Source: Candidatus Roseilinea sp. (lineage in GTDB: Bacteria > Chloroflexota > Anaerolineae > J036 > Brachytrichaceae). Taken from it: DNA of 64,000 nt. Position numbers and translations under genes: made by a program. Below are positions 1 to 64,000 of the stretch, one piece after another. How positions within the stretch are numbered: the first letter of the stretch is position 1; each line of letters opens with the position of its first letter. The stretch is taken from NCBI GenBank assembly GCA_026003755.1, contig BPHV01000003.1, positions 248,001-312,000 of the forward strand. Direction: 5' to 3'. The notes beneath the pieces are model-generated. The model ran no database searches. It had not been told where the DNA came from and was given only the letters and a program-made list of their open reading frames with translations.

Positions 1-155
1 ACCCTGGGCAATCCTTCCGCTTCGAGCGCGGGCAGCGCGCCGAGCGCAAACGCGGCGCAGCTCGCATGCGATATGCCGATGCCGGCGGCATGGATGAAGG
101 ATGACGCGATCGCGATCGGGGAAGCCGAGCCGCTTCAGCGCGGGATTGGATTCAT
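1..155 (-). CDS. 5' end of ChbG/YdjC-like carbohydrate deacetylase, partial and frame-disrupted
   Basis: The reading begins at an ATG 13 nt after the stop of the beta-glucuronidase gene and runs off the left edge. No single frame stays open: the ATG frame stops after six codons. Joining frames gives a start like that of the YdjC/ChbG family: MNP, NPALKRLGFPDRDRVILH, then HAAGIGISHASCAAF. In the family this is where a His-Ala-Asp-Asp-Ile-Gly metal-binding motif sits; here the two Asp are read as Ala-Gly, perhaps because of the same sequence errors. ChbG-type enzymes remove acetyl groups from amino-sugar oligosaccharides, which would suit the last gene of a glycoside operon. The evidence is a short, broken match, so the call is tentative. 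Confidence 0.4.
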
Positions 156-168
156 GGCTCTGCCCCGG

Positions 169-2319
169 TCAAAAATCCCGCAGGATGGTCAGCGCCTTCA
201 GGTCGCCGCCCACCTTGATGCGGCCGGTGAGGACGGCGGCCATGGGGTTGACTTTGTCGCGAAAGACCTTGAGCGCCATGTCCCCCGCCATGCGCACCCA
301 TGCTACGGCTTCGCCGTCTCCTTCCACCACCGACACGCGGCCGTCTCGAATCACAAAGCGGTATACGCCATCGCTGCCGAAGTCAAACTTTAGCGTTGTG
401 GTCAGGCCGGGGCGCGTGCCATCAATCCGGCGCGCCACCTCTTCCAACATGACGCGCAGCGCGCTGGTGGGTTGAGCGATGGCGTGGCTCGTTGCCGGCG
501 GCGCGGCTGCCGCTGACGTCGCGACTTCAGGGACTGCCGCAGGGCGTGTGGACGATGGCGCTTCTCGCCATAGCTCGCGCAGCACATGGGCAGCCAGCTT
601 GGGCCGGCGGTCGCGCGTGAAGACCCCTTTCTGGTTCAGCCCGCCCACCCGCCGGGTGGACTGCACCGAGAGGAAATCGGCGAAGTTCCACACATGCGCG
701 CCGATGACAAAATCTTTGCGCCGCGCCGTCGTCACGTAACCACGGATCAACTCGGCTTGATATTCCTCAGACCACATCACCGGGGGTTGAGCGTGCAAGC
801 CTGCCGGAGCGTCGGCGCCGAACTCACTGATCAAGATGGGCTTTTGGAAGGTCTCGTAGATCAGGTCGAGTTCTTGATCCAGGGTTTCTACGGCGCGCGC
901 AAGCTGGCCGCCTTGCTCGTGCCAGCCCCAATAGCGATTGACGCAGATCACGTCGGTCAGCGCCTGCCATTCCAGGGGCGCGCCCATCCGCCCGACGAAA
1001 GTCACCGGCCGGGTGGGGTCCAGGGCGCGGGCGCGGGCGAGCAGATCTCGGAAGAAATCGAGGGCGTAGGCAGGGGGCGGCGTCGTGTCTTGGCCGCTCA
1101 GTCGCGCGATCAGGTTGGGCAAGAGCGGCTCGTTCGCCACCGACCACATCACCACGGCCGCATGATTCTTGTCGCGGGCAATCAGCTCCTCTAGCATGCG
1201 CAGACACGTCGCTTTGCGCGTCTCCACGCTCGCCCGATCATCGAAGAGGAAGCTCACCGCGGGCAGCTCATCAATGATGAGGATGCCCAGCCGGTCGGCC
1301 ATCTGCATCTCCTCTTCGGAATACGGGTAGTGCGAAGTGCGATAAGAGTTCGCGCCTACCCATCGCAGCAGGTCGTAATCCTTCACCAACAGCGGCAGAT
1401 TCAAGCCGCGCCCGCTGGCGTAGAAGTCCTCGTGCCGCCCGAAGCCCTTGAACCATACCGGCTCATCGTTCAGCAAAAACTGCTTGCCCTGCACCGCGAC
1501 CGTGCGCAGCCCCACCGGCATGGCATACACATCCTGCCCGGCGACGACCGTGAGGTTATACAGGAACGGATCGTTGGGCGACCACCACCGCGTATGAGAA
1601 AGTCGCAGCTCCACCTGGCCGACCTCGTCCGCGCTGTGCATCTCGCCCACCGCCGACGACTCCCCGCCGACCAAACGCACCTGGCCGCGCGCCGGCGCCT
1701 CGTTCATGCGCACCATCACCTGCACGCGCGCTTGCCCGCCCTCGCGCCGGGTGATCACGGTGATGTCCTGAATGTGCGCAGGCGGCGCGCAGTAGAGCAC
1801 TACCGGACGGTGCAGGCCGGCATACGGGTAGAAATCGAAGCTGGTGTCTGGGTAGCCCTGGGTCAGCTCGATGTCGAGTGAATTTAAGTTGCCGGCGGGC
1901 ACGCGATCCGGGCGCAGCATGTTCTCCACCATGATGGCGATGACGTTCTCATCGCCGAAGCGCGCCGCAGCCGTGATGTCGCAGACAAACGGCAGGTGGC
2001 CGCCCTCGTGCTCGCCTACGCGTTGGCCGTTGACCCAGACCACTGCGCGGTAGTTTGCCGAACCAATGCGCAACATGACGCGCCGCCCCCTCCAGTCCGT
2101 CGGCACGACGACGCGCCGCACATGCCAAGCCGGGCCGAAGTAACCAAACAGGTCGGCATACTGCTCGTTCCAAGAGCCGGGCACGGCCAGCGGTCGCGGC
2201 GCCGGCAGGCGATGCATGAATCCTTTCTCTTCCCCGACGTTGTCGGGATCGGGTTGAAAGTCCCACAAACCGGAAAGGTCAAGCACAACGCGCGAGGGGG
2301 TTGGGTAGGGATACAACAT
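169..2319 (-). CDS. uidA: GH2 beta-glucuronidase with C-terminal SCP2-like domain
   Basis: A 716-residue glycoside hydrolase family 2 protein that should release glucuronic acid from beta-glucuronides. The jelly-roll sugar-binding domain covers about 1-170, an Ig-like domain 170-265 and a TIM barrel 265-590. The acid/base is E397 (VANEPLL) and the nucleophile E499 (ILISEFGAD). N562-Q-K564 (GLNQKGVF) matches the NxK motif by which beta-glucuronidases, as opposed to beta-galactosidases, bind the sugar carboxylate. There is no signal peptide, so it acts in the cytoplasm. After an Ala/Pro linker (590-615), residues 616-716 resemble an SCP2 sterol-carrier fold, a very unusual tail for GH2. AAAGGAG lies just upstream of the ATG. 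It is fourth in the minus-strand operon, 41 nt after the membrane protein. Confidence 0.88.
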   Translation of the reverse strand: MLYPYPTPSRVVLDLSGLWDFQPDPDNVGEEKGFMHRLPAPRPLAVPGSWNEQYADLFGYFGPAWHVRRVVVPTDWRGRRVMLRIGSANYRAVVWVNGQRVGEHEGGHLPFVCDITAAARFGDENVIAIMVENMLRPDRVPAGNLNSLDIELTQGYPDTSFDFYPYAGLHRPVVLYCAPPAHIQDITVITRREGGQARVQVMVRMNEAPARGQVRLVGGESSAVGEMHSADEVGQVELRLSHTRWWSPNDPFLYNLTVVAGQDVYAMPVGLRTVAVQGKQFLLNDEPVWFKGFGRHEDFYASGRGLNLPLLVKDYDLLRWVGANSYRTSHYPYSEEEMQMADRLGILIIDELPAVSFLFDDRASVETRKATCLRMLEELIARDKNHAAVVMWSVANEPLLPNLIARLSGQDTTPPPAYALDFFRDLLARARALDPTRPVTFVGRMGAPLEWQALTDVICVNRYWGWHEQGGQLARAVETLDQELDLIYETFQKPILISEFGADAPAGLHAQPPVMWSEEYQAELIRGYVTTARRKDFVIGAHVWNFADFLSVQSTRRVGGLNQKGVFTRDRRPKLAAHVLRELWREAPSSTRPAAVPEVATSAAAAPPATSHAIAQPTSALRVMLEEVARRIDGTRPGLTTTLKFDFGSDGVYRFVIRDGRVSVVEGDGEAVAWVRMAGDMALKVFRDKVNPMAAVLTGRIKVGGDLKALTILRDF

Positions 2320-2360
2320 CTTGAGACTCCTTTCGGGAGGGCAGGCTCACATAGGCGATG

Positions 2361-3266
2361 TCAGCCTGGGCGCGGCTCCGGCGTCGCGAGCTGGCGAGGG
2401 CGACGTCCAAAAGCCCCGATTGCAGCGACGCCGTAGATGATCAATCCAAGGCTGACCAGCGTCAGCCACGACAGCCGATAATCGGGTAGCAAGATCAGTT
2501 GCCAAAATACCGGCAATCCGATGAACGCTGCGTTATAGCTGGGCACGAGCAAGCTGGCGCGCGCTTTAAGGACGAAGGCCACCTGCGTCAGCACAAAAGC
2601 TAAAAAGCCGACCACAAACGATGCAGCGAAGATGACGCTGCCCAGCGCGGTGGTGGGCAGGATGTTCGACGCGCCGCCGTAGTTCTGACCGATGCCTTTG
2701 AGAAAGGCATCCAAGCTGCCCAGGCTGCCGGCTACCAGGCCGAACACGACGGCCAGGAAGCGCAAATTGCCCGCGCGCCAGGCCACGATCATGCTGATCA
2801 CACCGACAACGAGCCACATCCCCAGCGCGAAGAAGAAGGCCGGCAAGTTCATCGTGAAGCGGTCGAGCGCTGCCGCGCGCGACAGGTTGTCATAGCCGAT
2901 GCTCGACGTGCCCAGCACGATGGCGGCTGCGCCGAGGGCCTCGCGCCGGCTGATCGGCTCCTTCAACACCCAATAGGCATAGAGCATCAAGAAGACGAGG
3001 CCAACGCCGAACACGCTGCTGAACAGCGCCGGCGGGCCGTAAGGCTGAGCCAAGATCGGCCAAATGAACAGCGTGTTGTTCAAGAAGACGCCGGCAAAGT
3101 AAATCAACGGCTTGCGCAAGCGCTGACCGCTTGGCACCTGTTGTCCGCGCAGCCGCGCCTGAAGCTGATCGAACACCTCAATCCCCTGGCGCTCCAGCGC
3201 CTTGGCCAGATGCGTTTGGATCGTTGAGATGAGGCCCAAGCACAGAACCAAGGGGATGTTGGTCAT
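2361..3266 (-). CDS. DMT/EamA-like multi-spanning membrane protein
   Basis: An integral membrane protein of about 301 residues with roughly nine to ten hydrophobic segments and a short basic C-terminus, resembling the drug/metabolite transporter (EamA) superfamily. The first half has a YWVLKEPISRREALGAAAI segment, the kind of signature that closes a DMT half. The substrate cannot be read from the sequence; its place between a sugar kinase/aldolase fusion and a beta-glucuronidase suggests uptake or efflux of a sugar or sugar acid. I prefer the ATG at 3266 (MTNIPLV) because the first membrane helix follows directly and the upstream gene ends at 3286. An in-frame ATG at 3302 would overlap that gene by 17 nt. 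Confidence 0.72.
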   Translation of the reverse strand: MTNIPLVLCLGLISTIQTHLAKALERQGIEVFDQLQARLRGQQVPSGQRLRKPLIYFAGVFLNNTLFIWPILAQPYGPPALFSSVFGVGLVFLMLYAYWVLKEPISRREALGAAAIVLGTSSIGYDNLSRAAALDRFTMNLPAFFFALGMWLVVGVISMIVAWRAGNLRFLAVVFGLVAGSLGSLDAFLKGIGQNYGGASNILPTTALGSVIFAASFVVGFLAFVLTQVAFVLKARASLLVPSYNAAFIGLPVFWQLILLPDYRLSWLTLVSLGLIIYGVAAIGAFGRRPRQLATPEPRPG

Positions 3267-3285
3267 TAGCGACAGCCTGCTTCGA

Positions 3286-6200
3286 TCAGCCAATGCTCGC
3301 ACCGACCTCGCGGAGGAGCTTCACCGTGGCGTCGGGGATGCGCGCCGGCTTCTTGCCGAGCAAGCGACACATGATGAGCTTGCGCGCCGTGATCTCGATG
3401 TTCTCAGTCCAGTCCGCAGCGCGGCGCAAGCTGGAGCCGGCGACCACCATGCCATGATTTTGCATCAAAACGGCCAAACCATGTTTGCGCATCGCCTCCG
3501 AAACCGCCTCGGCCAGCGCCTCGCTGCCCGGCATGATGAACGGCACGACGGGCAGCTCGCCGACGAAGGCAGCCTCGGTCGAGATCGGCTCGAATTTCAT
3601 GCCGACCAGTGACATCAAGGTGGCGTACTCCGGGTGACTGTGAATGACGGCCTGGACGTCGGGCATCTTGCGGTAGATCGCGCAGTGGATGCGCAATTCA
3701 CTGGAGGCGGTGTATTCCGTCGGGCGCACCACTTGGCCATCCAGGTTGATCCGCACCAGCATCTCGGCGCGCAGCTCGCCCTTGAACAGGCCGCTTGGGG
3801 TGATCCAAATCTCGTCCGGTTGGTCCGCGCATCGCGCGCTGACGTTGCCGCCGGTCGCGGTGATCAGCCCCTTGGCGTATAGCTCCTGCGTGATCTTCAC
3901 GACGTTCAAGGCGTCGGAGTCGCCGGCCCATCGCCCGCCTGTGGGCGGAGCGGAAGGGGCGGAAAAGGTTGATGCCGCTGCGACAGGCTGCGGTGCGGCG
4001 GCCGGCGAAGTCAACTCTGCCAGGTTGCCCAGCTCCCCAACTGCAGCGCGCGCTTGCGCATACAGGCGGGACATGTGGCCCTGAATGCGCATGAAGGCCA
4101 TGGCGCGCGCAGTGTCGCCGCTGAACGAGAGCTTGCCGCTGAGGGCCGCTTTTGTGGGATTGACGCGGCCGGTGAAGATGCCGTCCAGAACTTCGGTAGT
4201 GGTCTTTAGCCTCACCTCGGCGTGAACGGACGGCGTCCCCACCCCGGCGGTCACCTTGCCGTCAATGAAGGAGAGATAAAACGTCTGATCGAGGTCTTTG
4301 AGTGTGAACAGGAAGGTGACCTGTTTGCCTTTGGCGAAGGTCGCCAGCTCAGCATCGGCGGCCACGCGCCGGGTGAAATCGTCCAGCAAGGCCAGCACCT
4401 TTTGGCGTGTTTCGTTCGTCGCAGGCGGTGCCGCGGCAGGCGCAACGGAATGTGCGGAGGGTGAGGATGATGAGGATGATGAGGGTAAAGCCGGCGTTTG
4501 CGTCGCCGTAGAAGCCTCGGCAGCGGCAGGCGAACGTCGCCCGGCGGCTGCCTCCAGGTCGGTCACGGCCGGGCCGGGACGCTGGCGACGCCGATGCAGC
4601 GCCGCTGCGTCCATCGCGCGTGGCCCGCGCCAGCGAAATGAACGCATGACTTCAGGGTTAAGCGCATGATCGGGAGCCTTGCCCGCCAGCAACTGGGTCA
4701 ACGCGCGCGCGGCCGCTTCGCCCTGATGCGCAGCCACCTGCTGGGTGTTGCCGCCGATGTGCGGCGTGGCGATGACGTTCGGCGCGTTTAGCAGCGGATC
4801 ATCCGCTGCCGGCGGTTCCACGGCGAACACATCGGTTGCGTAGCCGCCCAGTCGGCCCTGATGAAGCGCCCGGCACACTGCGGCTTCGTCCACCAGGGCG
4901 GCGCGCGCCGTGTTGACGAGGAACGCGCCGGGCTTCATTTGCGCCAGCGTCTGAGCATTGATCAGGCCCCGCGTCTCATCGGTGACCGGCGCATGCAGGC
5001 TCACGAAGTCGCTCTGCGCCAAGAGCTGCGCCAAGCTGACCTTCTCTGCGCCCAGGCGGGTGATTTGCGACTCGCTCAGGAAGGGGGTCGCAGATCAACA
5101 CGCGCGCGCCGAAGGGGAGCAGCCGCGCTGCTACCTTGCGGCCCACTGCGCCGCCGCCGATCAGCCCCACCGTCTTGCGCCACAGCTCCACGCCGAGGAA
5201 GGCTTCATGAGCCTGGCCGAGCCGACCCAGGTCGCCCGCCTCGCCCCCCGGCTGGTGCAAAAAGGCAAGCGCCGATGGGAGCTTGCGCGCCAACGCGAGG
5301 ATGAAAGCTATTGTCAAATCGGCGACAGCATCGGCGTTGCGCGCCGGCGTGTGTGCGACCAACACCCCGGCCAGCGAGCATGCCTCCACGTCCACGTTGA
5401 CCGGGTTGCCGCGGCACACGATCACGGCGCGCAGGTCGGGCAATTGCAACAGCACCTCGGCATCCACCACGTCCACCTCGGTGATGAAGACGTGGCACCC
5501 TTGCAGGGCCTGCGCCAGCTCGTCTCCCGTCAGCACCACGCCCGCTTCGCGATAGGGTCGGTAGATCACGTCGGCTAACCGGCTCAACTGCGCTCGCGAT
5601 GCCTCGTCCATCTCGGCGCTGACGAAGACACGTGGGCGGAAGGCGTCTGGCATGGGCGCCGCCTGCTGAACCGTTGGCGCTTCCAGCACCGCCTCGGTGA
5701 CGTGCTCGCTTGCCAGCGCGTCTGCTTCGCGGCGCGCCTGGCAGAGCTGCGACCAGGCGGCGTAAAGCCGATGATAGGTGGCCGATTGAGCGCCGGGCCG
5801 ATGCGCTTCGGCAGGGCGCACGAGCGCCTGCGCGGCCGCGGTCAGGCTGTCGAATAAGCCTGCGCCAACGCCGGCGCAGAAAGCGGCGCCGAGCGCGCTG
5901 GCTTCGACCACAGCGCTGGCATAGACCACTTGTCCCAGCACATCGGCGAGCAGTTGCCTCCAGAAGGGGCTGCGGCTCATGCCGCCGGCCAGTCCAAGCC
6001 GCTGCATCGGCCCGTTGGCGGCAGCGGCGACCTGTTCCAGGTTGGCCCGCACGGCATACGCCATTCCTTCCACCACGGCGCGGGTGAACTGGGGTACGGC
6101 GTTCGGCAGCGCTTCGGCGGCGAGCGCCGAAAACGTGAACGTGTCTATGGGCATCGCCAGCGCGCGCGCGTCGAAGCGGCGCGCGCCGATGGTGGAGTAG

Positions 6201-7213
6201 GCGTCGGAGGTGGGTTGCCGAGCTGCCTCGGCTTCGGCCAACCAGCGAGCCGTGGGCTGCGGGTCGGCGGCGAAGCATAGGCGCGCCAGCCAGTCCAGTG
6301 TGGCGCCCACGCTACCGGCGTTGCTCTCCAAGACGTAGCGGCCTGGGAGAAGGTGTAGACCGGCCCACAAGCGCGCATCGGCCGTGATCGGCTGCTCGGT
6401 CACCCATTGCACCGGCGCCGTTGTGCCGGCCACGATGCCGACCTCGCCCGGCGCCAGGATGCCCATGCCGAGCAGGCCGCACTGTGTGTCTGGCCCGCCC
6501 ACGGCCACCGGTGTGCCGGGCACGAGGCCCAGATCGTCGGCGGCGGCGCGCGTCAAGTCACCCAGGCGCTCGCCGGCCATGCGAAGCGGCGGAAGCACTT
6601 GGTCGGGGATCTCTAGGCGGCGCAGCAAGGGCTGCGCCCAGGTCCGCTGATGGATATCCAGCAGCATGGTCTCGCCGGCCTGGGCGGATTCGGCGGATGA
6701 TTCGCCGGTCATGCGGTAACCGGCCCAATCGCTCAAGCTCATGACCCGCGCCAACGAGTCGAATGTCTGTGGCTGCTCCTCACGGAGCCAGAGCAGTCGG
6801 GCGGCGAGGAAGATGGGATTCGGGTAATGCCCGCCGATTGCCTGAATTGCCTCGCCGTGGTCGGCCGCCAGTTGTAGCGCCTGGCTGGCTGCGCGGGCAT
6901 CGCGGTTGGGGGTCATCAGCAATACGCGCCCTGTCGCATCTAGCGCGACTGTTGTGTGGCGCATGCCGGCGACGGCCAATCCGGCGACCTGCGCCGGATG
7001 GACGCCGGCCTGGCGCAACACGGCGCGCGTCGCCTCCGCTATGGCCTGCCACACGACGTCGGGGTCTAAGCGGTATGCGAAACGCCCGGCCTCCGGTTCA
7101 GGAATCAACGACCAGGCGCAGTGCGCCGTGCGCGTTTCGCGGGTGGTGAGATTCAACAGCAGGCAGCGTGCGCCGCTGCCGCCGAGATCAATCCCGATCA
7201 AGTATTCAGGCAT
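3286..7213 (-). CDS. Four-part fusion: FGGY kinase, 2-hydroxyacid dehydrogenase, SCP2, class II aldolase (one frameshift)
   Basis: Two long frames overlap at 4976-5034 and join into one protein of about 1308 residues if one C is removed from a five-C run near 5082-5087. The part before the shift holds an FGGY sugar kinase (about 1-500; IGIDLGGSGARCLLL, GGPDTQCGLLG, GLAGGMSRSPFW) and the N-terminus of a D-2-hydroxyacid dehydrogenase (VGLIGGGAVGRKVA). After the shift come the dehydrogenase catalytic Arg, Glu and His (NTARAALVD, VFAVEPP, PHIGGNT), a Ser-rich linker, an SCP2 domain (about 934-1056) and a class II aldolase (about 1100-1296; TGGNVSAR, metal ligands in HSHPEYA, QNHGMV). The set suits phosphorylation and aldol cleavage of a keto-sugar, as in fucose/rhamnose breakdown. 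It overlaps the aldehyde dehydrogenase gene by 8 nt. Whether the shift is real or an error is open. Confidence 0.8.
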
Positions 7214-8741
7214 TGCCTTGACCTCCGCGCAGCAGAAAGCGAAGGATGTTCTTTAGCGCTGAGGCGCGCTCTCGCCCTGTGCCGAAGAGTAAGTAAAGCA
7301 AGGCGCGCACAAAGTCCACTTTTGCTGCCGAGTAGGGGAAGCGCATCAAGGGCAAGTCCAGCCTGGGCCAGGAGAGATGCTGCCAGATGACCATCTCATA
7401 CAAGCCCTCGATGCCTCGCGTGCGGCCAAAGCCGCTGGCTTTGCGGCCGCCCCAGCCCACCTCGGCGTAGGTGCTGGAGGCGCCGTGTTCGTTGATCGAG
7501 GCGTCGCTGACGGCGAGCCGCGCCAGCCACTGCTGCCCTCGTCGCACGTCACGCGTCCAGATGCTGGCCGTCAGGCCATAGGGGCTGGCGTTGGTGAGCT
7601 GAATGGCCTCCTCCACGTCGCGCACCCGCCGGATCGGCAGGAGCGGGCCAAAAGTCTCGTCGCGCATGAGGGCCATGTCGTCCGTGACGTTGGTCAGGAC
7701 GGTGGGAGGGAAGAAGCGGCCAGGTCCGGGTAGAGGCTGGCCGCCGGTGAGCACGCGCGCCCCACGCTGCACTGCCTCCTGCAACTGCTGCTGCACGACG
7801 TTGAACTGCGCCTCGGTGGTGATAGCTCCCACCTCGTTACAGGGATTGGTGGCCGGGCCCACGCGGAGGCGCTGGGCCTTCTCCACCAGCTTCTGGGTGA
7901 ACGCTTCGGCGACCGGCTGCTCCACGTAGATGCGCTCAATCGCCAAACAGGCCTGACCGGCGTTGAGCAAGGCGCCCCACAGCACGCCCTCGGCAGCGCG
8001 ATCGAGGTCGGCGTCGGCCAGCACAATGGCTGCGTCTTTGCCGCCCAGCTCTAAGGTGACCGGCACAAGATGCTGTCCGGCCAGCGCGGCGACCTTGCGT
8101 CCGTTGGCCGCGCTGCCGGTGAACACCAGCTTGTCAATGCCGCCGGCGATCAGCGCCTGGCCGGTGGTCGCGTCGCCGGTGACCACCTGCACCAGCCCCT
8201 CTGGCAATCCGGCCTGGCGCGCCAGCTCGCCGATCTTCAGCCCGATCAGCGGCGTGTATTCCGAGGGCTTCAGCACCACAGCGTTGCCGGCCACCAGCGC
8301 GGCGCTGATCGGATCCATGCTGAGCATGAGCGGATAGTTCCACGGCGAGATCACGCCGACCACGCCGTAGGGCTGTGCGATGAGGCGATGCGCCCGCAGT
8401 GCGCCCAGGCGCGGCCATACCCTGCGCGGGCGCAGGGCGCGCTCGGCGCGACGCGCGTAGAAGCTCAGCAAGTCCAAAGAGGAGAGCACCTCGCCATACG
8501 CCTCGATCTGATCCTTGCCTTGTTCAGCCAGGATGAGCTGCGCAAGCGCATCGGCCTGGGTTAACAACAGGCGGCGCAGGGGCTTGAGTGCATCCAGGCG
8601 CTGACGAACGGTCAACGCGGCCCACGCGGCCTGGGCGCGGCGCGCTACCTGCACAGCCGCGCGCACATCATCGGCGCTGCAGATCGGCGCACGGCCCAGT
8701 TCTTCACCGGTGACGGAATGGCGGGAGACCAGTTCGGTCAT
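7206..8741 (-). CDS. NAD(P)-dependent aldehyde dehydrogenase
   Basis: A 511-residue aldehyde dehydrogenase with all key residues: N135 (SPWNYP), E231 (LELGGKDA) and the catalytic cysteine C265 (NAGQACLA). The last 45 residues are basic and amphipathic with a hydrophobic stretch (VRALLYLLFG), like the membrane-associated tails of class-3-type enzymes. It oxidises an aldehyde to the acid; next to a sugar kinase and class II aldolase the natural substrate would be lactaldehyde or glycolaldehyde from aldol cleavage, which is inferred from context. It is the first gene of the minus-strand catabolic operon, preceded by a 225-nt spacer after clpP in which I see no gene. No strong ribosome binding site is visible. 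Confidence 0.9.
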   Translation of the reverse strand: MTELVSRHSVTGEELGRAPICSADDVRAAVQVARRAQAAWAALTVRQRLDALKPLRRLLLTQADALAQLILAEQGKDQIEAYGEVLSSLDLLSFYARRAERALRPRRVWPRLGALRAHRLIAQPYGVVGVISPWNYPLMLSMDPISAALVAGNAVVLKPSEYTPLIGLKIGELARQAGLPEGLVQVVTGDATTGQALIAGGIDKLVFTGSAANGRKVAALAGQHLVPVTLELGGKDAAIVLADADLDRAAEGVLWGALLNAGQACLAIERIYVEQPVAEAFTQKLVEKAQRLRVGPATNPCNEVGAITTEAQFNVVQQQLQEAVQRGARVLTGGQPLPGPGRFFPPTVLTNVTDDMALMRDETFGPLLPIRRVRDVEEAIQLTNASPYGLTASIWTRDVRRGQQWLARLAVSDASINEHGASSTYAEVGWGGRKASGFGRTRGIEGLYEMVIWQHLSWPRLDLPLMRFPYSAAKVDFVRALLYLLFGTGRERASALKNILRFLLRGGQGNA

Positions 8742-8966
8742 GGCTCAACTCATCACGGCTTCGCTATCGAACGCTGCGCCCGAAGTCGCCCCATGGTCGG
8801 CGGGAGCGACCCAGCTAACCGAACGGGCGTTCAATCCCACGTTTGGTCGGCGCGTTCCGGCCTTCGGCTTGAGGTGGACGACATGCGACCGCCGGCGTCC
8901 AGCCGCGGATCAACTTGGCCCACGCCACTTCGGATGCCCTCTAAGCGCCGGTCAAGCTTTGTGCAT

Positions 8967-9644
8967 CTAGTTGGCCGCGGGCGACGCTTCCGCCTTCGGC
9001 TGGCCGAGCAGCGCCACTTTGTTGGGGTTGAGTTCGGCGATCGCGTCAATCACGCCCAGTGCTTTAGCCTGCTCCGGCGTGAAGTACACATCGCGGTCGG
9101 TATACCGGATGACCTGCTCTTCGGTCATGTGGGTGTGGCGCATGATGATCTTGTTGATCGTGTCTTTAATGCGCAGGATCTCGCGCGCTTGAATCTCGAT
9201 GTCGGACGCCTGACCTTGGGCGCCGCCGAGCGGCTGATGCATGTGAATGGTGGCGTTGGGCAAGGCATAGCGCTTGCCCTTGGTGCCGGCTAAGAGCAGC
9301 AGCGTGCCGAAGCTGGCCGTCAGGCCGACGGCGAATGTGGCTACCGGCGCCGAGATCATCTGCATCGTGTCGTAGATGGCCATGCCGGCATAGACCGAGC
9401 CGCCTGGCGAGTTGATGAAGAACTGGATGTCCTTCTCGTTGTCCTCTCGCTCCAAGAAGAGTAACTGCGCCACGATCAGGTTGGCTACCTGGTCGTTGAT
9501 CGGCGTGCCGAGGAAGACGATGCGCTCTTTCAACAGCAGCGAGTAGATGTCGTACGCGCGTTCGACGCGACCGTTGGTCTCGATCACCATCGGGATGACG
9601 CTTTTGATCGCGTCGAACTGTGCCTGAGAATAGATTGGAACCAT
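8967..9644 (-). CDS. clpP: ATP-dependent Clp protease proteolytic subunit
   Basis: A 225-residue ClpP, the barrel-forming serine protease that works with Clp ATPases in protein turnover. The catalytic triad is visible: Ser about 111 (GLTASFG, where most ClpP have AASMG), His about 136 (MHQPLGG) and Asp about 185 (TDRDVYF). The [16 protein letters not shown] strand-turn is canonical. The ATG at 9644 (MVPIYSQ) is chosen because AAAAGGGAT lies at ribosome-binding distance; in-frame upstream codons would place that site inside the gene. It lies downstream of tig on the same strand, the usual tig-clpP order, but clpX does not follow. Confidence 0.95.
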
Positions 9645-9750
9645 ACGTATCCCTTTTGTGGCCATCCGCACAACAACGATGCCGGATGGCTCAACAGAAA
9701 CTCTGCGACTCGCAAGTACTACCGCGCCGTCATTAGCCGAACATTGGCGA

Positions 9751-11088
9751 TCAGGCTGCCGCCGGCTCAGCCGCAGGCTGACTGGCCGGTTCAGCCGTCA
9801 GTTCGCCCTTGGCGATCCGCATCATGCGGTCCAACACTTTAGTCGAGAGGAGGCTGTTCTTGAGGGCGTTGCGCGTATCGGCTTGGGCCAGCACCCTGCG
9901 CACCTCGGCCTGGCGGCTGCCGTAGCGCTGGGCGGTCAGCTCGACTTCGGCGGCGATCTCCTCCTCGCTCACGTTCAGGCCCTCGGCGCGTGATAGCTCG
10001 CGCATGACTAACCCACGCCGTCCGCGCTGCTCGGCGATTGGCCGCAGCTCTTCGCGCACTTGCTGCTCGGTCTTGCCTTGTAACTTCAGCCACTCTTCAA
10101 AGGGCATCCCTTCGACTTTGCGAACGTCGTCCTTAAAGTCCGCGAACAGACTATCCAGTTGGTCCTCGATGAAATCGGGCGGATAACGCACCTCGGCCAG
10201 TGCGGTGAACGCATCCAGCGCCTGTAGGGCGAATGCCTGATCGGCCTGGCGCTGCTTGTATTCGAACAGCCGACGACGCAAGTCCTCGCGCAGCTCGGCC
10301 AGGGTCGAAAAGGCGCTGGCCGCCTGGGCGAGTTCGTCGTTGATGTCGGGGAGCGTCCGGCTGCTGACCCGCTGCACATCAATCGCGACGTCAATCGTCT
10401 GGCCGCGCAGCGATGCTTCGTCGAAGTCATCCGGCAAGGTCAGCGTCGCGTCCTTGTGTTCGCCGGCGCTCATCCCGACGATGAGGGCGGACAGCCCGGG
10501 CAACACTTCGTCCTCTGCTTTGAGCACCAGGCCGCGCTTCGGCTGTAAGCGGAGCGCTACTTCATCGCTGCCGGGCAGTTTGCCCACCACACTCACCTCG
10601 ACCAAGTCGCCCGGCTCCGCGGGCCGCTCGACCAGTTGCACGATGGCGTGCTCCTCGCGGATGAACTGGAGCTGCTGCTCGATTTCCTCATCGGTGACGA
10701 CGACCGACGGCGCCGGCAGGCGAATGGATCGGTAATCCCTCAGGTCCACCTTCGGTTCGAGCGGCACACGCGCGACCAATTGGTAAGGCGATTGTCTCAC
10801 CTCCTCAATCCGGCCGGGGCCATAGGGGTCTATGCCGGCCTCATCCAGCGCTTTCGGATACACCTCGCGAGCGACGCGATCCACGACTTCGGCATCGAAG
10901 ACCGACTGGCCGCCGACCGCGCGGATGACGGCTGCCATCGGCGCGTGACCGGGGCGGAAGCCGGGGATGCGCACCTGCTTGGATAGCTCGCGAGCCACAT
11001 CGCGCCGCGCTTTGTTCACGATGTCATCATCTACCGTGATGGTCAGGCGCACTTCGTGCGTATCGAGGGTTTCAACTTGGAAGTTCAT
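9751..11088 (-). CDS. tig: Trigger factor, ribosome-associated chaperone and peptidyl-prolyl isomerase
   Basis: Trigger factor of 445 residues. The N-terminal ribosome-docking domain carries GFRPGHAP, the variant of the GFRxGxxP signature that contacts the large subunit. It is followed by an FKBP-type PPIase domain ([13 protein letters not shown]) and a long helical C-terminal domain ending in an Ala/Pro/Glu-rich tail. It shields nascent chains at the exit tunnel. The ATG at 11088 ([13 protein letters not shown]) is used because the open frame upstream is the complement of the tRNA gene. No Shine-Dalgarno sequence is seen in the 13 nt between tRNA and start. clpP follows 106 nt downstream. 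Confidence 0.93.
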
Positions 11089-11101
11089 GGTTTTGATCCG
11101 A

Positions 11102-11183
11102 TGGGGACGGTGGGACTTGAACCCACATGCCTTGCGGCACATGATCCTAAGTCATGCGCGTCTGCCAGTTCCGCCACATCCCC
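11102..11183 (-). tRNA. tRNA-Leu (anticodon TAG)
   Basis: An 82-nt class II tRNA read on the minus strand. The acceptor stem GGGGATG pairs with CGTCCCC (one T-G wobble) and is followed by discriminator A. The anticodon arm CATGA-CTTAGGA-TCATG presents TAG, a long variable arm (GTGCCGCAAGGCAT region) marks the Leu class, and the T arm GTGGG-TTCAAGT-CCCAC is intact. CCA is not encoded. It lies 13 nt upstream of the trigger factor start and is probably co-transcribed with it. Confidence 0.95.
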
Positions 11184-11395
11184 ACAACCTGCAAGGGGCT
11201 TATTCGCGTCTGCGGTGGGCGGCTCGGCGCCCCCGGCGCATCCTCCAAACGGGCGGCCGGCGCGCTCTGATTGCGCTTCGGCGAACGCGCCCGCGTCACT
11301 GTGCCCTCAGGCGAGGAGATTATACTAGCCGCCTTGATGTGACGGATCGGACCGGCTGGCGCGGTGCGGCCGTTTGGGTTGACCTGCGAGCGAGT

Positions 11396-11770
11396 ATGAG
11401 CAAGATGAGATTGTGGTTGGAACGCATCGGAGTGGGCATCATCGCTTTCTTGTCGTTATCGGCGCCCTTCGTGTTTGGATTGGTGTATTACCTCGGCGTG
11501 ACCGATGGCATAGACATCAACGCCGGCGACCCGCTGCGCGAATCGCGCATCTGGATGATCTACGAGCGGAACGGCCCGACGGGCATCGGCTGGCTTTACA
11601 CCGCCCCGACCGACAGCCCGCGGCCGGGCGTGCAGTGCGCCCGCTCACAACTCACCGTGCTGAATTGGGGCGGCGGCCCCTTGCTCGATACCAGCGCCAG
11701 GTATTGCCGCTGTTACGAGCCGGCAGCCGGCAACCGACTTAAAGAATCCCCGGTGGCCTGTCGCGAATGA
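11396..11770 (+). CDS. Hypothetical protein with one N-terminal membrane segment
   Basis: A 124-residue protein I do not recognise. Residues 10-34 form one strong hydrophobic segment (IGVGIIAFLSLSAPFVFG and following). The rest looks extracytoplasmic: WMIYERNGPTGIGWLY, then a Cys-containing tail (VQCARSQL, ARYCRCYEPAAG, PVACRE) with four cysteines that could form disulfides or bind a metal. The ATG at 11396 starts just before the membrane segment; a longer frame upstream overlaps the tRNA and trigger-factor complement and is ignored. It is followed 25 nt later by the histidine phosphatase on the same strand. Confidence 0.6.
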   Translation: MSKMRLWLERIGVGIIAFLSLSAPFVFGLVYYLGVTDGIDINAGDPLRESRIWMIYERNGPTGIGWLYTAPTDSPRPGVQCARSQLTVLNWGGGPLLDTSARYCRCYEPAAGNRLKESPVACRE

Positions 11771-11795
11771 ATGACGCGCCATACCCCACAACGCT

Positions 11796-12323
11796 ATGCT
11801 CAAAGCACTCTATCTCATTCGCCATGCTCACCCACAGCCGAACACCGGCCTAGCCTACGATCGCGCGCCCGGCCCGCCGCTCTCCGAGGTCGGACGCCAG
11901 GAAGCCCGCGCGACCGGCTTGTACCTGTCGCAGTGCAACCTGGAGCGACTGTTCGTCTCGCCGTTGGAGCGCACCCAGGAGACCGCGCGCTTGATCGCGG
12001 AGCATACGCAGGCCCCCATCCAGATCGAAGCGGCGCTAGCCGAGCACCGCAGCGACGAGAGCTTCGAGAGCGTCAAGGCCCGCGTGCAGGATCTGCTGGC
12101 GCGCGTCGAGGGCGATGCGTTCGCCTGTGTGGGCTTCGTCACTCACGGCTCGCCGACCAAGGCCCTGCTGCAAACGCTGTCGAACGGCGCGCTGGACCTA
12201 TCGCAGTTCGTCTTCGACAACGGCAATCCCGCGCCGACGGCCGGCGTGTGGCGCGCAGAGCGCGGGGATGACGGTTGGCATGTGGACTTGGTGTTCACGC
12301 CGGCTATGGCGCGGATGAGCTGA
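11796..12323 (+). CDS. Histidine phosphatase (phosphoglycerate-mutase-like) family protein
   Basis: A 175-residue member of the histidine phosphatase superfamily. The phospho-accepting His is in LYLIRHAHP near the N-terminus, the conserved Arg/Glu region in SPLERTQETARLI, and the second catalytic His in VTHGSPTKALL. Relatives dephosphorylate small phospho-metabolites (alpha-ribazole phosphatase, fructose bisphosphatase, phosphoglycerate mutase types). The family position alone does not fix the substrate, and no cobalamin genes are nearby. It precedes rsmD by 62 nt on the same strand. Confidence 0.85.
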   Translation: MLKALYLIRHAHPQPNTGLAYDRAPGPPLSEVGRQEARATGLYLSQCNLERLFVSPLERTQETARLIAEHTQAPIQIEAALAEHRSDESFESVKARVQDLLARVEGDAFACVGFVTHGSPTKALLQTLSNGALDLSQFVFDNGNPAPTAGVWRAERGDDGWHVDLVFTPAMARMS

Positions 12324-12385
12324 ATCCCATCTTGCCCCGTCGCTGCGCTTGCTGTTGGTTCGTTTGGGGAGGTGATTTCGCGCAC

Positions 12386-12934
12386 ATGCAAGTCAACACC
12401 GGCAGCGCCAAAGGGCGCAGGCTGAAATCCGTGCCCGGCGACGCGATCCGCCCGATCACCGACCGCGCCAAGCAAGCGCTCTTCAACATTCTGATGGATG
12501 ACGTGCGCGGCTCGCGCTGGCTAGACCTGTTCGCCGGCACCGGCGCCGTGGCGATCGAGGCGCTCAGCCGCGGGGCGGAACATGCCACGCTGATTGACAT
12601 CGCGCCGCAGGCCATCCAAGTGATCCGCGAGAACCTTCGCATCACCCGTCTCGAATCTAAGGCGCGCGTGATCCGACAGGACGCCTTCGACTATCTGCAA
12701 GCGCGGCCCAACGCGCGCTACGACTACATCTTCGTCGCCCCGCCGCAGTACCAGGGGCTGTGGTCGCGCGCGCTGATTGCGATTGACGAGAACATCGGCT
12801 GGTTGAGCGAATCTGGCACGGTCATCGTTCAGATCGACCCGAGGGAATATTTCCCGATCGCGCTCGACCACCTGGAACTGGGCGACCAACGGCGTTACGG
12901 CAAAACCATGCTGTTGTTCTACGACCGCCTCTAG
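12386..12934 (+). CDS. rsmD: RsmD-family 16S rRNA (guanine-N2)-methyltransferase
   Basis: A 182-residue SAM-dependent methyltransferase of the RsmD family, which methylates G966 of 16S rRNA in E. coli. The N-terminus (NTGSAKGRRLKSVPG, then RPITDRAKQALFNIL) and the SAM-binding motif DLFAGTGAVAIEALSRGA are typical. The catalytic DPPY-type motif is altered to FVAPPQY: the first Asp is missing and one residue is inserted before Tyr, which may affect activity or mark a divergent subfamily. The ATG at 12386 is chosen because GGGGAGGTGA lies upstream at good distance. Confidence 0.86.
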   Translation: MQVNTGSAKGRRLKSVPGDAIRPITDRAKQALFNILMDDVRGSRWLDLFAGTGAVAIEALSRGAEHATLIDIAPQAIQVIRENLRITRLESKARVIRQDAFDYLQARPNARYDYIFVAPPQYQGLWSRALIAIDENIGWLSESGTVIVQIDPREYFPIALDHLELGDQRRYGKTMLLFYDRL

Positions 12935-12995
12935 CTGACCGGAGCTGGCGCACGCCCCGCCTTCACCTCTTTCGCCCGCCTCTCTCGCGCGACGA

Positions 12996-13856
12996 TCACC
13001 GGTCGAAGATGGCGATCACCGCCGGCACGGGATCGAACGAGTTCATCGAGAGGCCGCCGAGGGCCTCATCCAACCACAGGCCGGATGACCCGCCGCCGTC
13101 TAAGTTGAGCGCGTGCGCGACGCGCAACTCAGGCGATGCCGCTAGGAAGTCCGCCAAGTCCGTCAGCGTCCACTGCATCATCTGCGTCACGCCTAGCAAC
13201 ACATAGCCGTCGCGGTCGAGCGCCACAAAGCTGCGCCGGTTGCGCTGACCGTCATCGCCAATGCCGGCCACCCGTCGCCCATCCACCACCAGCATCGGGA
13301 AACTCTGCACGGCTTGTTGAATGGCGGGGTCAAAGCGGTAGGGCTGGGTGCGCAACCATTGCACCGATGGCCTGCCGTCGCGCAGTGCAAACATCCCGCC
13401 GAAGCCGCGGTAGCTTCGCCCGAATACCCGTCCATCCGTGATGAGCAAGCCGGTCGCCCGATTGGCCTCATCGAAGAACCCGCCGTTAATCATGAGCGCT
13501 GCGCCGGTGGCGCGCTGCCAATCGCGCAGGGTGCGAGGCATCTGCGGGTCGTAGAGCACGCGCATCGTCGCGCGTTGCCAATCCACGCGCGCCACGATGA
13601 GCAGCTCGTCGAAGTTGTTGCTGTGGCCTCGCAGCAGCAAGAGGGCTATCGCCGGCGTGAGGGCGCGCCACTGCCCATCATAAGCCGGCGGTGGGGCCGT
13701 GGCTGCCGGCGTGTGGGTCACGACGACCGGCTGCGTCGGGCGGATCGCCGGCGAGGGGAAAGTCGGCGGCTGCGCCGATGGCGCTTTCGGCGCATCGCCG
13801 CAAGCGATCAACAGTCCAATGACCACCGCGGCACCGAGCGCGCCCAAGGAACGCAT
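12996..13856 (-). CDS. Phosphodiester glycosidase (NAGPA) domain lipoprotein
   Basis: A 286-residue secreted lipoprotein. The N-terminus has a hydrophobic signal with the lipobox LLIAC, followed by a Pro/Thr-rich linker. From about residue 60 it matches the NAGPA fold: LMINGGFFDEANR, ATGLLITDGRVFG, RRSFVALDRDGYV and the signature LNLDGGGSSGLWL. Relatives include the mammalian enzyme that uncovers mannose-6-phosphate and several bacterial exopolysaccharide or sporulation proteins. It probably acts on surface phospho-sugar linkages, with unknown substrate. It is divergent from trmFO, with 38 nt between the two starts, so the promoters must lie back to back or within the genes. Confidence 0.82.
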   Translation of the reverse strand: MRSLGALGAAVVIGLLIACGDAPKAPSAQPPTFPSPAIRPTQPVVVTHTPAATAPPPAYDGQWRALTPAIALLLLRGHSNNFDELLIVARVDWQRATMRVLYDPQMPRTLRDWQRATGAALMINGGFFDEANRATGLLITDGRVFGRSYRGFGGMFALRDGRPSVQWLRTQPYRFDPAIQQAVQSFPMLVVDGRRVAGIGDDGQRNRRSFVALDRDGYVLLGVTQMMQWTLTDLADFLAASPELRVAHALNLDGGGSSGLWLDEALGGLSMNSFDPVPAVIAIFDR

Positions 13857-13877
13857 GACGCTGGGATTCTACGCTGT

Positions 13878-13883
13878 TAGAAT
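13878..13883 (+). promoter_or_regulatory. -10-like element before trmFO
   Basis: TAGAAT ends 11 nt before the trmFO start codon, leaving room for only a minimal 5' leader. No convincing -35 is visible. This is one of several such placements in the window. Confidence 0.4.
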
Positions 13884-13894
13884 CATGGCGCGCG

Positions 13895-15352
13895 ATGCGC
13901 GAGACCGACGGGATCACAGTAATTGGCGGCGGCCTGGCCGGCGCAGAGGCGGCATGGCAGATCGCCCAACGCGGCGTGCGCGTCAAGCTGTACGAGATGC
14001 GCCCGCGCAAGATGACGCCGGCGCACACCACAGGGCATCTGGCCGAGCTGGTGTGCAGCAATTCGCTGGGCGCCGACCAGGACGACAAGGCGCCCGGACT
14101 GCTCAAACGCGAGATGCGCATGCTCGGCTCGTTAATCATGGTGTGCGCCGAGCGCGCAGCGGTGCCCGCCGGCAGCGCGCTCGCTGTGGACCGAGAACGA
14201 TTCGCGCTGGAGGTGACCCGCCGCATCGAGTCCCACCCGCTCATCGAGGTGATCCGCGAGGAAGCGATCCGCATCCCGGAGGGGGTCAGCGTGATCGCCA
14301 GCGGGCCGCTCACTTCGGATGCGCTCGCCGCCGAGATCGCCCGACTCACCGGCAGCGAGCACCTCTACTTCTGGGACGCCATCGCGCCGATCGTGACGCT
14401 CGATTCGATTGACCTCACCATCGCCTTCTACGCCTCGCGCTACGGCAAAACGCAGGGCCACCGGAGCAGCGATGCGCGCCCCGCGCTTCAACCGACCGAC
14501 GGCGACTACATCAATTGCCCGATGACGCGGGAGGAGTATTACGCCTTCGTCGAGGCGCTGACGACGGCCGAGACGGCAACCCTGCGCGACTTCGAGCTGC
14601 GCGATGAGCGCTTCTTCGAGGGTTGCCTGCCGATCGAGGTGATGGCGCGGCGCGGCAAGGATGCGCTGGCCTTTGGGCCGATGCGACCGGTGGGCATCCG
14701 CGACCCGCGCACCGGCCGGCGACCGTTCGCTGTGGTGCAACTGCGCCAAGACAACATCGCCGGCACACTCTACAACCTCGTCGGCTTCCAAACCAACCTC
14801 AAGTTCCCCGAGCAAGATCGCGTGCTGCGCATGATCCCCGGCTTGCAACACGCCGAGTTCGTGCGCTACGGCCAAATGCACCGCAATACGTTCATCAACG
14901 CTCCCGCGCTGCTGAGCGCTACGCTGAAACTGAAGGATGAGCATCTCGCGCGCCAGCAGCGCCCGATTCCCGATCCGCCCTGCGCGATTTTCTTCGCGGG
15001 CCAAATCGTCGGCGTCGAGGGCTACGTCGGCAACGCGGCCACCGGCTTGCTCGCCGGCATCAACGCTGTCCGCGCGCTGCGCGGCGAGCCGTTGGTCACG
15101 CTGCCGCCCACGACCATGCTGGGCGCATTGTGCCACTACATCGCGCATGCGGATCCGAAGCACTTTCAGCCGATGAAAGCGAACTTCGGCATCTTGCCGC
15201 CGCTGGCGCACCCCCCGCGCGATAAGCGGCTGCGCGGCGCAGCCTACGCCGAACGCGCCCGGCGCGACTTACAGACGGCGATCGAGTCGCAGGGCATCCT
15301 GAGCGATATGCTGTCGCCCGTTCAAACGTCATCGGCGCATACGGCAGCGTAA
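13895..15352 (+). CDS. trmFO: Methylenetetrahydrofolate-tRNA-(uracil-5-)-methyltransferase TrmFO
   Basis: A 485-residue FAD- and folate-dependent enzyme that makes m5U54 in the T loop of tRNAs, the alternative to SAM-dependent TrmA. The FAD-binding start [19 protein letters not shown] is complete, VCSNSLGAD contains the cysteine conserved in the family, and the C-terminal segment [18 protein letters not shown] is typical of the GidA-like fold. Length is slightly above the family norm of about 435-470, with an extended C-terminus ([11 protein letters not shown] and following). rex follows 69 nt downstream on the same strand. Confidence 0.95.
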
Positions 15353-15421
15353 GATAAGCGCCATCGCCAAGCCTGGCTACGCATCGCATCGCCAAAATGG
15401 CTTCACCTTTACCGATGTGAT

Positions 15422-16042
15422 ATGTCTGCGAAACACGTCCCGGACATCGTTGTGGCCCGTTTGCCGCTGTACCTCCGCGCGTTGAGCGCCATGCAAAACG
15501 GCGGGAAGGTGTTCACCTCGTCACAAGAGATGGCGCAATGGCTCGGGATCAGTTCGGCCCAAATTCGCAAAGACCTGTCGCATTTCGGCGAGTTCGGCAA
15601 ACAGGGCACCGGCTACTCCGTCGCCGGTCTCCAAGAGAAGCTGCGCCAAATCCTCAACCTGAAGCACGAATGGCCCATCATCATCATCGGCGCCGGCAAC
15701 ATCGGCAGCGCCGTGGCGAACTACCCCGGCTTCGCCCATCGCGGCTTCCGCGTGTGCGCCGTGTTCGACAACGACCCCAAGAAGATCGGCCGCTCGGTCG
15801 GCGCCTGCAAGGTATACGACGTGCGCCAACTGCCGGAGTTTGTCCGCGAGCACAATATTCGGATGGCGATGATTGCCGTGCCGGCCGAGTCGGCGCAGGA
15901 AGTGGCCGACCTCGCCATCGCCTCGGGGATCGTCGCAATCCTCAATTACGCGCCGGTCAACCTCAGCGTGCCCGCCCATGTGCGCGTGGAGAACATTGAC
16001 CCCGTGCTCCACTTGCAGCACATGACCTATTACCTCGCCTGA
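15422..16042 (+). CDS. rex: Redox-sensing transcriptional repressor Rex
   Basis: A 206-residue Rex protein. The N-terminal winged-helix domain (about 1-80) has the family sequence SSAQIRKDLSHFGEFGKQG, and the C-terminal Rossmann domain starts with IIGAGNIGSAVANY and ends in a domain-swapped helix. Rex senses the NADH/NAD+ ratio and represses fermentation or respiration genes when NADH is low. No target operon is evident in this window. The start is the ATG at 15422, which lacks a strong ribosome binding site. Confidence 0.95.
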   Translation: MSAKHVPDIVVARLPLYLRALSAMQNGGKVFTSSQEMAQWLGISSAQIRKDLSHFGEFGKQGTGYSVAGLQEKLRQILNLKHEWPIIIIGAGNIGSAVANYPGFAHRGFRVCAVFDNDPKKIGRSVGACKVYDVRQLPEFVREHNIRMAMIAVPAESAQEVADLAIASGIVAILNYAPVNLSVPAHVRVENIDPVLHLQHMTYYLA

Positions 16043-16088
16043 TCGTCCAAGCCGAGAACGCGAGTTCGTGTCACTTCGTCACAAACTC

Positions 16089-16116
16089 TTGACAAACCTG
16101 TTGCGTTCATTAAGAT
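16089..16116 (+). promoter_or_regulatory. Sigma-70-type promoter for the small lipoprotein gene
   Basis: TTGACA (16089-16094), a 16-nt spacer and TAAGAT (16111-16116) form a near-consensus promoter. Transcription would start near 16123, about 30 nt before the gene, which also has a GGAGG-type ribosome binding site. Confidence 0.75.
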
Positions 16117-16153
16117 TGGCAGCAAGGCTTCTCATTCACTCGAATTCTGGAGG

Positions 16154-16552
16154 ATGATGATGTATAAGCGAATCGTCAGGGTGATCGCTGCCGGCGTCGG
16201 CGCTGCTTTCGTGCTCACTGCTTGTGCAGTCAGCAATCGTCAAATCGTGACCGGCCCGAACGGCCTCGTCGTTGAGCCGCTCAACCTCACTACAACCCGC
16301 GCGCAACCCGCCGCGCCTGTCGTCGCTCCGCCTGCGGAAGAGCGCGCGCTGCTGCCTGCGCCGGCCACCGAGAAAGCTCCACAGCCATCCTCCGCGCCTG
16401 AGCAGTCCGGCAAGGCCGTCACGACCAGCGACGCTGCAAAGTCCGTCGAGCAGACCAAAGCCTCAGCCGCCAAGTCGGCCGACTCCATGTCGCATGGATG
16501 CGCCGGCTATGGCTACGCGGAAGGCTACGGCAGCGTCGCCAGCGACGACTAG
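16154..16552 (+). CDS. Small Ala/Pro-rich lipoprotein of unknown function
   Basis: A 132-residue protein I do not recognise. A positively charged start and hydrophobic stretch end in the lipobox LTAC, so it should be lipid-anchored outside the membrane. The body is low-complexity, rich in Ala, Pro, Glu, Ser and Thr (for example VVAPPAEERALLPAP), and it ends in a Gly/Tyr/Ser tail (HGCAGYGYAEGYGSV) with a lone Cys. A consensus promoter, TCTGGAGGATGATG ribosome-binding region and a strong terminator make it a stand-alone, probably well-expressed unit. Three ATGs lie close together at the start; the first or second could be used. Confidence 0.72.
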   Translation: MMMYKRIVRVIAAGVGAAFVLTACAVSNRQIVTGPNGLVVEPLNLTTTRAQPAAPVVAPPAEERALLPAPATEKAPQPSSAPEQSGKAVTTSDAAKSVEQTKASAAKSADSMSHGCAGYGYAEGYGSVASDD

Positions 16553-16575
16553 CCGGCGCACAGCCTTAAGAAATC

Positions 16576-16613
16576 AACCGCCCCCGAGCACGCCTCGGGG
16601 GCGGTTTGCTTTT
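16576..16613 (+). terminator. Intrinsic terminator after the small lipoprotein gene
   Basis: A perfect 13-bp stem (16576-16588 with 16594-16606) around loop CACGC, followed by TTTGCTTTT. It isolates the lipoprotein gene from the glnA promoter region. Confidence 0.9.
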
Positions 16614-16676
16614 CGGGATAAGCTCGCCCTTGAGAGGATTATGGCTGTTCATCGGACCGGCGGCGCTCACCGTTCC

Positions 16677-16704
16677 TTGACGGGATGTGCGCGGCCCGTA
16701 TAAT
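16677..16704 (+). promoter_or_regulatory. Sigma-70-type promoter for glnA
   Basis: TTGACG (16677-16682), a 16-nt spacer and a perfect TATAAT (16699-16704). The transcript would begin near 16711, giving a leader of about 85 nt that contains the hairpin at 16731-16765. Confidence 0.8.
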
Positions 16705-16730
16705 TAGGCTCAACCGAGCAAAGTGTCACC

Positions 16731-16773
16731 AGGACGTGACGTTCCGACGAGGGGCGTCACGTCCTCAATTTTT
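16731..16773 (+). promoter_or_regulatory. Terminator-like hairpin in the glnA leader (putative attenuator)
   Basis: AGGACGTGACG (16731-16741) and CGTCACGTCCT (16755-16765) form a perfect 11-bp stem with a 13-nt loop. CAATTTTT follows, only a few bases before the AAGGAG ribosome binding site of glnA. The position, after the promoter and before the gene, fits transcription attenuation or a protein-binding palindrome. No known glutamine riboswitch sequence is recognisable. Confidence 0.6.
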
Positions 16774-16794
16774 CCGAAGGAGCACTACCCAATC

Positions 16795-18225
16795 ATGACC
16801 ACCGAACTGAGAGAATTTTTGCGAATACCCTATGCGGAGCTGGAAGAGTTGAACCTCGAAGCCAAGGCGCAGCGCCTGGCGCGTGTGCCGATGCACCAGC
16901 TCCAAGAAGCACGCTTGAAGTATCTGACCGACGAGAAGCGGATCAAAGCCGTGACCGTGTTGTTCTCCGACCTAGAAGGTCGGCTGCACATGCTCGACTA
17001 CGACAAGAAGTTCTTGTTGAAGTCGTATGACAATCTGACCTTCGACGGTTCGTCCATCCGCGGGTTCACGGCGCAACGCGAGTCCGATCTGCGACTGGGG
17101 ATTGACTGGTCGGCCTTTTATTGGGCGCCGGCCGATGTTTTTGGCCCGGGCAAAGTGCTTGTTTTCGGCGAAGTGATGGAGCGCGACGGTCGGCCGTATG
17201 TTGCCGATACGCGCAGCATCCTCAAGGGCTTCGCGCAGCGGATGTTCGAGGAGAAGGGCTACACCCTGAACGCGGCGAACGAGATCGAAGGGTTCTTGTT
17301 CAAGGGGTTGAACGCCGAGCGAGAGTATCACAAAACGGGCCAGTTCGAGTTCGTCAACACGGGCGGCTACTATCACTCGCTACCGGGGGATCCGCTCCGC
17401 CAGTTCATTGATACGGTGGCCGAGGTGCAGCGGGCGATGGGCTTTCAAAATGAAAAGGATCACCCCGAGGTGGCGCCGTCGCAATTCGAGATCAATTACA
17501 GCTACACCGAGGCGGTGGCTGCGGCAGATACCATCCAGCTCTATAAGCTGATCTGTCGGCAGGTGGCCGCGCTGCAAGGCCTAACCGCCAGCTTTCTGCC
17601 TAAGCCGATCGTCGGCGTCAACGGCAGCGGCATGCACACGAACATCTCGGTCAGCCAAAACGGGGTGAACTTGTTCTGGGATGCAAACGGCGAGGAGAAC
17701 CTGAGTGAGTTTGCCTGGAACTTTGTGGATCGCATCTTGACGCACGCCAACGACATCTGTCTGCTGCTCAACGCGAGCGTGAATGCCTACCGCAGGCTTG
17801 ACCCGCACTTTGAGGCGCCGAACCAGATCATCGCCTCGCCGGTGGATCGCGGCTCGATGGTGCGCATTCCGATCGGCAACGCGCGCAGCGCGCGCATCGA
17901 GGTGCGCTCGGTGGGGCCGGATGCGAATCCGTACTTGGTCATGTATTCGCTCTTCCGCACCGGCCTGGAGGGCAGCATCAGCAACGAACCGGGGCTGCGC
18001 CAGGCGAAACGCTTCTTGCCGGACAACATCTACGACGCGATTGACAACTTCTGCGCCGCGCAGTGGACCTCCGTGTTGTTAGGCGACGACGTGAAGGCGC
18101 GCTACGCCGACCTGAAGCGCGCCGCAGCCGATCGCTGCCCGCGCCTGCTCGGCACGATCGTCAAAGGCCCTGAGGTGCAATATCACCACGAGGTCTATAA
18201 CCAGTATCTGTGGAATCTGTTCTGA
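16795..18225 (+). CDS. glnA: Glutamine synthetase, type I-like
   Basis: A 476-residue glutamine synthetase that joins ammonia to glutamate using ATP. Family landmarks in order are FDGSSIRGF, EIEGFLF (metal ligand Glu), QFEINYSY, NGSGMHTNISV (His ligand) and NARSARIEVR. The C-terminus contains an Asp/Ala-rich stretch as in GlnA, but I see no clear NLYDLP-type adenylylation site, so control by adenylylation is doubtful. The ATG at 16795 is chosen because of AAGGAG at 16777; a longer frame would start inside the leader hairpin. The gene has its own promoter and a leader hairpin, suggesting control at the leader. Confidence 0.94.
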   Translation: MTTELREFLRIPYAELEELNLEAKAQRLARVPMHQLQEARLKYLTDEKRIKAVTVLFSDLEGRLHMLDYDKKFLLKSYDNLTFDGSSIRGFTAQRESDLRLGIDWSAFYWAPADVFGPGKVLVFGEVMERDGRPYVADTRSILKGFAQRMFEEKGYTLNAANEIEGFLFKGLNAEREYHKTGQFEFVNTGGYYHSLPGDPLRQFIDTVAEVQRAMGFQNEKDHPEVAPSQFEINYSYTEAVAAADTIQLYKLICRQVAALQGLTASFLPKPIVGVNGSGMHTNISVSQNGVNLFWDANGEENLSEFAWNFVDRILTHANDICLLLNASVNAYRRLDPHFEAPNQIIASPVDRGSMVRIPIGNARSARIEVRSVGPDANPYLVMYSLFRTGLEGSISNEPGLRQAKRFLPDNIYDAIDNFCAAQWTSVLLGDDVKARYADLKRAAADRCPRLLGTIVKGPEVQYHHEVYNQYLWNLF

Positions 18226-18243
18226 GCAGATTGGCCGCTCAAA

Positions 18244-18280
18244 AACGGGTGGGCGAAGGCACCGCCTTCGCCCACCCGTT
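18244..18280. terminator. Bidirectional terminator between glnA and the sugar ABC operon
   Basis: A 17-bp perfect inverted repeat (18244-18260 with 18264-18280) and a 3-nt loop. On the minus strand it is followed by a T run, suiting the operon that ends with the FmdB-like gene; on the plus strand it closes glnA. Confidence 0.8.
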
Positions 18281-18299
18281 AGAACTGAACGGCTTGCGC

Positions 18300-18515
18300 T
18301 CAATGGCGCCCGCAGGCGCAACTGCCGCCGCATGCGCAGTTGCGGGCTGCCTGTGAATCGCTCGATACCCCGGCGGTGGCGAAGCGCGAGATCAGCCGCC
18401 GCACGCGGTGTTCCCCACATTCCGGGCAGGCGACTTTGCGCTCATCGCGCGCGCTGCGGATGATGCGCTCGAAGGTGGCGCCACACTTGGCGCAGCGGTA
18501 TTCGCGTAGCGCCAT
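18300..18515 (-). CDS. FmdB-type zinc-ribbon protein
   Basis: A 71-residue protein. Residues 1-45 form the FmdB/CxxC-type zinc ribbon: YRCAKCGATFE, then ACPECGEHRVRRLIS. The C-terminus is a Gly/Cys cluster (NCACGGSCACGRH), common in this family. Members are found beside many operons; some are called regulators but the role is not established. The start at 18515 (MALREY) overlaps the stop of the substrate-binding protein gene as TGATG and has GGAAAG upstream, so translation is probably coupled. Confidence 0.8.
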   Translation of the reverse strand: MALREYRCAKCGATFERIIRSARDERKVACPECGEHRVRRLISRFATAGVSSDSQAARNCACGGSCACGRH

Positions 18516-19552
18516 CAGTCTTTCCAGTTGCCGGTCTCCCACTTCTTCAGGAACACGTCGGCCTCTTCCGGCGTGCGCACCAGGTCGAAGCCGGTGTCCA
18601 CGAAGGGCGGGTACTGCTTCTTGTTCACCACGATGTCGTAGAGGATGCCGACCGCGTCGTAGCCCCAGCCGTAGAACTTCTGGCCGATCAGGGCGTGCAC
18701 CAAGCCCTCTTTGAGCAGCTTCAACTCGTTCTCCAAGATGTCCCAGGCGACCACCTTCATGCCGGCCTTCGCTGCGGCCTGGAATTTGGGCATGGCGTTG
18801 ATGTCACCGAACAGCGGCCACGCGCCGGCCATGAAGTAGCCGGCCAGGTCGGGGTTGGCGGTCAGGCGGTTCTCCACGACCTCGATGCCCTTCTGGATGT
18901 CGTCGTTGCACGGGTCGGTGGCCACCCACTGCAACCCGGCCGGATCGGCCACCTCGCGGAATGCGCGGATGCGCGCCTCCAGGTTCTGTGCGCCGGGCAC
19001 GCCGGTGAGGATGGCGTAGGTCTTGTTCGGTTTATCCTTCAGCAGCTCCACCATGATCTCGGCGGCCTTGCGCGCGGCAGCCTCGTTGTCCAGGCTGTAG
19101 AAGGTGATGCGCTTGGAGTTGGGCGAATCCGAGTCCCAGGTGATGACCGGGATGCCGGCGTCCATCGCGCGGTCGATCACCGGCTTGAGCGCGTCGGGGT
19201 CGTTGCACGAGATGCCCATGCCGTCCACCTTGCGCGCGATGGCGGCGTCGAGCAATTCGGCCTGCTTCTGTGCGTCGGCGGATTCGGGGCCGACCCACTC
19301 CACGGTGATGCCCAGCTCCTTGGCCTTATCCTGTGCGCCGCGGCGGGCCACGTCGAACACCGGGTTGTTCACCGCCTTGGGCGACCAGACGAACGTCAGC
19401 GGCTTCTTCTCTGCAGCCGGCGCCGTGGTCGGCTGTGCGGCTTGGGGTGGCGCAGCCGGCGGAGGCGCAGCGCAGCTCGCCAGCGCCACGGCGCCGGCGC
19501 CGATGCCCGCTGCGCGCAGAAAAGTGCGTCGCGAAACTTTCTTCGTGTTCAT
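18515..19552 (-). CDS. Sugar ABC transporter substrate-binding lipoprotein (RbsB-like)
   Basis: A 345-residue periplasmic-binding-fold protein of the ribose/galactose type. The N-terminus has a twin-arginine motif (SRRTFLRAAG) and the lipobox LASC, so it is probably exported folded and lipid-anchored. An Ala/Pro linker follows. The binding domain shows the type I pattern VDGMGISCNDPDAL, PVITWDSDS and VVAWDILEN. It captures a sugar outside the cell for the permease and ATPase encoded upstream. The sugar cannot be told from sequence. The gene order on the minus strand is ATPase, gap, permease, this gene, FmdB-like gene. Confidence 0.9.
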   Translation of the reverse strand: MNTKKVSRRTFLRAAGIGAGAVALASCAAPPPAAPPQAAQPTTAPAAEKKPLTFVWSPKAVNNPVFDVARRGAQDKAKELGITVEWVGPESADAQKQAELLDAAIARKVDGMGISCNDPDALKPVIDRAMDAGIPVITWDSDSPNSKRITFYSLDNEAAARKAAEIMVELLKDKPNKTYAILTGVPGAQNLEARIRAFREVADPAGLQWVATDPCNDDIQKGIEVVENRLTANPDLAGYFMAGAWPLFGDINAMPKFQAAAKAGMKVVAWDILENELKLLKEGLVHALIGQKFYGWGYDAVGILYDIVVNKKQYPPFVDTGFDLVRTPEEADVFLKKWETGNWKD

Positions 19553-19625
19553 GCCAGTCTAACCCTCCTTTTGAACTTCACGAGTGCGACGGGCGACGTC
19601 TGCCCGTCGCCGACTTTAAGGCATA

Positions 19626-20654
19626 TCAAGTTCGCCGTTGGCGCAAGCGGTCAATCAGCGCCGAGAGCAGGATGATGCCGCCGGTGAAGGCTTGTTGCCA
19701 GTAGCTCTCCACGCGCAGCAGCACCAGGGCGTTGTTTAGCACGCCGATCAGAATGGCGCCGAGCACCGCGCCCAGCACCGTGCCACGCCCGCCGGAGAGG
19801 CTCACGCCGCCGATCACCGCTGCGGCAATCACGAACAGCTCGTAGCCCAGCGCCTGCGTCGGCGCGGAGACGCCCAGCCGCGCCACCACCAGCACGCCGC
19901 CTACGCCGGCCAGCGCGCCGGAGAGCACGTACGTCAGCAGCTTCACGCGGTTTACCGGCAGGCCGGTGAGCAGCGCGCTGGTCTCGTTGCCGCCAATCGC
20001 GTAGATGTATGTGCCCCACACATGATACGAGAGGAAAACGGCGACGATGATGGCCAGGATAAGCAGAAAGATGACGGGCGTCGGCACCGGGCCGATGTAG
20101 CCCTGGCCCAGCGCGACAAACTCGATCGGAAAGTTGCGCACCGTCTGGCCGCTGGTCAGGCCGACCACCAGCCCGCGCACCACGCCCAACATGCCCAGCG
20201 TGGCGATGAACGGCACGACTTTCAAGCGCACCACCAATAGCCCGTTGATCAGCCCGACCGTGGCGCCGGCCAGTACGCCCAGGGCGAAGGCGATGGCCGG
20301 CGGCAGCCCGAAGCTCGGCAATTGGTAGGCTGTCGTCCCGCCCAGGCTGACTGCCATCGCTGCGATTAACCCGCTGAAGGCCATGGTCGAGCCGATGGAG
20401 AGGTCAATGCCGCCGGCCAGGATGACCATGGTGACGCCCAGCGCGGCGATGGCGATGTCGGCATTGTTGCGCAGAATGTTGAAGATGTTGTCCGACGTGA
20501 GGAAGGCGCTGCTGCTTTGTGACAGCACCAGACTGAGCGTGAGCAGCACCAGCACAATGCTGGTCTCCGGGCGTTGGAAGATCCGGCGCAGGAGCGATGG
20601 CTGCCGCGCGGTGGTCCTGGCCGCTTTGCGCTCAACTGAAACATTCGTGCTCAT
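19626..20654 (-). CDS. Sugar ABC transporter permease (RbsC-like)
   Basis: A 342-residue permease of the BPD_transp_2 family with about eight to ten membrane segments. LAGGIDLSIGSTMAFSGL and the later VIGGVSLSGGRGTVLGAVLG are the typical family segments. It forms the membrane channel for the RbsA-like ATPase and RbsB-like binding protein. The start at 20654 (MSTNVSVERK) is an ATG; an in-frame TTG 54 nt upstream extends the protein without a membrane segment and is less likely. The upstream spacer to the ATPase gene is unusually long for this kind of operon. Confidence 0.9.
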   Translation of the reverse strand: MSTNVSVERKAARTTARQPSLLRRIFQRPETSIVLVLLTLSLVLSQSSSAFLTSDNIFNILRNNADIAIAALGVTMVILAGGIDLSIGSTMAFSGLIAAMAVSLGGTTAYQLPSFGLPPAIAFALGVLAGATVGLINGLLVVRLKVVPFIATLGMLGVVRGLVVGLTSGQTVRNFPIEFVALGQGYIGPVPTPVIFLLILAIIVAVFLSYHVWGTYIYAIGGNETSALLTGLPVNRVKLLTYVLSGALAGVGGVLVVARLGVSAPTQALGYELFVIAAAVIGGVSLSGGRGTVLGAVLGAILIGVLNNALVLLRVESYWQQAFTGGIILLSALIDRLRQRRT

Positions 20655-21042
20655 ACGGCGACTCAACGGCTTGAGGGATTCTGATTGACCTGATGACCGA
20701 TGCTCCAAGGCTGATTAAACCGGACGTTGACAAAACAGGCACGACTGCGCGTGGACTTGATTCACCACCACCCAAGTCGGAGCGAGAGCCATGCCGTGCC
20801 GTATTATTCAACACTTTGAGCCGCCGTGCACATTCCTTGATTCCGCTGCTCGTTCACCTGAGCGACCGCCGGCTTCTCCCTGTGTTGAACGCGGTCGGCG
20901 CCCTGCTGGTGTGCGCCTGCAAACACAAAACGCGAGATGCATCGGCAGGGGCTGATAACCTCGATCGCTGCCCGGAGGCGGGTGATGCAAACTGGACTGT
21001 GCCACGACCTCCCTCGCCTGATTCTCAGCCCGAACTGAGCGG
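20655..21042. other. 388-nt spacer inside the sugar ABC operon, no gene seen
   Basis: Both strands carry open frames (up to 119 codons at 20693-21052 plus) but their predicted proteins are Pro/Arg/Ser-rich without any recognisable feature and lack ribosome binding sites. The stretch near 20803-20820 (TATTATTCAACAC) is AT-rich and might carry a promoter for the permease on the minus strand. No repeat or hairpin stands out. Confidence 0.4.
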
Positions 21043-22575
21043 TCAGGGCTGACGCATCCCATGCGTAAGTCGTTTGCTGCTGGCCAGCGTCAGTATGCGC
21101 TCCTGGGTGGCTTCGGCGCGGGAGAGTTCGCCCACCAGCCGGCCTTCGCTCATCACCAGTATGCGATCGCTCATGGCCAGCACCTCCGGCAGCTCCGATG
21201 AGATCAGCAAGATGGCCATGCCGCGATGCGCCAGCTCGTCAATCAGGGCGTGAATCTCGGCCTTGGCGCCCACGTCAATGCCGCGCGTGGGTTCGTCGAG
21301 CAGCAGCACGTTGAGGTTGGCGGCCAGCCACTTAGCCAGCACCACCTTTTGCTGGTTGCCGCCGGAGAGCGAGCCGACGAGCAAGTCGGTGCGCGGAGGG
21401 CGCACTTGTAGCTCGTCCACGTAGCGCTGCGCGGTGCGCTCCACCTCCGGCCAACTGATGAACTGCCCGCCGCGCGCCAGTTGGCGCAGCACAGTGAGCG
21501 CGGTGTTGTCCCGCACAGTCATGCCCAGCACCAGCCCTTGCACTTTGCGATCCTCGGGCACGTAACCGATGCCCAGCCGGCGCGCGTCCTGCGGCGAGCG
21601 GATGTGCACCGGCCGGCCGTTCAGCCGGATCGTGCCGCCATCCACGCGGTCGGCGCCGAAGATAGCCCGCGCCACTTCCGTGCGCCCAGAGCCGACCAGC
21701 CCGGCCAGCCCGACCACCTCGCCGGCGCAGATGTGGAAAGTGATGTCCTCGATCACGCCGCGCCGCGTCAAGCCCTCCACCTCCAACACCACCGCGCCCG
21801 GCTGGGCCGGCCGCTTGGGGTAGAGGTTCTCGATCGGGCGGCCCACCATCATCGCGATCAGGCGCGCGTCGCTGGCCTCGGCGATGGGCAGCTCGCCGGC
21901 GTTTTGGCCATCGCGCAGCACCACGACGCGGTCGCAAATGGCGCGCACCTCGTTCAGGCGGTGCGAGACGAACACCACGCCCAGGCCGCGCGCCTTCAGC
22001 CGGCGGACGATCGCGAAGAGGTGTTCCACCTCCTCATCCGGCAGCGCCGAGGTCGGCTCATCCATCACAATCAGCCGGGCGTCGAACGCCAGCGCCTTGG
22101 CGATCTCAGTGAGCTGCTGAAAGGCGACCGACAGCTCGCCAACTTTGCGGCGCGGGTCCAGCCCGACGATGCCGAGCTGCTCGAAGAGCGCCTGTGTCTC
22201 CCGCTCGCGGCGGGCGCGGTCGACGAAGCCCAGCTTGCCCAGCAGCTTGCTCATGCGCTGCGGCCGATGCAAGAAGACGTTCTCGGCGACGGTCTGGTTC
22301 GGCGTGAGGTTCAGCTCTTGGTAGATGACGGCGACGCCCAGCCGCTGGGCGTCCTGCGGGTTGTGGATGGCGACCGGCCGGCCGTCCATGAGGATGTCGC
22401 CCTGGTCGCGGCTGTGCACGCCGGCCAGGATTTTGATGAGCGTGGATTTGCCGGCGCCGTTCTCGCCCAGCAGCCCCACCACCTCGCCGCGGTCCACGGC
22501 GAAGTGCACGTTGTCCAGCGCCTGCGTGCCGCCAAAGCGCTTGCTGATGCCGCGCATCTCCAAGAGCATGGCCAT
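21043..22575 (-). CDS. Sugar ABC transporter ATPase with two nucleotide-binding domains (RbsA-like)
   Basis: About 510 residues with two fused ABC domains. The first has a full Walker A ([12 protein letters not shown]), a degenerate signature ([15 protein letters not shown], where Gly and Gln are usual) and Walker [10 protein letters not shown]. The second has the atypical Walker A of this family ([15 protein letters not shown]), a full [15 protein letters not shown] and Walker [13 protein letters not shown]. It powers import with the permease and binding protein downstream. The ATG at 22575 (MAMLLEMRG) or 22569 is preferred over a TTG-type start at 22611. About 260 nt upstream to the MFS gene hold nothing recognisable. 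Confidence 0.9.
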
Positions 22576-22835
22576 CAGCCAGGATTGTAGGGCAACTGCT
22601 CCGCAGGGCAAGGGGGAGCCGTTGGGTGTAGGGCGCGCGCATCGTGTGACGGCGTGGAGGGGGTGTGGCCCAATAGCCGCATGGGCGAAGGATCAGTCGC
22701 GCGCCCGCCTGCGCAGTTGCTTGCCGGCTGGGACGAGCGCTGCCGCCTGAACTTGGTCATGGGCGACCTTAAAAATTTAGATGCGTTTGCCCTCAAAGCT
22801 GGATAGACGCGGCTGACCTGGAGCTGCCGATTCGT

Positions 22836-24008
22836 CTAACGAAGTCCCCTCAATCGCCAGAACATCCCCACCGCCCCGAGCTGAACGACGACCGAGAAGG
22901 CGATGAGCGCCGACAGCGATGCGTCATAGAGCACGCCCATCAGCGCGCTGCCCAGGAACCAGGCAACCCCATAGCCGGTGTTGAAGATGCCGTAGGCCGT
23001 CCCGCGTCGGTCGGCGTGGACCATCCCAGCGACTGCCGCCCGCAGAATGGATTCCTGCGCGCCCATGCCGATGCCCCAAAGCGCCATACCGACGGCTGCT
23101 GCCGGTAAGCCGCCCAGGAAGACCAGCGGCGCAAAGAGCGCGCTCAGCCCCGTTACGGCTGCTAGAACCACGGGTCCGATCCGGTCGAACAGCCGTCCGA
23201 AGACCAATGCCGCAACCGCATCCACGCCCATCGCCACTGCGTACAAAACTGGGATGAGGTTCTGTGGCGCGATGCCATTCTTCTCGAAGTGGAAGGCGAT
23301 CAGGGGGAAATCGGCGAATCCGGCAGCCGCCAGCGCCGCGCCGGCGAGGTAGAGCCAATAGACGCGCGGCAATCCTTGTGGCTTCAGTTGGGGCCGAGCG
23401 ATCTCGAGTTCGCGAGGACGCGGATAGAGCCATCGCGCCAGCAGGAGTGCGCCGATCGCCAGCACAGCCGGAATCGCCAGGACGGCAAAAGCCGCCGGAT
23501 AATCATCGCGCAGGAGCAGCACGGCGGAGACGACGAGCGGCCCGGCTACCGCGCCGATCTGGTCCATGGCCTCGTGCAGGCCGAAGCCCCAACCGCGCCC
23601 GGTGGCCTGGGTGGCGTGTGAGAGCATTGCGTCGCGCGCCGGCGTGCGGATCGCCTTGCCGATGCGCTCGGCTATCATCAGCATCGCGGCGATCTCCCAC
23701 CGGCCGGCCAGCGCCATGAGCGGCGCGGCGAACAAGTTGATAGCGTAGCCGGCGAGGGTGATGGCCCAGTACTGCCGGGTGCGGTCGCTGATTGCGCCGG
23801 AGATCAGACGCAACCCGTAGCCGAGCAGTTCGCCCAACCCTGCTACGATGCCGACGGCCGTGCCGCTCGCGCCAAGCACGGCCAGAAACGGCCCGGCGAT
23901 GCTGCGCGCGCCCTCATACGTCACATCGGCAAACAGGCTGACTAAACCGAGCAGCACGATGAAGCGGATGGCGGTGAGCCGCGTGATGTCTTTGATGTTG
24001 GCGAGCAT
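22836..24008 (-). CDS. MFS transporter
   Basis: A 390-residue major facilitator with about twelve hydrophobic segments. The loop 2-3 signature reads GLRLISGAISDRTRQYWA, close to the GxxxDRxGRR pattern, and there is a second related loop (FGRLFDRIGP). Its substrate is unknown; relatives with this GARSIAGPFLA start are annotated as general MFS efflux proteins. It lies 27 nt after the DUF190 gene, so it is probably part of the crcB unit and could take part in ion or drug resistance. That link rests on gene order only. Confidence 0.82.
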   Translation of the reverse strand: MLANIKDITRLTAIRFIVLLGLVSLFADVTYEGARSIAGPFLAVLGASGTAVGIVAGLGELLGYGLRLISGAISDRTRQYWAITLAGYAINLFAAPLMALAGRWEIAAMLMIAERIGKAIRTPARDAMLSHATQATGRGWGFGLHEAMDQIGAVAGPLVVSAVLLLRDDYPAAFAVLAIPAVLAIGALLLARWLYPRPRELEIARPQLKPQGLPRVYWLYLAGAALAAAGFADFPLIAFHFEKNGIAPQNLIPVLYAVAMGVDAVAALVFGRLFDRIGPVVLAAVTGLSALFAPLVFLGGLPAAAVGMALWGIGMGAQESILRAAVAGMVHADRRGTAYGIFNTGYGVAWFLGSALMGVLYDASLSALIAFSVVVQLGAVGMFWRLRGLR

Positions 24009-24035
24009 GGGGCGTGGGGTTCGGTATCGGTGCTG

Positions 24036-24383
24036 TCAGGGGGTATCGGTGGGTTTGCTTCGGTAGAAACGGATGCGCGCCTTCTCCAGCGTGGCGAGAC
24101 CTTCGCGGATGCTCCCTTCGATGCTGTTGAAGAAGCGCTCCAGCTTCTCCTGCGTGTCAACGATCTCGATGACGATCGGCAGGTCTTCGGACAGTCGCTC
24201 GATCTTGGCGGTGTGGACGCGGCTGTTGGCGCCAAATCCCATGACGCCGCGCAGCACGGTCGCGCCGGCCATGCCCTGGCGCTTGGCCTCGAGCACGATC
24301 CATTCGTAGAGCAGCTTGCCGTCTTTGCGATCACCCTCCCCGATGAAGATGCGCAGCAGATAGCCTTCTTCGGGTAACACCAT
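24036..24383 (-). CDS. DUF190 protein, crcB partner
   Basis: A 115-residue DUF190 protein with the family landmarks LLRIFIGEGDRKDGKLLYEWI near the start in two parts, then GMAGATVLRGVMGFG and LPIVIEIVDTQEKLERF. DUF190 has a PII-like ferredoxin fold and is often found beside crcB; it may regulate the fluoride channel, which is inference from this widespread pairing. It starts 4 nt after the crcB stop, so the two are surely co-transcribed. Confidence 0.85.
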   Translation of the reverse strand: MVLPEEGYLLRIFIGEGDRKDGKLLYEWIVLEAKRQGMAGATVLRGVMGFGANSRVHTAKIERLSEDLPIVIEIVDTQEKLERFFNSIEGSIREGLATLEKARIRFYRSKPTDTP

Positions 24384-24387
24384 CGGT

Positions 24388-24786
24388 TCACCTCCAGATC
24401 AGGGCAGCGACGGCGCGGCCCAACCAAACTGCCAGCAGGCCGAGCACGACTTGCGCCGAGACATTGGCGAACGTGCTCAGCGCCTGGCCGTCGCGCAGCA
24501 GGTTCATGGACTCGTTGGCAAAGGTGGAGAATGTCGTGTATCCGCCCAGCATGCCGGTGAACACGAACAGGCGCGCCTCGGTGGTGAACACGCCGCGCGC
24601 GTCGGCCAGTTGCGACAGCAGGCCGATGATGAAGCAGCCGGTGAGGTTCACGGCCATCGTTCCGTAGGGGAATTGCACGTTCTGCATCACACCCTGCACG
24701 TAGCCGCTGAACAGGTAGCGCAGCACCGCGCCGACGCAGCCGCCTAAGCCCACCAACAACATGCGATTGAGCGCGACGTTATCCAT
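24388..24786 (-). CDS. crcB: Fluoride channel CrcB/FluC
   Basis: A 132-residue membrane protein with four hydrophobic helices and the FluC signatures GGCVGAVLRYL, GTMAVNLTGCF and GGYTTFSTFANE (the Phe-box and the Thr/Ser Na+ site region). It exports fluoride as a dual-topology dimer; a single copy is present, as in homodimeric types. The ATG at 24786 (MDNVALNRML) is chosen because a longer frame begins inside the terminator hairpin of the preceding CDF gene. I looked for a fluoride riboswitch upstream and saw none. Confidence 0.92.
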   Translation of the reverse strand: MDNVALNRMLLVGLGGCVGAVLRYLFSGYVQGVMQNVQFPYGTMAVNLTGCFIIGLLSQLADARGVFTTEARLFVFTGMLGGYTTFSTFANESMNLLRDGQALSTFANVSAQVVLGLLAVWLGRAVAALIWR

Positions 24787-24802
24787 TGCAGCGTCAACAA
24801 CA

Positions 24803-24835
24803 AGCTTCTGCCGCGTAATCACCTCGGCAGAAGCT
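24803..24835 (-). terminator. Hairpin after the CDF transporter gene
   Basis: AGCTTCTGCCG (24803-24813) and CGGCAGAAGCT (24825-24835) form a perfect 11-bp stem, 1 nt after the CDF stop. On the minus strand it is followed by TGTTGTTG rather than a pure T run, so termination may be partial. Confidence 0.6.
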
Positions 24836-24836
24836 A

Positions 24837-25886
24837 TCAGTCAACATTGACGGTTCTCGCGGGGCCTTCTAGTCGCCGACGACAGCGAGCTTCATCGCCG
24901 GACGCGAGTTTACGCCTTGCGTCCGATCCGGTCACTGTTTCATCCATTTGCCTGCCGTTAGGTGGCGCTCCAATCGGTTCGTCGTTGCGCTCCAACGTTT
25001 GGTCGCGCCACGATACCGCATCTTCCAACGGCTCGAGGTGCGTGAACACCGTGGCGTTGGGCAGCGCGCTGCGGATGTCGGCCTCGATGCGCTCCAGCAA
25101 GTGATGGCCGCATTGCACGCTCCACTGGCCCGGCACGAGGATATGCACTGAGATGAAGCTGCGCGCGGCAGCCTGGCGCGTGCGCAACGCATGGTATCGG
25201 ATGCCCTCGCTGTTGGCGTAGCGGTCGAGCACGCCGTACACCTTTGCGACATCGGCTTCTGGCAGGCCGGCGTCGAGCAAGCCATTCGCCGAGCGAGCGA
25301 GCAGTGGGATGCCCATCCGGGCGATGTTGACGGCGACGATCAGCGCAAGGATCGGATCGAGCCAAAGCCAACCGGTGAGTACGACCAGCGCCACGCCGCC
25401 TAGCACGACGACCGAAGTGAGCACGTCGGTGAGCAGATGCTTGGCGTTGGCTTCCAGTGTGATGGAGTTGTATCGCCGGCCCGCGTTGTGCAACACAAGC
25501 GCTGTGCCGAGGTTGATCGACGATGCAACGATGGAGACGGCCAGGCCCAGCCCCGGCTGAGCGATGGGTTGTGGATGCCACAGCCGGTTGAGCGCTGCGA
25601 CGCCGATGCTGATCGCTGCGACGGTGATCAGCCCGCCCTCAATCCCGCTGGAGAAGTATTCGGCTTTGGTATGGCCGTAGGCGTGCTCTTCGTCGGGGGG
25701 GCGCGCGGCCAGCTTTAACATCACCAGCGCCATCAGCGCGCCAGCCAAGTTGATCAGTGATTCGAGCGCATCGGAGAGCAGACCGATGGAGCCCGTGAGC
25801 AGGTAGGCCACGCCCTTCAGGCCAAGGGTGAAGATCGCCGCAGCGATGGAAAGCCATGCGAAGCGCGCCAGCGACGAATGCCACAT
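24837..25886 (-). CDS. Cation diffusion facilitator (CDF) transporter
   Basis: About 349 residues with six membrane helices and a C-terminal cytoplasmic domain. Helix 2 has [10 protein letters not shown] and helix 5 [10 protein letters not shown], the positions of the metal-binding Asp/His residues in CDF proteins, but with Glu and Ser replacing some, so the metal is not clear (Fe, Mn or Zn). [14 protein letters not shown] is typical. The C-terminal region is extended by a basic, low-complexity tail of about 50 residues. The start at 25886 (MWHSSLARF) is preferred; codons further up overlap the divergent HIT gene start at 25918. Confidence 0.87.
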
Positions 25887-25901
25887 GGCGCGATTATCGC
25901 C

Positions 25902-25907
25902 TATAAA
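25902..25907 (+). promoter_or_regulatory. -10-like element before the HIT gene
   Basis: TATAAA lies 10 nt (or TAAAAT 8 nt) before the HIT start codon, implying a very short or absent leader. It also sits in the narrow divergent region with the CDF gene. Confidence 0.45.
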
Positions 25908-25917
25908 ATCGTGTGCC

Positions 25918-26265
25918 ATGCCGACTGACACTCTCTTCGCAAAGATCGCGCGCCGCGAGGTGCCGGCGCAGATCGTGTATCAGGACGAAGTGGTGACGGC
26001 CTTTCACGACATCAATCCCGTTGCCCCAACGCATATCCTGATTATCCCTAACCAAGTCATTCCCACGATGAACGACGCGACGGATGATGACGCGGCGCTG
26101 CTCGGCCGGTTGATGCTGACGGCGCAAAAGATCGCCAAACAGGTGGGTATTGCCGAAAGCGGCTATCGGCTGGTGGTGAACTGCAACCCCGATGGTGGGC
26201 AATCGGTGTATCACCTGCACATCCATCTGCTTGGCGGGCGCAAGATGACCTGGCCGCCCGGTTGA
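25918..26265 (+). CDS. HIT (histidine triad) family nucleotide hydrolase
   Basis: A 115-residue HIT protein of the HINT branch. The catalytic triad is in HLHIHLLGG near the C-terminus; the nucleotide pocket includes [16 protein letters not shown] and [14 protein letters not shown]. Such proteins hydrolyse AMP-amidates (for example AMP-lysine). Length and motifs are complete. The start at 25918 is divergent from the CDF gene and has a -10-like element directly upstream, with no Shine-Dalgarno sequence. Confidence 0.93.
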
Positions 26266-26287
26266 TGAGGCCGCGCTGCACGGGAAT

Positions 26288-27214
26288 ATGAAATTCTTGA
26301 TCACGGGCGGCGCTGGCTTCCTCGGCGTCGCGTTGGCAAATGCGCTGGCCCGTCAGGGCCACGTGGTGCGCGTGATTGACGACGTGAGCACAGGCGACCC
26401 ATCGCGCCTCGACCCGGCCGTGCACTTCACGCGCGGCGACGTCAACGATGTCCCCAAACTCTGGTCGCTCTTGCAAGGCGTGGACTGCGCCTATCACCTA
26501 GCGGCCCGTGTGTCGGTGTCTGAATCCATCTTGTATCCGCGCGAGTACAACGCGACGAACGTGGGCGGCACGGTGGCCTTGATCCAGGCGGTGCGCGATG
26601 CCAGCGTGCGTCGGCTCGTGTTCACCTCCTCCGGCGCGATTTACGGCGAGCAGCCCGACGAACACGTGCGCGAGGACGCGATTCCTAACCCGGGCTCACC
26701 CTACGCGGTGAGCAAGCTGGCTGCCGAATACTACGTGAACACCATCGGCGCGCTGTGGGGCATAGACACGGTGATCCTGCGCGTGTTCAACGCCTATGGC
26801 CCCGGCCAGCCGTTGCGCGCCTCGCATCCGCCGGTCGTGCCGGCGGTGATCCGCCAGGCGCTCAGCGGCGGCTCGATCATCGTCCACGGCGACGGCCGAC
26901 AGCAGCGCGACTTCGTCTACGTGGACGATGTGGTGAGCGCGCTGATCGCGGCGGCGACCGCGCCGAACGTCAATCGCCTGATCATCAACGTCGGCAGCGG
27001 CGTGCCCACCAGCATCAACGAGCTGGTGGCGACGGTGGGGCGGGTGATCGGCAAGGAGTTGACCCCGCTGCGCGTGACGGCAGAAAGCGGCGGCGTGTCG
27101 CGTTTGTGCGCCGACCTGCAGCGCGCGCGTGAGCGCCTGGGTTACACGCCGAAGGTCTCATTGGAAGAGGGCATCCGCCGGACGGTTGAGGCGTTCAGGG
27201 CAAGCGGCGCCTGA
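26288..27214 (+). CDS. NAD-dependent nucleotide-sugar epimerase/dehydratase
   Basis: A 308-residue extended short-chain dehydrogenase resembling UDP-glucose 4-epimerases. The NAD motif is GGAGFLGVALANALA, the catalytic Tyr-Lys pair is in SPYAVSKLAAEYY with FTSSGAIYGEQ before it, and RDFVYVDDVV is the usual substrate-side motif. It probably interconverts a nucleotide sugar for cell-surface glycans. It starts 22 nt after the HIT gene and is followed by the ABC exporter pair, though a functional link is not evident. Confidence 0.9.
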   Translation: MKFLITGGAGFLGVALANALARQGHVVRVIDDVSTGDPSRLDPAVHFTRGDVNDVPKLWSLLQGVDCAYHLAARVSVSESILYPREYNATNVGGTVALIQAVRDASVRRLVFTSSGAIYGEQPDEHVREDAIPNPGSPYAVSKLAAEYYVNTIGALWGIDTVILRVFNAYGPGQPLRASHPPVVPAVIRQALSGGSIIVHGDGRQQRDFVYVDDVVSALIAAATAPNVNRLIINVGSGVPTSINELVATVGRVIGKELTPLRVTAESGGVSRLCADLQRARERLGYTPKVSLEEGIRRTVEAFRASGA

Positions 27215-27269
27215 CTGCGGGCGCAGGCCACTCAGTCGCTTCTCATCTGCGCGACCTAACCTGCAAGCC

Positions 27270-28190
27270 GTGATCGAAATCCGGACACTGAGCAAATCCT
27301 ACGGGGGACGGACGGCGCTGGAGGGGGTCTCCCTATCTGTGGCGCAGGGCGCGATCTTCGGCCTGATCGGCCCTCGCGGCGCGGGCAAGACTACGTTGCT
27401 GAAGATCCTGGCGACGCTCGTGGCGCCGTCGGCGGGTGATGCGTTCGTCGCCGGGCGTTCAGTGGTGAACGAGCCGTTGCGCGTGCGGCGACAGGTGGGC
27501 TATCTGCCCAGCGATTTCGGCGTTTACCCCGATCAAACGTGCGCGGAGTACATCGCGTTCTTTGCGGCATGTTACGGTGTGCCGCCGAAGGAGCGCGCGA
27601 CATTAGCCGCGGATTTATTACAGTTGGTGGACTTGTATCATCGCAAGGATACGCCGGCCGACCAACTGACGCCCGCCATGCGCCAGCGCCTGGGCATCGC
27701 GCGCGTTCTGGCGCACGATCCGCGCGTGTTGCTGCTCGACGAACCATTGGCCAGTCTGGACCCCCGCGCACGGGTCGAAGCGCGCGAGCTGCTTAAGGAG
27801 CTGAGCAGCATGGGCAAGACCATTTTGCTCACCGCGCCCAACCTGGCTGTGGTGCAAGACCTATGTACCCACGCGGCGCTACTGCAAGCCGGCCAGATCG
27901 CGCAAACCGGCTCGCTTGAGGACATCCTGGCGGTCATGCCGCCCTATCGCACGATTGCCGTGAAGTTCCTCGGCGATGCCCGGCTGGCGATGAACCTGAT
28001 TCAGGCAGCCCATGGCGTGGTGGATGTGCAGCCGTTCAACCAACCATCGGCGTCCTCCGATGTGCTGGCCGGCGTTGCGCTGTTGAAAGAGCTGCGCGTG
28101 ACGTTCGATGGCACCTACGCGGCTGCCAGCGCGTTGTTGCGCTCGCTCATGCACAGCGGCGTGCAGGTGGTTTCATTTGCGGAGGACTGA
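27270..28190 (+). CDS. ABC exporter ATP-binding protein
   Basis: About 306 residues with one ABC domain. Walker A is GPRGAGKTTLL (Arg where Asn is usual), the signature is degenerate (LTPAMRQRLGIARVL) and Walker B is VLLLDEPLASLDP. The C-terminal third lacks known motifs, as in CcmA/NatA-type exporters. The start is a GTG at 27270 (VIEIRTLSKSYGG); a frame extending upstream overlaps the epimerase gene. The stop is directly followed by the permease ATG, so the two form one transporter. Confidence 0.87.
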   Translation: MIEIRTLSKSYGGRTALEGVSLSVAQGAIFGLIGPRGAGKTTLLKILATLVAPSAGDAFVAGRSVVNEPLRVRRQVGYLPSDFGVYPDQTCAEYIAFFAACYGVPPKERATLAADLLQLVDLYHRKDTPADQLTPAMRQRLGIARVLAHDPRVLLLDEPLASLDPRARVEARELLKELSSMGKTILLTAPNLAVVQDLCTHAALLQAGQIAQTGSLEDILAVMPPYRTIAVKFLGDARLAMNLIQAAHGVVDVQPFNQPSASSDVLAGVALLKELRVTFDGTYAAASALLRSLMHSGVQVVSFAED

Positions 28191-29096
28191 ATGGGCGCGC
28201 CTAACTTCAAGCTGCCCCCCTTCCCACTCAGCCCGATCCTGGCCAAGGAGATGGCCGGACGCATGCGCAGTGCGCGGGCGTACGCGGTGTTGACAATCTA
28301 TTTAGCCGTCGCCAGCGGTCTGTCTGTGCTGATTTACATGGTGGGTGTCCTGGGCAGCCCGCGCACGGTGGGCAGCACCGGCGCCGTTGGGCAAGTCGAG
28401 TTCTACTTCCTCGTGGGGATGCAGTTGCTGCTGGTCAGCTTCGTCGCGCCAGCCTTCGCCGCCGGCGCCATCAGCCGGGAGCGTGAGAACAAAACGCTCG
28501 AGGTGTTGCGCATGACGCCGCTGACGCCGGCGCAGATTGTGCAGGCTAAGCTGATCTCGGCGCTGGGCTTCACGTTGTTGCTCCTCTTCGCCACGCTGCC
28601 GCTGTTTAGCCTGGCGTTCTTGCTCGGCGGCGTTGAGCCGCGCCAGTTGGTCATCGCGCTGTGTGGGGTGTTGGCATCCGCGCTGCTGTATACGGTGTTG
28701 CCGCTGTATCTCTCGACGCGATTCAAGACAACGGCCAGCGCAACGCTGAGCGCCTACGCCATCGTATCGAGCATCGTCGTAGGCGTCCCGCTGGCCGCGC
28801 TGATCGGCGCCGCGACCATCGGTCAGGTGCTTGGGCCGGTCTCTGTGCTGGCCAGTCTGCTCAACACCGTGTTTATCGCGGTGATCAGCCTTAGCCCGAT
28901 CAGCGCGTTTGTGGCCAGCGAGGCTGCCTTCAGCGCTACAGGTGAGCTGTGGACGCTCACGTCCGGTGCCGTCGGCGGTGGGCCATCGCTCACGTTGCCG
29001 TCGCCGTTCTTGATCCTCACGGGCGTTTATCTGGCAGCAAGCGCGTTGCTTTACGCGCTGACCGTGCGACGCTTGGCGCGCATCGAACAGCAGTGA
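28191..29096 (+). CDS. ABC-2-type transporter permease
   Basis: A 301-residue membrane protein with about six helices and the family motif SRERENKTLEVLRMTPLTP between helices 2 and 3, typical of ABC-2 permeases in NatB/gliding-type exporters. It starts at the base after the ATPase stop. The cargo is unknown. Its 3' end faces the SirB1-like gene with a 10-nt gap and no visible terminator. Confidence 0.86.
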   Translation: MGAPNFKLPPFPLSPILAKEMAGRMRSARAYAVLTIYLAVASGLSVLIYMVGVLGSPRTVGSTGAVGQVEFYFLVGMQLLLVSFVAPAFAAGAISRERENKTLEVLRMTPLTPAQIVQAKLISALGFTLLLLFATLPLFSLAFLLGGVEPRQLVIALCGVLASALLYTVLPLYLSTRFKTTASATLSAYAIVSSIVVGVPLAALIGAATIGQVLGPVSVLASLLNTVFIAVISLSPISAFVASEAAFSATGELWTLTSGAVGGGPSLTLPSPFLILTGVYLAASALLYALTVRRLARIEQQ

Positions 29097-29106
29097 CAAT
29101 GAGCGC

Positions 29107-29946
29107 TCAGTTCCAGCGCGATACTTCGCTCGAAAGCGCGCTGAGATAACGCTGGATGGTGTCGGCGTCCGGGGCGTCGGGCCGGCCCTGCAGGTAGGCT
29201 TCGAGCAGGGCGACCGCCTCCCTGCGCCTGCCGAGCGATCCATACAGCAGCCCCAGGTTGCGCACTTCGGAAAGATCGTCGGGGTTGAGGATGAGCAAGC
29301 GCTCGACGACCTTCGCCGCCCGATAGAAGTCATTGGCTGCGGCGTAGAAGTTCTTGAGGTTGTTCAGCATGCGCATCAGGATGTAGCGCGCGCCGACCGG
29401 GTTGAGGAACGCAGCGTTGAACGGCAGCTTGCCCTCGGTGATGGAGCGCACGCGCTCGCGGCAATCCGCCTCGGAGAGGATGGCGCCGCCGTGAAACGGA
29501 TCGAGGTAGATCACCTGGCCGCTGTCCAGCACCACGCGGACGATGAAGTGACCGGGTAACCCCACGCCATCGGCACGGATGCCGGTGCGCTGCGCTACTT
29601 CGAGGAACAACACCGATAGCGAGATGGGAATGCCCAACCGGCGCTCCAGCACTTCGTTCAAGAAGCTGTTGCGCGGATCGGTGTAGTGTCGCGCGTTGCC
29701 GGTGAATCCCAGCGTGTCAAAGAGGAACTGCGCCAGCATCAGCGCCGGCAATTCGGCGGACTGGATCGCCCATCCGGCTGCCTCCGCCAGTCGGTCGAGT
29801 TTGTCGAGGTAACCGGAGACGTCGAGGTCGGGATATTCGAACCGACCCATCACAAGCGCTGCGCGCGCAAGGTTGATCTTTGCATCTGGTTGGTTGACCT
29901 CTTGGGCAAACCCTTCCAGTGCAGCGTCCAGAGGGAAGTTTGCCAT
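29107..29946 (-). CDS. SirB1/transglutaminase-like protein with C-terminal TPR-like helices
   Basis: About 279 residues. The central part (about 100-190) matches the SirB1 family (NSFLNEVLERRLGIPISLS, GLPGHFIVRV, YLDPFHGG), a transglutaminase-like fold in which the usual Cys seems replaced: the region before GIPISLS has no Cys. The C-terminal 60 residues are TPR-like (LNPDDLSEVRNLGLLYGSLG). The function of the family is unknown. The start at 29946 (MANFPLD) or 29961 is used; codons further upstream overlap thyX on the other strand. Confidence 0.82.
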   Translation of the reverse strand: MANFPLDAALEGFAQEVNQPDAKINLARAALVMGRFEYPDLDVSGYLDKLDRLAEAAGWAIQSAELPALMLAQFLFDTLGFTGNARHYTDPRNSFLNEVLERRLGIPISLSVLFLEVAQRTGIRADGVGLPGHFIVRVVLDSGQVIYLDPFHGGAILSEADCRERVRSITEGKLPFNAAFLNPVGARYILMRMLNNLKNFYAAANDFYRAAKVVERLLILNPDDLSEVRNLGLLYGSLGRRREAVALLEAYLQGRPDAPDADTIQRYLSALSSEVSRWN

Positions 29947-29969
29947 ACGAAATGTTACCATTAGGTGCC

Positions 29970-30737
29970 ATGACCGCAAGCGACGAATCATCCGCGAATC
30001 GAGGCCATGCGCCGGACAACACAACCATCTTTCGGCCCCCGAACCGCGCCGCGCTGCTGGGCAAGCGCATCGCTGTGCTAGACCAGGGCTGGGTAGAGTT
30101 GCAAGACTTGATGGGCGACGATCTGGCCATCGTTAACGCTGCGCGCGTGTCTTTCCTGGGCGAGAGCAAGGGCAGCGAGAAAGACAAGAAGCTGCTGTTC
30201 TACTTGATGCAGCACCGACACACCAGCCCGTTTGAGCAGGTGGAGTTCAAGTTTCGCGTGCGCGCGCCGGTGGTCACCTGGTGGCAGTGGGTGCGGCATC
30301 GCACCTGGCAGTTCAACGCTCAGTCCGGCCGCTACGTTGCCTTCGATGAGGATGACTTCTATGTGCCGGATGTGTGGCGCAAGCAGTCGCCGTCGAACAA
30401 GCAAGCCAGCCTGGGCGAGCTGACGCCCGAAGAGGGCGCGCCGCTCACTGCGGCGTTACGCGAGCATTACACGCGCGGCTACCAGCTCTACCAACGGGCG
30501 CTCGATGCTGGCGTGGCGCGCGAACAAGCGCGCCTCTTCCTCCCCGGCTTCGCCGTGTATTACACCTGGGTCGCCAAAGTGGATGCGCATAACCTGATGC
30601 ACTTTCTCAGCCTGCGCATGGCCGAGGACGCGCAATTCGAGATTCGCGTCTACGCCCAGGCGATCTACGAACATTTCTTCAAACCGGCGTTGCCCTGGAC
30701 GGCGGAGGCGTTTGAGCGATTCATCCTGACAAGATAA
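29970..30737 (+). CDS. thyX: FAD-dependent thymidylate synthase ThyX
   Basis: A 255-residue flavin-dependent thymidylate synthase, making dTMP from dUMP with methylene-THF and NADPH. The ThyX signature RHRX7S is present as RHRTWQFNAQS, followed by GRYVAFDEDDFY. The region YTWVAKVDAHNLMHFLSLR carries the conserved substrate/FAD contacts. No thyA is seen in the window. The ATG at 29970 (MTASDESS) has no strong ribosome binding site and lies close to the divergent SirB1-like gene. Confidence 0.95.
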   Translation: MTASDESSANRGHAPDNTTIFRPPNRAALLGKRIAVLDQGWVELQDLMGDDLAIVNAARVSFLGESKGSEKDKKLLFYLMQHRHTSPFEQVEFKFRVRAPVVTWWQWVRHRTWQFNAQSGRYVAFDEDDFYVPDVWRKQSPSNKQASLGELTPEEGAPLTAALREHYTRGYQLYQRALDAGVAREQARLFLPGFAVYYTWVAKVDAHNLMHFLSLRMAEDAQFEIRVYAQAIYEHFFKPALPWTAEAFERFILTR

Positions 30738-30800
30738 GGTTGGCCCTTCCCGGCGCACGGCGGGTGCGAGATGAACGCCGCGCAGGCTTTATAGCTTCTC

Positions 30801-32027
30801 GTGCCTCTCTCCTACAAAGACGCCCTTCGCAACGAGCGCCTCAACGCTGTTGAGGTCTTGCTGGCGACGCCGTTCCTCGTCGTCGTCACCCAATATGTGC
30901 CGGTGCTGGTGACGCGGCTTGGCGCTTCACCCTTGCTGCTGGGCCTGCTCACTTCCGGCGCGGCGCTCATGCTCACGGTGGCGTCGGCGCTGGGGCCGGC
31001 CTGGCTGCGGCGTGTGCCGGATTGGCCGCGCAACATCAGCATTCCGCTCTTGCTTTGGCGCAGCGTGCTGGCGTGGGTGCCGTTGTTACTGTTCCTGCCG
31101 GCCTTTCAAGCCGAGGCCATCGTCGTGGTGGTGGTGGCGCTGAACTTCGTCGCCGGATTCAGCAACTACACGTTCACCGCTTTTCTTTCGCGCATGACGC
31201 TGCCCGACCGGCTGGCGCGCTTGGTCAGCAACCGCTGGACGATGCTTGGCATCGGCATGGCGGTCTTCACGGTCATTCTGGCGGCCATCCTAGACGCCTT
31301 TCCGCGACCGGTGAACTACGTCATCGTCTGTGCGCTCTCGCTCGCAATCAGCCTGGTCGGTTTCTTCGTCCTGCGGCAGGTGCGCCCGCTGCCCTTGGAT
31401 TCGCAAGCGGCGACGCGCCCACGCGCGCGCCTGCGCGACCTCCTGGCGCATCCACCGGCGCGCGACTACTTGCTGATTACGCTGTTGGCGCATACGGCGG
31501 TCAACGCGCCCGGCCCACTGATCACGCTACAGATGGTGCGCGTGCTCCAGGCGACCGACGTGGACTTCGGCTGGTATCTGGCCGTGTTTTGGGTGAGTCT
31601 GGCCGCGTTCGGCTTGTTTGTGCCGCAGTGGACCGAGCGATTCGGCAATGGGCGGGTCTTCGCGGCGGCGTGCGTCGGCATGGGGGGGCAGATGGTGATT
31701 CTGGCGTTGGCCCCGGCGCTGCCGATGACGTGGGTCGCCGGCTTCATCGGCGGCGCTGCGTCGGTGATGTTGCAGGTGACGGCGTATGGGTTGATGGTGC
31801 AGTGCGCGCCGCCGGAGCGATTCGAGGGCTATGTGGGGGCATACACGGCAGCGGTGAACTTCGCGGTGTTCGCCGGGCCGTTGATGATGTCGGCCATGAT
31901 CAACGCCGGCCTACCCATCGCCGCCGGGCTGTGGATCGCCGCCGTCGCGCGCGCCGGCGCAGGCGCGTTGTCGCTGCGGCTGGTCACCGAGTCGGGTGGG
32001 GCGGGATCACCGCCCACCGCTCAGTAA
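30801..32027 (+). CDS. MFS transporter
   Basis: A 408-residue membrane protein with about twelve helices of the major facilitator type. The start codon is GTG. Motifs are weak; WLRRVPDWPRN lies where loop 2-3 is expected and DRLARLVSNRWTMLG resembles a family-specific loop. Substrate is unknown. It overlaps the convergent DUF59 gene by 7 nt at the 3' end. Confidence 0.78.
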   Translation: MPLSYKDALRNERLNAVEVLLATPFLVVVTQYVPVLVTRLGASPLLLGLLTSGAALMLTVASALGPAWLRRVPDWPRNISIPLLLWRSVLAWVPLLLFLPAFQAEAIVVVVVALNFVAGFSNYTFTAFLSRMTLPDRLARLVSNRWTMLGIGMAVFTVILAAILDAFPRPVNYVIVCALSLAISLVGFFVLRQVRPLPLDSQAATRPRARLRDLLAHPPARDYLLITLLAHTAVNAPGPLITLQMVRVLQATDVDFGWYLAVFWVSLAAFGLFVPQWTERFGNGRVFAAACVGMGGQMVILALAPALPMTWVAGFIGGAASVMLQVTAYGLMVQCAPPERFEGYVGAYTAAVNFAVFAGPLMMSAMINAGLPIAAGLWIAAVARAGAGALSLRLVTESGGAGSPPTAQ

Positions 32028-32395
32028 TACAACCCCCAGTTCGCTGCGGCTTGATCCTCCATCATGGTCGGCTCCCACATCTCCAGGCCCATGGTGACTT
32101 TGGCGGGCCGCTCGGCGGCTTCCTGCGTCCTCTGTCGCACTTGCTCCACCAGCGCCGGGCCGTAAGGGCAGAACGGCGTGGTCAGGATCATCGTGACATT
32201 CACACTATCGGGCGAGAACTCCAGCTTGCGGATCAAGCCTAGCTCGATCACGCTCATGCCCAGCTCTGGGTCGTACACCTCGCGCAGAGCCTGGCGCACC
32301 TTCTCTTCGAGGGCGGCGTATTCGTTCAGGTTGACCTTCGGCTCCACATCCGCCGGAGATTTGTTCTCTGGGCTTGCCTGCACTTCATCGCTCAT
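32021..32395 (-). CDS. MIP18/DUF59 family iron-sulfur assembly protein (SufT-like)
   Basis: About 124 residues. The MIP18 core is clear: EVYDPELGMSVIELGLI, then VTMILTTPFCPYG, where the Cys after TTP is the conserved cysteine of SufT/PaaD-type proteins that help mature Fe-S proteins. A Glu/Pro-rich N-terminus of 25 residues precedes it. The ATG at 32395 is chosen because GGAGGTGA lies 5-6 nt upstream. No suf operon is nearby. Confidence 0.88.
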   Translation of the reverse strand: MSDEVQASPENKSPADVEPKVNLNEYAALEEKVRQALREVYDPELGMSVIELGLIRKLEFSPDSVNVTMILTTPFCPYGPALVEQVRQRTQEAAERPAKVTMGLEMWEPTMMEDQAAANWGLYY

Positions 32396-32473
32396 TTGCG
32401 TCACCTCCAATGGGCAGACGATGTGTGGTGTCCGCACCGTCCAAATTCACGACGCGATTATAGCCTCCGGCTG

Positions 32474-32501
32474 TTGACATCTGCTCACGCTGGGTTAAAT
32501 T
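32474..32501 (+). promoter_or_regulatory. Sigma-70-type promoter for the H1-like gene
   Basis: TTGACA (32474-32479), a 16-nt spacer and TAAATT (32496-32501). The gene start is 41 nt further, with AGGAGG as ribosome binding site. Confidence 0.7.
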
Positions 32502-32542
32502 CATAGGCGACGCATGCGATCGGCATAGGAGGAAACGCAGGC

Positions 32543-32725
32543 ATGGCAACAACCCGCAAGCCCAGGACGACCAAGAAGACGACTCAGAAGGCAGCGGCCC
32601 GAAAGGCCGCGAAGAAGGCTGCTGTGACCAAGACGGCGACCAAGAGGAAGCCACCGGCAATGCCCGCGCCGGAAGCTGCACCCGCGCCGGTCGAGGCGGT
32701 TCCCGAGCCGGAGCCGGTAGGGTGA
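32543..32725 (+). CDS. Histone-H1-like Lys/Ala/Pro-rich small protein
   Basis: A 60-residue protein of very simple composition: residues 1-38 are Lys/Ala/Thr/Arg repeats (KAAARKAAKKAAVTK), residues 39-60 are Pro/Ala/Glu (EAAPAPVEAVPEPEPVG). This resembles the tails of bacterial histone-H1-like and HU-tail proteins and suggests non-specific binding of DNA or RNA. A good promoter and AGGAGG site indicate that it is a real, possibly abundant protein despite its size. Function is inferred from composition only. Confidence 0.7.
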   Translation: MATTRKPRTTKKTTQKAAARKAAKKAAVTKTATKRKPPAMPAPEAAPAPVEAVPEPEPVG

Positions 32726-32815
32726 AGGGCGTCAGCCAGCGGCGAAGCGCCTGGCGTGATGAGCGGGTCGCGCCGGGCGCTTCGCTTTGCCTGTGTCCCG
32801 TCCGCTATAATCCCC

Positions 32816-32821
32816 GCCGCA
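32816..32821 (+). promoter_or_regulatory. -10 element before secD
   Basis: A perfect TATAAT lies 31 nt before the secD ATG; no clear -35 is seen at normal distance. Confidence 0.5.
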
Positions 32822-32852
32822 TCCTCAGTCCAAGGATGGAAACCTTCGACCC

Positions 32853-34262
32853 ATGCGTCAAAACACGTTCATCCGGTTGTTGATCATTCTCGCGCTGCTG
32901 GCGATATCGGCTTACATCGTCCTGCCGACGCCCAAGCCCGATTTCGTGAAGAACCTGGTCTTCTGGCAGGAACCGCGCGGGCGCGACCTACAGATCAAGC
33001 AGGGGCTGGATTTGAAGGGTGGCCTGCAGGTGCTGCTGGCCAGCGACCTGCCGGGCGGCGCTCAACCCATACCGGAGCAGATGGAATCAGCCCGGCGCAT
33101 CATCGAGGACCGCGTGAACGGCCTGGGCGTCGCTGAGCCGATCATCCAGCAGCAAGGCGACGACCGCATCCTGGTCGAGCTGCCGGGCGTGACCGACCGC
33201 AACCTGGCCATTGACCTGATTAAGCAGACCGGCCAGCTTGAGTTCGTGGACGCGGGCTTCACCCCGCCGCTCGACGGCACGCCGATCTCGACAACGTACA
33301 GCTTGTATGGCGGATTGCTGTTCCCGGAGACGCTGCCGACCGGCAAGCCGATCAGTGAAACCTTGAATGCACAGGCCGCAACCAAGGTGTACAACACCGC
33401 CTTCACCGGCGAAATTCTGCAATCGGCTACGCCCGGCCTCGACACCCTGGGGCGCAACGTCGTTAACTTCACCATCAAGCCGCAGTTCCAGGAGGCCTTT
33501 CGGCGCTACACCAGCGAGAAGTTGAACCAGGCGATGTGCATCGTGCTCGATCAGCGCGTGCTCTCTTGTCCGACCATCCGCGCCGTGCTGAGCGCCGATG
33601 GCTCCATCAGCGGCAACTTCACGCGCGAGGGCGCCAACAACCTGGCGCTGGTGCTGAGCTATGGTTCACTGCCGGTGCCGCTCACCATCGAGACCACGCG
33701 CGATGTCGGCGCGACGTTGGGCGCAGATTCGATCCGCCGCAGCCTGGTTGCCGGCGCGATCGCGCTGATTGCGATGATCGCCTTCATGGTTGTGCGTTAT
33801 CGCCTGCCCGGCCTGCTGTCGGCGGTGACGCTGGTGTTCTTCATGCTGACCTCGCTGGCGTTGTTCGTGCTGGTTCCGGTCACGCTCACGCTGCCGGGCA
33901 TCGCCGGCTTTCTGCTCTCGGTGGCGGCGGCGGTGGACGCCAACGTGCTCATCTTTGAGCGCTTCCGCGAAGAGCTGCGCGGCGGACGCACCATGCGCGC
34001 TGCGGTCGAGGCAGCCTTCCAGCGCGCCTGGACTTCGATCCGCGATGCCAACATCAGCACGCTGATCACCTGCGCCATCCTGTTCGTGTTCGGCAACACC
34101 TTCGGCGCGAGCGCCGTGCGGGGGTTTGCGATCACGCTGGCGCTGGGCATCTTCGTCAGCCTGTTCTCGGCCATGTTCGTCACGCGCACACTGATGCGCC
34201 TCACCTTCAGCGAGCAGGCTGAGACGATCGAGGCGCGCCGTGCCGTCCTGTTGGGGGTCTAG
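32853..34262 (+). CDS. secD: Protein translocase subunit SecD
   Basis: A 469-residue SecD. One N-terminal helix is followed by the large extracytoplasmic domain (QGLDLKGGLQVLL, RIIEDRVNGLGVAEP, ILVELPGV) and five C-terminal helices with the RND-type motif AAAVDANVLIFERFREE. SecDF uses the proton gradient to pull exported proteins across the membrane after SecYEG. secF follows directly with its ATG one base after the secD stop. Confidence 0.96.
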   Translation: MRQNTFIRLLIILALLAISAYIVLPTPKPDFVKNLVFWQEPRGRDLQIKQGLDLKGGLQVLLASDLPGGAQPIPEQMESARRIIEDRVNGLGVAEPIIQQQGDDRILVELPGVTDRNLAIDLIKQTGQLEFVDAGFTPPLDGTPISTTYSLYGGLLFPETLPTGKPISETLNAQAATKVYNTAFTGEILQSATPGLDTLGRNVVNFTIKPQFQEAFRRYTSEKLNQAMCIVLDQRVLSCPTIRAVLSADGSISGNFTREGANNLALVLSYGSLPVPLTIETTRDVGATLGADSIRRSLVAGAIALIAMIAFMVVRYRLPGLLSAVTLVFFMLTSLALFVLVPVTLTLPGIAGFLLSVAAAVDANVLIFERFREELRGGRTMRAAVEAAFQRAWTSIRDANISTLITCAILFVFGNTFGASAVRGFAITLALGIFVSLFSAMFVTRTLMRLTFSEQAETIEARRAVLLGV

Positions 34263-35228
34263 ATGTTCGATCTCTTCCGCATCGTCGAGAATCGCCGCTA
34301 CTATTTCGTCCTCTCGCTCTTGGTGATCCTGCCGGGCGTGTTGGCGATGATCTACAACGTCATCACCTTGCCGACCCACACGCCATGGCGGTTGAGCGTG
34401 GACTTCCTGCCGGGCAACCGCTTCGAGGTGAAGTTCACCCAGCCGGTCAGCGAAGATCAGATCCGCAGCGTGTTCCAATCGTTCGGCATCACCAACCCGG
34501 CCATCACCCGGCTAGGCGACCCATCGGAGAACATCTGGCAAGTGCGCACGGTCTTCATCGAGGGCGAGCGCGCCCAGCAGATCCGCAGCGCGCTGGCGAA
34601 GGTCGCCCTGCTCGATGAGAACAGCACGCAGATCCAGTCGGTCAGCCCAACGGTCGCCGCGCAGGTGACCCAGGCGGCGGTCATCGCCGTGATCGTCGCG
34701 ACGGTCGCGATCCTGCTATTCATCTGGTGGTCGTTCCGCAAGGCGGAGCACGCCTTCCGCTACAGCATCTGCGCCATTGCCGCGCTCATCCACGATATCC
34801 TGATCGCCGCCGGCATTACGGCCATCTTCTCCGCGCTGTTCAATTGGGAGATTGATGCGCTTTTCCTCACGGCGATGCTCACCGTGCTCGGCTTCTCCAT
34901 TCAGGACACCATCGTGGTGTACGACCGCATCCGTGAGAATCTGACGCGCCGGCGCGGCGAGTCATTCGAGACCGTCGTCACGCGCAGCTTGCTGGAGACG
35001 CTGAACCGCTCGCTCACCACGTCGCTCATCAACATCCTGGTGTTGACGGCGCTGCTGTTGTTCGGCGGGGCCAGCATCAAGCAGTTCGTTGCGGTGCTGC
35101 TCATCGGCATGATCAGCGGCACGTATTCGTCCATCTTCGTCGCCGTGCCGCTGGTGGTGGCCTGGTTCGAGCGTGACCTGTGGGGGACCAAGCAGCGCGC
35201 GCCGAAGATGGCGGTCGCGGGGAAGTGA
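34263..35228 (+). CDS. secF: Protein translocase subunit SecF
   Basis: A 321-residue SecF with six helices. The periplasmic P4-like region begins with WRLSVDFLPGNRFEVKFTQ; the conserved helix-4 motif reads VLGFSIQDTIVVYDRIREN and matches the SecF consensus. The final loop TLNRSLTTSLINILVL is also typical. It forms a complex with SecD. A terminator follows at 35249. Confidence 0.95.
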   Translation: MFDLFRIVENRRYYFVLSLLVILPGVLAMIYNVITLPTHTPWRLSVDFLPGNRFEVKFTQPVSEDQIRSVFQSFGITNPAITRLGDPSENIWQVRTVFIEGERAQQIRSALAKVALLDENSTQIQSVSPTVAAQVTQAAVIAVIVATVAILLFIWWSFRKAEHAFRYSICAIAALIHDILIAAGITAIFSALFNWEIDALFLTAMLTVLGFSIQDTIVVYDRIRENLTRRRGESFETVVTRSLLETLNRSLTTSLINILVLTALLLFGGASIKQFVAVLLIGMISGTYSSIFVAVPLVVAWFERDLWGTKQRAPKMAVAGK

Positions 35229-35248
35229 CGGCAGCGCTGGTTCTGAGG

Positions 35249-35282
35249 TGCCCGAAGCGAAAGCCGCGTCGGGCATTTTTTA
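35249..35282 (+). terminator. Intrinsic terminator after secDF
   Basis: TGCCCGA (35249-35255) pairs with TCGGGCA (35269-35275), with a further 3-bp inner stem, followed by a run of T. It separates secDF from the sbtA unit. Confidence 0.85.
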
Positions 35283-35316
35283 TCTGTTGCTGAAATCGTC
35301 AAGCGCGGGGGCTTAC

Positions 35317-36303
35317 ATGGACACATCGGAGATCATCAGGACGAGCTTCTTGTCGCCGCTGGTGTTGGCGTTTATCGTCGGAATCATCGCCACGCTGATC
35401 AAGAGCGAGCTGGAGTTCCCACAACCCGTCTTGAACGCCATCTCGATCTACTTGGTCTTTTCGATTGCGCTCAAGGGCGGGACGGAGCTGGCCGCCGCCG
35501 GATTGGAGCGGATTGTCGCGCCGGCGCTGGTGACGGCGCTGCTGGCGGTGGTCACGCCGTCGTTGGCTTTCTTCTTGGCGCGCCGGTTCATCCGGCTGGA
35601 CATCGCAAACGCCGCCGGCATCGCTGCGCTGTACGGCTCAGTCTCCTCGGTCACCTTCTTCGCTGCGCTGTCGCTGGCGGAGAAGCTGGGCAACCCTGCG
35701 GAGCCGTTCGTGCCGGTGCTGGTCAGCCTGATGGAATGGGCGATCCTGGTGGCGCTGTTCATCGCGCGCTGGCGCCTACGCCGCGCCGAATCCGACGGCA
35801 ATCTACCGATAAGCGAGATCGTGATTGACACACTGCGTGGGCGCAGCGTGATCCTGTTGCTCGGCGGCCTGTTCATCGGCGCGTTGATCGGGGAGGGAGG
35901 CTTCAAGTCGGTCAAACCGTTCTTCGAGGACCCGTTCCGGGGCGTGCTGACGCTCTTCTTGTTGGAGATGGGCATGGTCGCCGGCCGCCAATTGAGAGAG
36001 TTCTTCCGGCTGGGGCCACGCCTGCTGACCTTCGGCGTGGCCTTCCCCATCTTCAACGGGCTGTTGGGGACGACGCTGGGCGTGCTGGCCGGCCTTTCGC
36101 CCGGCGGTAGCTTCGTGCTGGGGGCGATCACCGCCAGCGCTTCATACATTGATGCTCCGGCAGCAGTGCGCGCGGCCCTGCCACAGGCCAACCCCAGCAT
36201 CTACCTCACCTCATCGTTGGGCATCACCTTCCCGTTCAATTTGTTGATCGGGCTGCCACTGTACTACCAGTTTGCCGTCTGGTTGCACGCCTTGGTGCAC
36301 TGA
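35317..36303 (+). CDS. Sodium-dependent bicarbonate transporter family protein (SbtA-like)
   Basis: A 328-residue membrane protein of the SbtA/DUF897 family with about ten helices in two inverted halves. Typical stretches are FSIALKGGTELAAAG, YGSVSSVTFFAAL, and GAITASASYIDAPAAVRAALP in the second half. In cyanobacteria SbtA imports bicarbonate with sodium and is controlled by the PII-like SbtB. Here a PII-like gene follows, which supports the assignment. The ATG at 35317 begins MDTSEIIRTSF; upstream codons extend through the terminator and are rejected. Confidence 0.88.
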   Translation: MDTSEIIRTSFLSPLVLAFIVGIIATLIKSELEFPQPVLNAISIYLVFSIALKGGTELAAAGLERIVAPALVTALLAVVTPSLAFFLARRFIRLDIANAAGIAALYGSVSSVTFFAALSLAEKLGNPAEPFVPVLVSLMEWAILVALFIARWRLRRAESDGNLPISEIVIDTLRGRSVILLLGGLFIGALIGEGGFKSVKPFFEDPFRGVLTLFLLEMGMVAGRQLREFFRLGPRLLTFGVAFPIFNGLLGTTLGVLAGLSPGGSFVLGAITASASYIDAPAAVRAALPQANPSIYLTSSLGITFPFNLLIGLPLYYQFAVWLHALVH

Positions 36304-36377
36304 GCCATGAGTGCCGACTCCCGTTCAACGTTCGCGATCTGAGTTGTGATCGCCTCGCTCTTTTGACCGACCTCGCC

Positions 36378-36383
36378 GATAAT
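36378..36383 (+). promoter_or_regulatory. -10-like element before the PII-like gene
   Basis: GATAAT ends 6 nt before the ATG at 36390, so a transcript from it would be leaderless. Confidence 0.4.
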
Positions 36384-36389
36384 ACCCTC

Positions 36390-36683
36390 ATGCGGGCCAT
36401 TAAACGGATCGAGGTGGTCACTGATGCGCTGGAGATCGAGCGCGTGGCGCAGGTGCTGGAGCAGCACGGCGTCTCCGGCTACACCATCGTGCCCGATGTC
36501 ATCGGCAAAGGCGAGCGGGGCATCCGCCGCGGCGATGAGCTGAGCGGCGTGTTCAAGAACAGCTATCTGCTCAGCACGTGCGACGAATCACAGTTGCCGG
36601 CCATCATCGAGGCCATCCGCCCAATTCTCAAGCAGCGCGGCGGGGTGTGCCTGGTGTCCGACGCGTGGTGGGTGCAACATTGA
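36390..36683 (+). CDS. PII-like signalling protein (SbtB-like)
   Basis: A 97-residue protein with the PII ferredoxin fold pattern: KRIEVVTDALEIERVAQVLEQ at the first helix, GVSGYTIVPDVIGKGERG with a T-loop region, and ILKQRGGVCLVSDAWWV at the end. It lies 86 nt after the SbtA-like gene, matching the sbtA-sbtB pairing of cyanobacteria in which SbtB binds adenine nucleotides such as cAMP and AMP and gates the transporter. The C-terminus lacks the CxxxxC redox extension of some SbtB proteins. The ATG at 36390 follows a -10-like hexamer, so it may be leaderless. Confidence 0.8.
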   Translation: MRAIKRIEVVTDALEIERVAQVLEQHGVSGYTIVPDVIGKGERGIRRGDELSGVFKNSYLLSTCDESQLPAIIEAIRPILKQRGGVCLVSDAWWVQH

Positions 36684-36718
36684 GCAATGACGAGCTTTTG
36701 TGGTAATTTCGCCCGCCA

Positions 36719-37960
36719 ATGCAGTTGCCGTTCATCAACGACCTGGAAGATGTCGAGCTTGTCCTGCCCATGCCGCTGCGCATGCGCGCCGATGCCGGTT
36801 ACACCGGCAAAGGCATCACCATCGCCTTCCTCGATTCGGGCTTCTATCCCCATCCCGATTTGACGCAGCCGACCAATCGCATCGCCTATTTCGCCGATGC
36901 GCGCGGCGAGGTGGTGCGCGAAAACGTCGGCTTTAGCATTCCGCACCGGTCGAGCTGGCACGGCACAATGACCTCTTGCGTGTGTGCGGGCAACGGCTTC
37001 ATGAGCATGTATCGCTACTCAAGCCTTGCGCCGAGCGCGCGCGTGGTCCTGGTCAAGACCGGCAATCTCAAGAACCATCACATTGGCGAGCAAGACATCG
37101 GCCGCGCGCTGCGCTGGTTGTTGGATCACGCGCATCGTTTCGATGTGCGCGTGGTCAACATCTCGCTAGGGGGTGATCATTCATCCAATGGCCAGCTCAC
37201 TGCGCTGGATGCCCTGGTGGAGGAAGCCGTAGCGCGCGGGCTGGTGGTGGTATGCGCCGCGGGGAACGACGGTGCGCGGCGCATCGTGTCGCCGGCCAGC
37301 GCGCCGTCGGCGATCACCGTCGGCGGGTTGAACGATCACAATTCGCTCGACCGGTCGCGTTGGACGTTGTATCACTCCAACTATGGTCGAGGAGGGCGCG
37401 GCGCCGCTAAGCCGGAAGTGATCGCGCCGGCGCAGTGGATCGCTGCGCCGATGTTGCCGCGGACGAAGGTGCACCACGAGGCGCAGTTCCTGTGGAGGGT
37501 TGAGCGCGCCACGGACGCCGAGCTGGCACGCATCCTGCGCACGAAGGAGGCGCGCCAGCACATCGGCGCCGAGGCGATGAGCAAGCCACTTCACGAAATC
37601 CGGCGGATCGTGCGTCGGCGGATGAACGATCAGAAGTTCATCCACCCGCACTACCAGCACGTGGACGGCACCTCGTTCGCAGCGGCCATCGTCTCGTCGG
37701 TCGTGGCACAGATGCTGGAAGCCAACCCGTCGCTCACGCCGGCGCAGGTGAAGCGCATCCTGGTCGAGACGGCCGAGCCGTTGGACGACGCGCCACCGGA
37801 GCGTCAAGGGGCCGGCGTTGTGCATGCCGGGGCGGCCGTCGCCGCCGCGCTCAAGCTCAAGCGAAGATCAAGACTACAGAGGCGCGGAGAAGCGGAGAGG
37901 AGTCGCAGCGGGGTGCGCGCCGAGTTCGAGACCGCAGAGGCGCGAAGGAGCGGAGAATGA
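36719..37960 (+). CDS. Subtilisin-like (S8) serine protease without signal peptide
   Basis: A 413-residue subtilase. The catalytic triad is visible: Asp in TIAFLDSGFYPHPD (about residue 40), His in SSWHGTMTS (about 80) and Ser in DGTSFAAAIVSS (about 319); the oxyanion Asn is in VVCAAGNDGA. An insertion of about 80 residues lies between the AAGND block and the Ser block. There is no signal peptide and no prodomain, so it should be cytoplasmic. The last 35 residues (from KRRSRLQRR) are basic, unlike the family, and are encoded by an intergenic-repeat sequence, so the natural end may be nearer 37860. It begins the plus-strand run of genes that includes three amide ligases. Confidence 0.88.
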   Translation: MQLPFINDLEDVELVLPMPLRMRADAGYTGKGITIAFLDSGFYPHPDLTQPTNRIAYFADARGEVVRENVGFSIPHRSSWHGTMTSCVCAGNGFMSMYRYSSLAPSARVVLVKTGNLKNHHIGEQDIGRALRWLLDHAHRFDVRVVNISLGGDHSSNGQLTALDALVEEAVARGLVVVCAAGNDGARRIVSPASAPSAITVGGLNDHNSLDRSRWTLYHSNYGRGGRGAAKPEVIAPAQWIAAPMLPRTKVHHEAQFLWRVERATDAELARILRTKEARQHIGAEAMSKPLHEIRRIVRRRMNDQKFIHPHYQHVDGTSFAAAIVSSVVAQMLEANPSLTPAQVKRILVETAEPLDDAPPERQGAGVVHAGAAVAAALKLKRRSRLQRRGEAERSRSGVRAEFETAEARRSGE

Positions 37961-37992
37961 TTTCTACTCTGCGCCTCTGTTTCTCTGCGGTC
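37872..37992. repeat. Repeat/palindrome with CAGAGGCGC units at the subtilase 3' end
   Basis: GACCGCAGAGGCGC (37930-37943) is mirrored by GCGCCTCTG and CTGCGGTC (37971-37992). A related unit (ACTACAGAGGCGCGGAGAAG) lies at 37873-37892. The units overlap the last codons of the subtilase and the spacer before the esterase gene. They look like a dispersed intergenic repeat that has run into the coding sequence. Confidence 0.6.
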
Positions 37993-38030
37993 AAAGAAAG
38001 CGGGTCTCTTCTCAGTGGTGAGATACAACC

Positions 38031-38756
38031 ATGAACCGGGAATATCACAAGTGGTGGAGCCCGTCGCTCGGTCGAGAGATGGAAATGCTGATCTTCGGCC
38101 ATCACGGCGCGCGCGTACTGGTCTTTCCCACCTCGCGCGGCCGGTTCTTCGAGTGGGAGGATCGTGGCATGTTCGGCCCGGACGGGCTGGGCCATCACAT
38201 CGCCCAGGGCTGGCTGCAGGTGTACTGCGTGGATAGCGTGGACGGCGAAAGCTGGTACAACTACGCAGCGCATCCTGGTCATCGCGGCTGGCGGCACACG
38301 CAATACATGAATTACGTGGTCAACGAAGTGTTGCCGTTGAGCCGCGCCAAGAACGGCAACCCGTTTTTGATCGTGCTCGGCGCCAGCTTCGGCGCATACC
38401 ATGCGGCTTGCTTCGCGTTCAAGTTCCCCCATCTGGTGGGCCGGATGATCGGCATGAGCGGGATATATGACATCAAGCGCTTCACCGGCGGCTACAGCGA
38501 CGACAACGTGTATTTCAACAACCCGATGGACTTCATCCAGCATGAACACGACCTGGGCCGGTTGGAGGCGCTGCGTCGCATGGATATCATCTTGGCGACC
38601 GGTCGGGATGATGCGCTGCGCGATGAATCTGAGCGCATGAGCGCCGTGCTGTGGAGCAAGGGCATCGGCAATGCGCTGCGGCTGTGGGAGGGCTGGTCGC
38701 ACGACTGGCCTTATTGGAAGCGCATGTTGCACATTTACATCGGAGGACACGATTAG
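38031..38756 (+). CDS. Alpha/beta-hydrolase (putative esterase family)
   Basis: A 241-residue esterase-family protein. The nucleophile Ser is in LIVLGASFGAYHAACF; the acid is probably in ILATGRDDALRD and the His in WEGWSHDWPYW. Relatives include Fes/EstA-type esterases and S-formylglutathione hydrolase-like enzymes. It has no signal peptide. It sits between the subtilase and the first ATP-grasp ligase and could release or transfer an acyl group in the same pathway; that role is inferred from position. Confidence 0.8.
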   Translation: MNREYHKWWSPSLGREMEMLIFGHHGARVLVFPTSRGRFFEWEDRGMFGPDGLGHHIAQGWLQVYCVDSVDGESWYNYAAHPGHRGWRHTQYMNYVVNEVLPLSRAKNGNPFLIVLGASFGAYHAACFAFKFPHLVGRMIGMSGIYDIKRFTGGYSDDNVYFNNPMDFIQHEHDLGRLEALRRMDIILATGRDDALRDESERMSAVLWSKGIGNALRLWEGWSHDWPYWKRMLHIYIGGHD

Positions 38757-38885
38757 GGGTCGGGGTCAGAAGTCGGAAGTTGGAAGTCCGACGATTCACG
38801 ACTTTTTATTCTGATCTCTGGACTCCGGCGTCTGGGTTTTGGCTTCTGAATTCCGACCGTCTGACTTTTGCAATCTGGAGGAAGC
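38757..38885. repeat. AT-richer spacer with short near-repeats before the ATP-grasp gene
   Basis: The spacer contains three successive near-copies of GAAGTCG/GAAGTTG/GAAGTCC (38769-38789) and then a pyrimidine-rich half with TTCTGA and GTCTGAC-type words that partly mirror them. Its base composition differs clearly from the flanking genes. The ribosome binding site GGAGG lies at its right end. No promoter is convincing. Confidence 0.45.
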
Positions 38886-39788
38886 ATGAAAAAGATCGGA
38901 GTGATCGTAGGCCGCGAATGGTCGTGGCCGCCAGCGTTCATTGAAGAGGTGAACGAGCGCAACGAGGGTGTGGTTGCCGAATACGCTAAGCTAGGCGGCA
39001 CGCGCATGAACGAGCCGTGCCCCTACGCAGTCATTGTGGATCGCATCTCGCATGAGGTGCCGTATTACCGCTCCTACCTCAAGAATGCCGTGTTGCAGGG
39101 CACGTATGTCGTCAATAACCCTTTCATGTGGACGGCCGACGACAAGTTCTTCGAGGCGTCGCTGGCCACGAAGTTGGGCATCCACAGCCCAAAGACCGTG
39201 GTGCTGCCGAACAAAGACTACGTGCCGGGCATCGTGCACAACGAGAGCCTGCGCAACTTGATGTATCCCATCCCTTGGGCTGAGCACGTGGACTACCTGG
39301 GCGGCTTTCCGTTGGTGCTGAAGGATGCGCACGGCGGCGGTTGGAAGGGGGTGTTCGTTGTGCACTCGATGGATGAGCTGTTCGCACGCTACAACGAGAG
39401 CGGCCTGCTCACCATGGTGCTGCAAGAGTTCATCCGTTGGGAGAACTACTTGCGCTGCATGTGCATCGGGCAAGAGCACGTCTATGTCGCCAAATACGAC
39501 CCGGTGAACCGCCGTTATCTCAAGCACGACCTGACGCCGGAGATGCACGAACGCGTCGTGCGCGAATCGCTGATGTTGGTGCGCGCGTTGGGCTATGACA
39601 TGAACACGATCGAGTGGGCCATTCGCGACGGCGTGCCCTATGCGATTGACTTCATGAATCCTGCGCCGGACATGGACATCAACTCCTGTGGCTACGAGTA
39701 TCACCGCTGGTGTGTGGAGAGAATGGCCGACATGTGCATCGCGCTGGCCAAGTCACCCCGCCCGCAGCCAACGCCGTATCGGGCGTGA
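38886..39788 (+). CDS. ATP-grasp ligase (RimK-like), carboxylate-amine type
   Basis: A 300-residue ATP-grasp protein. After an N-terminal pre-ATP-grasp domain, the nucleotide loop reads PLVLKDAHGGGWKGV, the adenine/hinge region VLQEFIRWENYLRC, and the metal-binding segment YAIDFMNPAPDMD with Asp and Asn at the expected places. ATP-grasp enzymes activate a carboxylate as acyl phosphate and join it to an amine or thiol. The substrate is unknown. GGAGG precedes the ATG. It is followed 30 nt later by a second, circularly permuted ATP-grasp enzyme and then by YbdK, an unusual density of amide ligases. Confidence 0.82.
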   Translation: MKKIGVIVGREWSWPPAFIEEVNERNEGVVAEYAKLGGTRMNEPCPYAVIVDRISHEVPYYRSYLKNAVLQGTYVVNNPFMWTADDKFFEASLATKLGIHSPKTVVLPNKDYVPGIVHNESLRNLMYPIPWAEHVDYLGGFPLVLKDAHGGGWKGVFVVHSMDELFARYNESGLLTMVLQEFIRWENYLRCMCIGQEHVYVAKYDPVNRRYLKHDLTPEMHERVVRESLMLVRALGYDMNTIEWAIRDGVPYAIDFMNPAPDMDINSCGYEYHRWCVERMADMCIALAKSPRPQPTPYRA

Positions 39789-39818
39789 ACCTGCCCGAGC
39801 GGCGCGGTTGGAGAGGAT

Positions 39819-41192
39819 ATGACGGATCTGAACCGGGCGATCGCGCTCTACCACGACCTGCTCGACGACGAGACGGCCCGATCGAGCAGCGAGTTGCTCG
39901 AGGCGCAGCAGCAGCGCCACGGGTTGTTCTTCGGCACGCGCCCGCTGTGCACGGTGCTGCGCCCGCGCTTTCTCACGCATGAGCAGTATCGCTTTTTGCA
40001 GCGTGCCATCGGCGCGGCCATGCCAGCCTTCGCCAAACTGCACACCACCGCGCTGCGCGACGCGCAGTTCCGTGCGCAGTTCATGCTGGCCGATTGGGAA
40101 GAGAAGCTGGTCAACACACCGATGCCTTACCGTGCCAGCAGCCCCACGGCGCGCATGGATGCGTTCTTCGTGCCGGAGACGAACGAGCTGAAGTTCACCG
40201 AGTACAACGCCGAGACGCCGGCCGGCATCGGCTACAACGACGCGCTCAGCGACATCATGTTGGGCTTGCCGATCATGCGCAAGTTCGAGCGGCGCTACGA
40301 GGTGCGGCCGTTGCCCGGCAAGCATCACGTCTTGCATGCGCTCAGCGAGAGCTACCGACAGTGGGGCGGGCGCGAGCGCATGCGCATCTGCATCCTCGAC
40401 TGGAAGGACGTGCCGACATACAGCGAGTTCGTCCAGTTCGACCGATATTTCAAGGAGCAGGGCTATGAATGCGTGATCGCCGACCCGCGCGAGTGCGAGT
40501 ATCGCGATGGCAAGTTCTACGCCCATCCGGCGCACGGCTCCGGACCGCCGTTGCAGGCCAACGTCATTTATAAGCGCGTGCTCATCACCGAGCTGATTGA
40601 GCGTGGTGGGTTAGATCATCCGGTGGTCCGGGCAGTGAACGATCGTGCGGTGTGCATGGTCAACCCCTTCCATTGCAAGATCCTGCATCGCAAGACCAGC
40701 TTCGCGGTCATCAGTGACGAAGCTAACCGCAAGTTGTTCACCGAGGACGAGCTACAGGCCATCGAGCGATTCATCCCCTGGACGCGCATCGTGGCCGAGC
40801 GCTTCACAATCTACCGAGGCCGGCGCGTGGATCTGCTGCCCCTCATCGCGCAACACCGCGAACAGTTCGTGCTCAAGCCGGCGGATGAGTACGGCGGCAA
40901 AGGCATCGTGCTGGGTTGGACGGTGACGCAGGACGAATGGAATCGCGCGTTGAACGACGCACTGAACGCTCCGACCATCGTGCAGCAGCGCGTGACCGTG
41001 CCGTGCGAGCCCTATCCCAGCTTTGCCGATGGGCATGTGCAAGTGATTGACCGGATGCTCGACACGAACCCCTACATCTGGTATGGGGAGTATGCTTCGA
41101 GCTGCCTGACGCGCCTTTCGACGGCGGCGTTGTTGAACGTGACCGCCGGCGGCGGCAGCACGGTGCCGACGTTTGTGATCGAGGAGCGGTGA
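39819..41192 (+). CDS. Circularly permuted ATP-grasp protein (glutathionylspermidine-synthase-like)
   Basis: A 457-residue protein. The metal/substrate side comes first (LKFTEYNAETPAGIGYND, comparable with the E-N-E pattern of glutathionylspermidine synthase) and the glycine-rich ATP loop near the C-terminus (QFVLKPADEYGGKGIVLG), the order expected of circularly permuted ATP-grasp enzymes. MVNPFHCKILHRKTSFAV lies between and is typical of the class. The C-terminal part contains VQQRVTVPCEPYPSF. It should form an amide bond from a carboxylate and an amine, probably acting with the neighbouring ligases. Substrates are unknown. Confidence 0.8.
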   Translation: MTDLNRAIALYHDLLDDETARSSSELLEAQQQRHGLFFGTRPLCTVLRPRFLTHEQYRFLQRAIGAAMPAFAKLHTTALRDAQFRAQFMLADWEEKLVNTPMPYRASSPTARMDAFFVPETNELKFTEYNAETPAGIGYNDALSDIMLGLPIMRKFERRYEVRPLPGKHHVLHALSESYRQWGGRERMRICILDWKDVPTYSEFVQFDRYFKEQGYECVIADPRECEYRDGKFYAHPAHGSGPPLQANVIYKRVLITELIERGGLDHPVVRAVNDRAVCMVNPFHCKILHRKTSFAVISDEANRKLFTEDELQAIERFIPWTRIVAERFTIYRGRRVDLLPLIAQHREQFVLKPADEYGGKGIVLGWTVTQDEWNRALNDALNAPTIVQQRVTVPCEPYPSFADGHVQVIDRMLDTNPYIWYGEYASSCLTRLSTAALLNVTAGGGSTVPTFVIEER

Positions 41193-41272
41193 CCTTGCCC
41201 GCGCATGTCGCGCGCAGAATGCGTCGCGCCATGGGCGGTCTGGGCCGCCTGCCTTAGCCCGCGAGGATGCCG

Positions 41273-42385
41273 ATGAGACAACCGAGTTTCAACCTTGGGA
41301 TCGAAGAAGAATATCAAATCGTTGATCCGCAGACGCGCGAGCTGCGCAGCTACATCACGCAGATGATCGAGGACAAGACGCGCACGCTGATGGAGATTGA
41401 CATCAAGCCGGAGCTGCACCAGTCCATCGTTGAGGTCGGCACCAAGGTGTGCCAGACGCCGGCCGAGGCGCGCGCAGAGCTAGTCCGCCTGCGGCGTGGC
41501 GTGATAGAGCTGGCCGGCCAGCATGGGCTAAAGATCGTGGCTGCGGGCACACATCCCTTCTCGAACTGGCTGCACCAGGAAATCACCCCCTTTGAGCGCT
41601 ACGCCGGCGTCCGACAAGACATGCAGATCCTTGCCCAACAATTGCTCATCTTCGGCACGCATGTCCACGTCGGCATCGAAGACCCCGAGATCATGATTGA
41701 CGTGATGAACGTGGCGCGCTACCTCATGCCGCATATCCTGTGCCTCTCCACCAGCTCGCCGTTCTGGGTCGGCCAGAACACGGGGTTGATGAGCTACCGC
41801 AGCGTGATCTTTCGTAACTTCCCGCGCACCGGCACGGCGCCGCGCTTTAACTCATACGCCGAGTTTCAGCGCTTCGTGGACACATTGGTCAAGACGAACA
41901 GCATCCCCGACGGCACCAAGATCTGGTGGGACCTGCGCCCGAACTACAAATACCCCACGCTGGAGATGCGCGTGTGCGACGTATGCACGCGCGTGGACGA
42001 GGCGATTTGCATCGCCGCGATCTATCAGGCGATCTGCTACAAGTGTTGGAAGCTGCGCCGCAGCAACATGACCTTTCGCGTGTATTCCTCGTCGCTGATC
42101 GAAGAGAACAAATGGCGCGCGGTGCGCTACGGCTTAGACGGCAAGCTGATTGACTTCGGCAAACAGGAGGAGCTGCCGGCCCGCGCCCTGGTGACCGAGA
42201 TGATCGAGTGGTTCATCGGCGACGTCGTGGATGAGCTGGGCAGCCGCAACGAGGTCGAATACGCCTACAAGATCATGAGCGAAGGCACCAGCGCGCATCG
42301 CCAACTCGAAACGTATCGCCAGACCGGCGACCTGAAGGCGGTGGTTGATCGCCTGATCCGCGAGACGGAAGAGGGCGTCTTGTAA
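41273..42385 (+). CDS. YbdK-type carboxylate-amine ligase (GCS2 family)
   Basis: A 370-residue member of the glutamate-cysteine ligase 2 family. The N-terminus FNLGIEEEYQIVDP contains the Glu cluster that binds metal-ATP; LMEIDIKPELHQSIVEVGT and HVHVGIEDPEIMI are family signatures, and WWDLRPNYKYPTLEMRVCD closes the active site. YbdK of E. coli has weak gamma-glutamylcysteine ligase activity but its true substrate is unknown; related amidoligases act in peptide-like natural product pathways. The ATG at 41273 is preferred since GAGG lies 6 nt upstream; another ATG lies at 41267. Confidence 0.9.
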   Translation: MRQPSFNLGIEEEYQIVDPQTRELRSYITQMIEDKTRTLMEIDIKPELHQSIVEVGTKVCQTPAEARAELVRLRRGVIELAGQHGLKIVAAGTHPFSNWLHQEITPFERYAGVRQDMQILAQQLLIFGTHVHVGIEDPEIMIDVMNVARYLMPHILCLSTSSPFWVGQNTGLMSYRSVIFRNFPRTGTAPRFNSYAEFQRFVDTLVKTNSIPDGTKIWWDLRPNYKYPTLEMRVCDVCTRVDEAICIAAIYQAICYKCWKLRRSNMTFRVYSSSLIEENKWRAVRYGLDGKLIDFGKQEELPARALVTEMIEWFIGDVVDELGSRNEVEYAYKIMSEGTSAHRQLETYRQTGDLKAVVDRLIRETEEGVL

Positions 42386-42391
42386 TTCCCG

Positions 42392-43561
42392 ATGGCGACA
42401 CATATCCCGCGCAGCTTCAAAGAGATCGCCGGCTTCATGCACGCGGCGCACGATGACATTCTCGATGCGCTGAGCCGGCACGGCATCACCTTCCCCGACT
42501 ATCCGACCTTCGACCAACCGGGCAACCCGCGCGGCATCGCTGCGGCCAAGGCGCACCCGATGCAAGGCATCCTGAAGTACCACGGCCTGGCCGACTGGGA
42601 ATGGCGCATCGCCTTTCTGCCCAGCATCAGCGTCACCAACGACGCGGCCTACTCGATCACGCTGGTCGAGTTCGATCCCGACCTGGCGGAGGACGAAGCG
42701 ATCATCGGCGGGCAGCGCGCGACCGGCCGTGATCTGGAGCGGGTGAAGCATAGCCTGAACGCTGTGCGCAACATTGCGGCCGTCCGGAGCCACGCGCGCG
42801 TGCGGTCGCGCAACGTGGTGGCCGGCGGCGCGTTGCGCGCGGGCAAAGGGCTGGGCACCAGCGCCAGCGGCTCGGCAGCGCTGGCCATGGCAGCGATCGC
42901 CGCGGCATTTGGCGCAGACGCAGTGCAAAACTGGCGCTTCGTCAGCGCCATGTCGCGCTTGTTGGCCGGCAGCGGCTGCCGCGCCGCCACCGGCGGCGTC
43001 TCCCTGTGGATGTCCTATCCCGGCATTGCCCACGAGGATAGCTTCGCCGTCCGGCTGGATACGCGCGGCCAATTGGCGAGCATGCGCCTGATCACCGTGC
43101 CGCTCGATTCGCGCATCGGCCTGAAAACCGAAAGCGCTCATGCCGACGCGCCCAACAGCCCGCTCTTCAGATGCTGGATGCGCAACCGGCGCGACGAAGT
43201 GCTGCGTTGCATCGAGGCGGTGATGGCCGGGGATTGGCTGACGGTCGCGCAGATGGCCGAGGCCGACAGCATCACGTTGCACGCGGTGACGATGACCGGC
43301 GGCGTCGAGCGCAAATTGTTCGCCTGGGAGCCGGAGAACATCACCCTGTTCCGCGCCTGCGATGCGCTGCGCGCCGAAGGCGTGCCGGTCTACTTTTCAA
43401 CCGACACCGGCCCGACGACCGTGCTGCTGACGGATGCGCCGCATGCGGCGCAGGTGCTCGCCCACGTGCGCGCGCTGGGCTTTGACGCCGTTGAGGGCAA
43501 CATTGCGCCGGGCGCGCAGTTAGTGGATGTGGAATCGGCGCGGGAAGCGCTGGAGTCGTGA
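42392..43561 (+). CDS. Mevalonate (di)phosphate decarboxylase-like GHMP protein
   Basis: A 389-residue GHMP-superfamily protein resembling diphosphomevalonate decarboxylase. The catalytic Lys is in GILKYHGLADWE, the phosphate-binding loop is GLGTSASGSAALAMAA, the Arg is in GSGCRAATGG, and the catalytic Asp is in STDTGPTTVLL, so all three triad residues are present. In Roseiflexus a relative was shown to decarboxylate phosphomevalonate in an alternative mevalonate pathway; this protein may do the same. Starting 6 nt after ybdK it is clearly co-transcribed with the ligase genes, an unexpected neighbourhood for isoprenoid synthesis. Confidence 0.82.
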   Translation: MATHIPRSFKEIAGFMHAAHDDILDALSRHGITFPDYPTFDQPGNPRGIAAAKAHPMQGILKYHGLADWEWRIAFLPSISVTNDAAYSITLVEFDPDLAEDEAIIGGQRATGRDLERVKHSLNAVRNIAAVRSHARVRSRNVVAGGALRAGKGLGTSASGSAALAMAAIAAAFGADAVQNWRFVSAMSRLLAGSGCRAATGGVSLWMSYPGIAHEDSFAVRLDTRGQLASMRLITVPLDSRIGLKTESAHADAPNSPLFRCWMRNRRDEVLRCIEAVMAGDWLTVAQMAEADSITLHAVTMTGGVERKLFAWEPENITLFRACDALRAEGVPVYFSTDTGPTTVLLTDAPHAAQVLAHVRALGFDAVEGNIAPGAQLVDVESAREALES

Positions 43562-43607
43562 GCGCGCGGCGGCGGCCACATCGGTCGGCCCCAGCGACCC
43601 AGGCGCC

Positions 43608-44285
43608 TCATCCCTGCCACTTTCGGTACTTCCAGAGGGCCTTGAGCGTGGGCCAGCCATCTGCCGGCGAGAGCTTCTTCTGCTCGTAGCGCGCGTGATA
43701 GTTGATCGGCACCTCGGCGATGGTGTAGCCGCGGCGCAGGATCTTGGCGGTGATCTCAGCCTCTACGTCGAAACGCCGACACTCCAGTTGTAGCCCCTGC
43801 ACCACCTCGCGCGCCATCGTCTTGTAGCACGTCTCCATGTCCCTCAGCGCCGAGCCGTAGAGCAGATTGGTGGCAAGCGTGACGAGGCGATTGCCCAGCG
43901 CCATGTACCACTTCTGCGTGCCCAGGTCGCGCACACCGTAGACCACCTTGGTCTCCCCGCGCAGGATCGGCGCAATCAGCTTGGCGTAATCGTTGGGATC
44001 GTACTCGAGGTCGGCATCCTGGATGATCACGATGTCGCCGCTGACGTGCCGCAGCGCAGTCTGAATGGCGGCGCCCTTGCCGCCGTTCACCTCGTGCGTG
44101 ATGATTTTCAGGTTGGGGATGTGCGTCTGCGCTTTGAGGATGTGCGGCGTGTCGTCGCGCGAGCAATCATCTACCAGCACGATCTCTTTCTCCACCGGAT
44201 CGAGCCTGACGTTGGACACACGCTGTAAGATTTCTGCGATGGTGTCGGCCTCATTAAAGACCGGCATGATGATAGACAGCTTCAC
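43608..44285 (-). CDS. GT2 glycosyltransferase (dolichyl-phosphate mannose synthase-like)
   Basis: A 225-residue family 2 glycosyltransferase. The start LSIIMPVFNEADTIAEIL, the diphosphate loop VDDCSRDDT and the metal motif IIQDADLEYDP are all present. It resembles Dpm1-type enzymes that transfer a sugar from a nucleotide donor to a polyprenyl phosphate, with the usual RRGYTIAEVPINY end but without a membrane tail. The membrane GT39-like protein three genes upstream could use such lipid-linked sugars. It begins 3 nt after the stop of the hydroxyacid dehydrogenase gene. Confidence 0.9.
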   Translation of the reverse strand: MKLSIIMPVFNEADTIAEILQRVSNVRLDPVEKEIVLVDDCSRDDTPHILKAQTHIPNLKIITHEVNGGKGAAIQTALRHVSGDIVIIQDADLEYDPNDYAKLIAPILRGETKVVYGVRDLGTQKWYMALGNRLVTLATNLLYGSALRDMETCYKTMAREVVQGLQLECRRFDVEAEITAKILRRGYTIAEVPINYHARYEQKKLSPADGWPTLKALWKYRKWQG

Positions 44286-44288
44286 GAC

Positions 44289-45268
44289 CTAGTATCCTCG
44301 GCTGAAGTCTACCTGATTGATCAGCGGCTGGCCACGGCTGAATCGCCTTAAATTCTCCAAAGCGGCCGCTCGCGCTTCGTAGTGTGACGTATGCCCGGCG
44401 ATGTGCGGCGTGAGGACGACGCGGTATTCGGCGGCCAATCGCCATAGCGGGCTATCGTCCGGCAGCGGCTCCTGCTCGCACACGTCCAGCGCGGCGCCGG
44501 CGACGTGTCCCTCGGCGATCGCCGAAGCCAACGCCTGCTCATCCACCACTGCGCCGCGCCCGACGCGCCGCGCCCGACTTTGATCAGAAGCGCCGTGGGC
44601 TTCATCCGCCCGAGTGCGCTGGCGTTCAGCATGCGCCGCGTCTCCGGCGTGAGCGGTGCAGCGACCACGGCGAAGTCGGATGGTGTGAGCAGCATCGGTA
44701 GCCGGTCGCGCCGGATGCATGTGACACCATCGTCGCGCTGCTCGCCTCTGTTGGGATGCGCTTGCGCAAAGCGATCACCCGCACGCCGAACGCGCGCCAG
44801 TCGCGCGACCTCGCGGCCGATCTGGCCATAGCCGATCAAGCCGAGCGTCGCGCCGCGTCGCTCCATCGGCATGAACGCCGCGCGGTCATCGCGCCGTGCG
44901 CCGGCCTGCATCATCTGGCAGGCCATCGGGAGCCTGTGCGCCAGCGCCAGCATCATCATGGGCGTGTATTCGCCGACGTTGACGGCGTGGATGCCTGCGC
45001 CAGTCGTGAGGATCACTTCGCCGGATGCAAAGAGGGGAGCATGGATCGCCATGTCTACGCCGGCTCGGTGCATCTGCCCCCGGCGTAGCTTCGGCGCCGC
45101 CGCGCGCGAGGGCAGCTCGCCGTAGGCGTAATACACGTCGGCTGGGATCTCAGCGGGTGTTGCGTTGGGGAACGGATGGAGGCGAATGCCCGGCGCGCTT
45201 TGCTCGAACGACGCGATCGAATCCGCGTTAAACGGGCCTGTTGAAACGATGGTCGGCGGTCGAGTCAT
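44289..45268 (-). CDS. D-2-hydroxyacid dehydrogenase, frameshifted
   Basis: About 326 residues if three frame changes are joined. The ATG at 45268 begins TRPPTIVSTGPFNADS; the NAD loop LGLIGYGQIGREVARLAR is in the first frame, AFGVRVIALRKRIPT in a second (near 44,810), APLTPETRRMLNASALGRM in the first again, and VVDEQALASAIAEGH with PHIAGHTSHYEARA (catalytic His) in a third (from about 44,570). The Glu is in ALDVCEQEPLP. The enzyme reduces or oxidises a 2-keto/2-hydroxy acid. Every piece is well conserved, so indel errors are more likely than gene decay. Confidence 0.82.
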
Positions 45269-45303
45269 GACGTGTGCAAGGTCAAGCAACTCCAGCCGGG
45301 TGC

Positions 45304-46539
45304 TCACCGGCGTCTTAAGAGCGCAAACACGCCCAGCGCGATGACGCCGGCCTGCGCGAGCAGATAGGCCGGGATGATCCATTCCATCGGTAGCGCGCTT
45401 GCTTGAGCAGCGTCGAATTGCCGCGCCGCATCCTCCGGCATCGGGTTGGGGATTACGGCAACCGGCTCGGCAGGCAGCGGCGTAGGTGTGGGCGTCGGCT
45501 GTATGACCACGATCACCGCTGCCGGCGTGGGTGGCGGTGGTGGGATGGGCGCGCTGGTTGCTTCGGGGGCCAGGGTAATGACCACGGCCATGGCGCTGCT
45601 GGGATCTGTGGCCGTTGGCGCGCCGGACGCGGCAACGGGCGATGGCGCCGGCTGCGCCGCGCCGACGAGCTCCGGCGCCGCGATGGCGTCTCCGGGCGAC
45701 ATGGGGCGGACGGCGTCGCGCGCATTCGGGTTGTATTCGATGCTGTCGCTGGCGAGGGTCGTGCGGCCGACGCCGTCGCGCATCTCGACATAGACGGTCT
45801 GGTTGCCGGGCTGTCGCGCGAGCGTGAAAGGGATGAGCCGCTCCCAGGGCTGCCACCGAGCGCCGGCGAAATCCGGCCGATCGCTCAGCCGCACCTCGAT
45901 CACGCGCCCGATGGCGTTGGCGCTGCCTTCGGGCACAGCTTCCTCCTGCGTCAACATCACGGCCACCTGCCGTTCGTTTGTCACGGGCGCATCGTCGTTG
46001 ATGAAGACGGGGAGCAGGTTCGGCTGCGCGCCGAAGGTTAGCGTCCAGTAGGTGCGCAGGTTGTCTTTGGCGATGCCGATGCCCACCTCGCGCAGCTTCG
46101 GGCTAAGCACGATGCGCCGCTGACCCTCATCGCTCAAGAAGAAAGCCAGCGCTTCCTCGAATGTGCCCTGCCCGGCGTAGAGGCTTTCTGCCCAGATGCG
46201 CTGTTGCGGCCAGGCTGCGTAGCCCGTCGCTTCGATGCGTTGGCGCGGTGAAGAGCCGTCGGATCCCGTCTCGTCTATGAATCCTTTGCTGGCCATGTCG
46301 TCGCTGTGGCGCTGAGCGGCTTTGTCCAAGAGCGGATTCCAGGCGAGCGGTGGCAAGCCGTTGTCACGTCGCGCCGCGTTCAACCGCGTGAGCGCGTCCA
46401 GCTTCTCCGGCGATTGGCCGACGACGAGCGCGGGGGGGCCGGCGCACAAGCACGTGAGGAGCGCTGCGCCTAGTGCACACAGCGCCGCGCGCCGGGCTCC
46501 GTTTAAGGCGCTTCCGGCGTTGAACGCATGAGCGATCAC
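45304..46539 (-). CDS. Secreted CAP-domain (SCP/PR-1-like) protein with C-terminal membrane anchor
   Basis: A 411-residue protein with an N-terminal signal sequence, then a CAP domain at about 45-170 (LTRLNAARRDNGLPPLAWN, AAQRHSDDMA, VGIGIAKDNLRTYW) with the expected His and Glu residues. A beta-rich region follows (about 200-270), a long Pro/Ala/Thr-rich stretch (PIPPPPPTPAA), and a last hydrophobic helix (ILPAYLLAQAGVIALGVF-like) before a basic end, so it is probably displayed on the cell surface. The start is a GTG overlapping the TGA of the GT39-like gene (GTGA). CAP proteins bind or cleave various ligands; no specific role is evident. Confidence 0.83.
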   Translation of the reverse strand: MIAHAFNAGSALNGARRAALCALGAALLTCLCAGPPALVVGQSPEKLDALTRLNAARRDNGLPPLAWNPLLDKAAQRHSDDMASKGFIDETGSDGSSPRQRIEATGYAAWPQQRIWAESLYAGQGTFEEALAFFLSDEGQRRIVLSPKLREVGIGIAKDNLRTYWTLTFGAQPNLLPVFINDDAPVTNERQVAVMLTQEEAVPEGSANAIGRVIEVRLSDRPDFAGARWQPWERLIPFTLARQPGNQTVYVEMRDGVGRTTLASDSIEYNPNARDAVRPMSPGDAIAAPELVGAAQPAPSPVAASGAPTATDPSSAMAVVITLAPEATSAPIPPPPPTPAAVIVVIQPTPTPTPLPAEPVAVIPNPMPEDAARQFDAAQASALPMEWIIPAYLLAQAGVIALGVFALLRRR

Positions 46540-48574
46540 GGCGTCGTCACCTCCACTTCGCCGAGCTGCACCGCCTCGCCTAGCGCGCGGCCGCCGCGAT
46601 AGGCGGTGAGGCGTCGGCCGGTTGCGGGATCATAAACGCCGACCAGGACGCGATACACGCCAGGCGGCAAATCGGCCGGCGCGACCATGGCGTGCGCGTC
46701 GCGTTGGGTTTCGCCAGGCGGCCATCGCGTCATCGGCAGCAGCGCGTTTAGCGGCTGCCGGTCGCTCTGAAAGACCGGCCGATCATCTGCGCCGGCCACG
46801 TGCACGAACACCTTGTAGTCGGTGCGCGTGGGTTGCTCGATGGCCCACTCCAGGATGACGTAGAACCAATCGCCGGCCTGCGCACGTGCGCGTTGCCAAG
46901 ATCGCCGCAGCGCGATGCGCTCGCCCTCCGGCGCGCCGAAGACAATGCCGACGTCGCGGAAGTCTGGGCGGGCGGCCGGCCGCCTGGTGACGTGATAGAG
47001 CGGCAGACGCATCTGAGCGAAGTTGTACTCGCCGGCCTCGTAGCCGTTCGGCCATAGTGTGGATTCGACGAACCGCTGCGGGTCCACCACGTCATCCTGC
47101 CACAACATCAATCGCACGCGCTGCGGTTGTCGGGCGTTCAACGCTTCGAGCACAGGCTCATCGTCGGCGAGCACGCCGTGCAACCCTGCCGGTAGGGCGA
47201 CGAGGCTGTCGTCATGCTCCCTGGGCCAGTAGTATGTCACGGCGAAGTGATCGCGCGACATGATCACAAGGTCGCCTGGCCTCAGCGCTTCCACCACATG
47301 TCGGACGGCGTCGCGGATGTCCTCGCGCTGAAGCGCCGGGTCGCTCAGGTAAGCGCGAAGCGCGGGCAGCCAAGTCGCGCCGATGAGCAGCGCCGCTGTG
47401 GCGCCCGAAGTCATGGGTGCGATGCGACGGACGACGGGCGACGCATGGCCGGCGCCTAATGCGCCGGACGCGCCGAACAACGCACATGCCATCGGCGCAA
47501 CGTAGATCAGGTAGCGCGGATGAAATACCGAGCGGTAGGGATAAACGACGCGCACGGCGATCGTCGCGGCCAGCAACGGCCCGACGATCAACGCAAGCAA
47601 CACGGCCAGCTCACGCCAGCGATGCTGGGATGCCACGCCGGCGATACCCAGCGCGCCCGCGCCGGCCAGCAGCCATGCCCAGCCGTCAGGCAACGGCCAG
47701 CCCAGCCCGCCGCCGGCAAAGCTGCGCAGCCACTCCAGCAGCCGGCCGCCGATCGTGTTCAGGGGGAAGGAGAAGCCGTCGTCATAGGCGAAGCCCACCG
47801 AAGCAATCAGCAGCCAGGGGATAAGCAAGGCGACGACGCCGGTCGCTGCGATGAGAAATTGAAGATTGCGCGTTAAGGACAGGGCAGGTTTCTCGCGCTG
47901 CGACGCGATCAGCACGGCGAGGCAATGAGCCGGCAGTAGAAAGATGGCGTAGTAGTGACTGTAGATCGCAAGCGCCAACAGCGCCGCCGACGCGGTGAGG
48001 TAGCGCCGATGCGAAGCGTAGAAGGTCGCAGGCGCAGCCCGTGCCATGCGGCGAGGCATGCCCGCGCGCATCTTGCGGCTTCCGTCCTGCGTTGTGCGCC
48101 GCAGCCAGCGCCATAGCCAATAGCTCGACGCGGTGCATAGCGCCGCGATGAGCGCGTACATGCGCGTCTCCTGCGCATACCACACCGCAAACGGGCACAC
48201 CGCGTAGAGCGCCCCGGCGATGAGCGGCGCCAACCCGCGCAGTGTGGCGGATGAATGTGCCGTCGGTGAGGCGACTTCGAGGCCGCGCAGCAAGGCGCGC
48301 GTGAAAACGACGACCAGCGCGACGGTAACCGTATCGGCTACGGCGGAGATGAAGCGCAGCGCGAACTCTGATTGGCCGGCCAGGCCAATCCAGGCGTGCA
48401 GCAGCGCGTAGTAGAGCGGCGGGCTGCGGTCGCCCGCTGTGGTCAGCGCCATCTCGGCCAGCGGCATGCGCGCCAGGTGCCATGACCAGCCTTCGTCGAA
48501 CCATAGGCTTTGCTCGTCGAGGCTGTAAACGCGCAAAAGCCAGGCGCCGAGCAATATGCCCGCCGTGAGCGCAT
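46536..48574 (-). CDS. GT39/PMT-like membrane glycosyltransferase
   Basis: About 675-680 residues. The first extracytoplasmic loop has the acidic motif SLWFDEGWSWHLAR, as in GT39/ArnT-type enzymes that take sugars from polyprenyl phosphate, followed by about ten to eleven hydrophobic helices and a C-terminal beta domain of about 190 residues. The frame stays open through radC, but the real start must follow the radC stop at 48610. AGGAG and an ATG (48574) lie at ideal spacing, yet that ATG is one frame off the gene; either a one-base indel follows it or a TTG at about 48,555 is used. Confidence 0.8.
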
Positions 48575-48609
48575 GCGCGCTCCTAGCGCTCGAAACCGGT
48601 CGCGTTGGG

Positions 48610-49362
48610 CTATTCAAAGCCGAGGCCTTGTTCCTTGAGACTGACGTAGCGATGGTGTGCGATGATGATGTGATCGAGCACCTCGATGTTGAGCAGCTTG
48701 CCGGCTTGCACGAGCGCTCGTGTGACGGCGACATCCTCAGCCGATGGCGACGGGTCGCCCGAAGGATGGTTATGCGCGAAGATGATAGAGGCGCAATTGC
48801 TGCGGATGGCCTCGCGGAACACCTCGCCCACGCGTACGCTGGCGCCGTTCAAGCTGCCGCGATAAATCATTGATGTGCCCAACACACGGTTGCGCGTGTC
48901 GAGCAGCATGATGCGCACTTCCTCCTGCTCAAGCAGGCTCATGTTCGGCATGAGCAATTGCGCTGCGTCGGCCGGCGTTTTCACCTGCGGCCGCGTGTCC
49001 GGCGTGCTGAGCGCTAGGCGTCGGCCAAGCTCCAGCGCCGCTTTGATCTCGATCGCCTTGACCGGGCCAATGCCGTGTACCTGTTGCAATTCATCCAAGC
49101 TGGCGTGCGCTAAGCCGATCAAACCACCGAATTTCATCAGCACCGCGTCGGCTAGTTGGAGCGCGCTGACCCCTTCCGCGCCGCTGCGCAGGATGATGGC
49201 CAGCAGTTCCCGCTGTGACATGCCCGTCCCGCCGATTTCGCGGAAGCGCTCGCGCGGGCGTTCGCCTTCGGGGATGTCACAGATGCGCGCGCGATATTCC
49301 GGCCGGCTGCCGGTGGCTTTGGCGTCGCTCGGTGACGGCTGAGTCTGGACGTCGCTCGCCAT
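48610..49362 (-). CDS. radC: RadC/MPN-domain DNA repair-associated protein
   Basis: A 250-residue RadC (UPF0758) protein. The N-terminal half has a helix-hairpin-helix ([20 protein letters not shown]) and the C-terminal half the JAMM/MPN metalloprotease motif [16 protein letters not shown] with both His and the Asp. The biochemical role is still debated despite the name. The ATG at 49362 (MASDVQTQ) is preceded 6 nt upstream by TATACT, so the mRNA is probably leaderless; a longer open frame upstream is ignored. Confidence 0.93.
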
Positions 49363-49368
49363 GTGGGC

Positions 49369-49374
49369 AGTATA
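49369..49374 (-). promoter_or_regulatory. -10 element directly before radC
   Basis: TATACT on the minus strand ends 6 nt before the radC start codon, placing the transcription start at or next to the ATG. There is no ribosome binding site. Confidence 0.55.
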
Positions 49375-49450
49375 ATCGCCGATTGTCTGAGGCCGATGCG
49401 CAGCTTCCGAGTTTTGCAATGGTGGAAGTCTGCGAAAAACCCTCTCGCCT

Positions 49451-50212
49451 ATGGTCGAAAACATCAGCAGCCTGATCGTCGCTGCCGTCAGCTTATGCAG
49501 CGCCATCATCGTCGCCTTGCTTGCCGGCATGACGATCTGGACCTTCCGCGACATCCGCTCGCGCACGCGCGACCCATTCGTGCAAATTCTGGCTACCGTC
49601 ATGGTCGGGGTCATCCCCATCGGCGGCATCCTGGTGTATCTCATGCTCCGCCCGCGCGAGACGTTGAGCGAACAGTACGTGCGCGCCTTGGAGGAGGAGT
49701 CGCTGTTGGCCAGCATCGAGAATCAGGAGTTTTGTCCCACCTGCGGCCGGCGTGTGGATCCCGACATGCAGTTCTGTCCATCCTGCCACACGAAGCTGCG
49801 CAACGCATGCCCGAACTGTGGGCGAGCCGTGCATCTCTCGTGGGACTTGTGCCCGTACTGTGGCAGCCACCTGACGCCTGAGATGCCGGCCACGACGGTG
49901 GCCCGGCCGCAGCCAAAGCGCGTGAGCGTGGCAGCGCCGCAGGTGCCTGCGCCGGCGACGGCGGCGATCGCGCAGCCACCGGTGGCCAAGCCCGGTCTGC
50001 TGGATCGGGTGGGCGAAGCAATAGGTGAAGTGGTGGACAAAGTGACCTCGTTCGTGGCGCCGCCTGCGCCGAATGGACGCCCCAGCGACGATGCCGCGGG
50101 GATGCCGGCGCCCCCGCCTAGAGCGAATGTGAAAGCCGGCGCCAACAACGGCTTGCCTTCCCCCACTCAGCCGGCGAAGAAGCCCGCCGTCAGCCGGGAG
50201 GAATTGGAGTAG
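49451..50212 (+). CDS. Membrane protein with double zinc ribbon
   Basis: A 253-residue protein. Two hydrophobic segments (about 8-28 and 45-66) are followed by a cytoplasmic double zinc ribbon at about 93-140: [19 protein letters not shown] and [19 protein letters not shown], four CxxC pairs in DZANK style. The remaining 110 residues are Pro/Ala-rich and disordered-looking, with one amphipathic helix ([20 protein letters not shown]). It may be a membrane adaptor; the function is unknown. polX starts 20 nt downstream. Confidence 0.8.
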
Positions 50213-50232
50213 CCGGCGTCATCGTTGGCCCT

Positions 50233-52005
50233 ATGCCGCTCTCCAATCAGCAAGTCGCCGCCATCTTCAACGACATCGCCGACCGCCTCGACATTCAGGG
50301 CGAGATCGTCTTCAAAGTGCGCGCCTATCGCACGGCTGCTGAGAATATCCTCAATGCCCCGCGCTCGGTGGCCGAGCTGTGGCAGGCGGGCGCGCTCGAT
50401 CAAATCCCCGGCGTTGGCAAAGAGATCGCTGCCAAGATTGACGAGCTGATGCGCACGGGTCGGCTGGAGTTCTACGAGCGCCTGCGCGACGAAGTGCCGG
50501 ACGGCGTGGCGCGCTATGTTGCGCGTGCCGAATGTGGGCCCGAAGCGCGTCAAGGAATTCTGGAGAGAAACTCGGCATCACCAGCGTGGACGACCTGGAA
50601 GCTGCCGCGCGGGCCGGAAAGTTGCGCGACTTGCCGCGCATGGGCGAGAAGGCCGAGCAGAAAATCCTGGCCGGCATTGAGTCTTTGAAGCGCCGCGCGA
50701 CCGGTCGCATGCGCCTGGGCGATGTGCTGCCCCATTGCCCGGCGCATCGTCGCGGCGCTGCGCGAAGCGCCCGGCGTCCAAAAAGGCCGAATATGCCGGC
50801 TCGTTGCGCCGTGGTAAAGAGACGATCGGCGACTTGGATATCCTCGTCGCTGCCGCGGATCCCGCGCCGGCGATGCGAGCCTTCCTCGCGCAGCCTGACA
50901 TCGCCGAGGTGCTTGCGGCAGGCGAGACCAAGAGCACGCGTGCGGCTGGAGAATGGCTTGCAAGTGGATGTGCGCGTTTGTGGCGCCGCGCGTGCTGCGG
51001 GCACAGCGCTTGCAATACTTCACCGGCAGCCAACTGCACAACATCAAGGTGCGTGAGCTGGCGCAGAAGAAAGGCTTGACGCTCAACGAATACGCCGTCT
51101 CCAAGGAGGGCGGCAAAGACAGCGCAGAAAGCGGTGAAACGTTCGAAGATGAGCCGGCGCTATACGCCCGCCTGGGGATGGCGTACATCCCGCCGGAACT
51201 GCGCGAGGATCGCGGCGAGGTGGAGAAGGCGTTGGAGCTGGGTCCAGGGCGCGTGGTGATGCCCGACCTGATTGACCTGCGCGACTTGAAGGGCGACCTG
51301 CAAATGCACACCACGTGGAGCGATGGCGCCGGCGACGTGATGAGCATGGCGCGCGCTGCGATCGCGCTGGGCTATGAATACATCCTGATCACCGACCACA
51401 CCGCTGGCCTAGGCGTGGTGAACGGGCTGACGCCCGAGCGCATCACGCAGCAGCGCAAGGAGATTGATCGGGTGAATGCGCAGCTCAAAAAGGAAGGCCT
51501 TAAGTTCCGTGTGCTGCAGGGCGCTGAGGTGGAGGTGAAGAGCGACGGTTCGCTCGACTTGCCGGACGAGGTGCTCGCCCAGTTGGATCTGGTGCAGGCA
51601 TCCGTTCATACGGCGCTGACTCAGCCGCGCGAGAAGATCACCGCGCGCGCCATTCAGGCGCTGCAAAACCCGCACGTGAACATCCTCGGCCATCCCTCCG
51701 GCCGGCTGCTCAACGAGCGCGAGGGTGCGGACTACGACTGGGAAGCGTTGTTCCGCGCGGCCCTCGAGCATGATGTCGCCCTGGAAATCAACGCCGATCC
51801 CAGCCGGCTTGACCTGAACGACGTGCTGGCGCAGCGCGCCGTCGCGCTGGGCTGCAAACTCAGCATCAGCACCGATGCGCATTCGCCCGATGGCCTGCGC
51901 AACATGATCCTAGGCGTCACAGTGGCGCGCCGCGCATGGGTGACCCCCGCTTCGGTCATCAACACCTGGCCGTTGGCTAAGCTGCTCAGGTGGGCGGATA
52001 AGTAG
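50233..52005 (+). CDS. polX: PolX-type DNA polymerase/3'-5' exonuclease with PHP domain, frameshifted
   Basis: About 590 residues when the frames are joined; several indels between about 50,510 and 51,000 break the first half. The N-terminal HhH domain ([16 protein letters not shown]), the nucleotidyltransferase motif [16 protein letters not shown] with catalytic Asp pair, and the thumb region [16 protein letters not shown] lie in three different frames. The second half (51,000-52,005) is intact: the PHP domain has [28 protein letters not shown], and [11 protein letters not shown] metal ligands. Family X enzymes fill gaps in base excision repair. All parts are conserved, so sequence errors are the likely cause. 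Confidence 0.85.
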
Positions 52006-52016
52006 CGGAATCGCCG

Positions 52017-52178
52017 ATGCCCACCGAGGCCGAATTCGCCTGGGCCAAGCAGACCCACTTCGAGCGCTGTGCCGGCCTGCAACGGCCGCGCCGCGCTAAG
52101 GCGCTGCTGGCCCCGGCGCTTACGCCCGACGATACGTTCGCCCTTGGCGCGCTCGGGTGGAGCCGCGTTGGCCTCTAG
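52017..52178 (+). CDS. Possible small hypothetical protein
   Basis: An open frame of 53 codons starting 11 nt after the polX stop (begins MPTEAEFAWAKQTHFER). Codon third positions are GC-rich as in neighbouring genes, which favours coding, but there is no clear ribosome binding site and I recognise no family. In this indel-rich stretch it could also be part of a longer broken gene. Confidence 0.3.
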   Translation: MPTEAEFAWAKQTHFERCAGLQRPRRAKALLAPALTPDDTFALGALGWSRVGL

Positions 52179-52229
52179 GCGGGACGCTTCGGGCTGTGGA
52201 ACAGTGAGCTGGGCGCGAGTGGTGCTCTA

Positions 52230-53690
52230 ATGGACGACATGATGACCCCACTTGCTGAAACGCATACCGACCGCTACTTTTCACCCGATCCTGCGGTGCG
52301 CGATGTGGCGCGCACGCTCTATGCGTCCATCGCTGCGTTGCCGCTCGTGTGTCCGCACGGCCACGTAGACCCGCGCGTCTTCGCCGATCCCGACTACCGC
52401 TTCGGCACACCGGCCGACCTGTTCATCATCCCCGATCACTACGTGGTGCGCATGCCTGTATTCGCACGGCGTGCCGATGGAAGACCTGCTGCCCACTGCT
52501 GAGGAGGAAGCCCACATGTCGGCGGAAGATAAGGCCGCGTCGCCATCGCGCGATCTGGCAGATCTTCGCCGATCATTTTCACCTCTTCCGCGGCACTCCC
52601 ACCGGTTTGTGGATTCGCGACGAGTTGCGCGACATCTTCGGCATCCGCGAGAAGCTGACCGGCGCGAACGCGCCAGGACATCTACGACCGCATCGCAGAG
52701 AAGCTGGCGCAGCCCGACTTTCGCCCGCGCGCGCTCTATGCCCGCTTCAACATCGAGGTGTTGTGCACCACCCGACGCCGCAACCGATCCACTCGAACAT
52801 CATCAACGCATTCGACAATCCGCATGGGGCGGGCGCATCCTACCCACCTTCCGGCCCGACGGCGTGATCAACCTGGATGTGCCTGACTGGCGCGCTAACA
52901 TCGAGCGGCTGGCCGAGGCAAGCGGGTATCGCGATCACCCATTACGCCGCATTCCTCGCCGCAATCGAGCAGCGCCGCGCCTACTTCAAGGCGATGGGCG
53001 CCGTGGCCACCGATCACGCAGCGCTTACGCCGTTCACCGTCCTGCTGAGGCGGAGCGCGAGGCCGACGCGATCTTCCAGCGCGCCCTGCGCGGCGAGACC
53101 ATGCCGGACGATGCGCCTCGCTTCACGGGGCACATGCTGATGCAGATGGCGCGCATGAGCGTCGAAGATGGTCTAGTGATGCAACTGCACGTCGGCGCGC
53201 GTGCGCAACCACAATCGCGCGGTGTTCGAGCGCTTCGGGCCGGACAAAGGCGCCCGATATTCCGGTGGCTACCGAATACACGCGCAACCTGCAGCCGCTG
53301 CTGAACGCCTTCGGCAACGATCGGCGCTTTCGGCTGATCCTCTTCACCCTGGACGAGGCGACCTACGCGCCGCGAACTGGCGCCGTTGGCCGGGCATTAC
53401 CCCCGCCGTCCGGCTCGGCCGCCCCGTGGTGGTTCCATGACTCGCTCAACGGCATGCGCCGCTTCTTCGATTCAGGTGATGGAGACCGCCGGAATCTACA
53501 ACACAGCCGGATTCAACGACGACACGCCGTGCCTTCTGCTCCATCCCCGCTCGGCACGACCTGTGGCGGCGCGCAGCGTGCGACTGGCTGGCCGGGCTGG
53601 TCGCGCGTCACGTCATTGATGAGCAGGATGCCCATGAGATGCGCGCGCGCCTTGGCCTATGACTTGACCAAGATCACCTATCGTTTATAA
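52230..53690 (+). CDS. uxaC: Uronate isomerase, frameshifted
   Basis: About 470-487 residues when joined, the normal UxaC length; it is interrupted by many single-base indels (for example near 52,456, 52,539, 52,673, 52,771 and 52,927, each read as one extra base). Landmarks across frames: PLVCPHGHVDPRVFADP with the metal-binding His pair, TPTGLWIRDELRDIFG, TTDAATDPLEHHQ, LPTFRPDGVINLD, HVGARNHNRAVFERFG, PWWFHDSLNGMRRFF and YDLTKITYRL at the end. It converts D-glucuronate to D-fructuronate (or galacturonate to tagaturonate), consistent with the beta-glucuronidase at the left end of the window. Confidence 0.85.
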
Positions 53691-53691
53691 T
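53664..53691 (+). promoter_or_regulatory. Sigma-70-type promoter for the ferritin gene
   Basis: TTGACC (53664-53669), 16 nt, TATAAT (53686-53691), overlapping the last codons of uxaC. The leader to the ferritin ATG would be about 80 nt. Confidence 0.7.
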
Positions 53692-53779
53692 GGCTGTCAA
53701 ACTTAGATTGATGCGCGCTGTAAATTTGTGTTGATCGCGTTAACGCGTTTGAGCCAGGCGCGCTTGGAAGGAGGCAAAA

Positions 53780-54283
53780 ATGATTTCCGAACAAATGACA
53801 TCCGCTTTGAACCAACAGGCCGCGGAAGAAGCCTATGCGTCGAGCGTCTATCTGTCCATGGCGCTGTGGTGTGACGCTCAGGGCTACGAGGGCGCAGCGC
53901 GCTATCTCGCTGCCAGCTCGCAAGAGGAGCGCGAACACATGGAGAAGTTCTTGCAGTACGTCGTGGATCAGGACAGCCCGGCCCGCGTGCCGGCCGTATC
54001 CGAGCCACCCCACGAGTTCAACTCGTTGCCCGAGATTATGAAGTCTGTACTCGAATTGGAGATGGATGTGGCGCGCAAGATTCACCGCATCGTGGATCTA
54101 GCCATCGCCGAGAAAGACCACGCCACCTGGAACTGGCTACAGTGGTTCGTGGCCGAGCAGCGCGACGCCGAGATCAAGGCGCGCAATATCCTCGACCGCA
54201 TCGAGGTGATCGGCACGGACGCCACCGGCTTGTATGAGATTGACAGGATGCTCGGCAAGATGGCCAAGTCAGAGGAAGCGTAG
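53780..54283 (+). CDS. ftnA: Ferritin (non-heme iron storage protein)
   Basis: A 167-residue ferritin. The four-helix bundle carries the ferroxidase ligands: Glu in NQQAAEEAYASSVY, Glu-x-x-His in SSQEEREHMEKF, and the later Glu/Gln in AEKDHATWNWLQWFVAEQ. No heme-binding Met is evident, so it is FtnA-like rather than bacterioferritin. It stores iron as ferric mineral and limits oxidative damage. GGAGG precedes the ATG. It is intact although the genes on its left are broken. Confidence 0.93.
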   Translation: MISEQMTSALNQQAAEEAYASSVYLSMALWCDAQGYEGAARYLAASSQEEREHMEKFLQYVVDQDSPARVPAVSEPPHEFNSLPEIMKSVLELEMDVARKIHRIVDLAIAEKDHATWNWLQWFVAEQRDAEIKARNILDRIEVIGTDATGLYEIDRMLGKMAKSEEA

Positions 54284-54289
54284 CGCGCG

Positions 54290-54322
54290 GGCGGTCAGGC
54301 TGCGCCGCGCAGTCTGACCGCC
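54290..54322. terminator. Strong hairpin after ferritin
   Basis: GGCGGTCAG-G-CTGCG pairs with CGCAG-T-CTGACCGCC (15 bp with one G-T wobble, loop CCG). No T run follows, so it may work as a factor-assisted terminator or mRNA-stabilising end. Confidence 0.55.
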
Positions 54323-54330
54323 GCGGGCAA

Positions 54331-54336
54331 TATAAT
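54331..54336 (+). promoter_or_regulatory. -10 element directly before sppA
   Basis: A perfect TATAAT ends 7 nt before the GTG start of sppA; the transcript would begin at the start codon. No Shine-Dalgarno sequence exists. Confidence 0.6.
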
Positions 54337-54343
54337 CCAGCGC

Positions 54344-56158
54344 GTGGCTATCCTGGGCTTCTCCGTCCGCCGCGCGTGGCTGAACCTCCGGAATCGCTGG
54401 CGCCGGCGGCGCAAGTTCCCCCCTTTCGTCATCGTCCCTCTAGAAGGCGAAATTGTCGAGCTGCCGCCTTCATGGCCGGAGCTGCCGTTGTTTCTCGCGC
54501 GGCTGGTGCCGATGCCTTTGGGGCCGCTCAGCGTCAGCGAGTTGCGTCGCACCTTCGAGCAGCTAGCACTTGACCCGCGAGTGCAGGGCGTCGTGCTTCG
54601 GATCGCGTGCGTGGCCAACCCGGCCGTCTATCAGAGCTTGCGCGATCTGTTGACGCGCTTTCGCAGCAGTGGCAAACGTCTTGTCGCCTACGCGGAATCG
54701 CTCGGCCCCTTTCAGTATTATCTGGCGTGCGCCTGCGATCAGGTCGTCATGCCGCCCAGCGCTGAGTGGAATGTCCTGGGCTTCTACAACACATATCTCT
54801 TCCTCAAGGATGCGCTGGATCACCTGGGCGTTGGCGTTGATGTGGTGAACGTCTCGCCGTTCAAGTCTGCCGGTGATATCTTCTCGCGCAACGATTTCTC
54901 GCCCGATTCGCGCGCACAGGCCGAATGGCTGCTGGATGCGCGCTTCGACGCGCTCGTGCGAGGCATCGCCGAAGGCCGGAATCTCAGTCCGGAGCGTGTG
55001 CGCGAGTTGATTGATGGTGCGCCCCTGAGCGCTCGGGAAGCCGTGCAACATGGCCTGCTCGATGCGGCGCTCTACGAAGATGAACTCGATCGCTTCCTCA
55101 TGCCCGAACCGCCCGCAGCGGGAGATGGGCGCATCGCGCGTTTGGCGCAGCGCATTGAGAAGGTGGCGCCTAGGCTCGCCGATGACCTGCGTCGCGCTCA
55201 ACACGCGGCTGCCGAGCGGGCGCGGCGTGCCTGCATCCACTTAGAGGAAGTGCGCCGGTCGCTCCTCTTCCCCGTCGTCGAATATGCGCCCAAGGTGATT
55301 GGCGTGGTGAAAGTCGAGGGACTAATTGCGTCCGGCACCAGTCGGCGTTTGCCCATCCCGCTTCCGCTGGCCGGCGAGCAAATTGCCGGATCCAGCAGCG
55401 TCGCACAAGCCATCCGGCGCGCCGAGGCCGATGATCGTATTGCCGCAGTGATCCTCTACGTGGATTCCGGAGGTGGTTCGGTACTGGCGTCCGACCTGAT
55501 CGCGCGTGAGATGCGCCGTCTGCGCGCCCGGAAGCCCGTTGTAGTTTACATGGGTGGCACGGCGGCGTCGGGCGGTTACTATGTGTCAGCGCTTGCGAAT
55601 TGCATCGTCGCTCAGCCGCTGACCATTACCGGCAGCATTGGGGTCGTTGCGCTCAAGCCGAACACGCGCGAGGCGTTCGAGAGGCTTGGCGTGCATCGCG
55701 TGACGCTGCAGCGTGGCAAGCGCGCTGCGCTATTCAGTGACGTTGAGCCGATGGACGAGGAGTCGCGCGCGGTTTTCGCCGGCCTGGTTGCACGCGCTTA
55801 CGAGGACTTCAAACGAGTGGTGGCGGAAGGGCGCGCCATTGCGCCCGCCGCCCTGGAACCCATCTGCGGTGGGCGTGTGTGGACCGGCGCACAAGCGAAG
55901 GATCACCGGTTGGTGGATGCGTTAGGGGATTTCACGGTAGCGGTGGAGAAAGCGCGTGAGCTAGGCGGCTTGCCCAGCAACAAACGTGTGGGTGTGGTTG
56001 TCATCACACCCCCGCGCAGGCCGATGCTGCCTCCGACCTTTTCGGCGATTGCGCGCCCAGCGCGCGCTACCTTGGATGGCTTGCGCGAGCTGCGTGAGCT
56101 GCTCACCGAAACGAGCGCGTGGGCGGTGTCGCTTTGGCGCAGCAGCGTCACACGTTAG
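54344..56158 (+). CDS. sppA: Signal peptide peptidase SppA, two-domain S49 protease
   Basis: A 604-residue tandem S49 protease, the long (67 kDa-type) form. The N-terminal half supplies the catalytic Lys in NVSPFKSAGDIFSRND and the C-terminal half the Ser in GGTAASGGYYVSALA, as in E. coli SppA. ILYVDSGGGSVLASDLI and TITGSIGVVALKP are typical. It degrades signal peptides left in the membrane. No clear N-terminal membrane helix is seen; only a basic stretch (RNRWRRRRKF) precedes the domain, so membrane attachment may be peripheral. The start is GTG and apparently leaderless. Confidence 0.92.
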   Translation: MAILGFSVRRAWLNLRNRWRRRRKFPPFVIVPLEGEIVELPPSWPELPLFLARLVPMPLGPLSVSELRRTFEQLALDPRVQGVVLRIACVANPAVYQSLRDLLTRFRSSGKRLVAYAESLGPFQYYLACACDQVVMPPSAEWNVLGFYNTYLFLKDALDHLGVGVDVVNVSPFKSAGDIFSRNDFSPDSRAQAEWLLDARFDALVRGIAEGRNLSPERVRELIDGAPLSAREAVQHGLLDAALYEDELDRFLMPEPPAAGDGRIARLAQRIEKVAPRLADDLRRAQHAAAERARRACIHLEEVRRSLLFPVVEYAPKVIGVVKVEGLIASGTSRRLPIPLPLAGEQIAGSSSVAQAIRRAEADDRIAAVILYVDSGGGSVLASDLIAREMRRLRARKPVVVYMGGTAASGGYYVSALANCIVAQPLTITGSIGVVALKPNTREAFERLGVHRVTLQRGKRAALFSDVEPMDEESRAVFAGLVARAYEDFKRVVAEGRAIAPAALEPICGGRVWTGAQAKDHRLVDALGDFTVAVEKARELGGLPSNKRVGVVVITPPRRPMLPPTFSAIARPARATLDGLRELRELLTETSAWAVSLWRSSVTR

Positions 56159-56226
56159 CGTGGCCGAGCGCTTGCATCGTCCGCTACGGCGATGCGAACG
56201 CGTGTCGGTGACGGTGCAGCGCGCCG

Positions 56227-56643
56227 TCACTTTACACGCCACTCGCCGTCAATCGTCTCCGGGTTTTTTGTGCGGCCCGCGTCGGTGGACGAATAAAACC
56301 GGCCGCCCTCGATCTGGGCGCGATGTTCCTCGACGACGTGCGTCGGGCACATCGCGATGAACGATTCGATGCCCACGAGCAACACGCCGAGGTCGTCCAG
56401 TTGGCCGAGCAGCGGCGCGATGTCGGGGAAGAAGTCTACGGGCGACACCACATAGAGCGCCGTGGCGATCGGCAGCGCCTTGAGATAGATGGGCACACGC
56501 GGGTCGCGCAGCAAACGCCAGACCAACCGCGCGCGGTTGATCAGCGCCCTGAATACCCCGACTTGGGGTGTGACATTCTGATTGTTCCACACTTCGCCCT
56601 CCTCGCTTGCGCTTCGTCGCGCGCCTACCGGCTGCTCCGGCAA
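56227..56643 (-). CDS. DUF1232 (YkvA-like) membrane protein
   Basis: A 138-residue protein with the DUF1232 core LLRDPRVPIYLKALPIATALYVVSP, followed by VDFFPDIAPLLGQLDDLGVL, which form a short hydrophobic hairpin. The C-terminal 45 residues are polar. The family is widespread and of unknown function. The exact start is unsure: codons at 56643 and further in are possible, and the conserved part begins about residue 35. An overlapping frame of similar length (56249-56656) lacks the family motif and is ignored. Confidence 0.8.
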   Translation of the reverse strand: MPEQPVGARRSASEEGEVWNNQNVTPQVGVFRALINRARLVWRLLRDPRVPIYLKALPIATALYVVSPVDFFPDIAPLLGQLDDLGVLLVGIESFIAMCPTHVVEEHRAQIEGGRFYSSTDAGRTKNPETIDGEWRVK

Positions 56644-56853
56644 GCAGCGTGTTCAAACCATGTGGGATAAATGCCAGCGGCGATCACGCGCCGATGCGAC
56701 ACTGTACATGCGCTATTCTAGCGCGAAGCGCGGCGCCCTGTGCTCGCCAACGCGGCGTGGGCCAACGCAGCGCCCAACGCGTCCCGCATGCGCCAGGCGC
56801 CGTCGCGCGGGTGAGGGATGCGCCCGCCCTTTCTGTTTGTGCAATTGGACGGG

Positions 56854-58906
56854 CTAGCCCGGGTGCCTCTCCCGCGCCAGACTGCGCGCTTGGGCGATCC
56901 AGCCGGCGTAGTCCGGCTGGCGCAGCTTGTTGGGCGGGCAGATCTTCATCAGCCGTTCGATGGGCGTGTTGGCCAGCGCTTCGTATGTGCAGATGCCGGC
57001 TTCGTAGAGTTTGCGCTCATACACGCTCCCGATGCCTTTGAGCAGTTTGAGGTCGTCGGGCGCTGTGCCTTGCCACACGCGCCCGACCGAATTTGTCTCT
57101 ATGGCCAGGCGCTGCGCGTCGGCGCGAACTGCTCCGAAGTCCACGCGCAACAACGTTGAGTCGTCTAATTCGAGGATGCGCTTGAAGGCCTCATCGGCGA
57201 GGTGGGCCAGCTCCCAGAACGTGCCGATGCCGGCGGCGTACAACTGCTGCTTGAAGACCGCGCCAATACCCTTGGCCATCGCCAGGTCTTGTGGGCATTC
57301 GCAGGAGCGCACCTCGCCGCCGGACGCGACGGCGGCGCGCGCCGCCGCCGCTTTCGTCTGCTTGACATACTCGCGTATGAGCGCCAGCCGTTCGTCGGGG
57401 GATGCCTCGGTGACCGGCGTCGTCGCTTTGGCCTCGATCGTCGCCTGGAGCGCATCGCGTTCGGCGATCGCCGCGTTCAACCGATCCTGTAGTTCGGCCA
57501 GTTGCGTGTGGAGTTCGGCTTGGGCCTGAGCGCTGGTTTCCAGATCGCTCTGGAGCTTGGCCTGTTGCTCGTTCAGGCTGGCGAGTTGGGCGTTGCGCTC
57601 CTGAAGCCGCGCTTCTGCATCTTCCTTGGCCTGCTTCAGGGCATAGGTAATGGACTGGAGCAGCGCCAGCTTGCTCTTTAAGTCGGTAGGAATCTCACCT
57701 TCCGGCGCTTTGAATAGTGTGAGCAGCCAGGCCCTGGAGGTCGGCCTCGACGGCAGCGAGGCGGGCGCGCAGGTCGCCGAGTTGGGCGGTTTTGGGCGTC
57801 GAGTTGAGCCGTCAGTTCGGCTTTTTGAGCGACCTCTGTGTCAAAATCGGCGCGGAGCGCATCGTGTTTCTTCTGTAGTTCTTGTAGCGCCGTCGTGCGC
57901 GCTTGGAGCCGCGTCTCTAATTCAACCTTGTCGGCGAAGATGGCGTCGAGTTCAGCCTGGAGCGCGTCAAGTTGCGACTGTAGCGCTAGGGTTGGCTCGC
58001 CCGGCTGCGTTGCTTCGGCTCGCGCAGCGCCGCCAGCGGCGCGCTCCGTGGTGGTTTGGGCTGGGGGGATGGCTTGCTGCTCAATCGTCTCGGGAGACTG
58101 CGTCCCCAAGTGCCTGAGCCGATCCTCATACGCCTTCGTGTGCTTCTCATACATGGCGACGAGCTCCGCGCCGGCGAAGGCGAGTGTGGCAAGTCCATCG
58201 CGCAGGGAGCGAATTTCGTTCTGCAACGCTGCGACGCGCGCTTCAAGTTCTGCCGTGGCTATCTGCGGCGCTGCGCCGGCGGCCGGTGTGTGACCGCAGC
58301 AGCCACTGCGATGTCCGCCGGAGCGGTGAGTTCCCCCTGCGCTTCGGCGGTCGCTTCGGTCTCAAATTCAGGCGTCGTCGGCGGCGTGGGCTGGAATCCG
58401 TCGGCATCTTCCCGGGTGGTCTCAGTTGCAAATTGAGCGCGCGGCGCGGCGATCTCGCGCGCTGTTTCGGCTGTAACGCGAGCGCGAAGTTCATCGGCTT
58501 CTGCCAGCGCTCTGGCCAGTTGCGCCCTTAGCTCGTCTAACCGGGCATGGCACTGGCGCAGCTCGTCTTCGAAGGCGGAGCGATCCGTAGTAGCGGCGCG
58601 CAGCTCGTCTTGCAGCCGCACGATAGTCGCCTGCGACGCTTCTCGCCCTTGTTCGGCCAGGGCGCAACTTCTCCTCGAGGATGCCGATGTTGGCGTTGAG
58701 GGTGTTAATGTGCGAGTCCTTGATGACCAGCTCGGGACTGCGCGTTCGTGAAGTCGCGCTTGGCGCGCTCTGCGAATGTCTGCGCTGTTTGCGACGCGCG
58801 ACTCCAGCTCGCGGATAGTCTCCCTCGTCCGGCCTCGCGCTAAGAGCAAGCCGATGATGAAACCGATGACCAGCGCAGCGATCAGTAAAGGGAGGTTGAT
58901 ATCCAT
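56854..58906 (-). CDS. Membrane-anchored coiled-coil protein with C-terminal HhH-like repeats, frameshifted
   Basis: About 680 residues when frames are joined; at least four indels occur (near 57,720, 58,230-58,260 and two at 58,670-58,740). The ATG at 58906 begins MDINLPLLIAALVIGFIIG, one membrane helix. Then comes a long coiled coil (heptads rich in Leu, Ala, Glu, Arg, for example ALQSQLDALQAELDAIFAD). The C-terminus has two copies of a DUF4332/HhH-like unit, MAKGIGAVFKQQLYAAGIG and LLKGIGSVYERKLYEAGIC, about 75 residues apart. Such units occur in ribosomal-protein L21-like and DNA-binding contexts; here the function is unknown. It follows a second, similar coiled-coil gene. Confidence 0.7.
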
Positions 58907-58969
58907 AAGCTTTGCTCTGGGAGGTGCGGGGCAGACCGGCGCTTTCCGCACCATTTGGCTAACTTGCAG

Positions 58970-59737
58970 TCAGCTCTCGTCGGGCGCCGGCAGTCCCGCT
59001 TCGCTCAGACGAGATTTCAATGCATGGATGTGTGCCATCGCCCTGCTCAACGCCTCCTCCTTCATCTTGATGAGGGCCGAGGTGTATAGCGCAAGTTCGG
59101 CGGCCACATCGTTGCGTGCGCGGGAGAGTTTGGCTTCCAATGCTTCTTTCTCGGCGCTGAGCGTTTCAACCTCCCGGCGCAGCTCTTGCGCACTGGCGGC
59201 GAGCGCGTTGAGCGCAGCTTCTTTGTCGCTGAGCACGCTGATGATCGCATCGTAGTTGGTCTTCATCGTCGCGATTTCGGCGTTGGCGCCGTCAAGCTGC
59301 GCGGTCAGTTCGGCAACGCGGGCTGTCGCTGCATCGAGTTGCCCGCGGATCTCGGCGAAGGCGGACTTCAGTCGCGCCCACTCGGCTGCCCGCTCGCTTA
59401 AACGGGTTTCTAGGTCGGCCTTTTCCTCCGTCAACGATTGGAGGCCGGCTTCGAGGGTGGCTTTCTGTGCGTTGAGCGACTGGACATTGCTCTCTAACGC
59501 GGCGACCCGTTGGCGGGAGTCGAGCAGGCTGGCTTCGGCCGTGCGGAGCTTAGCTTGGAGCGTTTGCACTTGGCTGTGCGCGTCACTCAGGTCTCGTTCG
59601 GCGCTTTGGAGTTTCGCGTGTAGGTCACGCATGCGGCTCTCAACTTCTGCAACGCGCCGGCGATAGGGAATGAAGGTGAAGAGCGAGCCGACGATGATGC
59701 CGATGATCGCAGCGACGGCGTGGGAGAACCCATCCAT
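58970..59737 (-). CDS. Membrane-anchored coiled-coil protein
   Basis: A 255-residue protein. One helix at 8-25 (AVAAIIGIIVGSLFTFIP) is followed by a nearly continuous coiled coil to about residue 230 (LQAKLRTAEASLLDSRQRV, LTEEKADLETRLSER). It has no recognised domain. GAGGAGG lies upstream of the ATG at 59737, so this gene has a good translation start and no indels. It is directly upstream of the larger coiled-coil gene and shares its layout (helix then coil), so the two may form one scaffold. Confidence 0.75.
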   Translation of the reverse strand: MDGFSHAVAAIIGIIVGSLFTFIPYRRRVAEVESRMRDLHAKLQSAERDLSDAHSQVQTLQAKLRTAEASLLDSRQRVAALESNVQSLNAQKATLEAGLQSLTEEKADLETRLSERAAEWARLKSAFAEIRGQLDAATARVAELTAQLDGANAEIATMKTNYDAIISVLSDKEAALNALAASAQELRREVETLSAEKEALEAKLSRARNDVAAELALYTSALIKMKEEALSRAMAHIHALKSRLSEAGLPAPDES

Positions 59738-59868
59738 ATTGCCTCCTCATGGGCGTTGTCCTTCGGAAACTGATTTGAGTTTGAACGAAGTCGAGGCAAA
59801 TGTCAATGAGTTTGCCGGAAGGGGCTTGCAAGGGCGATTTGCGCTGGGGATGGCTATCCGTTGCGGGC

Positions 59869-59874
59869 TACAAT
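59869..59874 (+). promoter_or_regulatory. -10-like element before the YhdH-type gene
   Basis: TACAAT ends 9 nt before the ATG at 59884; no ribosome binding site is seen between them. Confidence 0.4.
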
Positions 59875-59883
59875 GATGCAGCC

Positions 59884-60896
59884 ATGAATCGGGGGTTCAA
59901 GGCGCTTGTCGTCAGCGAGCGACCGGAAGGTGGGTTCGAGCGGGTCAGTGAAGACGCGCCAGCTTGCCGATCTGCCGGCGAATGACACGCTGATTCGCGT
60001 GCGTTATTCGTCGCTGAACTACAAAGATGCGCTCTCGGCGACGGGCAACCGTGGGGTGACACGTTGCTATCCGCACACGCCGGGCATTGACGCTGCCGGG
60101 GAGGTCGTCGAAAGCGCAAGCGCGGACCTTTGGGCCGGGCGATGCGGTCATCGTCACCGGCTATGACCTAGGCATGAACACGCCAGGTGGCTTTGGCCAA
60201 TACATCCGCGTTCCATCGGCGTGGGTGGTGCGGAAACCGGATGGGCTGACCTTGCACGAGAGTATGGCGCTGGGCACCGCAGGCTTGACGGCTGCGCTCA
60301 GCGTGCATCAACTCCAGCGCCATGCGCTGACGCCGGAGCAGGGTGAGGTGTTGGTCACCGGCGCGAGTGGGGGCGTGGGCTGCTTGACCGTTGCCATCTT
60401 GAGCAAGCTGGGATACTCCGTTGTTGCGGCAACGGGCAAGGCCGATGCCGGCGACTGGCTCAAGCAGCTTGGCGCGCAAATGGTCTTGTCCCGCGACGAC
60501 CTGCGCGACGTGAGCGGTAAGGCGCTGCTCAAAGAGCGTTGGGCCGGTGTGGTGGATGCTGTCGGCGGGGATATCCTCGCCACGGCTATCAAAACGACGA
60601 AGCGCGGCGGCTGCGTGGTGTGCTGCGGCAACGTTGCCTCGCCTGAGTTGCGCATTACCGTGTATCCGTTTATCCTGCGTGGCGTAACCTTGCAGGGCGT
60701 GGACTCCCGCGGAAACGCCGATGGCGCTGCGGCTGCAAATGTGGCACAACTTGGCCAACGCGTGGAAGCCATCGCCAACGGGCGTTCGCGGCGATTGCGC
60801 AGACCGTCGCGCCTCACCGGGCTGGATCCGATGATAGATGCCATCTTGCAGGGCGGAATACGCGGGCGGGTGGTGGTGGATTTAAGTGATGGATGA
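59884..60896 (+). CDS. YhdH/YhfP-type quinone oxidoreductase (acrylyl-CoA reductase-like), frameshifted
   Basis: About 335 residues when joined; indels lie near 59,940, 60,125 and between about 60,715 and 60,790. The N-terminus reads MNRGFKALVVSERPEGG, then IRVRYSSLNYKDALSATG and YPHTPGIDAAGEVV in the next frame, and from 60,140 VIVTGYDLGMNTPGGFGQY, VLVTGASGGVGCLTVAILS (NADPH loop) and LDPMIDAILQGGIRGRVVVDL. The YhdH branch of the medium-chain dehydrogenases reduces acrylyl-CoA with NADPH in some species; zinc ligands are absent, as expected. Stop 12 nt before the thioredoxin-like gene. Confidence 0.83.
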
Positions 60897-60908
60897 AGTG
60901 GAGGCGAG

Positions 60909-61393
60909 ATGACGGTTGTTCAGATTTTCAACCAGTATTCGTTTCTCCTGCTGTCGGCGATTGCGCTGGCGATGGTGGCCGCGGTGTTGACCCGCCGGCG
61001 CGCCAGGCCGATCTTCTGGGTCGTGTGGGGGTGGGGCATTAGTCGGCGTCGTCGCCTACGCGCTGATTAGCCGTGTGCCCCAGACGGCCACGGTGAAGTT
61101 GGACACCGCCGCTGACATCCGCATCGCGATCCAGACGGCGGGTAAGCCTGTCCTGGTTGAGTTCTACTCCAATTACTGAAGCGCATGCATCAGTGCGCGT
61201 CCGGCCGTGCGCCGGATCGAAGAGGAATGGAAAACCGGCCAGGTGCTGTTGCTCGACATGGGCTAATCCGGGAACGCGACAGTTCGCGGCTCAGGTTGGC
61301 TTCGAGTTCACGCCCACGTTTATCTTGTATGACCCGCAGGGGAATGAGGTGCGGCGCTGGCGCCGGCCGCCGGAGCTGAGCGAGTTGCCCTAA
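60909..61393 (+). CDS. Membrane-anchored thioredoxin-like protein with in-frame TGA in the CxxC motif
   Basis: About 160 residues when joined. GGAGG precedes the ATG. A membrane helix (FLLLSAIALAMVAAVL) and a second hydrophobic stretch (GVVAYALISRV, after a one-base shift near 61,030) lead to a thioredoxin domain: GKPVLVEFYSNY, then TGA at 61177-61179, then SACISARPAVRRIEEEW. TGA stands exactly where the first Cys of CxxC belongs. It could be selenocysteine (UxxC) or a base error. A second one-base shift (near 61,264) leads to FEFTPTFILYDPQGNEV, with the cis-Pro of the fold. Its job would be thiol redox chemistry outside the membrane. Confidence 0.65.
61200..61216 (+). promoter_or_regulatory. 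Possible bacterial SECIS-type hairpin
   Basis: TCCGGC (61200-61205), loop CGTGC, GCCGGA (61211-61216). The loop begins 27 nt after the TGA and has G as its second base, within the limits usually used for bacterial selenocysteine insertion elements. In GC-rich DNA such a hairpin can occur by chance. Confidence 0.25.
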
Positions 61394-61440
61394 GCGGCGG
61401 CGTGGCGCGCTGCCGCTCGTTGGGGGATGCCCGTGCGCCT

Positions 61441-61808
61441 CTAGCCCTCGATGGCGCACTCGATGTGTTCGAGCTGTGGCGCGGCGTTGTGTCGGTCTAG
61501 CTCAATGGCAATGACATCAATCTGCCATTGGGCATCTAGAAGGCCATGTGCGTCTAGGTAAGCCCTGGGCGGTGGCGATCAGCTTGGCGCGCTTGCGCCG
61601 AGAGAGGGTCTCCTGCGGCCGGCCATAGGGCGTCGCTGCGCCGCGCGCGCACTTCGACAAAGATGATCATATCGCCGCGTTCGGCCACGATGTCGAGTTC
61701 GCCGTGGTCGTGGCGCCAATTGCGCGCGCGCAAGACGTAGCCGCACTCGGTGAGATACCTGGCGGCGATGGCCTCGCCCCAAGCGCCGATGTCTCTGCGC
61801 TTTGCCAT
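61441..61808 (-). CDS. yraN: YraN/UPF0102 nuclease-like protein, frameshifted
   Basis: About 121 residues when two one-base shifts (near 61,570 and 61,610-61,640) are joined. The N-terminal half RDIGAWGEAIAARYLTECG, NWRHDHGELDIVAERGD and IIFVEVRAR holds the Glu, Asp and E-x-K-like residues of a restriction-endonuclease-type fold (here EVR replaces EVK). The end reads DAQWQIDVIAIELDRH. The family's role is unsettled (a Holliday junction resolvase-like nuclease has been proposed). Its start overlaps the stop of the upstream membrane-protein gene as TGATG. Confidence 0.82.
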
Positions 61809-62252
61809 CAGGCTTCTTCTTCCGCCTCAGGGGGGTGCGCCGTCTCGCGCCCGGCGATCGTGGCCGCGATCAGGCTGATGCCCAGGCTGATCAGCCCGAA
61901 GATGAGAATTAACCCGGGCCGGACATCTATCCCCGGCGCCTGTCCGCCGAGGACGAAGGTGGAGGCTACCAGCCCCATGATCGCGCCGACGCCCACCCAC
62001 AGGCCGATAGATGGCGCCGAGTATCCGACCGATGCGCGGATCGGTGAAACCGGTTGCGGCTTTCCGACCCGCCAGGATGGCGACGGTGGCAGCGGTGGCG
62101 AGATTGCCCCACCAACCGGCCGAAAGCGCCGCGCCGGCCATGAGCGTTTGGTTCCGCTCCAGCAGAGAGAGGATGAAGAGCTGAACGAGGATTGCGACTA
62201 TTGCCGTGGCGATGAACGAAATGATCAAATACCGCAAATGCAGACGATTCAT
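61808..62252 (-). CDS. Small four-helix membrane protein, frameshifted
   Basis: About 147 residues after one frame change near 62,005. Part one (MNRLHLRYLIISFIATAIV onward) has two hydrophobic helices and a polar GRKAATGFTDPRIGRILG stretch; part two (GVGAIMGLVASTFVLGG, then LILIFGLISLGISLIAATIAG) has two more, and the protein ends EAEEEA. I do not recognise a family. It lies between purH and yraN on the same strand with a one-base overlap to yraN, so it is part of that unit. Confidence 0.65.
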
Positions 62253-62300
62253 ATCCTCTTACCTGACCGTGGACTCGTTGAGCAGCCGCGCGTCGCGCGC

Positions 62301-63859
<1,559 letters not shown>

Positions 63860-63869
63860 GGTGCGCGCT

Positions 63870-63875
63870 ATTATC
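63870..63875 (-). promoter_or_regulatory. -10-like element before purH
   Basis: GATAAT on the minus strand ends 10 nt before the purH ATG. The remaining sequence up to the window edge holds only a short open frame without recognisable features. Confidence 0.35.
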
Positions 63876-64000
63876 TCACTATCCCCCCGCGCGGGTCTGG
63901 GTGGTCGGGGATGTCCTCCGTGCTGCTTGGCTGGGATTCTCGATTACTTCTCTGATCGCCGCCGCGAGCGGTTCGTGCTCTGCGGCGTGGTCGTTCAGGT

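Follow-up and report, generated by a model that had tools for sequence, protein, structure and literature searches.

The window, i.e., the whole stretch of 64,000 nucleotides analyzed here, encodes on its minus strand a fusion of four domains, an FGGY kinase, a D-2-hydroxyacid dehydrogenase, an SCP2 domain, and a class II aldolase, which is real as judged by its uninterrupted sequence relatives. The architecture is made of known kinds of domains, and we found no literature describing their combination. With substrate and reactions derived from sequence comparison, we see an even chance that the fusion performs the middle steps in breaking down a polyol that is attached to a hydrophobic body. 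The most likely substrate would be the ribose-derived side chain of bacteriohopanepolyols, probably bacteriohopanetetrol. More tentatively, the fusion could be the first enzyme for breaking down bacteriohopanepolyol side chains, in a lipid-tethered DHAP shunt that makes the sedimentary C32 hopanoic acid skeleton.

The fusion gene (7213 to 3286) is spread over two overlapping ORFs. ORF 7213-4976 comprises FGGY_N/FGGY_C and the beginning of the 2-hydroxyacid dehydrogenase, and the overlapping ORF, which ends at 3286, comprises the remaining dehydrogenase, SCP2 (1.6e-13), and Aldolase_II (4e-50). The frame shifts within a C run at about 5083, inside the dehydrogenase (Table 1). This is the sole net frame-changing difference from the congener G017 (L011/L047, Ca. 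Roseilinea sp. NK_OTU-006) across the genes for aldehyde dehydrogenase (ALDH), fusion, EamA-like protein, and GH2 enzyme, an order common to the window, G017, and a second congener, G024 (L012/L048). Both congeners carry an unbroken fusion of 1302 aa, bearing out the earlier note, which had placed the four domains in one reading path with a single shift in the C run. Since the difference from G017 is isolated and both congeners are unbroken, the frame change would be a recent event or an assembly error. Decay of the window's copy into a pseudogene is improbable: the frame change does lie in the nucleotide-binding domain and parts the kinase from the aldolase, but it is one isolated change, the cluster genes lack any further net frame change, and the third-position bias of the differences from G017 persists on both sides (codon positions 1/2/3: 9/1/38 in the dehydrogenase and 8/0/19 in the aldolase). 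As the family is intact elsewhere, the pseudogene question is limited to one genome, and this reading can hold together with the functional explanation that we favor.

Table 1. Features of the fusion gene and its neighbors (window positions).
Feature	Positions	Strand	Evidence and remarks
GH2 beta-glucuronidase with C-terminal SCP2 (187-396)	169..2319	minus	NF007538 577.8 bits, equivalog cut-off 544
EamA-like (DMT-type) membrane protein, directly downstream of fusion	2361..3302	minus	PF00892 9.9e-5, under gathering score
Class II (FucA-type) aldolase domain	3286..3930	minus	PF00596 4e-50
SCP2 domain of fusion	4084..4353	minus	PF02036 54.8 bits in genome search
D-2-hydroxyacid dehydrogenase domain, broken by frame change	4612..5653	minus	PF00389 and PF02826 either side
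C run with frame change	5080..5088	minus	window copy only; congener copies intact
FGGY kinase domain, residues 1-495	5728..7213	minus	PF00370 5e-43, PF02782 3.7e-19
Aldehyde dehydrogenase	7206..8741	minus	PF00171 1e-140; end overlaps fusion start by 8 bases

The domain types named in the earlier note hold throughout, with their catalytic motifs kept. The kinase scores above the cut-offs of PF00370 and PF02782, and its GxDTQ motif, with the catalytic Asp in DTQ, is invariant in the 12 fusions aligned. The dehydrogenase combines both Pfam domains with the Arg/Glu/His catalytic triad, whose motifs NTARAAL, EPP, and TPH are kept in every fusion. In the aldolase, the motifs TxGGNxS, SSE, HxH, and NHG are invariant across fusions, covering the metal-binding histidines (HxH and NHG), the catalytic Glu, and the phosphate-binding motifs; among solved chains, fuculose phosphate aldolases are nearest to it. 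SCP2 reached 51.3 bits with PF02036 in the window search, against a gathering score of 21.3; its structural model is weak (pLDDT 57), and SCP2 folds make up nearly all of the best Foldseek matches. Mean pairwise identity among fusions amounts to 0.47 for the kinase, 0.63 for the dehydrogenase, 0.52 for SCP2, and 0.57 for the aldolase, with the linkers poorly conserved (0.20-0.34). All domain scores are far under the NCBIfam equivalog cut-offs of known sugar enzymes. This applies to the kinase as well: its closest solved structure is the autoinducer-2 (AI-2) kinase LsrK (5ya0), but it scores 223.9 bits against the LsrK cut-off of 528, and plain AI-2 processing was rejected on this ground.

Across 396 genomes of the class Anaerolineae, we could identify complete uninterrupted fusions in another eight genomes, all from outside the genus (G219, G277, G101, G034, G282, G122, G194, and G084; 49-57% identity), along with several more fusions cut by contig ends. 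Within the genus itself the distribution is patchy (three of nine genomes). A gammaproteobacterial Halieaceae MAG encodes another complete fusion (1278 aa, 42% identity), and that of a Halioglobus MAG is truncated at the contig ends (42% identity). Complete fusions outside the genus thus measure about 1250-1390 residues at 42-57% identity, and SCP2 is present in every complete one. Outside Anaerolineae and Halieaceae, a short-pattern scan of genome contigs from other phyla returned only generic dehydrogenases. The same domain order in relatives, which the earlier note had called for as a check, is accordingly found uninterrupted in both groups. The fused dehydrogenases form one clade (support 93/91) with the Halieaceae copies nested inside, which suggests acquisition by transfer from Chloroflexota. 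In G282, the fusion has a heliorhodopsin gene (L108:5568-6626) as its neighbor on the opposite strand.

In seven relatives the same four modules are encoded by four neighboring genes, SCP2 having one of its own, in the order SCP2-dehydrogenase-kinase-aldolase (G106, G129, G166, G035, and G043) or dehydrogenase-SCP2-kinase-aldolase (G031 and G123). The split forms placed in the dehydrogenase tree (G106, G129, G166, and G035) fall outside the fused clade. The earlier note would have given up the fusion if relatives always carried two genes split near 5080; the dehydrogenase itself is not split in any relative, and splits occur only at domain boundaries. As SCP2 is kept as a gene of its own in unfused operons, it is taken as a functional part of the pathway, fused or not. 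This corrects the earlier view of a module with no obvious role, and of the two suggestions made then, binding of a hydrophobic ligand is now favored over dimerization, given the presence of SCP2 in every complete fusion and in unfused operons. The window's genome holds four SCP2 domains in all, two of them in this cluster. A related GntR-kinase-dehydrogenase-aldolase operon in G078 and G148 (L118:4386-11567; L121) has no SCP2 gene and adjoins a papain-type peptidase with a lectin-like domain; it is a probable water-soluble-substrate version of the pathway.

The most regular partner of the gene set is an aldehyde-oxidizing enzyme, which is found beside most sets. This applies to ALDH in the Roseilinea genomes and G084, and to AFOR in G034, G194, G122, G106, G129, G166, G035, and G043. 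The ALDH-fusion order is the same in the window, G017, G024, and G084, all of which also have an EamA-like gene near the fusion. G034 and G194 share an operon with the order GntR-AFOR-class III aminotransferase-M28-HpnA-fusion. Around the split form of G166, G035, and G043 (in G043 over two contigs), the genes of this AFOR operon recur, including aminotransferase, M28 hydrolase, and HpnA, and in G031 HpnA lies next to an aminotransferase on another contig than the split set. The Halieaceae fusion is flanked by a KshA-type Rieske oxygenase and a ligase nearest to steroid-24-oyl-CoA synthetase but under the curated cut-off (625.7 of 750), and in G219 a SorC-type sugar-sensing regulator precedes the fusion. 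Regarding the window's GH2 beta-glucuronidase, its SCP2 tail scores 23.1 bits against a gathering score of 21.3, and its translation contains the NQKG carboxylate motif. The SCP2-tailed enzyme is kept in both congeners. Genes of the alpha-L-fucosidase family were seen near the fusion in G084 (L111:1-1362) and near a lone relative of the aldolase domain in G184 (L114:7832-9124). Elsewhere in the window, a one-base difference from G017 at 9649, near the start of a ClpP-type gene, may shift the apparent start.

HpnA is otherwise tied to C35-hopanoid synthesis. It is known from hopanoid gene clusters, with a function that is not established (PMC12583986). Among the 396 genomes, 12 encode HpnA above the curated cut-off, 4 HpnH, and 3 squalene-hopene cyclase. 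The 12 comprise the 4 genomes with HpnH, one (G328) syntenic with the cluster of the HpnH-positive G379, 6 carriers of the system described here, and one that is unexplained (G315), i.e., HpnA occurs almost only together with HpnH, in organisms that make hopanoids, or together with this system, in organisms that do not. With the five HpnH-type genomes left out, six of the seven HpnA genomes are carriers (p about 7e-7, calculated as if genomes were independent, although they are not). HpnA stands in the operon of G034, G194, G035, G166, and G043, all without squalene-hopene cyclase and HpnH, and the operon HpnAs form one tight clade (100/99) with the HpnH-linked HpnAs of G133 and G379. Since the scan returned no squalene-hopene cyclase match in any carrier, carriers would use hopanoids made by others. 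In the window's genome the best HpnA-like match is under the cut-off, as most fusion carriers also lack HpnA above it, so that the hopanoid link of this genome is by homology of the fusion only. Together, HpnA, the aminotransferase, and the steroid-type neighbors speak for a lipid-linked polyol rather than a free sugar, and probably for a hopanoid.

Ribose is the source of C31-C35 in bacteriohopanetetrol, C35 corresponding to C1'. From the fusion, its conservation and intact motifs, its neighborhoods, and the co-occurrence with HpnA, all of which the comparison supports, we infer the following reactions, substrate, and SCP2 ligand. The dehydrogenase domain would oxidize a secondary hydroxyl to a ketone, in bacteriohopanetetrol at C34, to give a 5-substituted 5-deoxy-D-ribulose, and the FGGY domain would phosphorylate the adjacent primary hydroxyl (C35). 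As 34-keto-35-phospho-bacteriohopanetetrol is a 5-substituted 5-deoxy-D-ribulose 1-phosphate, the FucA-type aldolase would split this 1-phospho-ketose analogue at C32-C33 into DHAP and a C32 lipid aldehyde, C32 hopanal, which the neighboring ALDH (AFOR in relatives) would convert to C32 hopanoic acid. SCP2 would hold the hydrophobic part, i.e., the hopane, and let the insoluble intermediate pass between active sites. In relatives, aminotransferase, M28 hydrolase, and HpnA would feed in (N-acyl-)aminobacteriohopanetriol, and in Roseilinea the SCP2-tailed glucuronidase would remove a uronic head group. A variant with C35 first as a carboxylate is conceivable, since the dehydrogenase belongs to a hydroxyacid enzyme family. 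The earlier note had drawn a route from a keto-sugar via kinase, aldolase, and ALDH to DHAP and an acid; this sequence of enzymes is retained, with motifs kept and the ALDH gene overlapping the fusion start, but a keto-sugar is not required as substrate, since the dehydrogenase, which had no role in that route, fits the entry of a polyol. Several points count against the hopanoid route: the dehydrogenase family usually acts on 2-hydroxyacids and not on plain alcohols, the operon of G078 and G148 does without SCP2, and HpnA above the cut-off is absent from most fusion carriers. With respect to the glucuronidase, the window's family is beta-specific, whereas the glucuronosyl hopanoid is given as alpha-linked in a title cited in PMC12583986.

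Ordinary soluble sugar or sugar-acid catabolism (pentulose, AI-2-like, or tetronate-type) in one chain, with SCP2 as scaffold or for oligomerization only, appears rather unlikely. It would agree with a kinase nearest to AI-2 kinase and xylulokinase, an aldolase nearest to fuculose- and ribulose-phosphate enzymes, the SCP2-less operon of G078 and G148, and the SorC-type regulator of G219. However, scaffolding by fusion cannot apply to the unfused operons, where SCP2 survives as a separate gene, and neither HpnA and the steroid-type neighbors nor the domain scores far below the cut-offs for known sugar enzymes fit such a pathway. The same chemistry on another hydrophobic polyol, such as a steroid or bile alcohol, a phytosphingosine-type lipid, or another glycolipid, would account for the KshA-type oxygenase and the steroid CoA-ligase-like gene in Halieaceae; an N-acylated amino lipid would be just as plausible a target for aminotransferase and M28 hydrolase, and SCP2 binds many lipids. 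We nevertheless regard it as unlikely, as a hopanoid-clade HpnA in the operons would be unexpected for such lipids.

Among known systems, L-rhamnose catabolism has a bifunctional aldolase/short-chain dehydrogenase, in which, like in the fusion, a class II aldolase is joined to a dehydrogenase; however, the dehydrogenase is of another family, and kinase and SCP2 are lacking. In the DHAP shunt, aldoses enter by a kinase or phosphorylase and an isomerase, and no genes for MtnK/phosphorylase or an MtnA-type isomerase were seen among the annotated neighbors of the fusion. From small 5-deoxypentose derivatives, the shunt yields DHAP and an aldehyde (PMC12632272). Its version for 5'-deoxynucleosides (PMC12632272, PMC10986504) resembles the proposed route, leading from a 5-substituted 5-deoxypentose to a ketose 1-phosphate and, by a class II aldolase, to DHAP and an aldehyde, but works on small soluble substrates with separate enzymes, whereas the fusion unites dehydrogenase, FGGY kinase, and SCP2 in one chain. 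Aldolase-based removal of the ribityl side chain has been proposed for an anaerobic riboflavin degradation neighborhood (PMC12934955). As this gut neighborhood works with a RibF-type kinase and an aldolase of class I and has no SCP2, we rejected it as the same system. The SCP2 protein UbiJ is proposed to hold intermediates of ubiquinone synthesis (PMC9499169). In UbiJ, MFE-2, and the alkylsulfatases SdsA1/Pisa1, the SCP2 fold is attached to or works with enzymes on hydrophobic substrates, as proposed here, although the catalytic domains of MFE-2 and SdsA1/Pisa1 are unrelated to those of the fusion.

Hopanoids rank with the most abundant of all fossil molecules, and biological shortening of their polyol side chains is assumed to precede burial. 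We found no enzyme for this shortening in the literature, and one gene with a defined reaction series would, if the hopanoid reading is true, open the process to experiment. SCP2 would then be a substrate-holding arm in a bacterial multienzyme, and HpnA would gain a reaction context, acting in both the making and the breaking of bacteriohopanepolyols, possibly as the reductase turning ribosylhopane into bacteriohopanetetrol. The HpnA of G328 was considered as part of the system and rejected, since synteny places it with a sulfotransferase/HpnH-type cluster. This conserved cluster, which combines HpnA with a sulfotransferase and a protein of 550-600 aa without Pfam match, is found in G379 (L144), G328 (L143), and G133 (L148); two of the three loci include HpnH, and two include PAPS synthase. 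It looks like sulfated hopanoid synthesis in Anaerolineae.

Follow-up and report, generated by a model that had tools for sequence, protein, structure and literature searches.

The leader of glnA in the window, the 64,000-nucleotide stretch of a Chloroflexota genome that we analyzed (G000:C3:248001-312000), very probably forms an attenuator with two mutually exclusive hairpins, and an ANTAR-domain regulator is probably its effector; both readings come from comparison of sequences. One hairpin is a terminator-like palindrome and the other, referred to here as the rival hairpin, is of the antiterminator type. The 3' arm of the rival hairpin lies inside the 5' arm of the terminator, and thus only one of the two can form at a time (Table 1).

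TABLE 1 Features of the glnA leader and gene, in window coordinates
Feature	Position	Strand	Basis
glnA promoter, TTGACG-16-TATAAT, sigma-70 type	16677-16704	+	11 of 12 consensus matches
Segment 1, 5' arm of rival (antiterminator-type) hairpin, AGTGTCAC	16722-16729	+	8 pairs with 16736-16743
Six-base loop of rival hairpin, CAGGAC	16730-16735	+	alignment of 26 leaders
3' arm of rival hairpin, within the 5' arm of the terminator	16736-16743	+	folding, pairing
Terminator hairpin, 16731-16745 paired with 16751-16765, loop 16746-16750	16731-16765	+	folding, covariation
T run (U5), preceded by a 3-nt spacer	16769-16773	+	sequence
Ribosome binding site, AAGGAG	16777-16782	+	sequence; AAGGAG or AGGAG before the start in the relatives' leaders printed
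glnA, glutamine synthetase, 476 aa, Gln-synt_N and Gln-synt_C	16795-18225	+	domain search, homologues

As the preliminary description of this DNA had stated, a perfect 11-bp inverted repeat followed by a T run, AGGACGTGACG ... CGTCACGTCCT (16731 to 16765), lies between the promoter and the ribosome binding site of glnA, and these two sites and the start codon (ATG at 16795) were found where it had placed them. The repeat matched once in the 64-kb window and in none of 100 shuffles. Perfect inverted repeats of equal quality occurred elsewhere in the window only at 16576, 18244, and 24803, and such repeats numbered 0 to 2 in each of ten Markov-shuffled versions of the complete window. The predicted terminator RNA has a 15-pair stem and a 5-nt loop (approximately −27.6 kcal/mol). 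Its G+C-rich stem and the U run after it have the form of an intrinsic terminator, but not an ideal one, because the run is five T's long and is separated from the stem by CAA; in many relatives the U run is directly adjacent to the stem. With a T run so short and spaced, the earlier expectation that the palindrome would stop most transcripts was not supported. A scan of the window for terminator-like sites returned 7, compared with 4.2 in shuffles, which on its own proves nothing; the evidence beyond chance is conservation.

The palindrome does not belong to the gene upstream, since that 132-aa gene has a strong terminator-like palindrome of its own (16576 to 16606). This open reading frame (ORF; 16154 to 16552, between rex and glnA) also has a promoter-like site to itself and begins like a lipoprotein (Leu-Thr-Ala-Cys); it matched no Pfam or NCBIfam family. 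A strong inverted repeat directly 3' of glnA (18244 to 18270) is likely a terminator.

We found the element before a glutamine synthetase gene in 24 of the 28 genomes of the window's family: 18 were identified by a covariance model, 4 by pattern (G014, G023, G026, and G027), and the last 2 (G016 and G024) by the model once its filters were relaxed or once it was applied to retrieved loci. The other four genomes have no assembled glnA 5' end (G001 and G009 contain a distant paralogue only, G018 the last 41 residues only, and G021 a contig edge). The preliminary description had named the lack of the palindrome in close relatives as evidence against its reading; the palindrome was kept in all relatives with an assembled leader. 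It had also proposed comparing these leaders for a conserved alternative pairing, and such a pairing exists in all 26. The 26 leaders comprise those of the 24 genomes, a second copy in G015, and one from another genome, a bin named as Anaerolineales (L038). A promoter site with at least 9 of 12 consensus matches was present in 22 of them. Those close relatives of the window's genome that bear names are listed as Anaerolineae, Thermoflexales, and Candidatus Roseilinea. Searches of the rest of the class with model and pattern (368 genomes) gave no accepted match. Weak matches of model R1 (L139, L140, L141, G032, and others) lacked the CACC segment or did not precede a glutamine synthetase gene, the pattern matches in G344, G082, G203, G224, and G233 had no matched stem, and an 18.8-bit model match without a T run (L199) was not counted.

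Both hairpins are conserved with covariation. In alignment A2 of the 26 leaders, 95.3% of the cells of the terminator stem were paired, and 11 of its 15 pairs had changed on both sides; slid versions of the stem paired at 31 to 55%. The covariation score of the terminator (0.574, compared with 0.287 in shuffles) was reached by 0 of 500 shuffles; because the leaders are related, this and the other shuffle comparisons of the leaders overstate significance. In the five-pair core of the rival hairpin, 91.5% of the cells were paired and three pairs had two-sided changes. Taken alone, this core was weaker against shuffles, 9 of 500 reaching its covariation score and 371 of 500 its number of pair types. 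Past the core, the rival helix is lengthened by covarying outer pairs, in some leaders with a bulge. A rival hairpin of at least five pairs was found in all 26 leaders with one bulge or mismatch allowed and in 19 without; in genus g7, the contiguous stem has only three pairs, followed by a bulge or mismatch. The mean length of the rival stem was 7.2 pairs, compared with 4.5 (largest, 5.8) in 2,000 shuffles that kept the CAC, none of which reached it.

The bases conserved around the rival loop are CAC-[six bases]-GTG, and the CAC part lies outside the terminator stem. Of the 26 leaders, 25 have this CAC next to the loop; the exception (L212, from G016) has CGC with a compensating GCG, in which the middle loop-end pair changed from A-U to G-C. 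The loop itself has the consensus Y-N-N-G-A-N: position 1 is C in 24 leaders, U in 2, and never A, position 2 is any base, position 3 is mostly A, G, or T, position 6 is mostly C, and G4 and A5 never vary. In an automatic scan that required four contiguous pairs, a hexaloop hairpin overlapped the 5' arm of the terminator in 21 of 26 leaders. Among background terminators, the same scan found a hexaloop hairpin with any loop sequence in 63 of 245 and a G4 hexaloop in 22 of 245.

Across the leaders, predicted energies were −16 to −29 kcal/mol for the terminator and −3 to −12 kcal/mol for the rival hairpin. Because they favor the terminator so strongly, we infer that termination is the default and that the rival hairpin must be assisted. 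Left alone, the nascent RNA would fold segment 2 (the 5' arm of the terminator) and segment 3 (its 3' arm) into the terminator, ahead of the U run, and transcription would stop before glnA. Segment 1, which is transcribed first, could pair with segment 2 instead to give a hairpin of 5 to 10 bp with a six-base loop, C-N-N-G-A-Y. If this hairpin were held, the terminator could not form and glnA would be read. The holder would most likely be the single ANTAR response regulator of the genome, phosphorylated under a nitrogen-related signal and bound to G4 of the loop. In relatives with long leaders, a second hexaloop hairpin upstream would complete the usual dual ANTAR target.

Eleven leaders leave at least 38 nt free from the −10 box to the rival hairpin, and in 7 of them (L016, L017, L149, L150, L151, L200, and L213) we found such a second hairpin, having a six-base loop with G4; shuffles gave a mean of 0.68, and none of 2,000 reached 7. 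No loop position other than 4 had G in more than 3 of the 11, compared with 7 at position 4. A stricter first setting with two G-C pairs gave 5 of 11, compared with 0.5 in shuffles, and this is the cleaner number because the setting was relaxed after L150 and L213 had been seen. Only the upstream hairpins of L200 and L213 have A at position 1, and their loops, AACGCT and ACGGCT, thus carry the canonical A1 and G4. The linkers between the two hairpins were 7 to 37 nt long. We found no second hairpin in the other 15 leaders, most of which have no room for one; the window's leader is among them, with 21 nt from the −10 box to the hairpin. In the window's genus, only the hairpin that overlaps the terminator is left.

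A single ANTAR protein is encoded in the window's genome. It is a response regulator, its gene lies at L119:1099-1680 with the ANTAR domain at G000:C3:380640-380795, and the gene is unlinked to glnA. One ANTAR protein was found in 26 of the 28 family genomes and in 23 of the 24 that have the element; none was found in G009 and G011, the latter (92% complete) having the element. In an alignment with EutV, the window's regulator keeps Arg142, Lys143, and Tyr164, and it has Arg in place of both Lys147 and Met172 (residue names are partly from PMC8934654). Met172 of EutV is reported as essential for RNA binding, and its replacement counts against the ANTAR reading. According to PMC8934654, the sole base-specific contact of the EutV-RNA structure is with G4, and A1 is not contacted; the minimal binding motif is described as a single hexaloop, with both hexaloops having to be visited to prevent termination. 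PMC3369931 and PMC8164766 describe ANTAR antitermination as acting through a hairpin with a six-base loop and G4 that overlaps a terminator, and PMC3369931 reports ANTAR targets upstream of glutamine synthase genes and near glutamine and ammonium genes.

Seven outgroup Anaerolineae genomes of four families (G054, G087, G035, G032, G099, G084, and G111) have an ANTAR gene in the same orientation as glnA and no more than about 1 kb upstream of it, and a histidine kinase gene precedes the ANTAR gene in the three of these loci that were read. The first three cases had suggested that this linkage might be a rule, but only 1 of 40 neighborhoods in the class had it. Outgroup leaders were taken as the 260 nt preceding each of 90 glutamine synthetase genes; of the 49 terminators in them, 12 overlapped a G4 hexaloop, compared with 22 of 245 in a background drawn from the window and ANTAR neighborhoods (Fisher P = 0.004, with related species not being independent). 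Visual inspection of L021 and L289 showed a site resembling the canonical AGC[AAAGAG]GC, but it has two contiguous pairs only.

The leader resembles the ANTAR-target RNAs of the eut, nas, and ami systems (EutV, NasR, and AmiR) in that the 3' arm of a hexaloop hairpin forms the 5' arm of a terminator, G occupies loop position 4, a nitrogen assimilation gene lies downstream, an ANTAR response regulator is present in the genome, and long-leader relatives have a second upstream hairpin. Unlike the ANTAR consensus, the loops begin with C or U rather than A, and A5 is invariant as well. ANTAR targets have two hairpins joined by a linker of about 2 to 25 nt, whereas the window's leader and 14 others have one hairpin; further, the regulator gene of the window's genome is not linked to glnA. 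Since A1 and the second hairpin are absent there, the window's leader is not filed as an ANTAR-target RNA; it would work like one, and the longer relatives are closer to the type. In Clostridium saccharobutylicum, glnA is controlled through antitermination by an ANTAR-domain regulator, NitR/GlnR. The window's leader shares with that system the terminator before glnA, and the ANTAR-type regulator beside glnA has its counterpart here only in the outgroup Anaerolineae. For Chloroflexota, the literature searched contained no paper on control of glnA by ANTAR or by a leader attenuator.

The same two-hairpin attenuator might answer to another effector, either a different RNA-binding antiterminator or a small ligand sensed by the loop hairpin. 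The attenuation anatomy would be the same whatever the effector, and C in place of A at loop position 1, together with a genome that has the element and no detected ANTAR protein (G011), leaves room for another protein. We nevertheless regard this as unlikely, because the G4 hexaloops upstream in the long leaders are specifically an ANTAR feature and because conservation is confined to a small hairpin, about 16 to 24 nt long, with a free loop. The leader shares its position before glutamine and nitrogen genes with the Glutamine-I and Glutamine-II riboswitches, but it matched neither covariance model, nor any other Rfam riboswitch or leader family, at the gathering threshold, in agreement with the preliminary description, which had seen no glutamine riboswitch; a 10.7-bit partial match to Glutamine-II on the minus strand is due to chance.

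Two further explanations, each very improbable in our judgment, dispense with the switch between RNA hairpins. A dimeric repressor could bind TCAC-n6-GTGA as a DNA operator just downstream of the transcription start, and the CAC-n6-GTG dyad, kept in 25 of 26 leaders and with a paired change to CCAC/GTGG in L011, L013, and L020, would suit it. An operator of this kind, which the preliminary description had offered as a dimeric protein on the palindrome, is the weaker reading because the distance to the −10 box varies freely from 18 to 65 nt (helical phasing was checked) and because G-U pairs and bulges maintain the RNA stem while breaking the symmetry of the DNA. The G-U pairs are frequent in the terminator stem (9 of 26 leaders at one pair and 8 of 26 at two others), and a full terminator with a T run always follows the dyad. 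Moreover, a DNA regulon is not apparent, since the strict motif YCACCNNGAYGTGR has seven matches in the window's genome and, when these are folded, none but the glnA match shows a matched stem together with a T run. The hairpin could also act constitutively, setting only the basal level as a leaky terminator or a stabilizing 5' hairpin; in favor of this, the window's T run is short and lies 3 nt from the stem, and such hairpins can stabilize mRNA. This explanation leaves the conservation of segment 1, its covariation with segment 2, and the G4 and A5 of all loops unexplained.

The enzyme behind the leader appears to have a different history from the leader. The window's glutamine synthetase is 76 to 79% identical to acidobacterial ones, its nearest relatives outside the family being almost all Acidobacteria, and 33 to 38% identical to its best matches in the class outside the family, among the matches listed; judging from these identities, the gene looks laterally exchanged with an acidobacterial lineage. 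None of 72 acidobacterial orthologues had the strict motif upstream (loci L039 to L111 without L056, which has no upstream sequence), and therefore the gene did not bring the leader with it. The element precedes the window-type enzyme in most family genomes, and in five g7 genomes and two g8 genomes (G015 and G024) it precedes another glutamine synthetase, which is 30% identical to the window's (g7 compared with g8, 71 to 72% in the N-terminal parts). Because the same leader stands before two nonorthologous enzymes and is missing from the acidobacterial orthologues, it tracks the function rather than the gene. The strict pattern had no match in 25 upstream regions of paralogues in the family; the covariance model, run on some of the family's paralogue upstream regions, found the element in L200 and L213. 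The gene for GlnE (PF03710) was found in none of 18 family genomes sampled, the window's included, which helps the earlier remark that no adenylylation site is clear in the enzyme and makes adenylylation unlikely, although it bears on the GlnE gene and not on the enzyme itself. Leader control may be the main switch of glnA, as had been proposed.

Taken as a whole, the most specific version of our reading is possible, although we would not yet call it probable: a Chloroflexota family that lacks GlnE switches transcription of glutamine synthetase through a single-hexaloop ANTAR antiterminator with the loop code C-N-N-G-A-Y, not A-N-N-G-N-N, and the leader persisted when the enzyme behind it was replaced by a nonorthologous one. 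The control of nitrogen assimilation in Chloroflexota has been little studied. If the reading is true, it would add an RNA attenuator at a central nitrogen gene, extend ANTAR antitermination to this phylum, and provide natural one-hairpin and two-hairpin versions of one leader. The EutV-RNA structure raised the question whether antitermination can work with a single hexaloop, and these versions could answer it. The conservation of the leader before two nonorthologous enzymes suggests that the regulation outlived the enzyme.

The only PF00543 (P-II) match in the window's genome (47 bits) lies at 36390 to 36683, just after the gene of a membrane protein that presumably resembles SbtA. The product is probably an SbtB-like carbon sensor rather than GlnB or GlnK, and the genome may lack a classical P-II protein. 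In a genome of another family (G224, locus L217, approximately positions 420 to 520), a gene for the same type of enzyme has CACC-n2-GATGTG right after TATAAT and CACATT near the ribosome binding site, without a terminator stem; this is either chance or a translational variant. Model R1 also matched dispersed inverted repeats, GGTGCGTCGCA ... TGCGACGCACC, in several Anaerolineae genomes (nine in G032; also L139 and L141), and from their sequences these look like a family of extragenic palindromic repeats.
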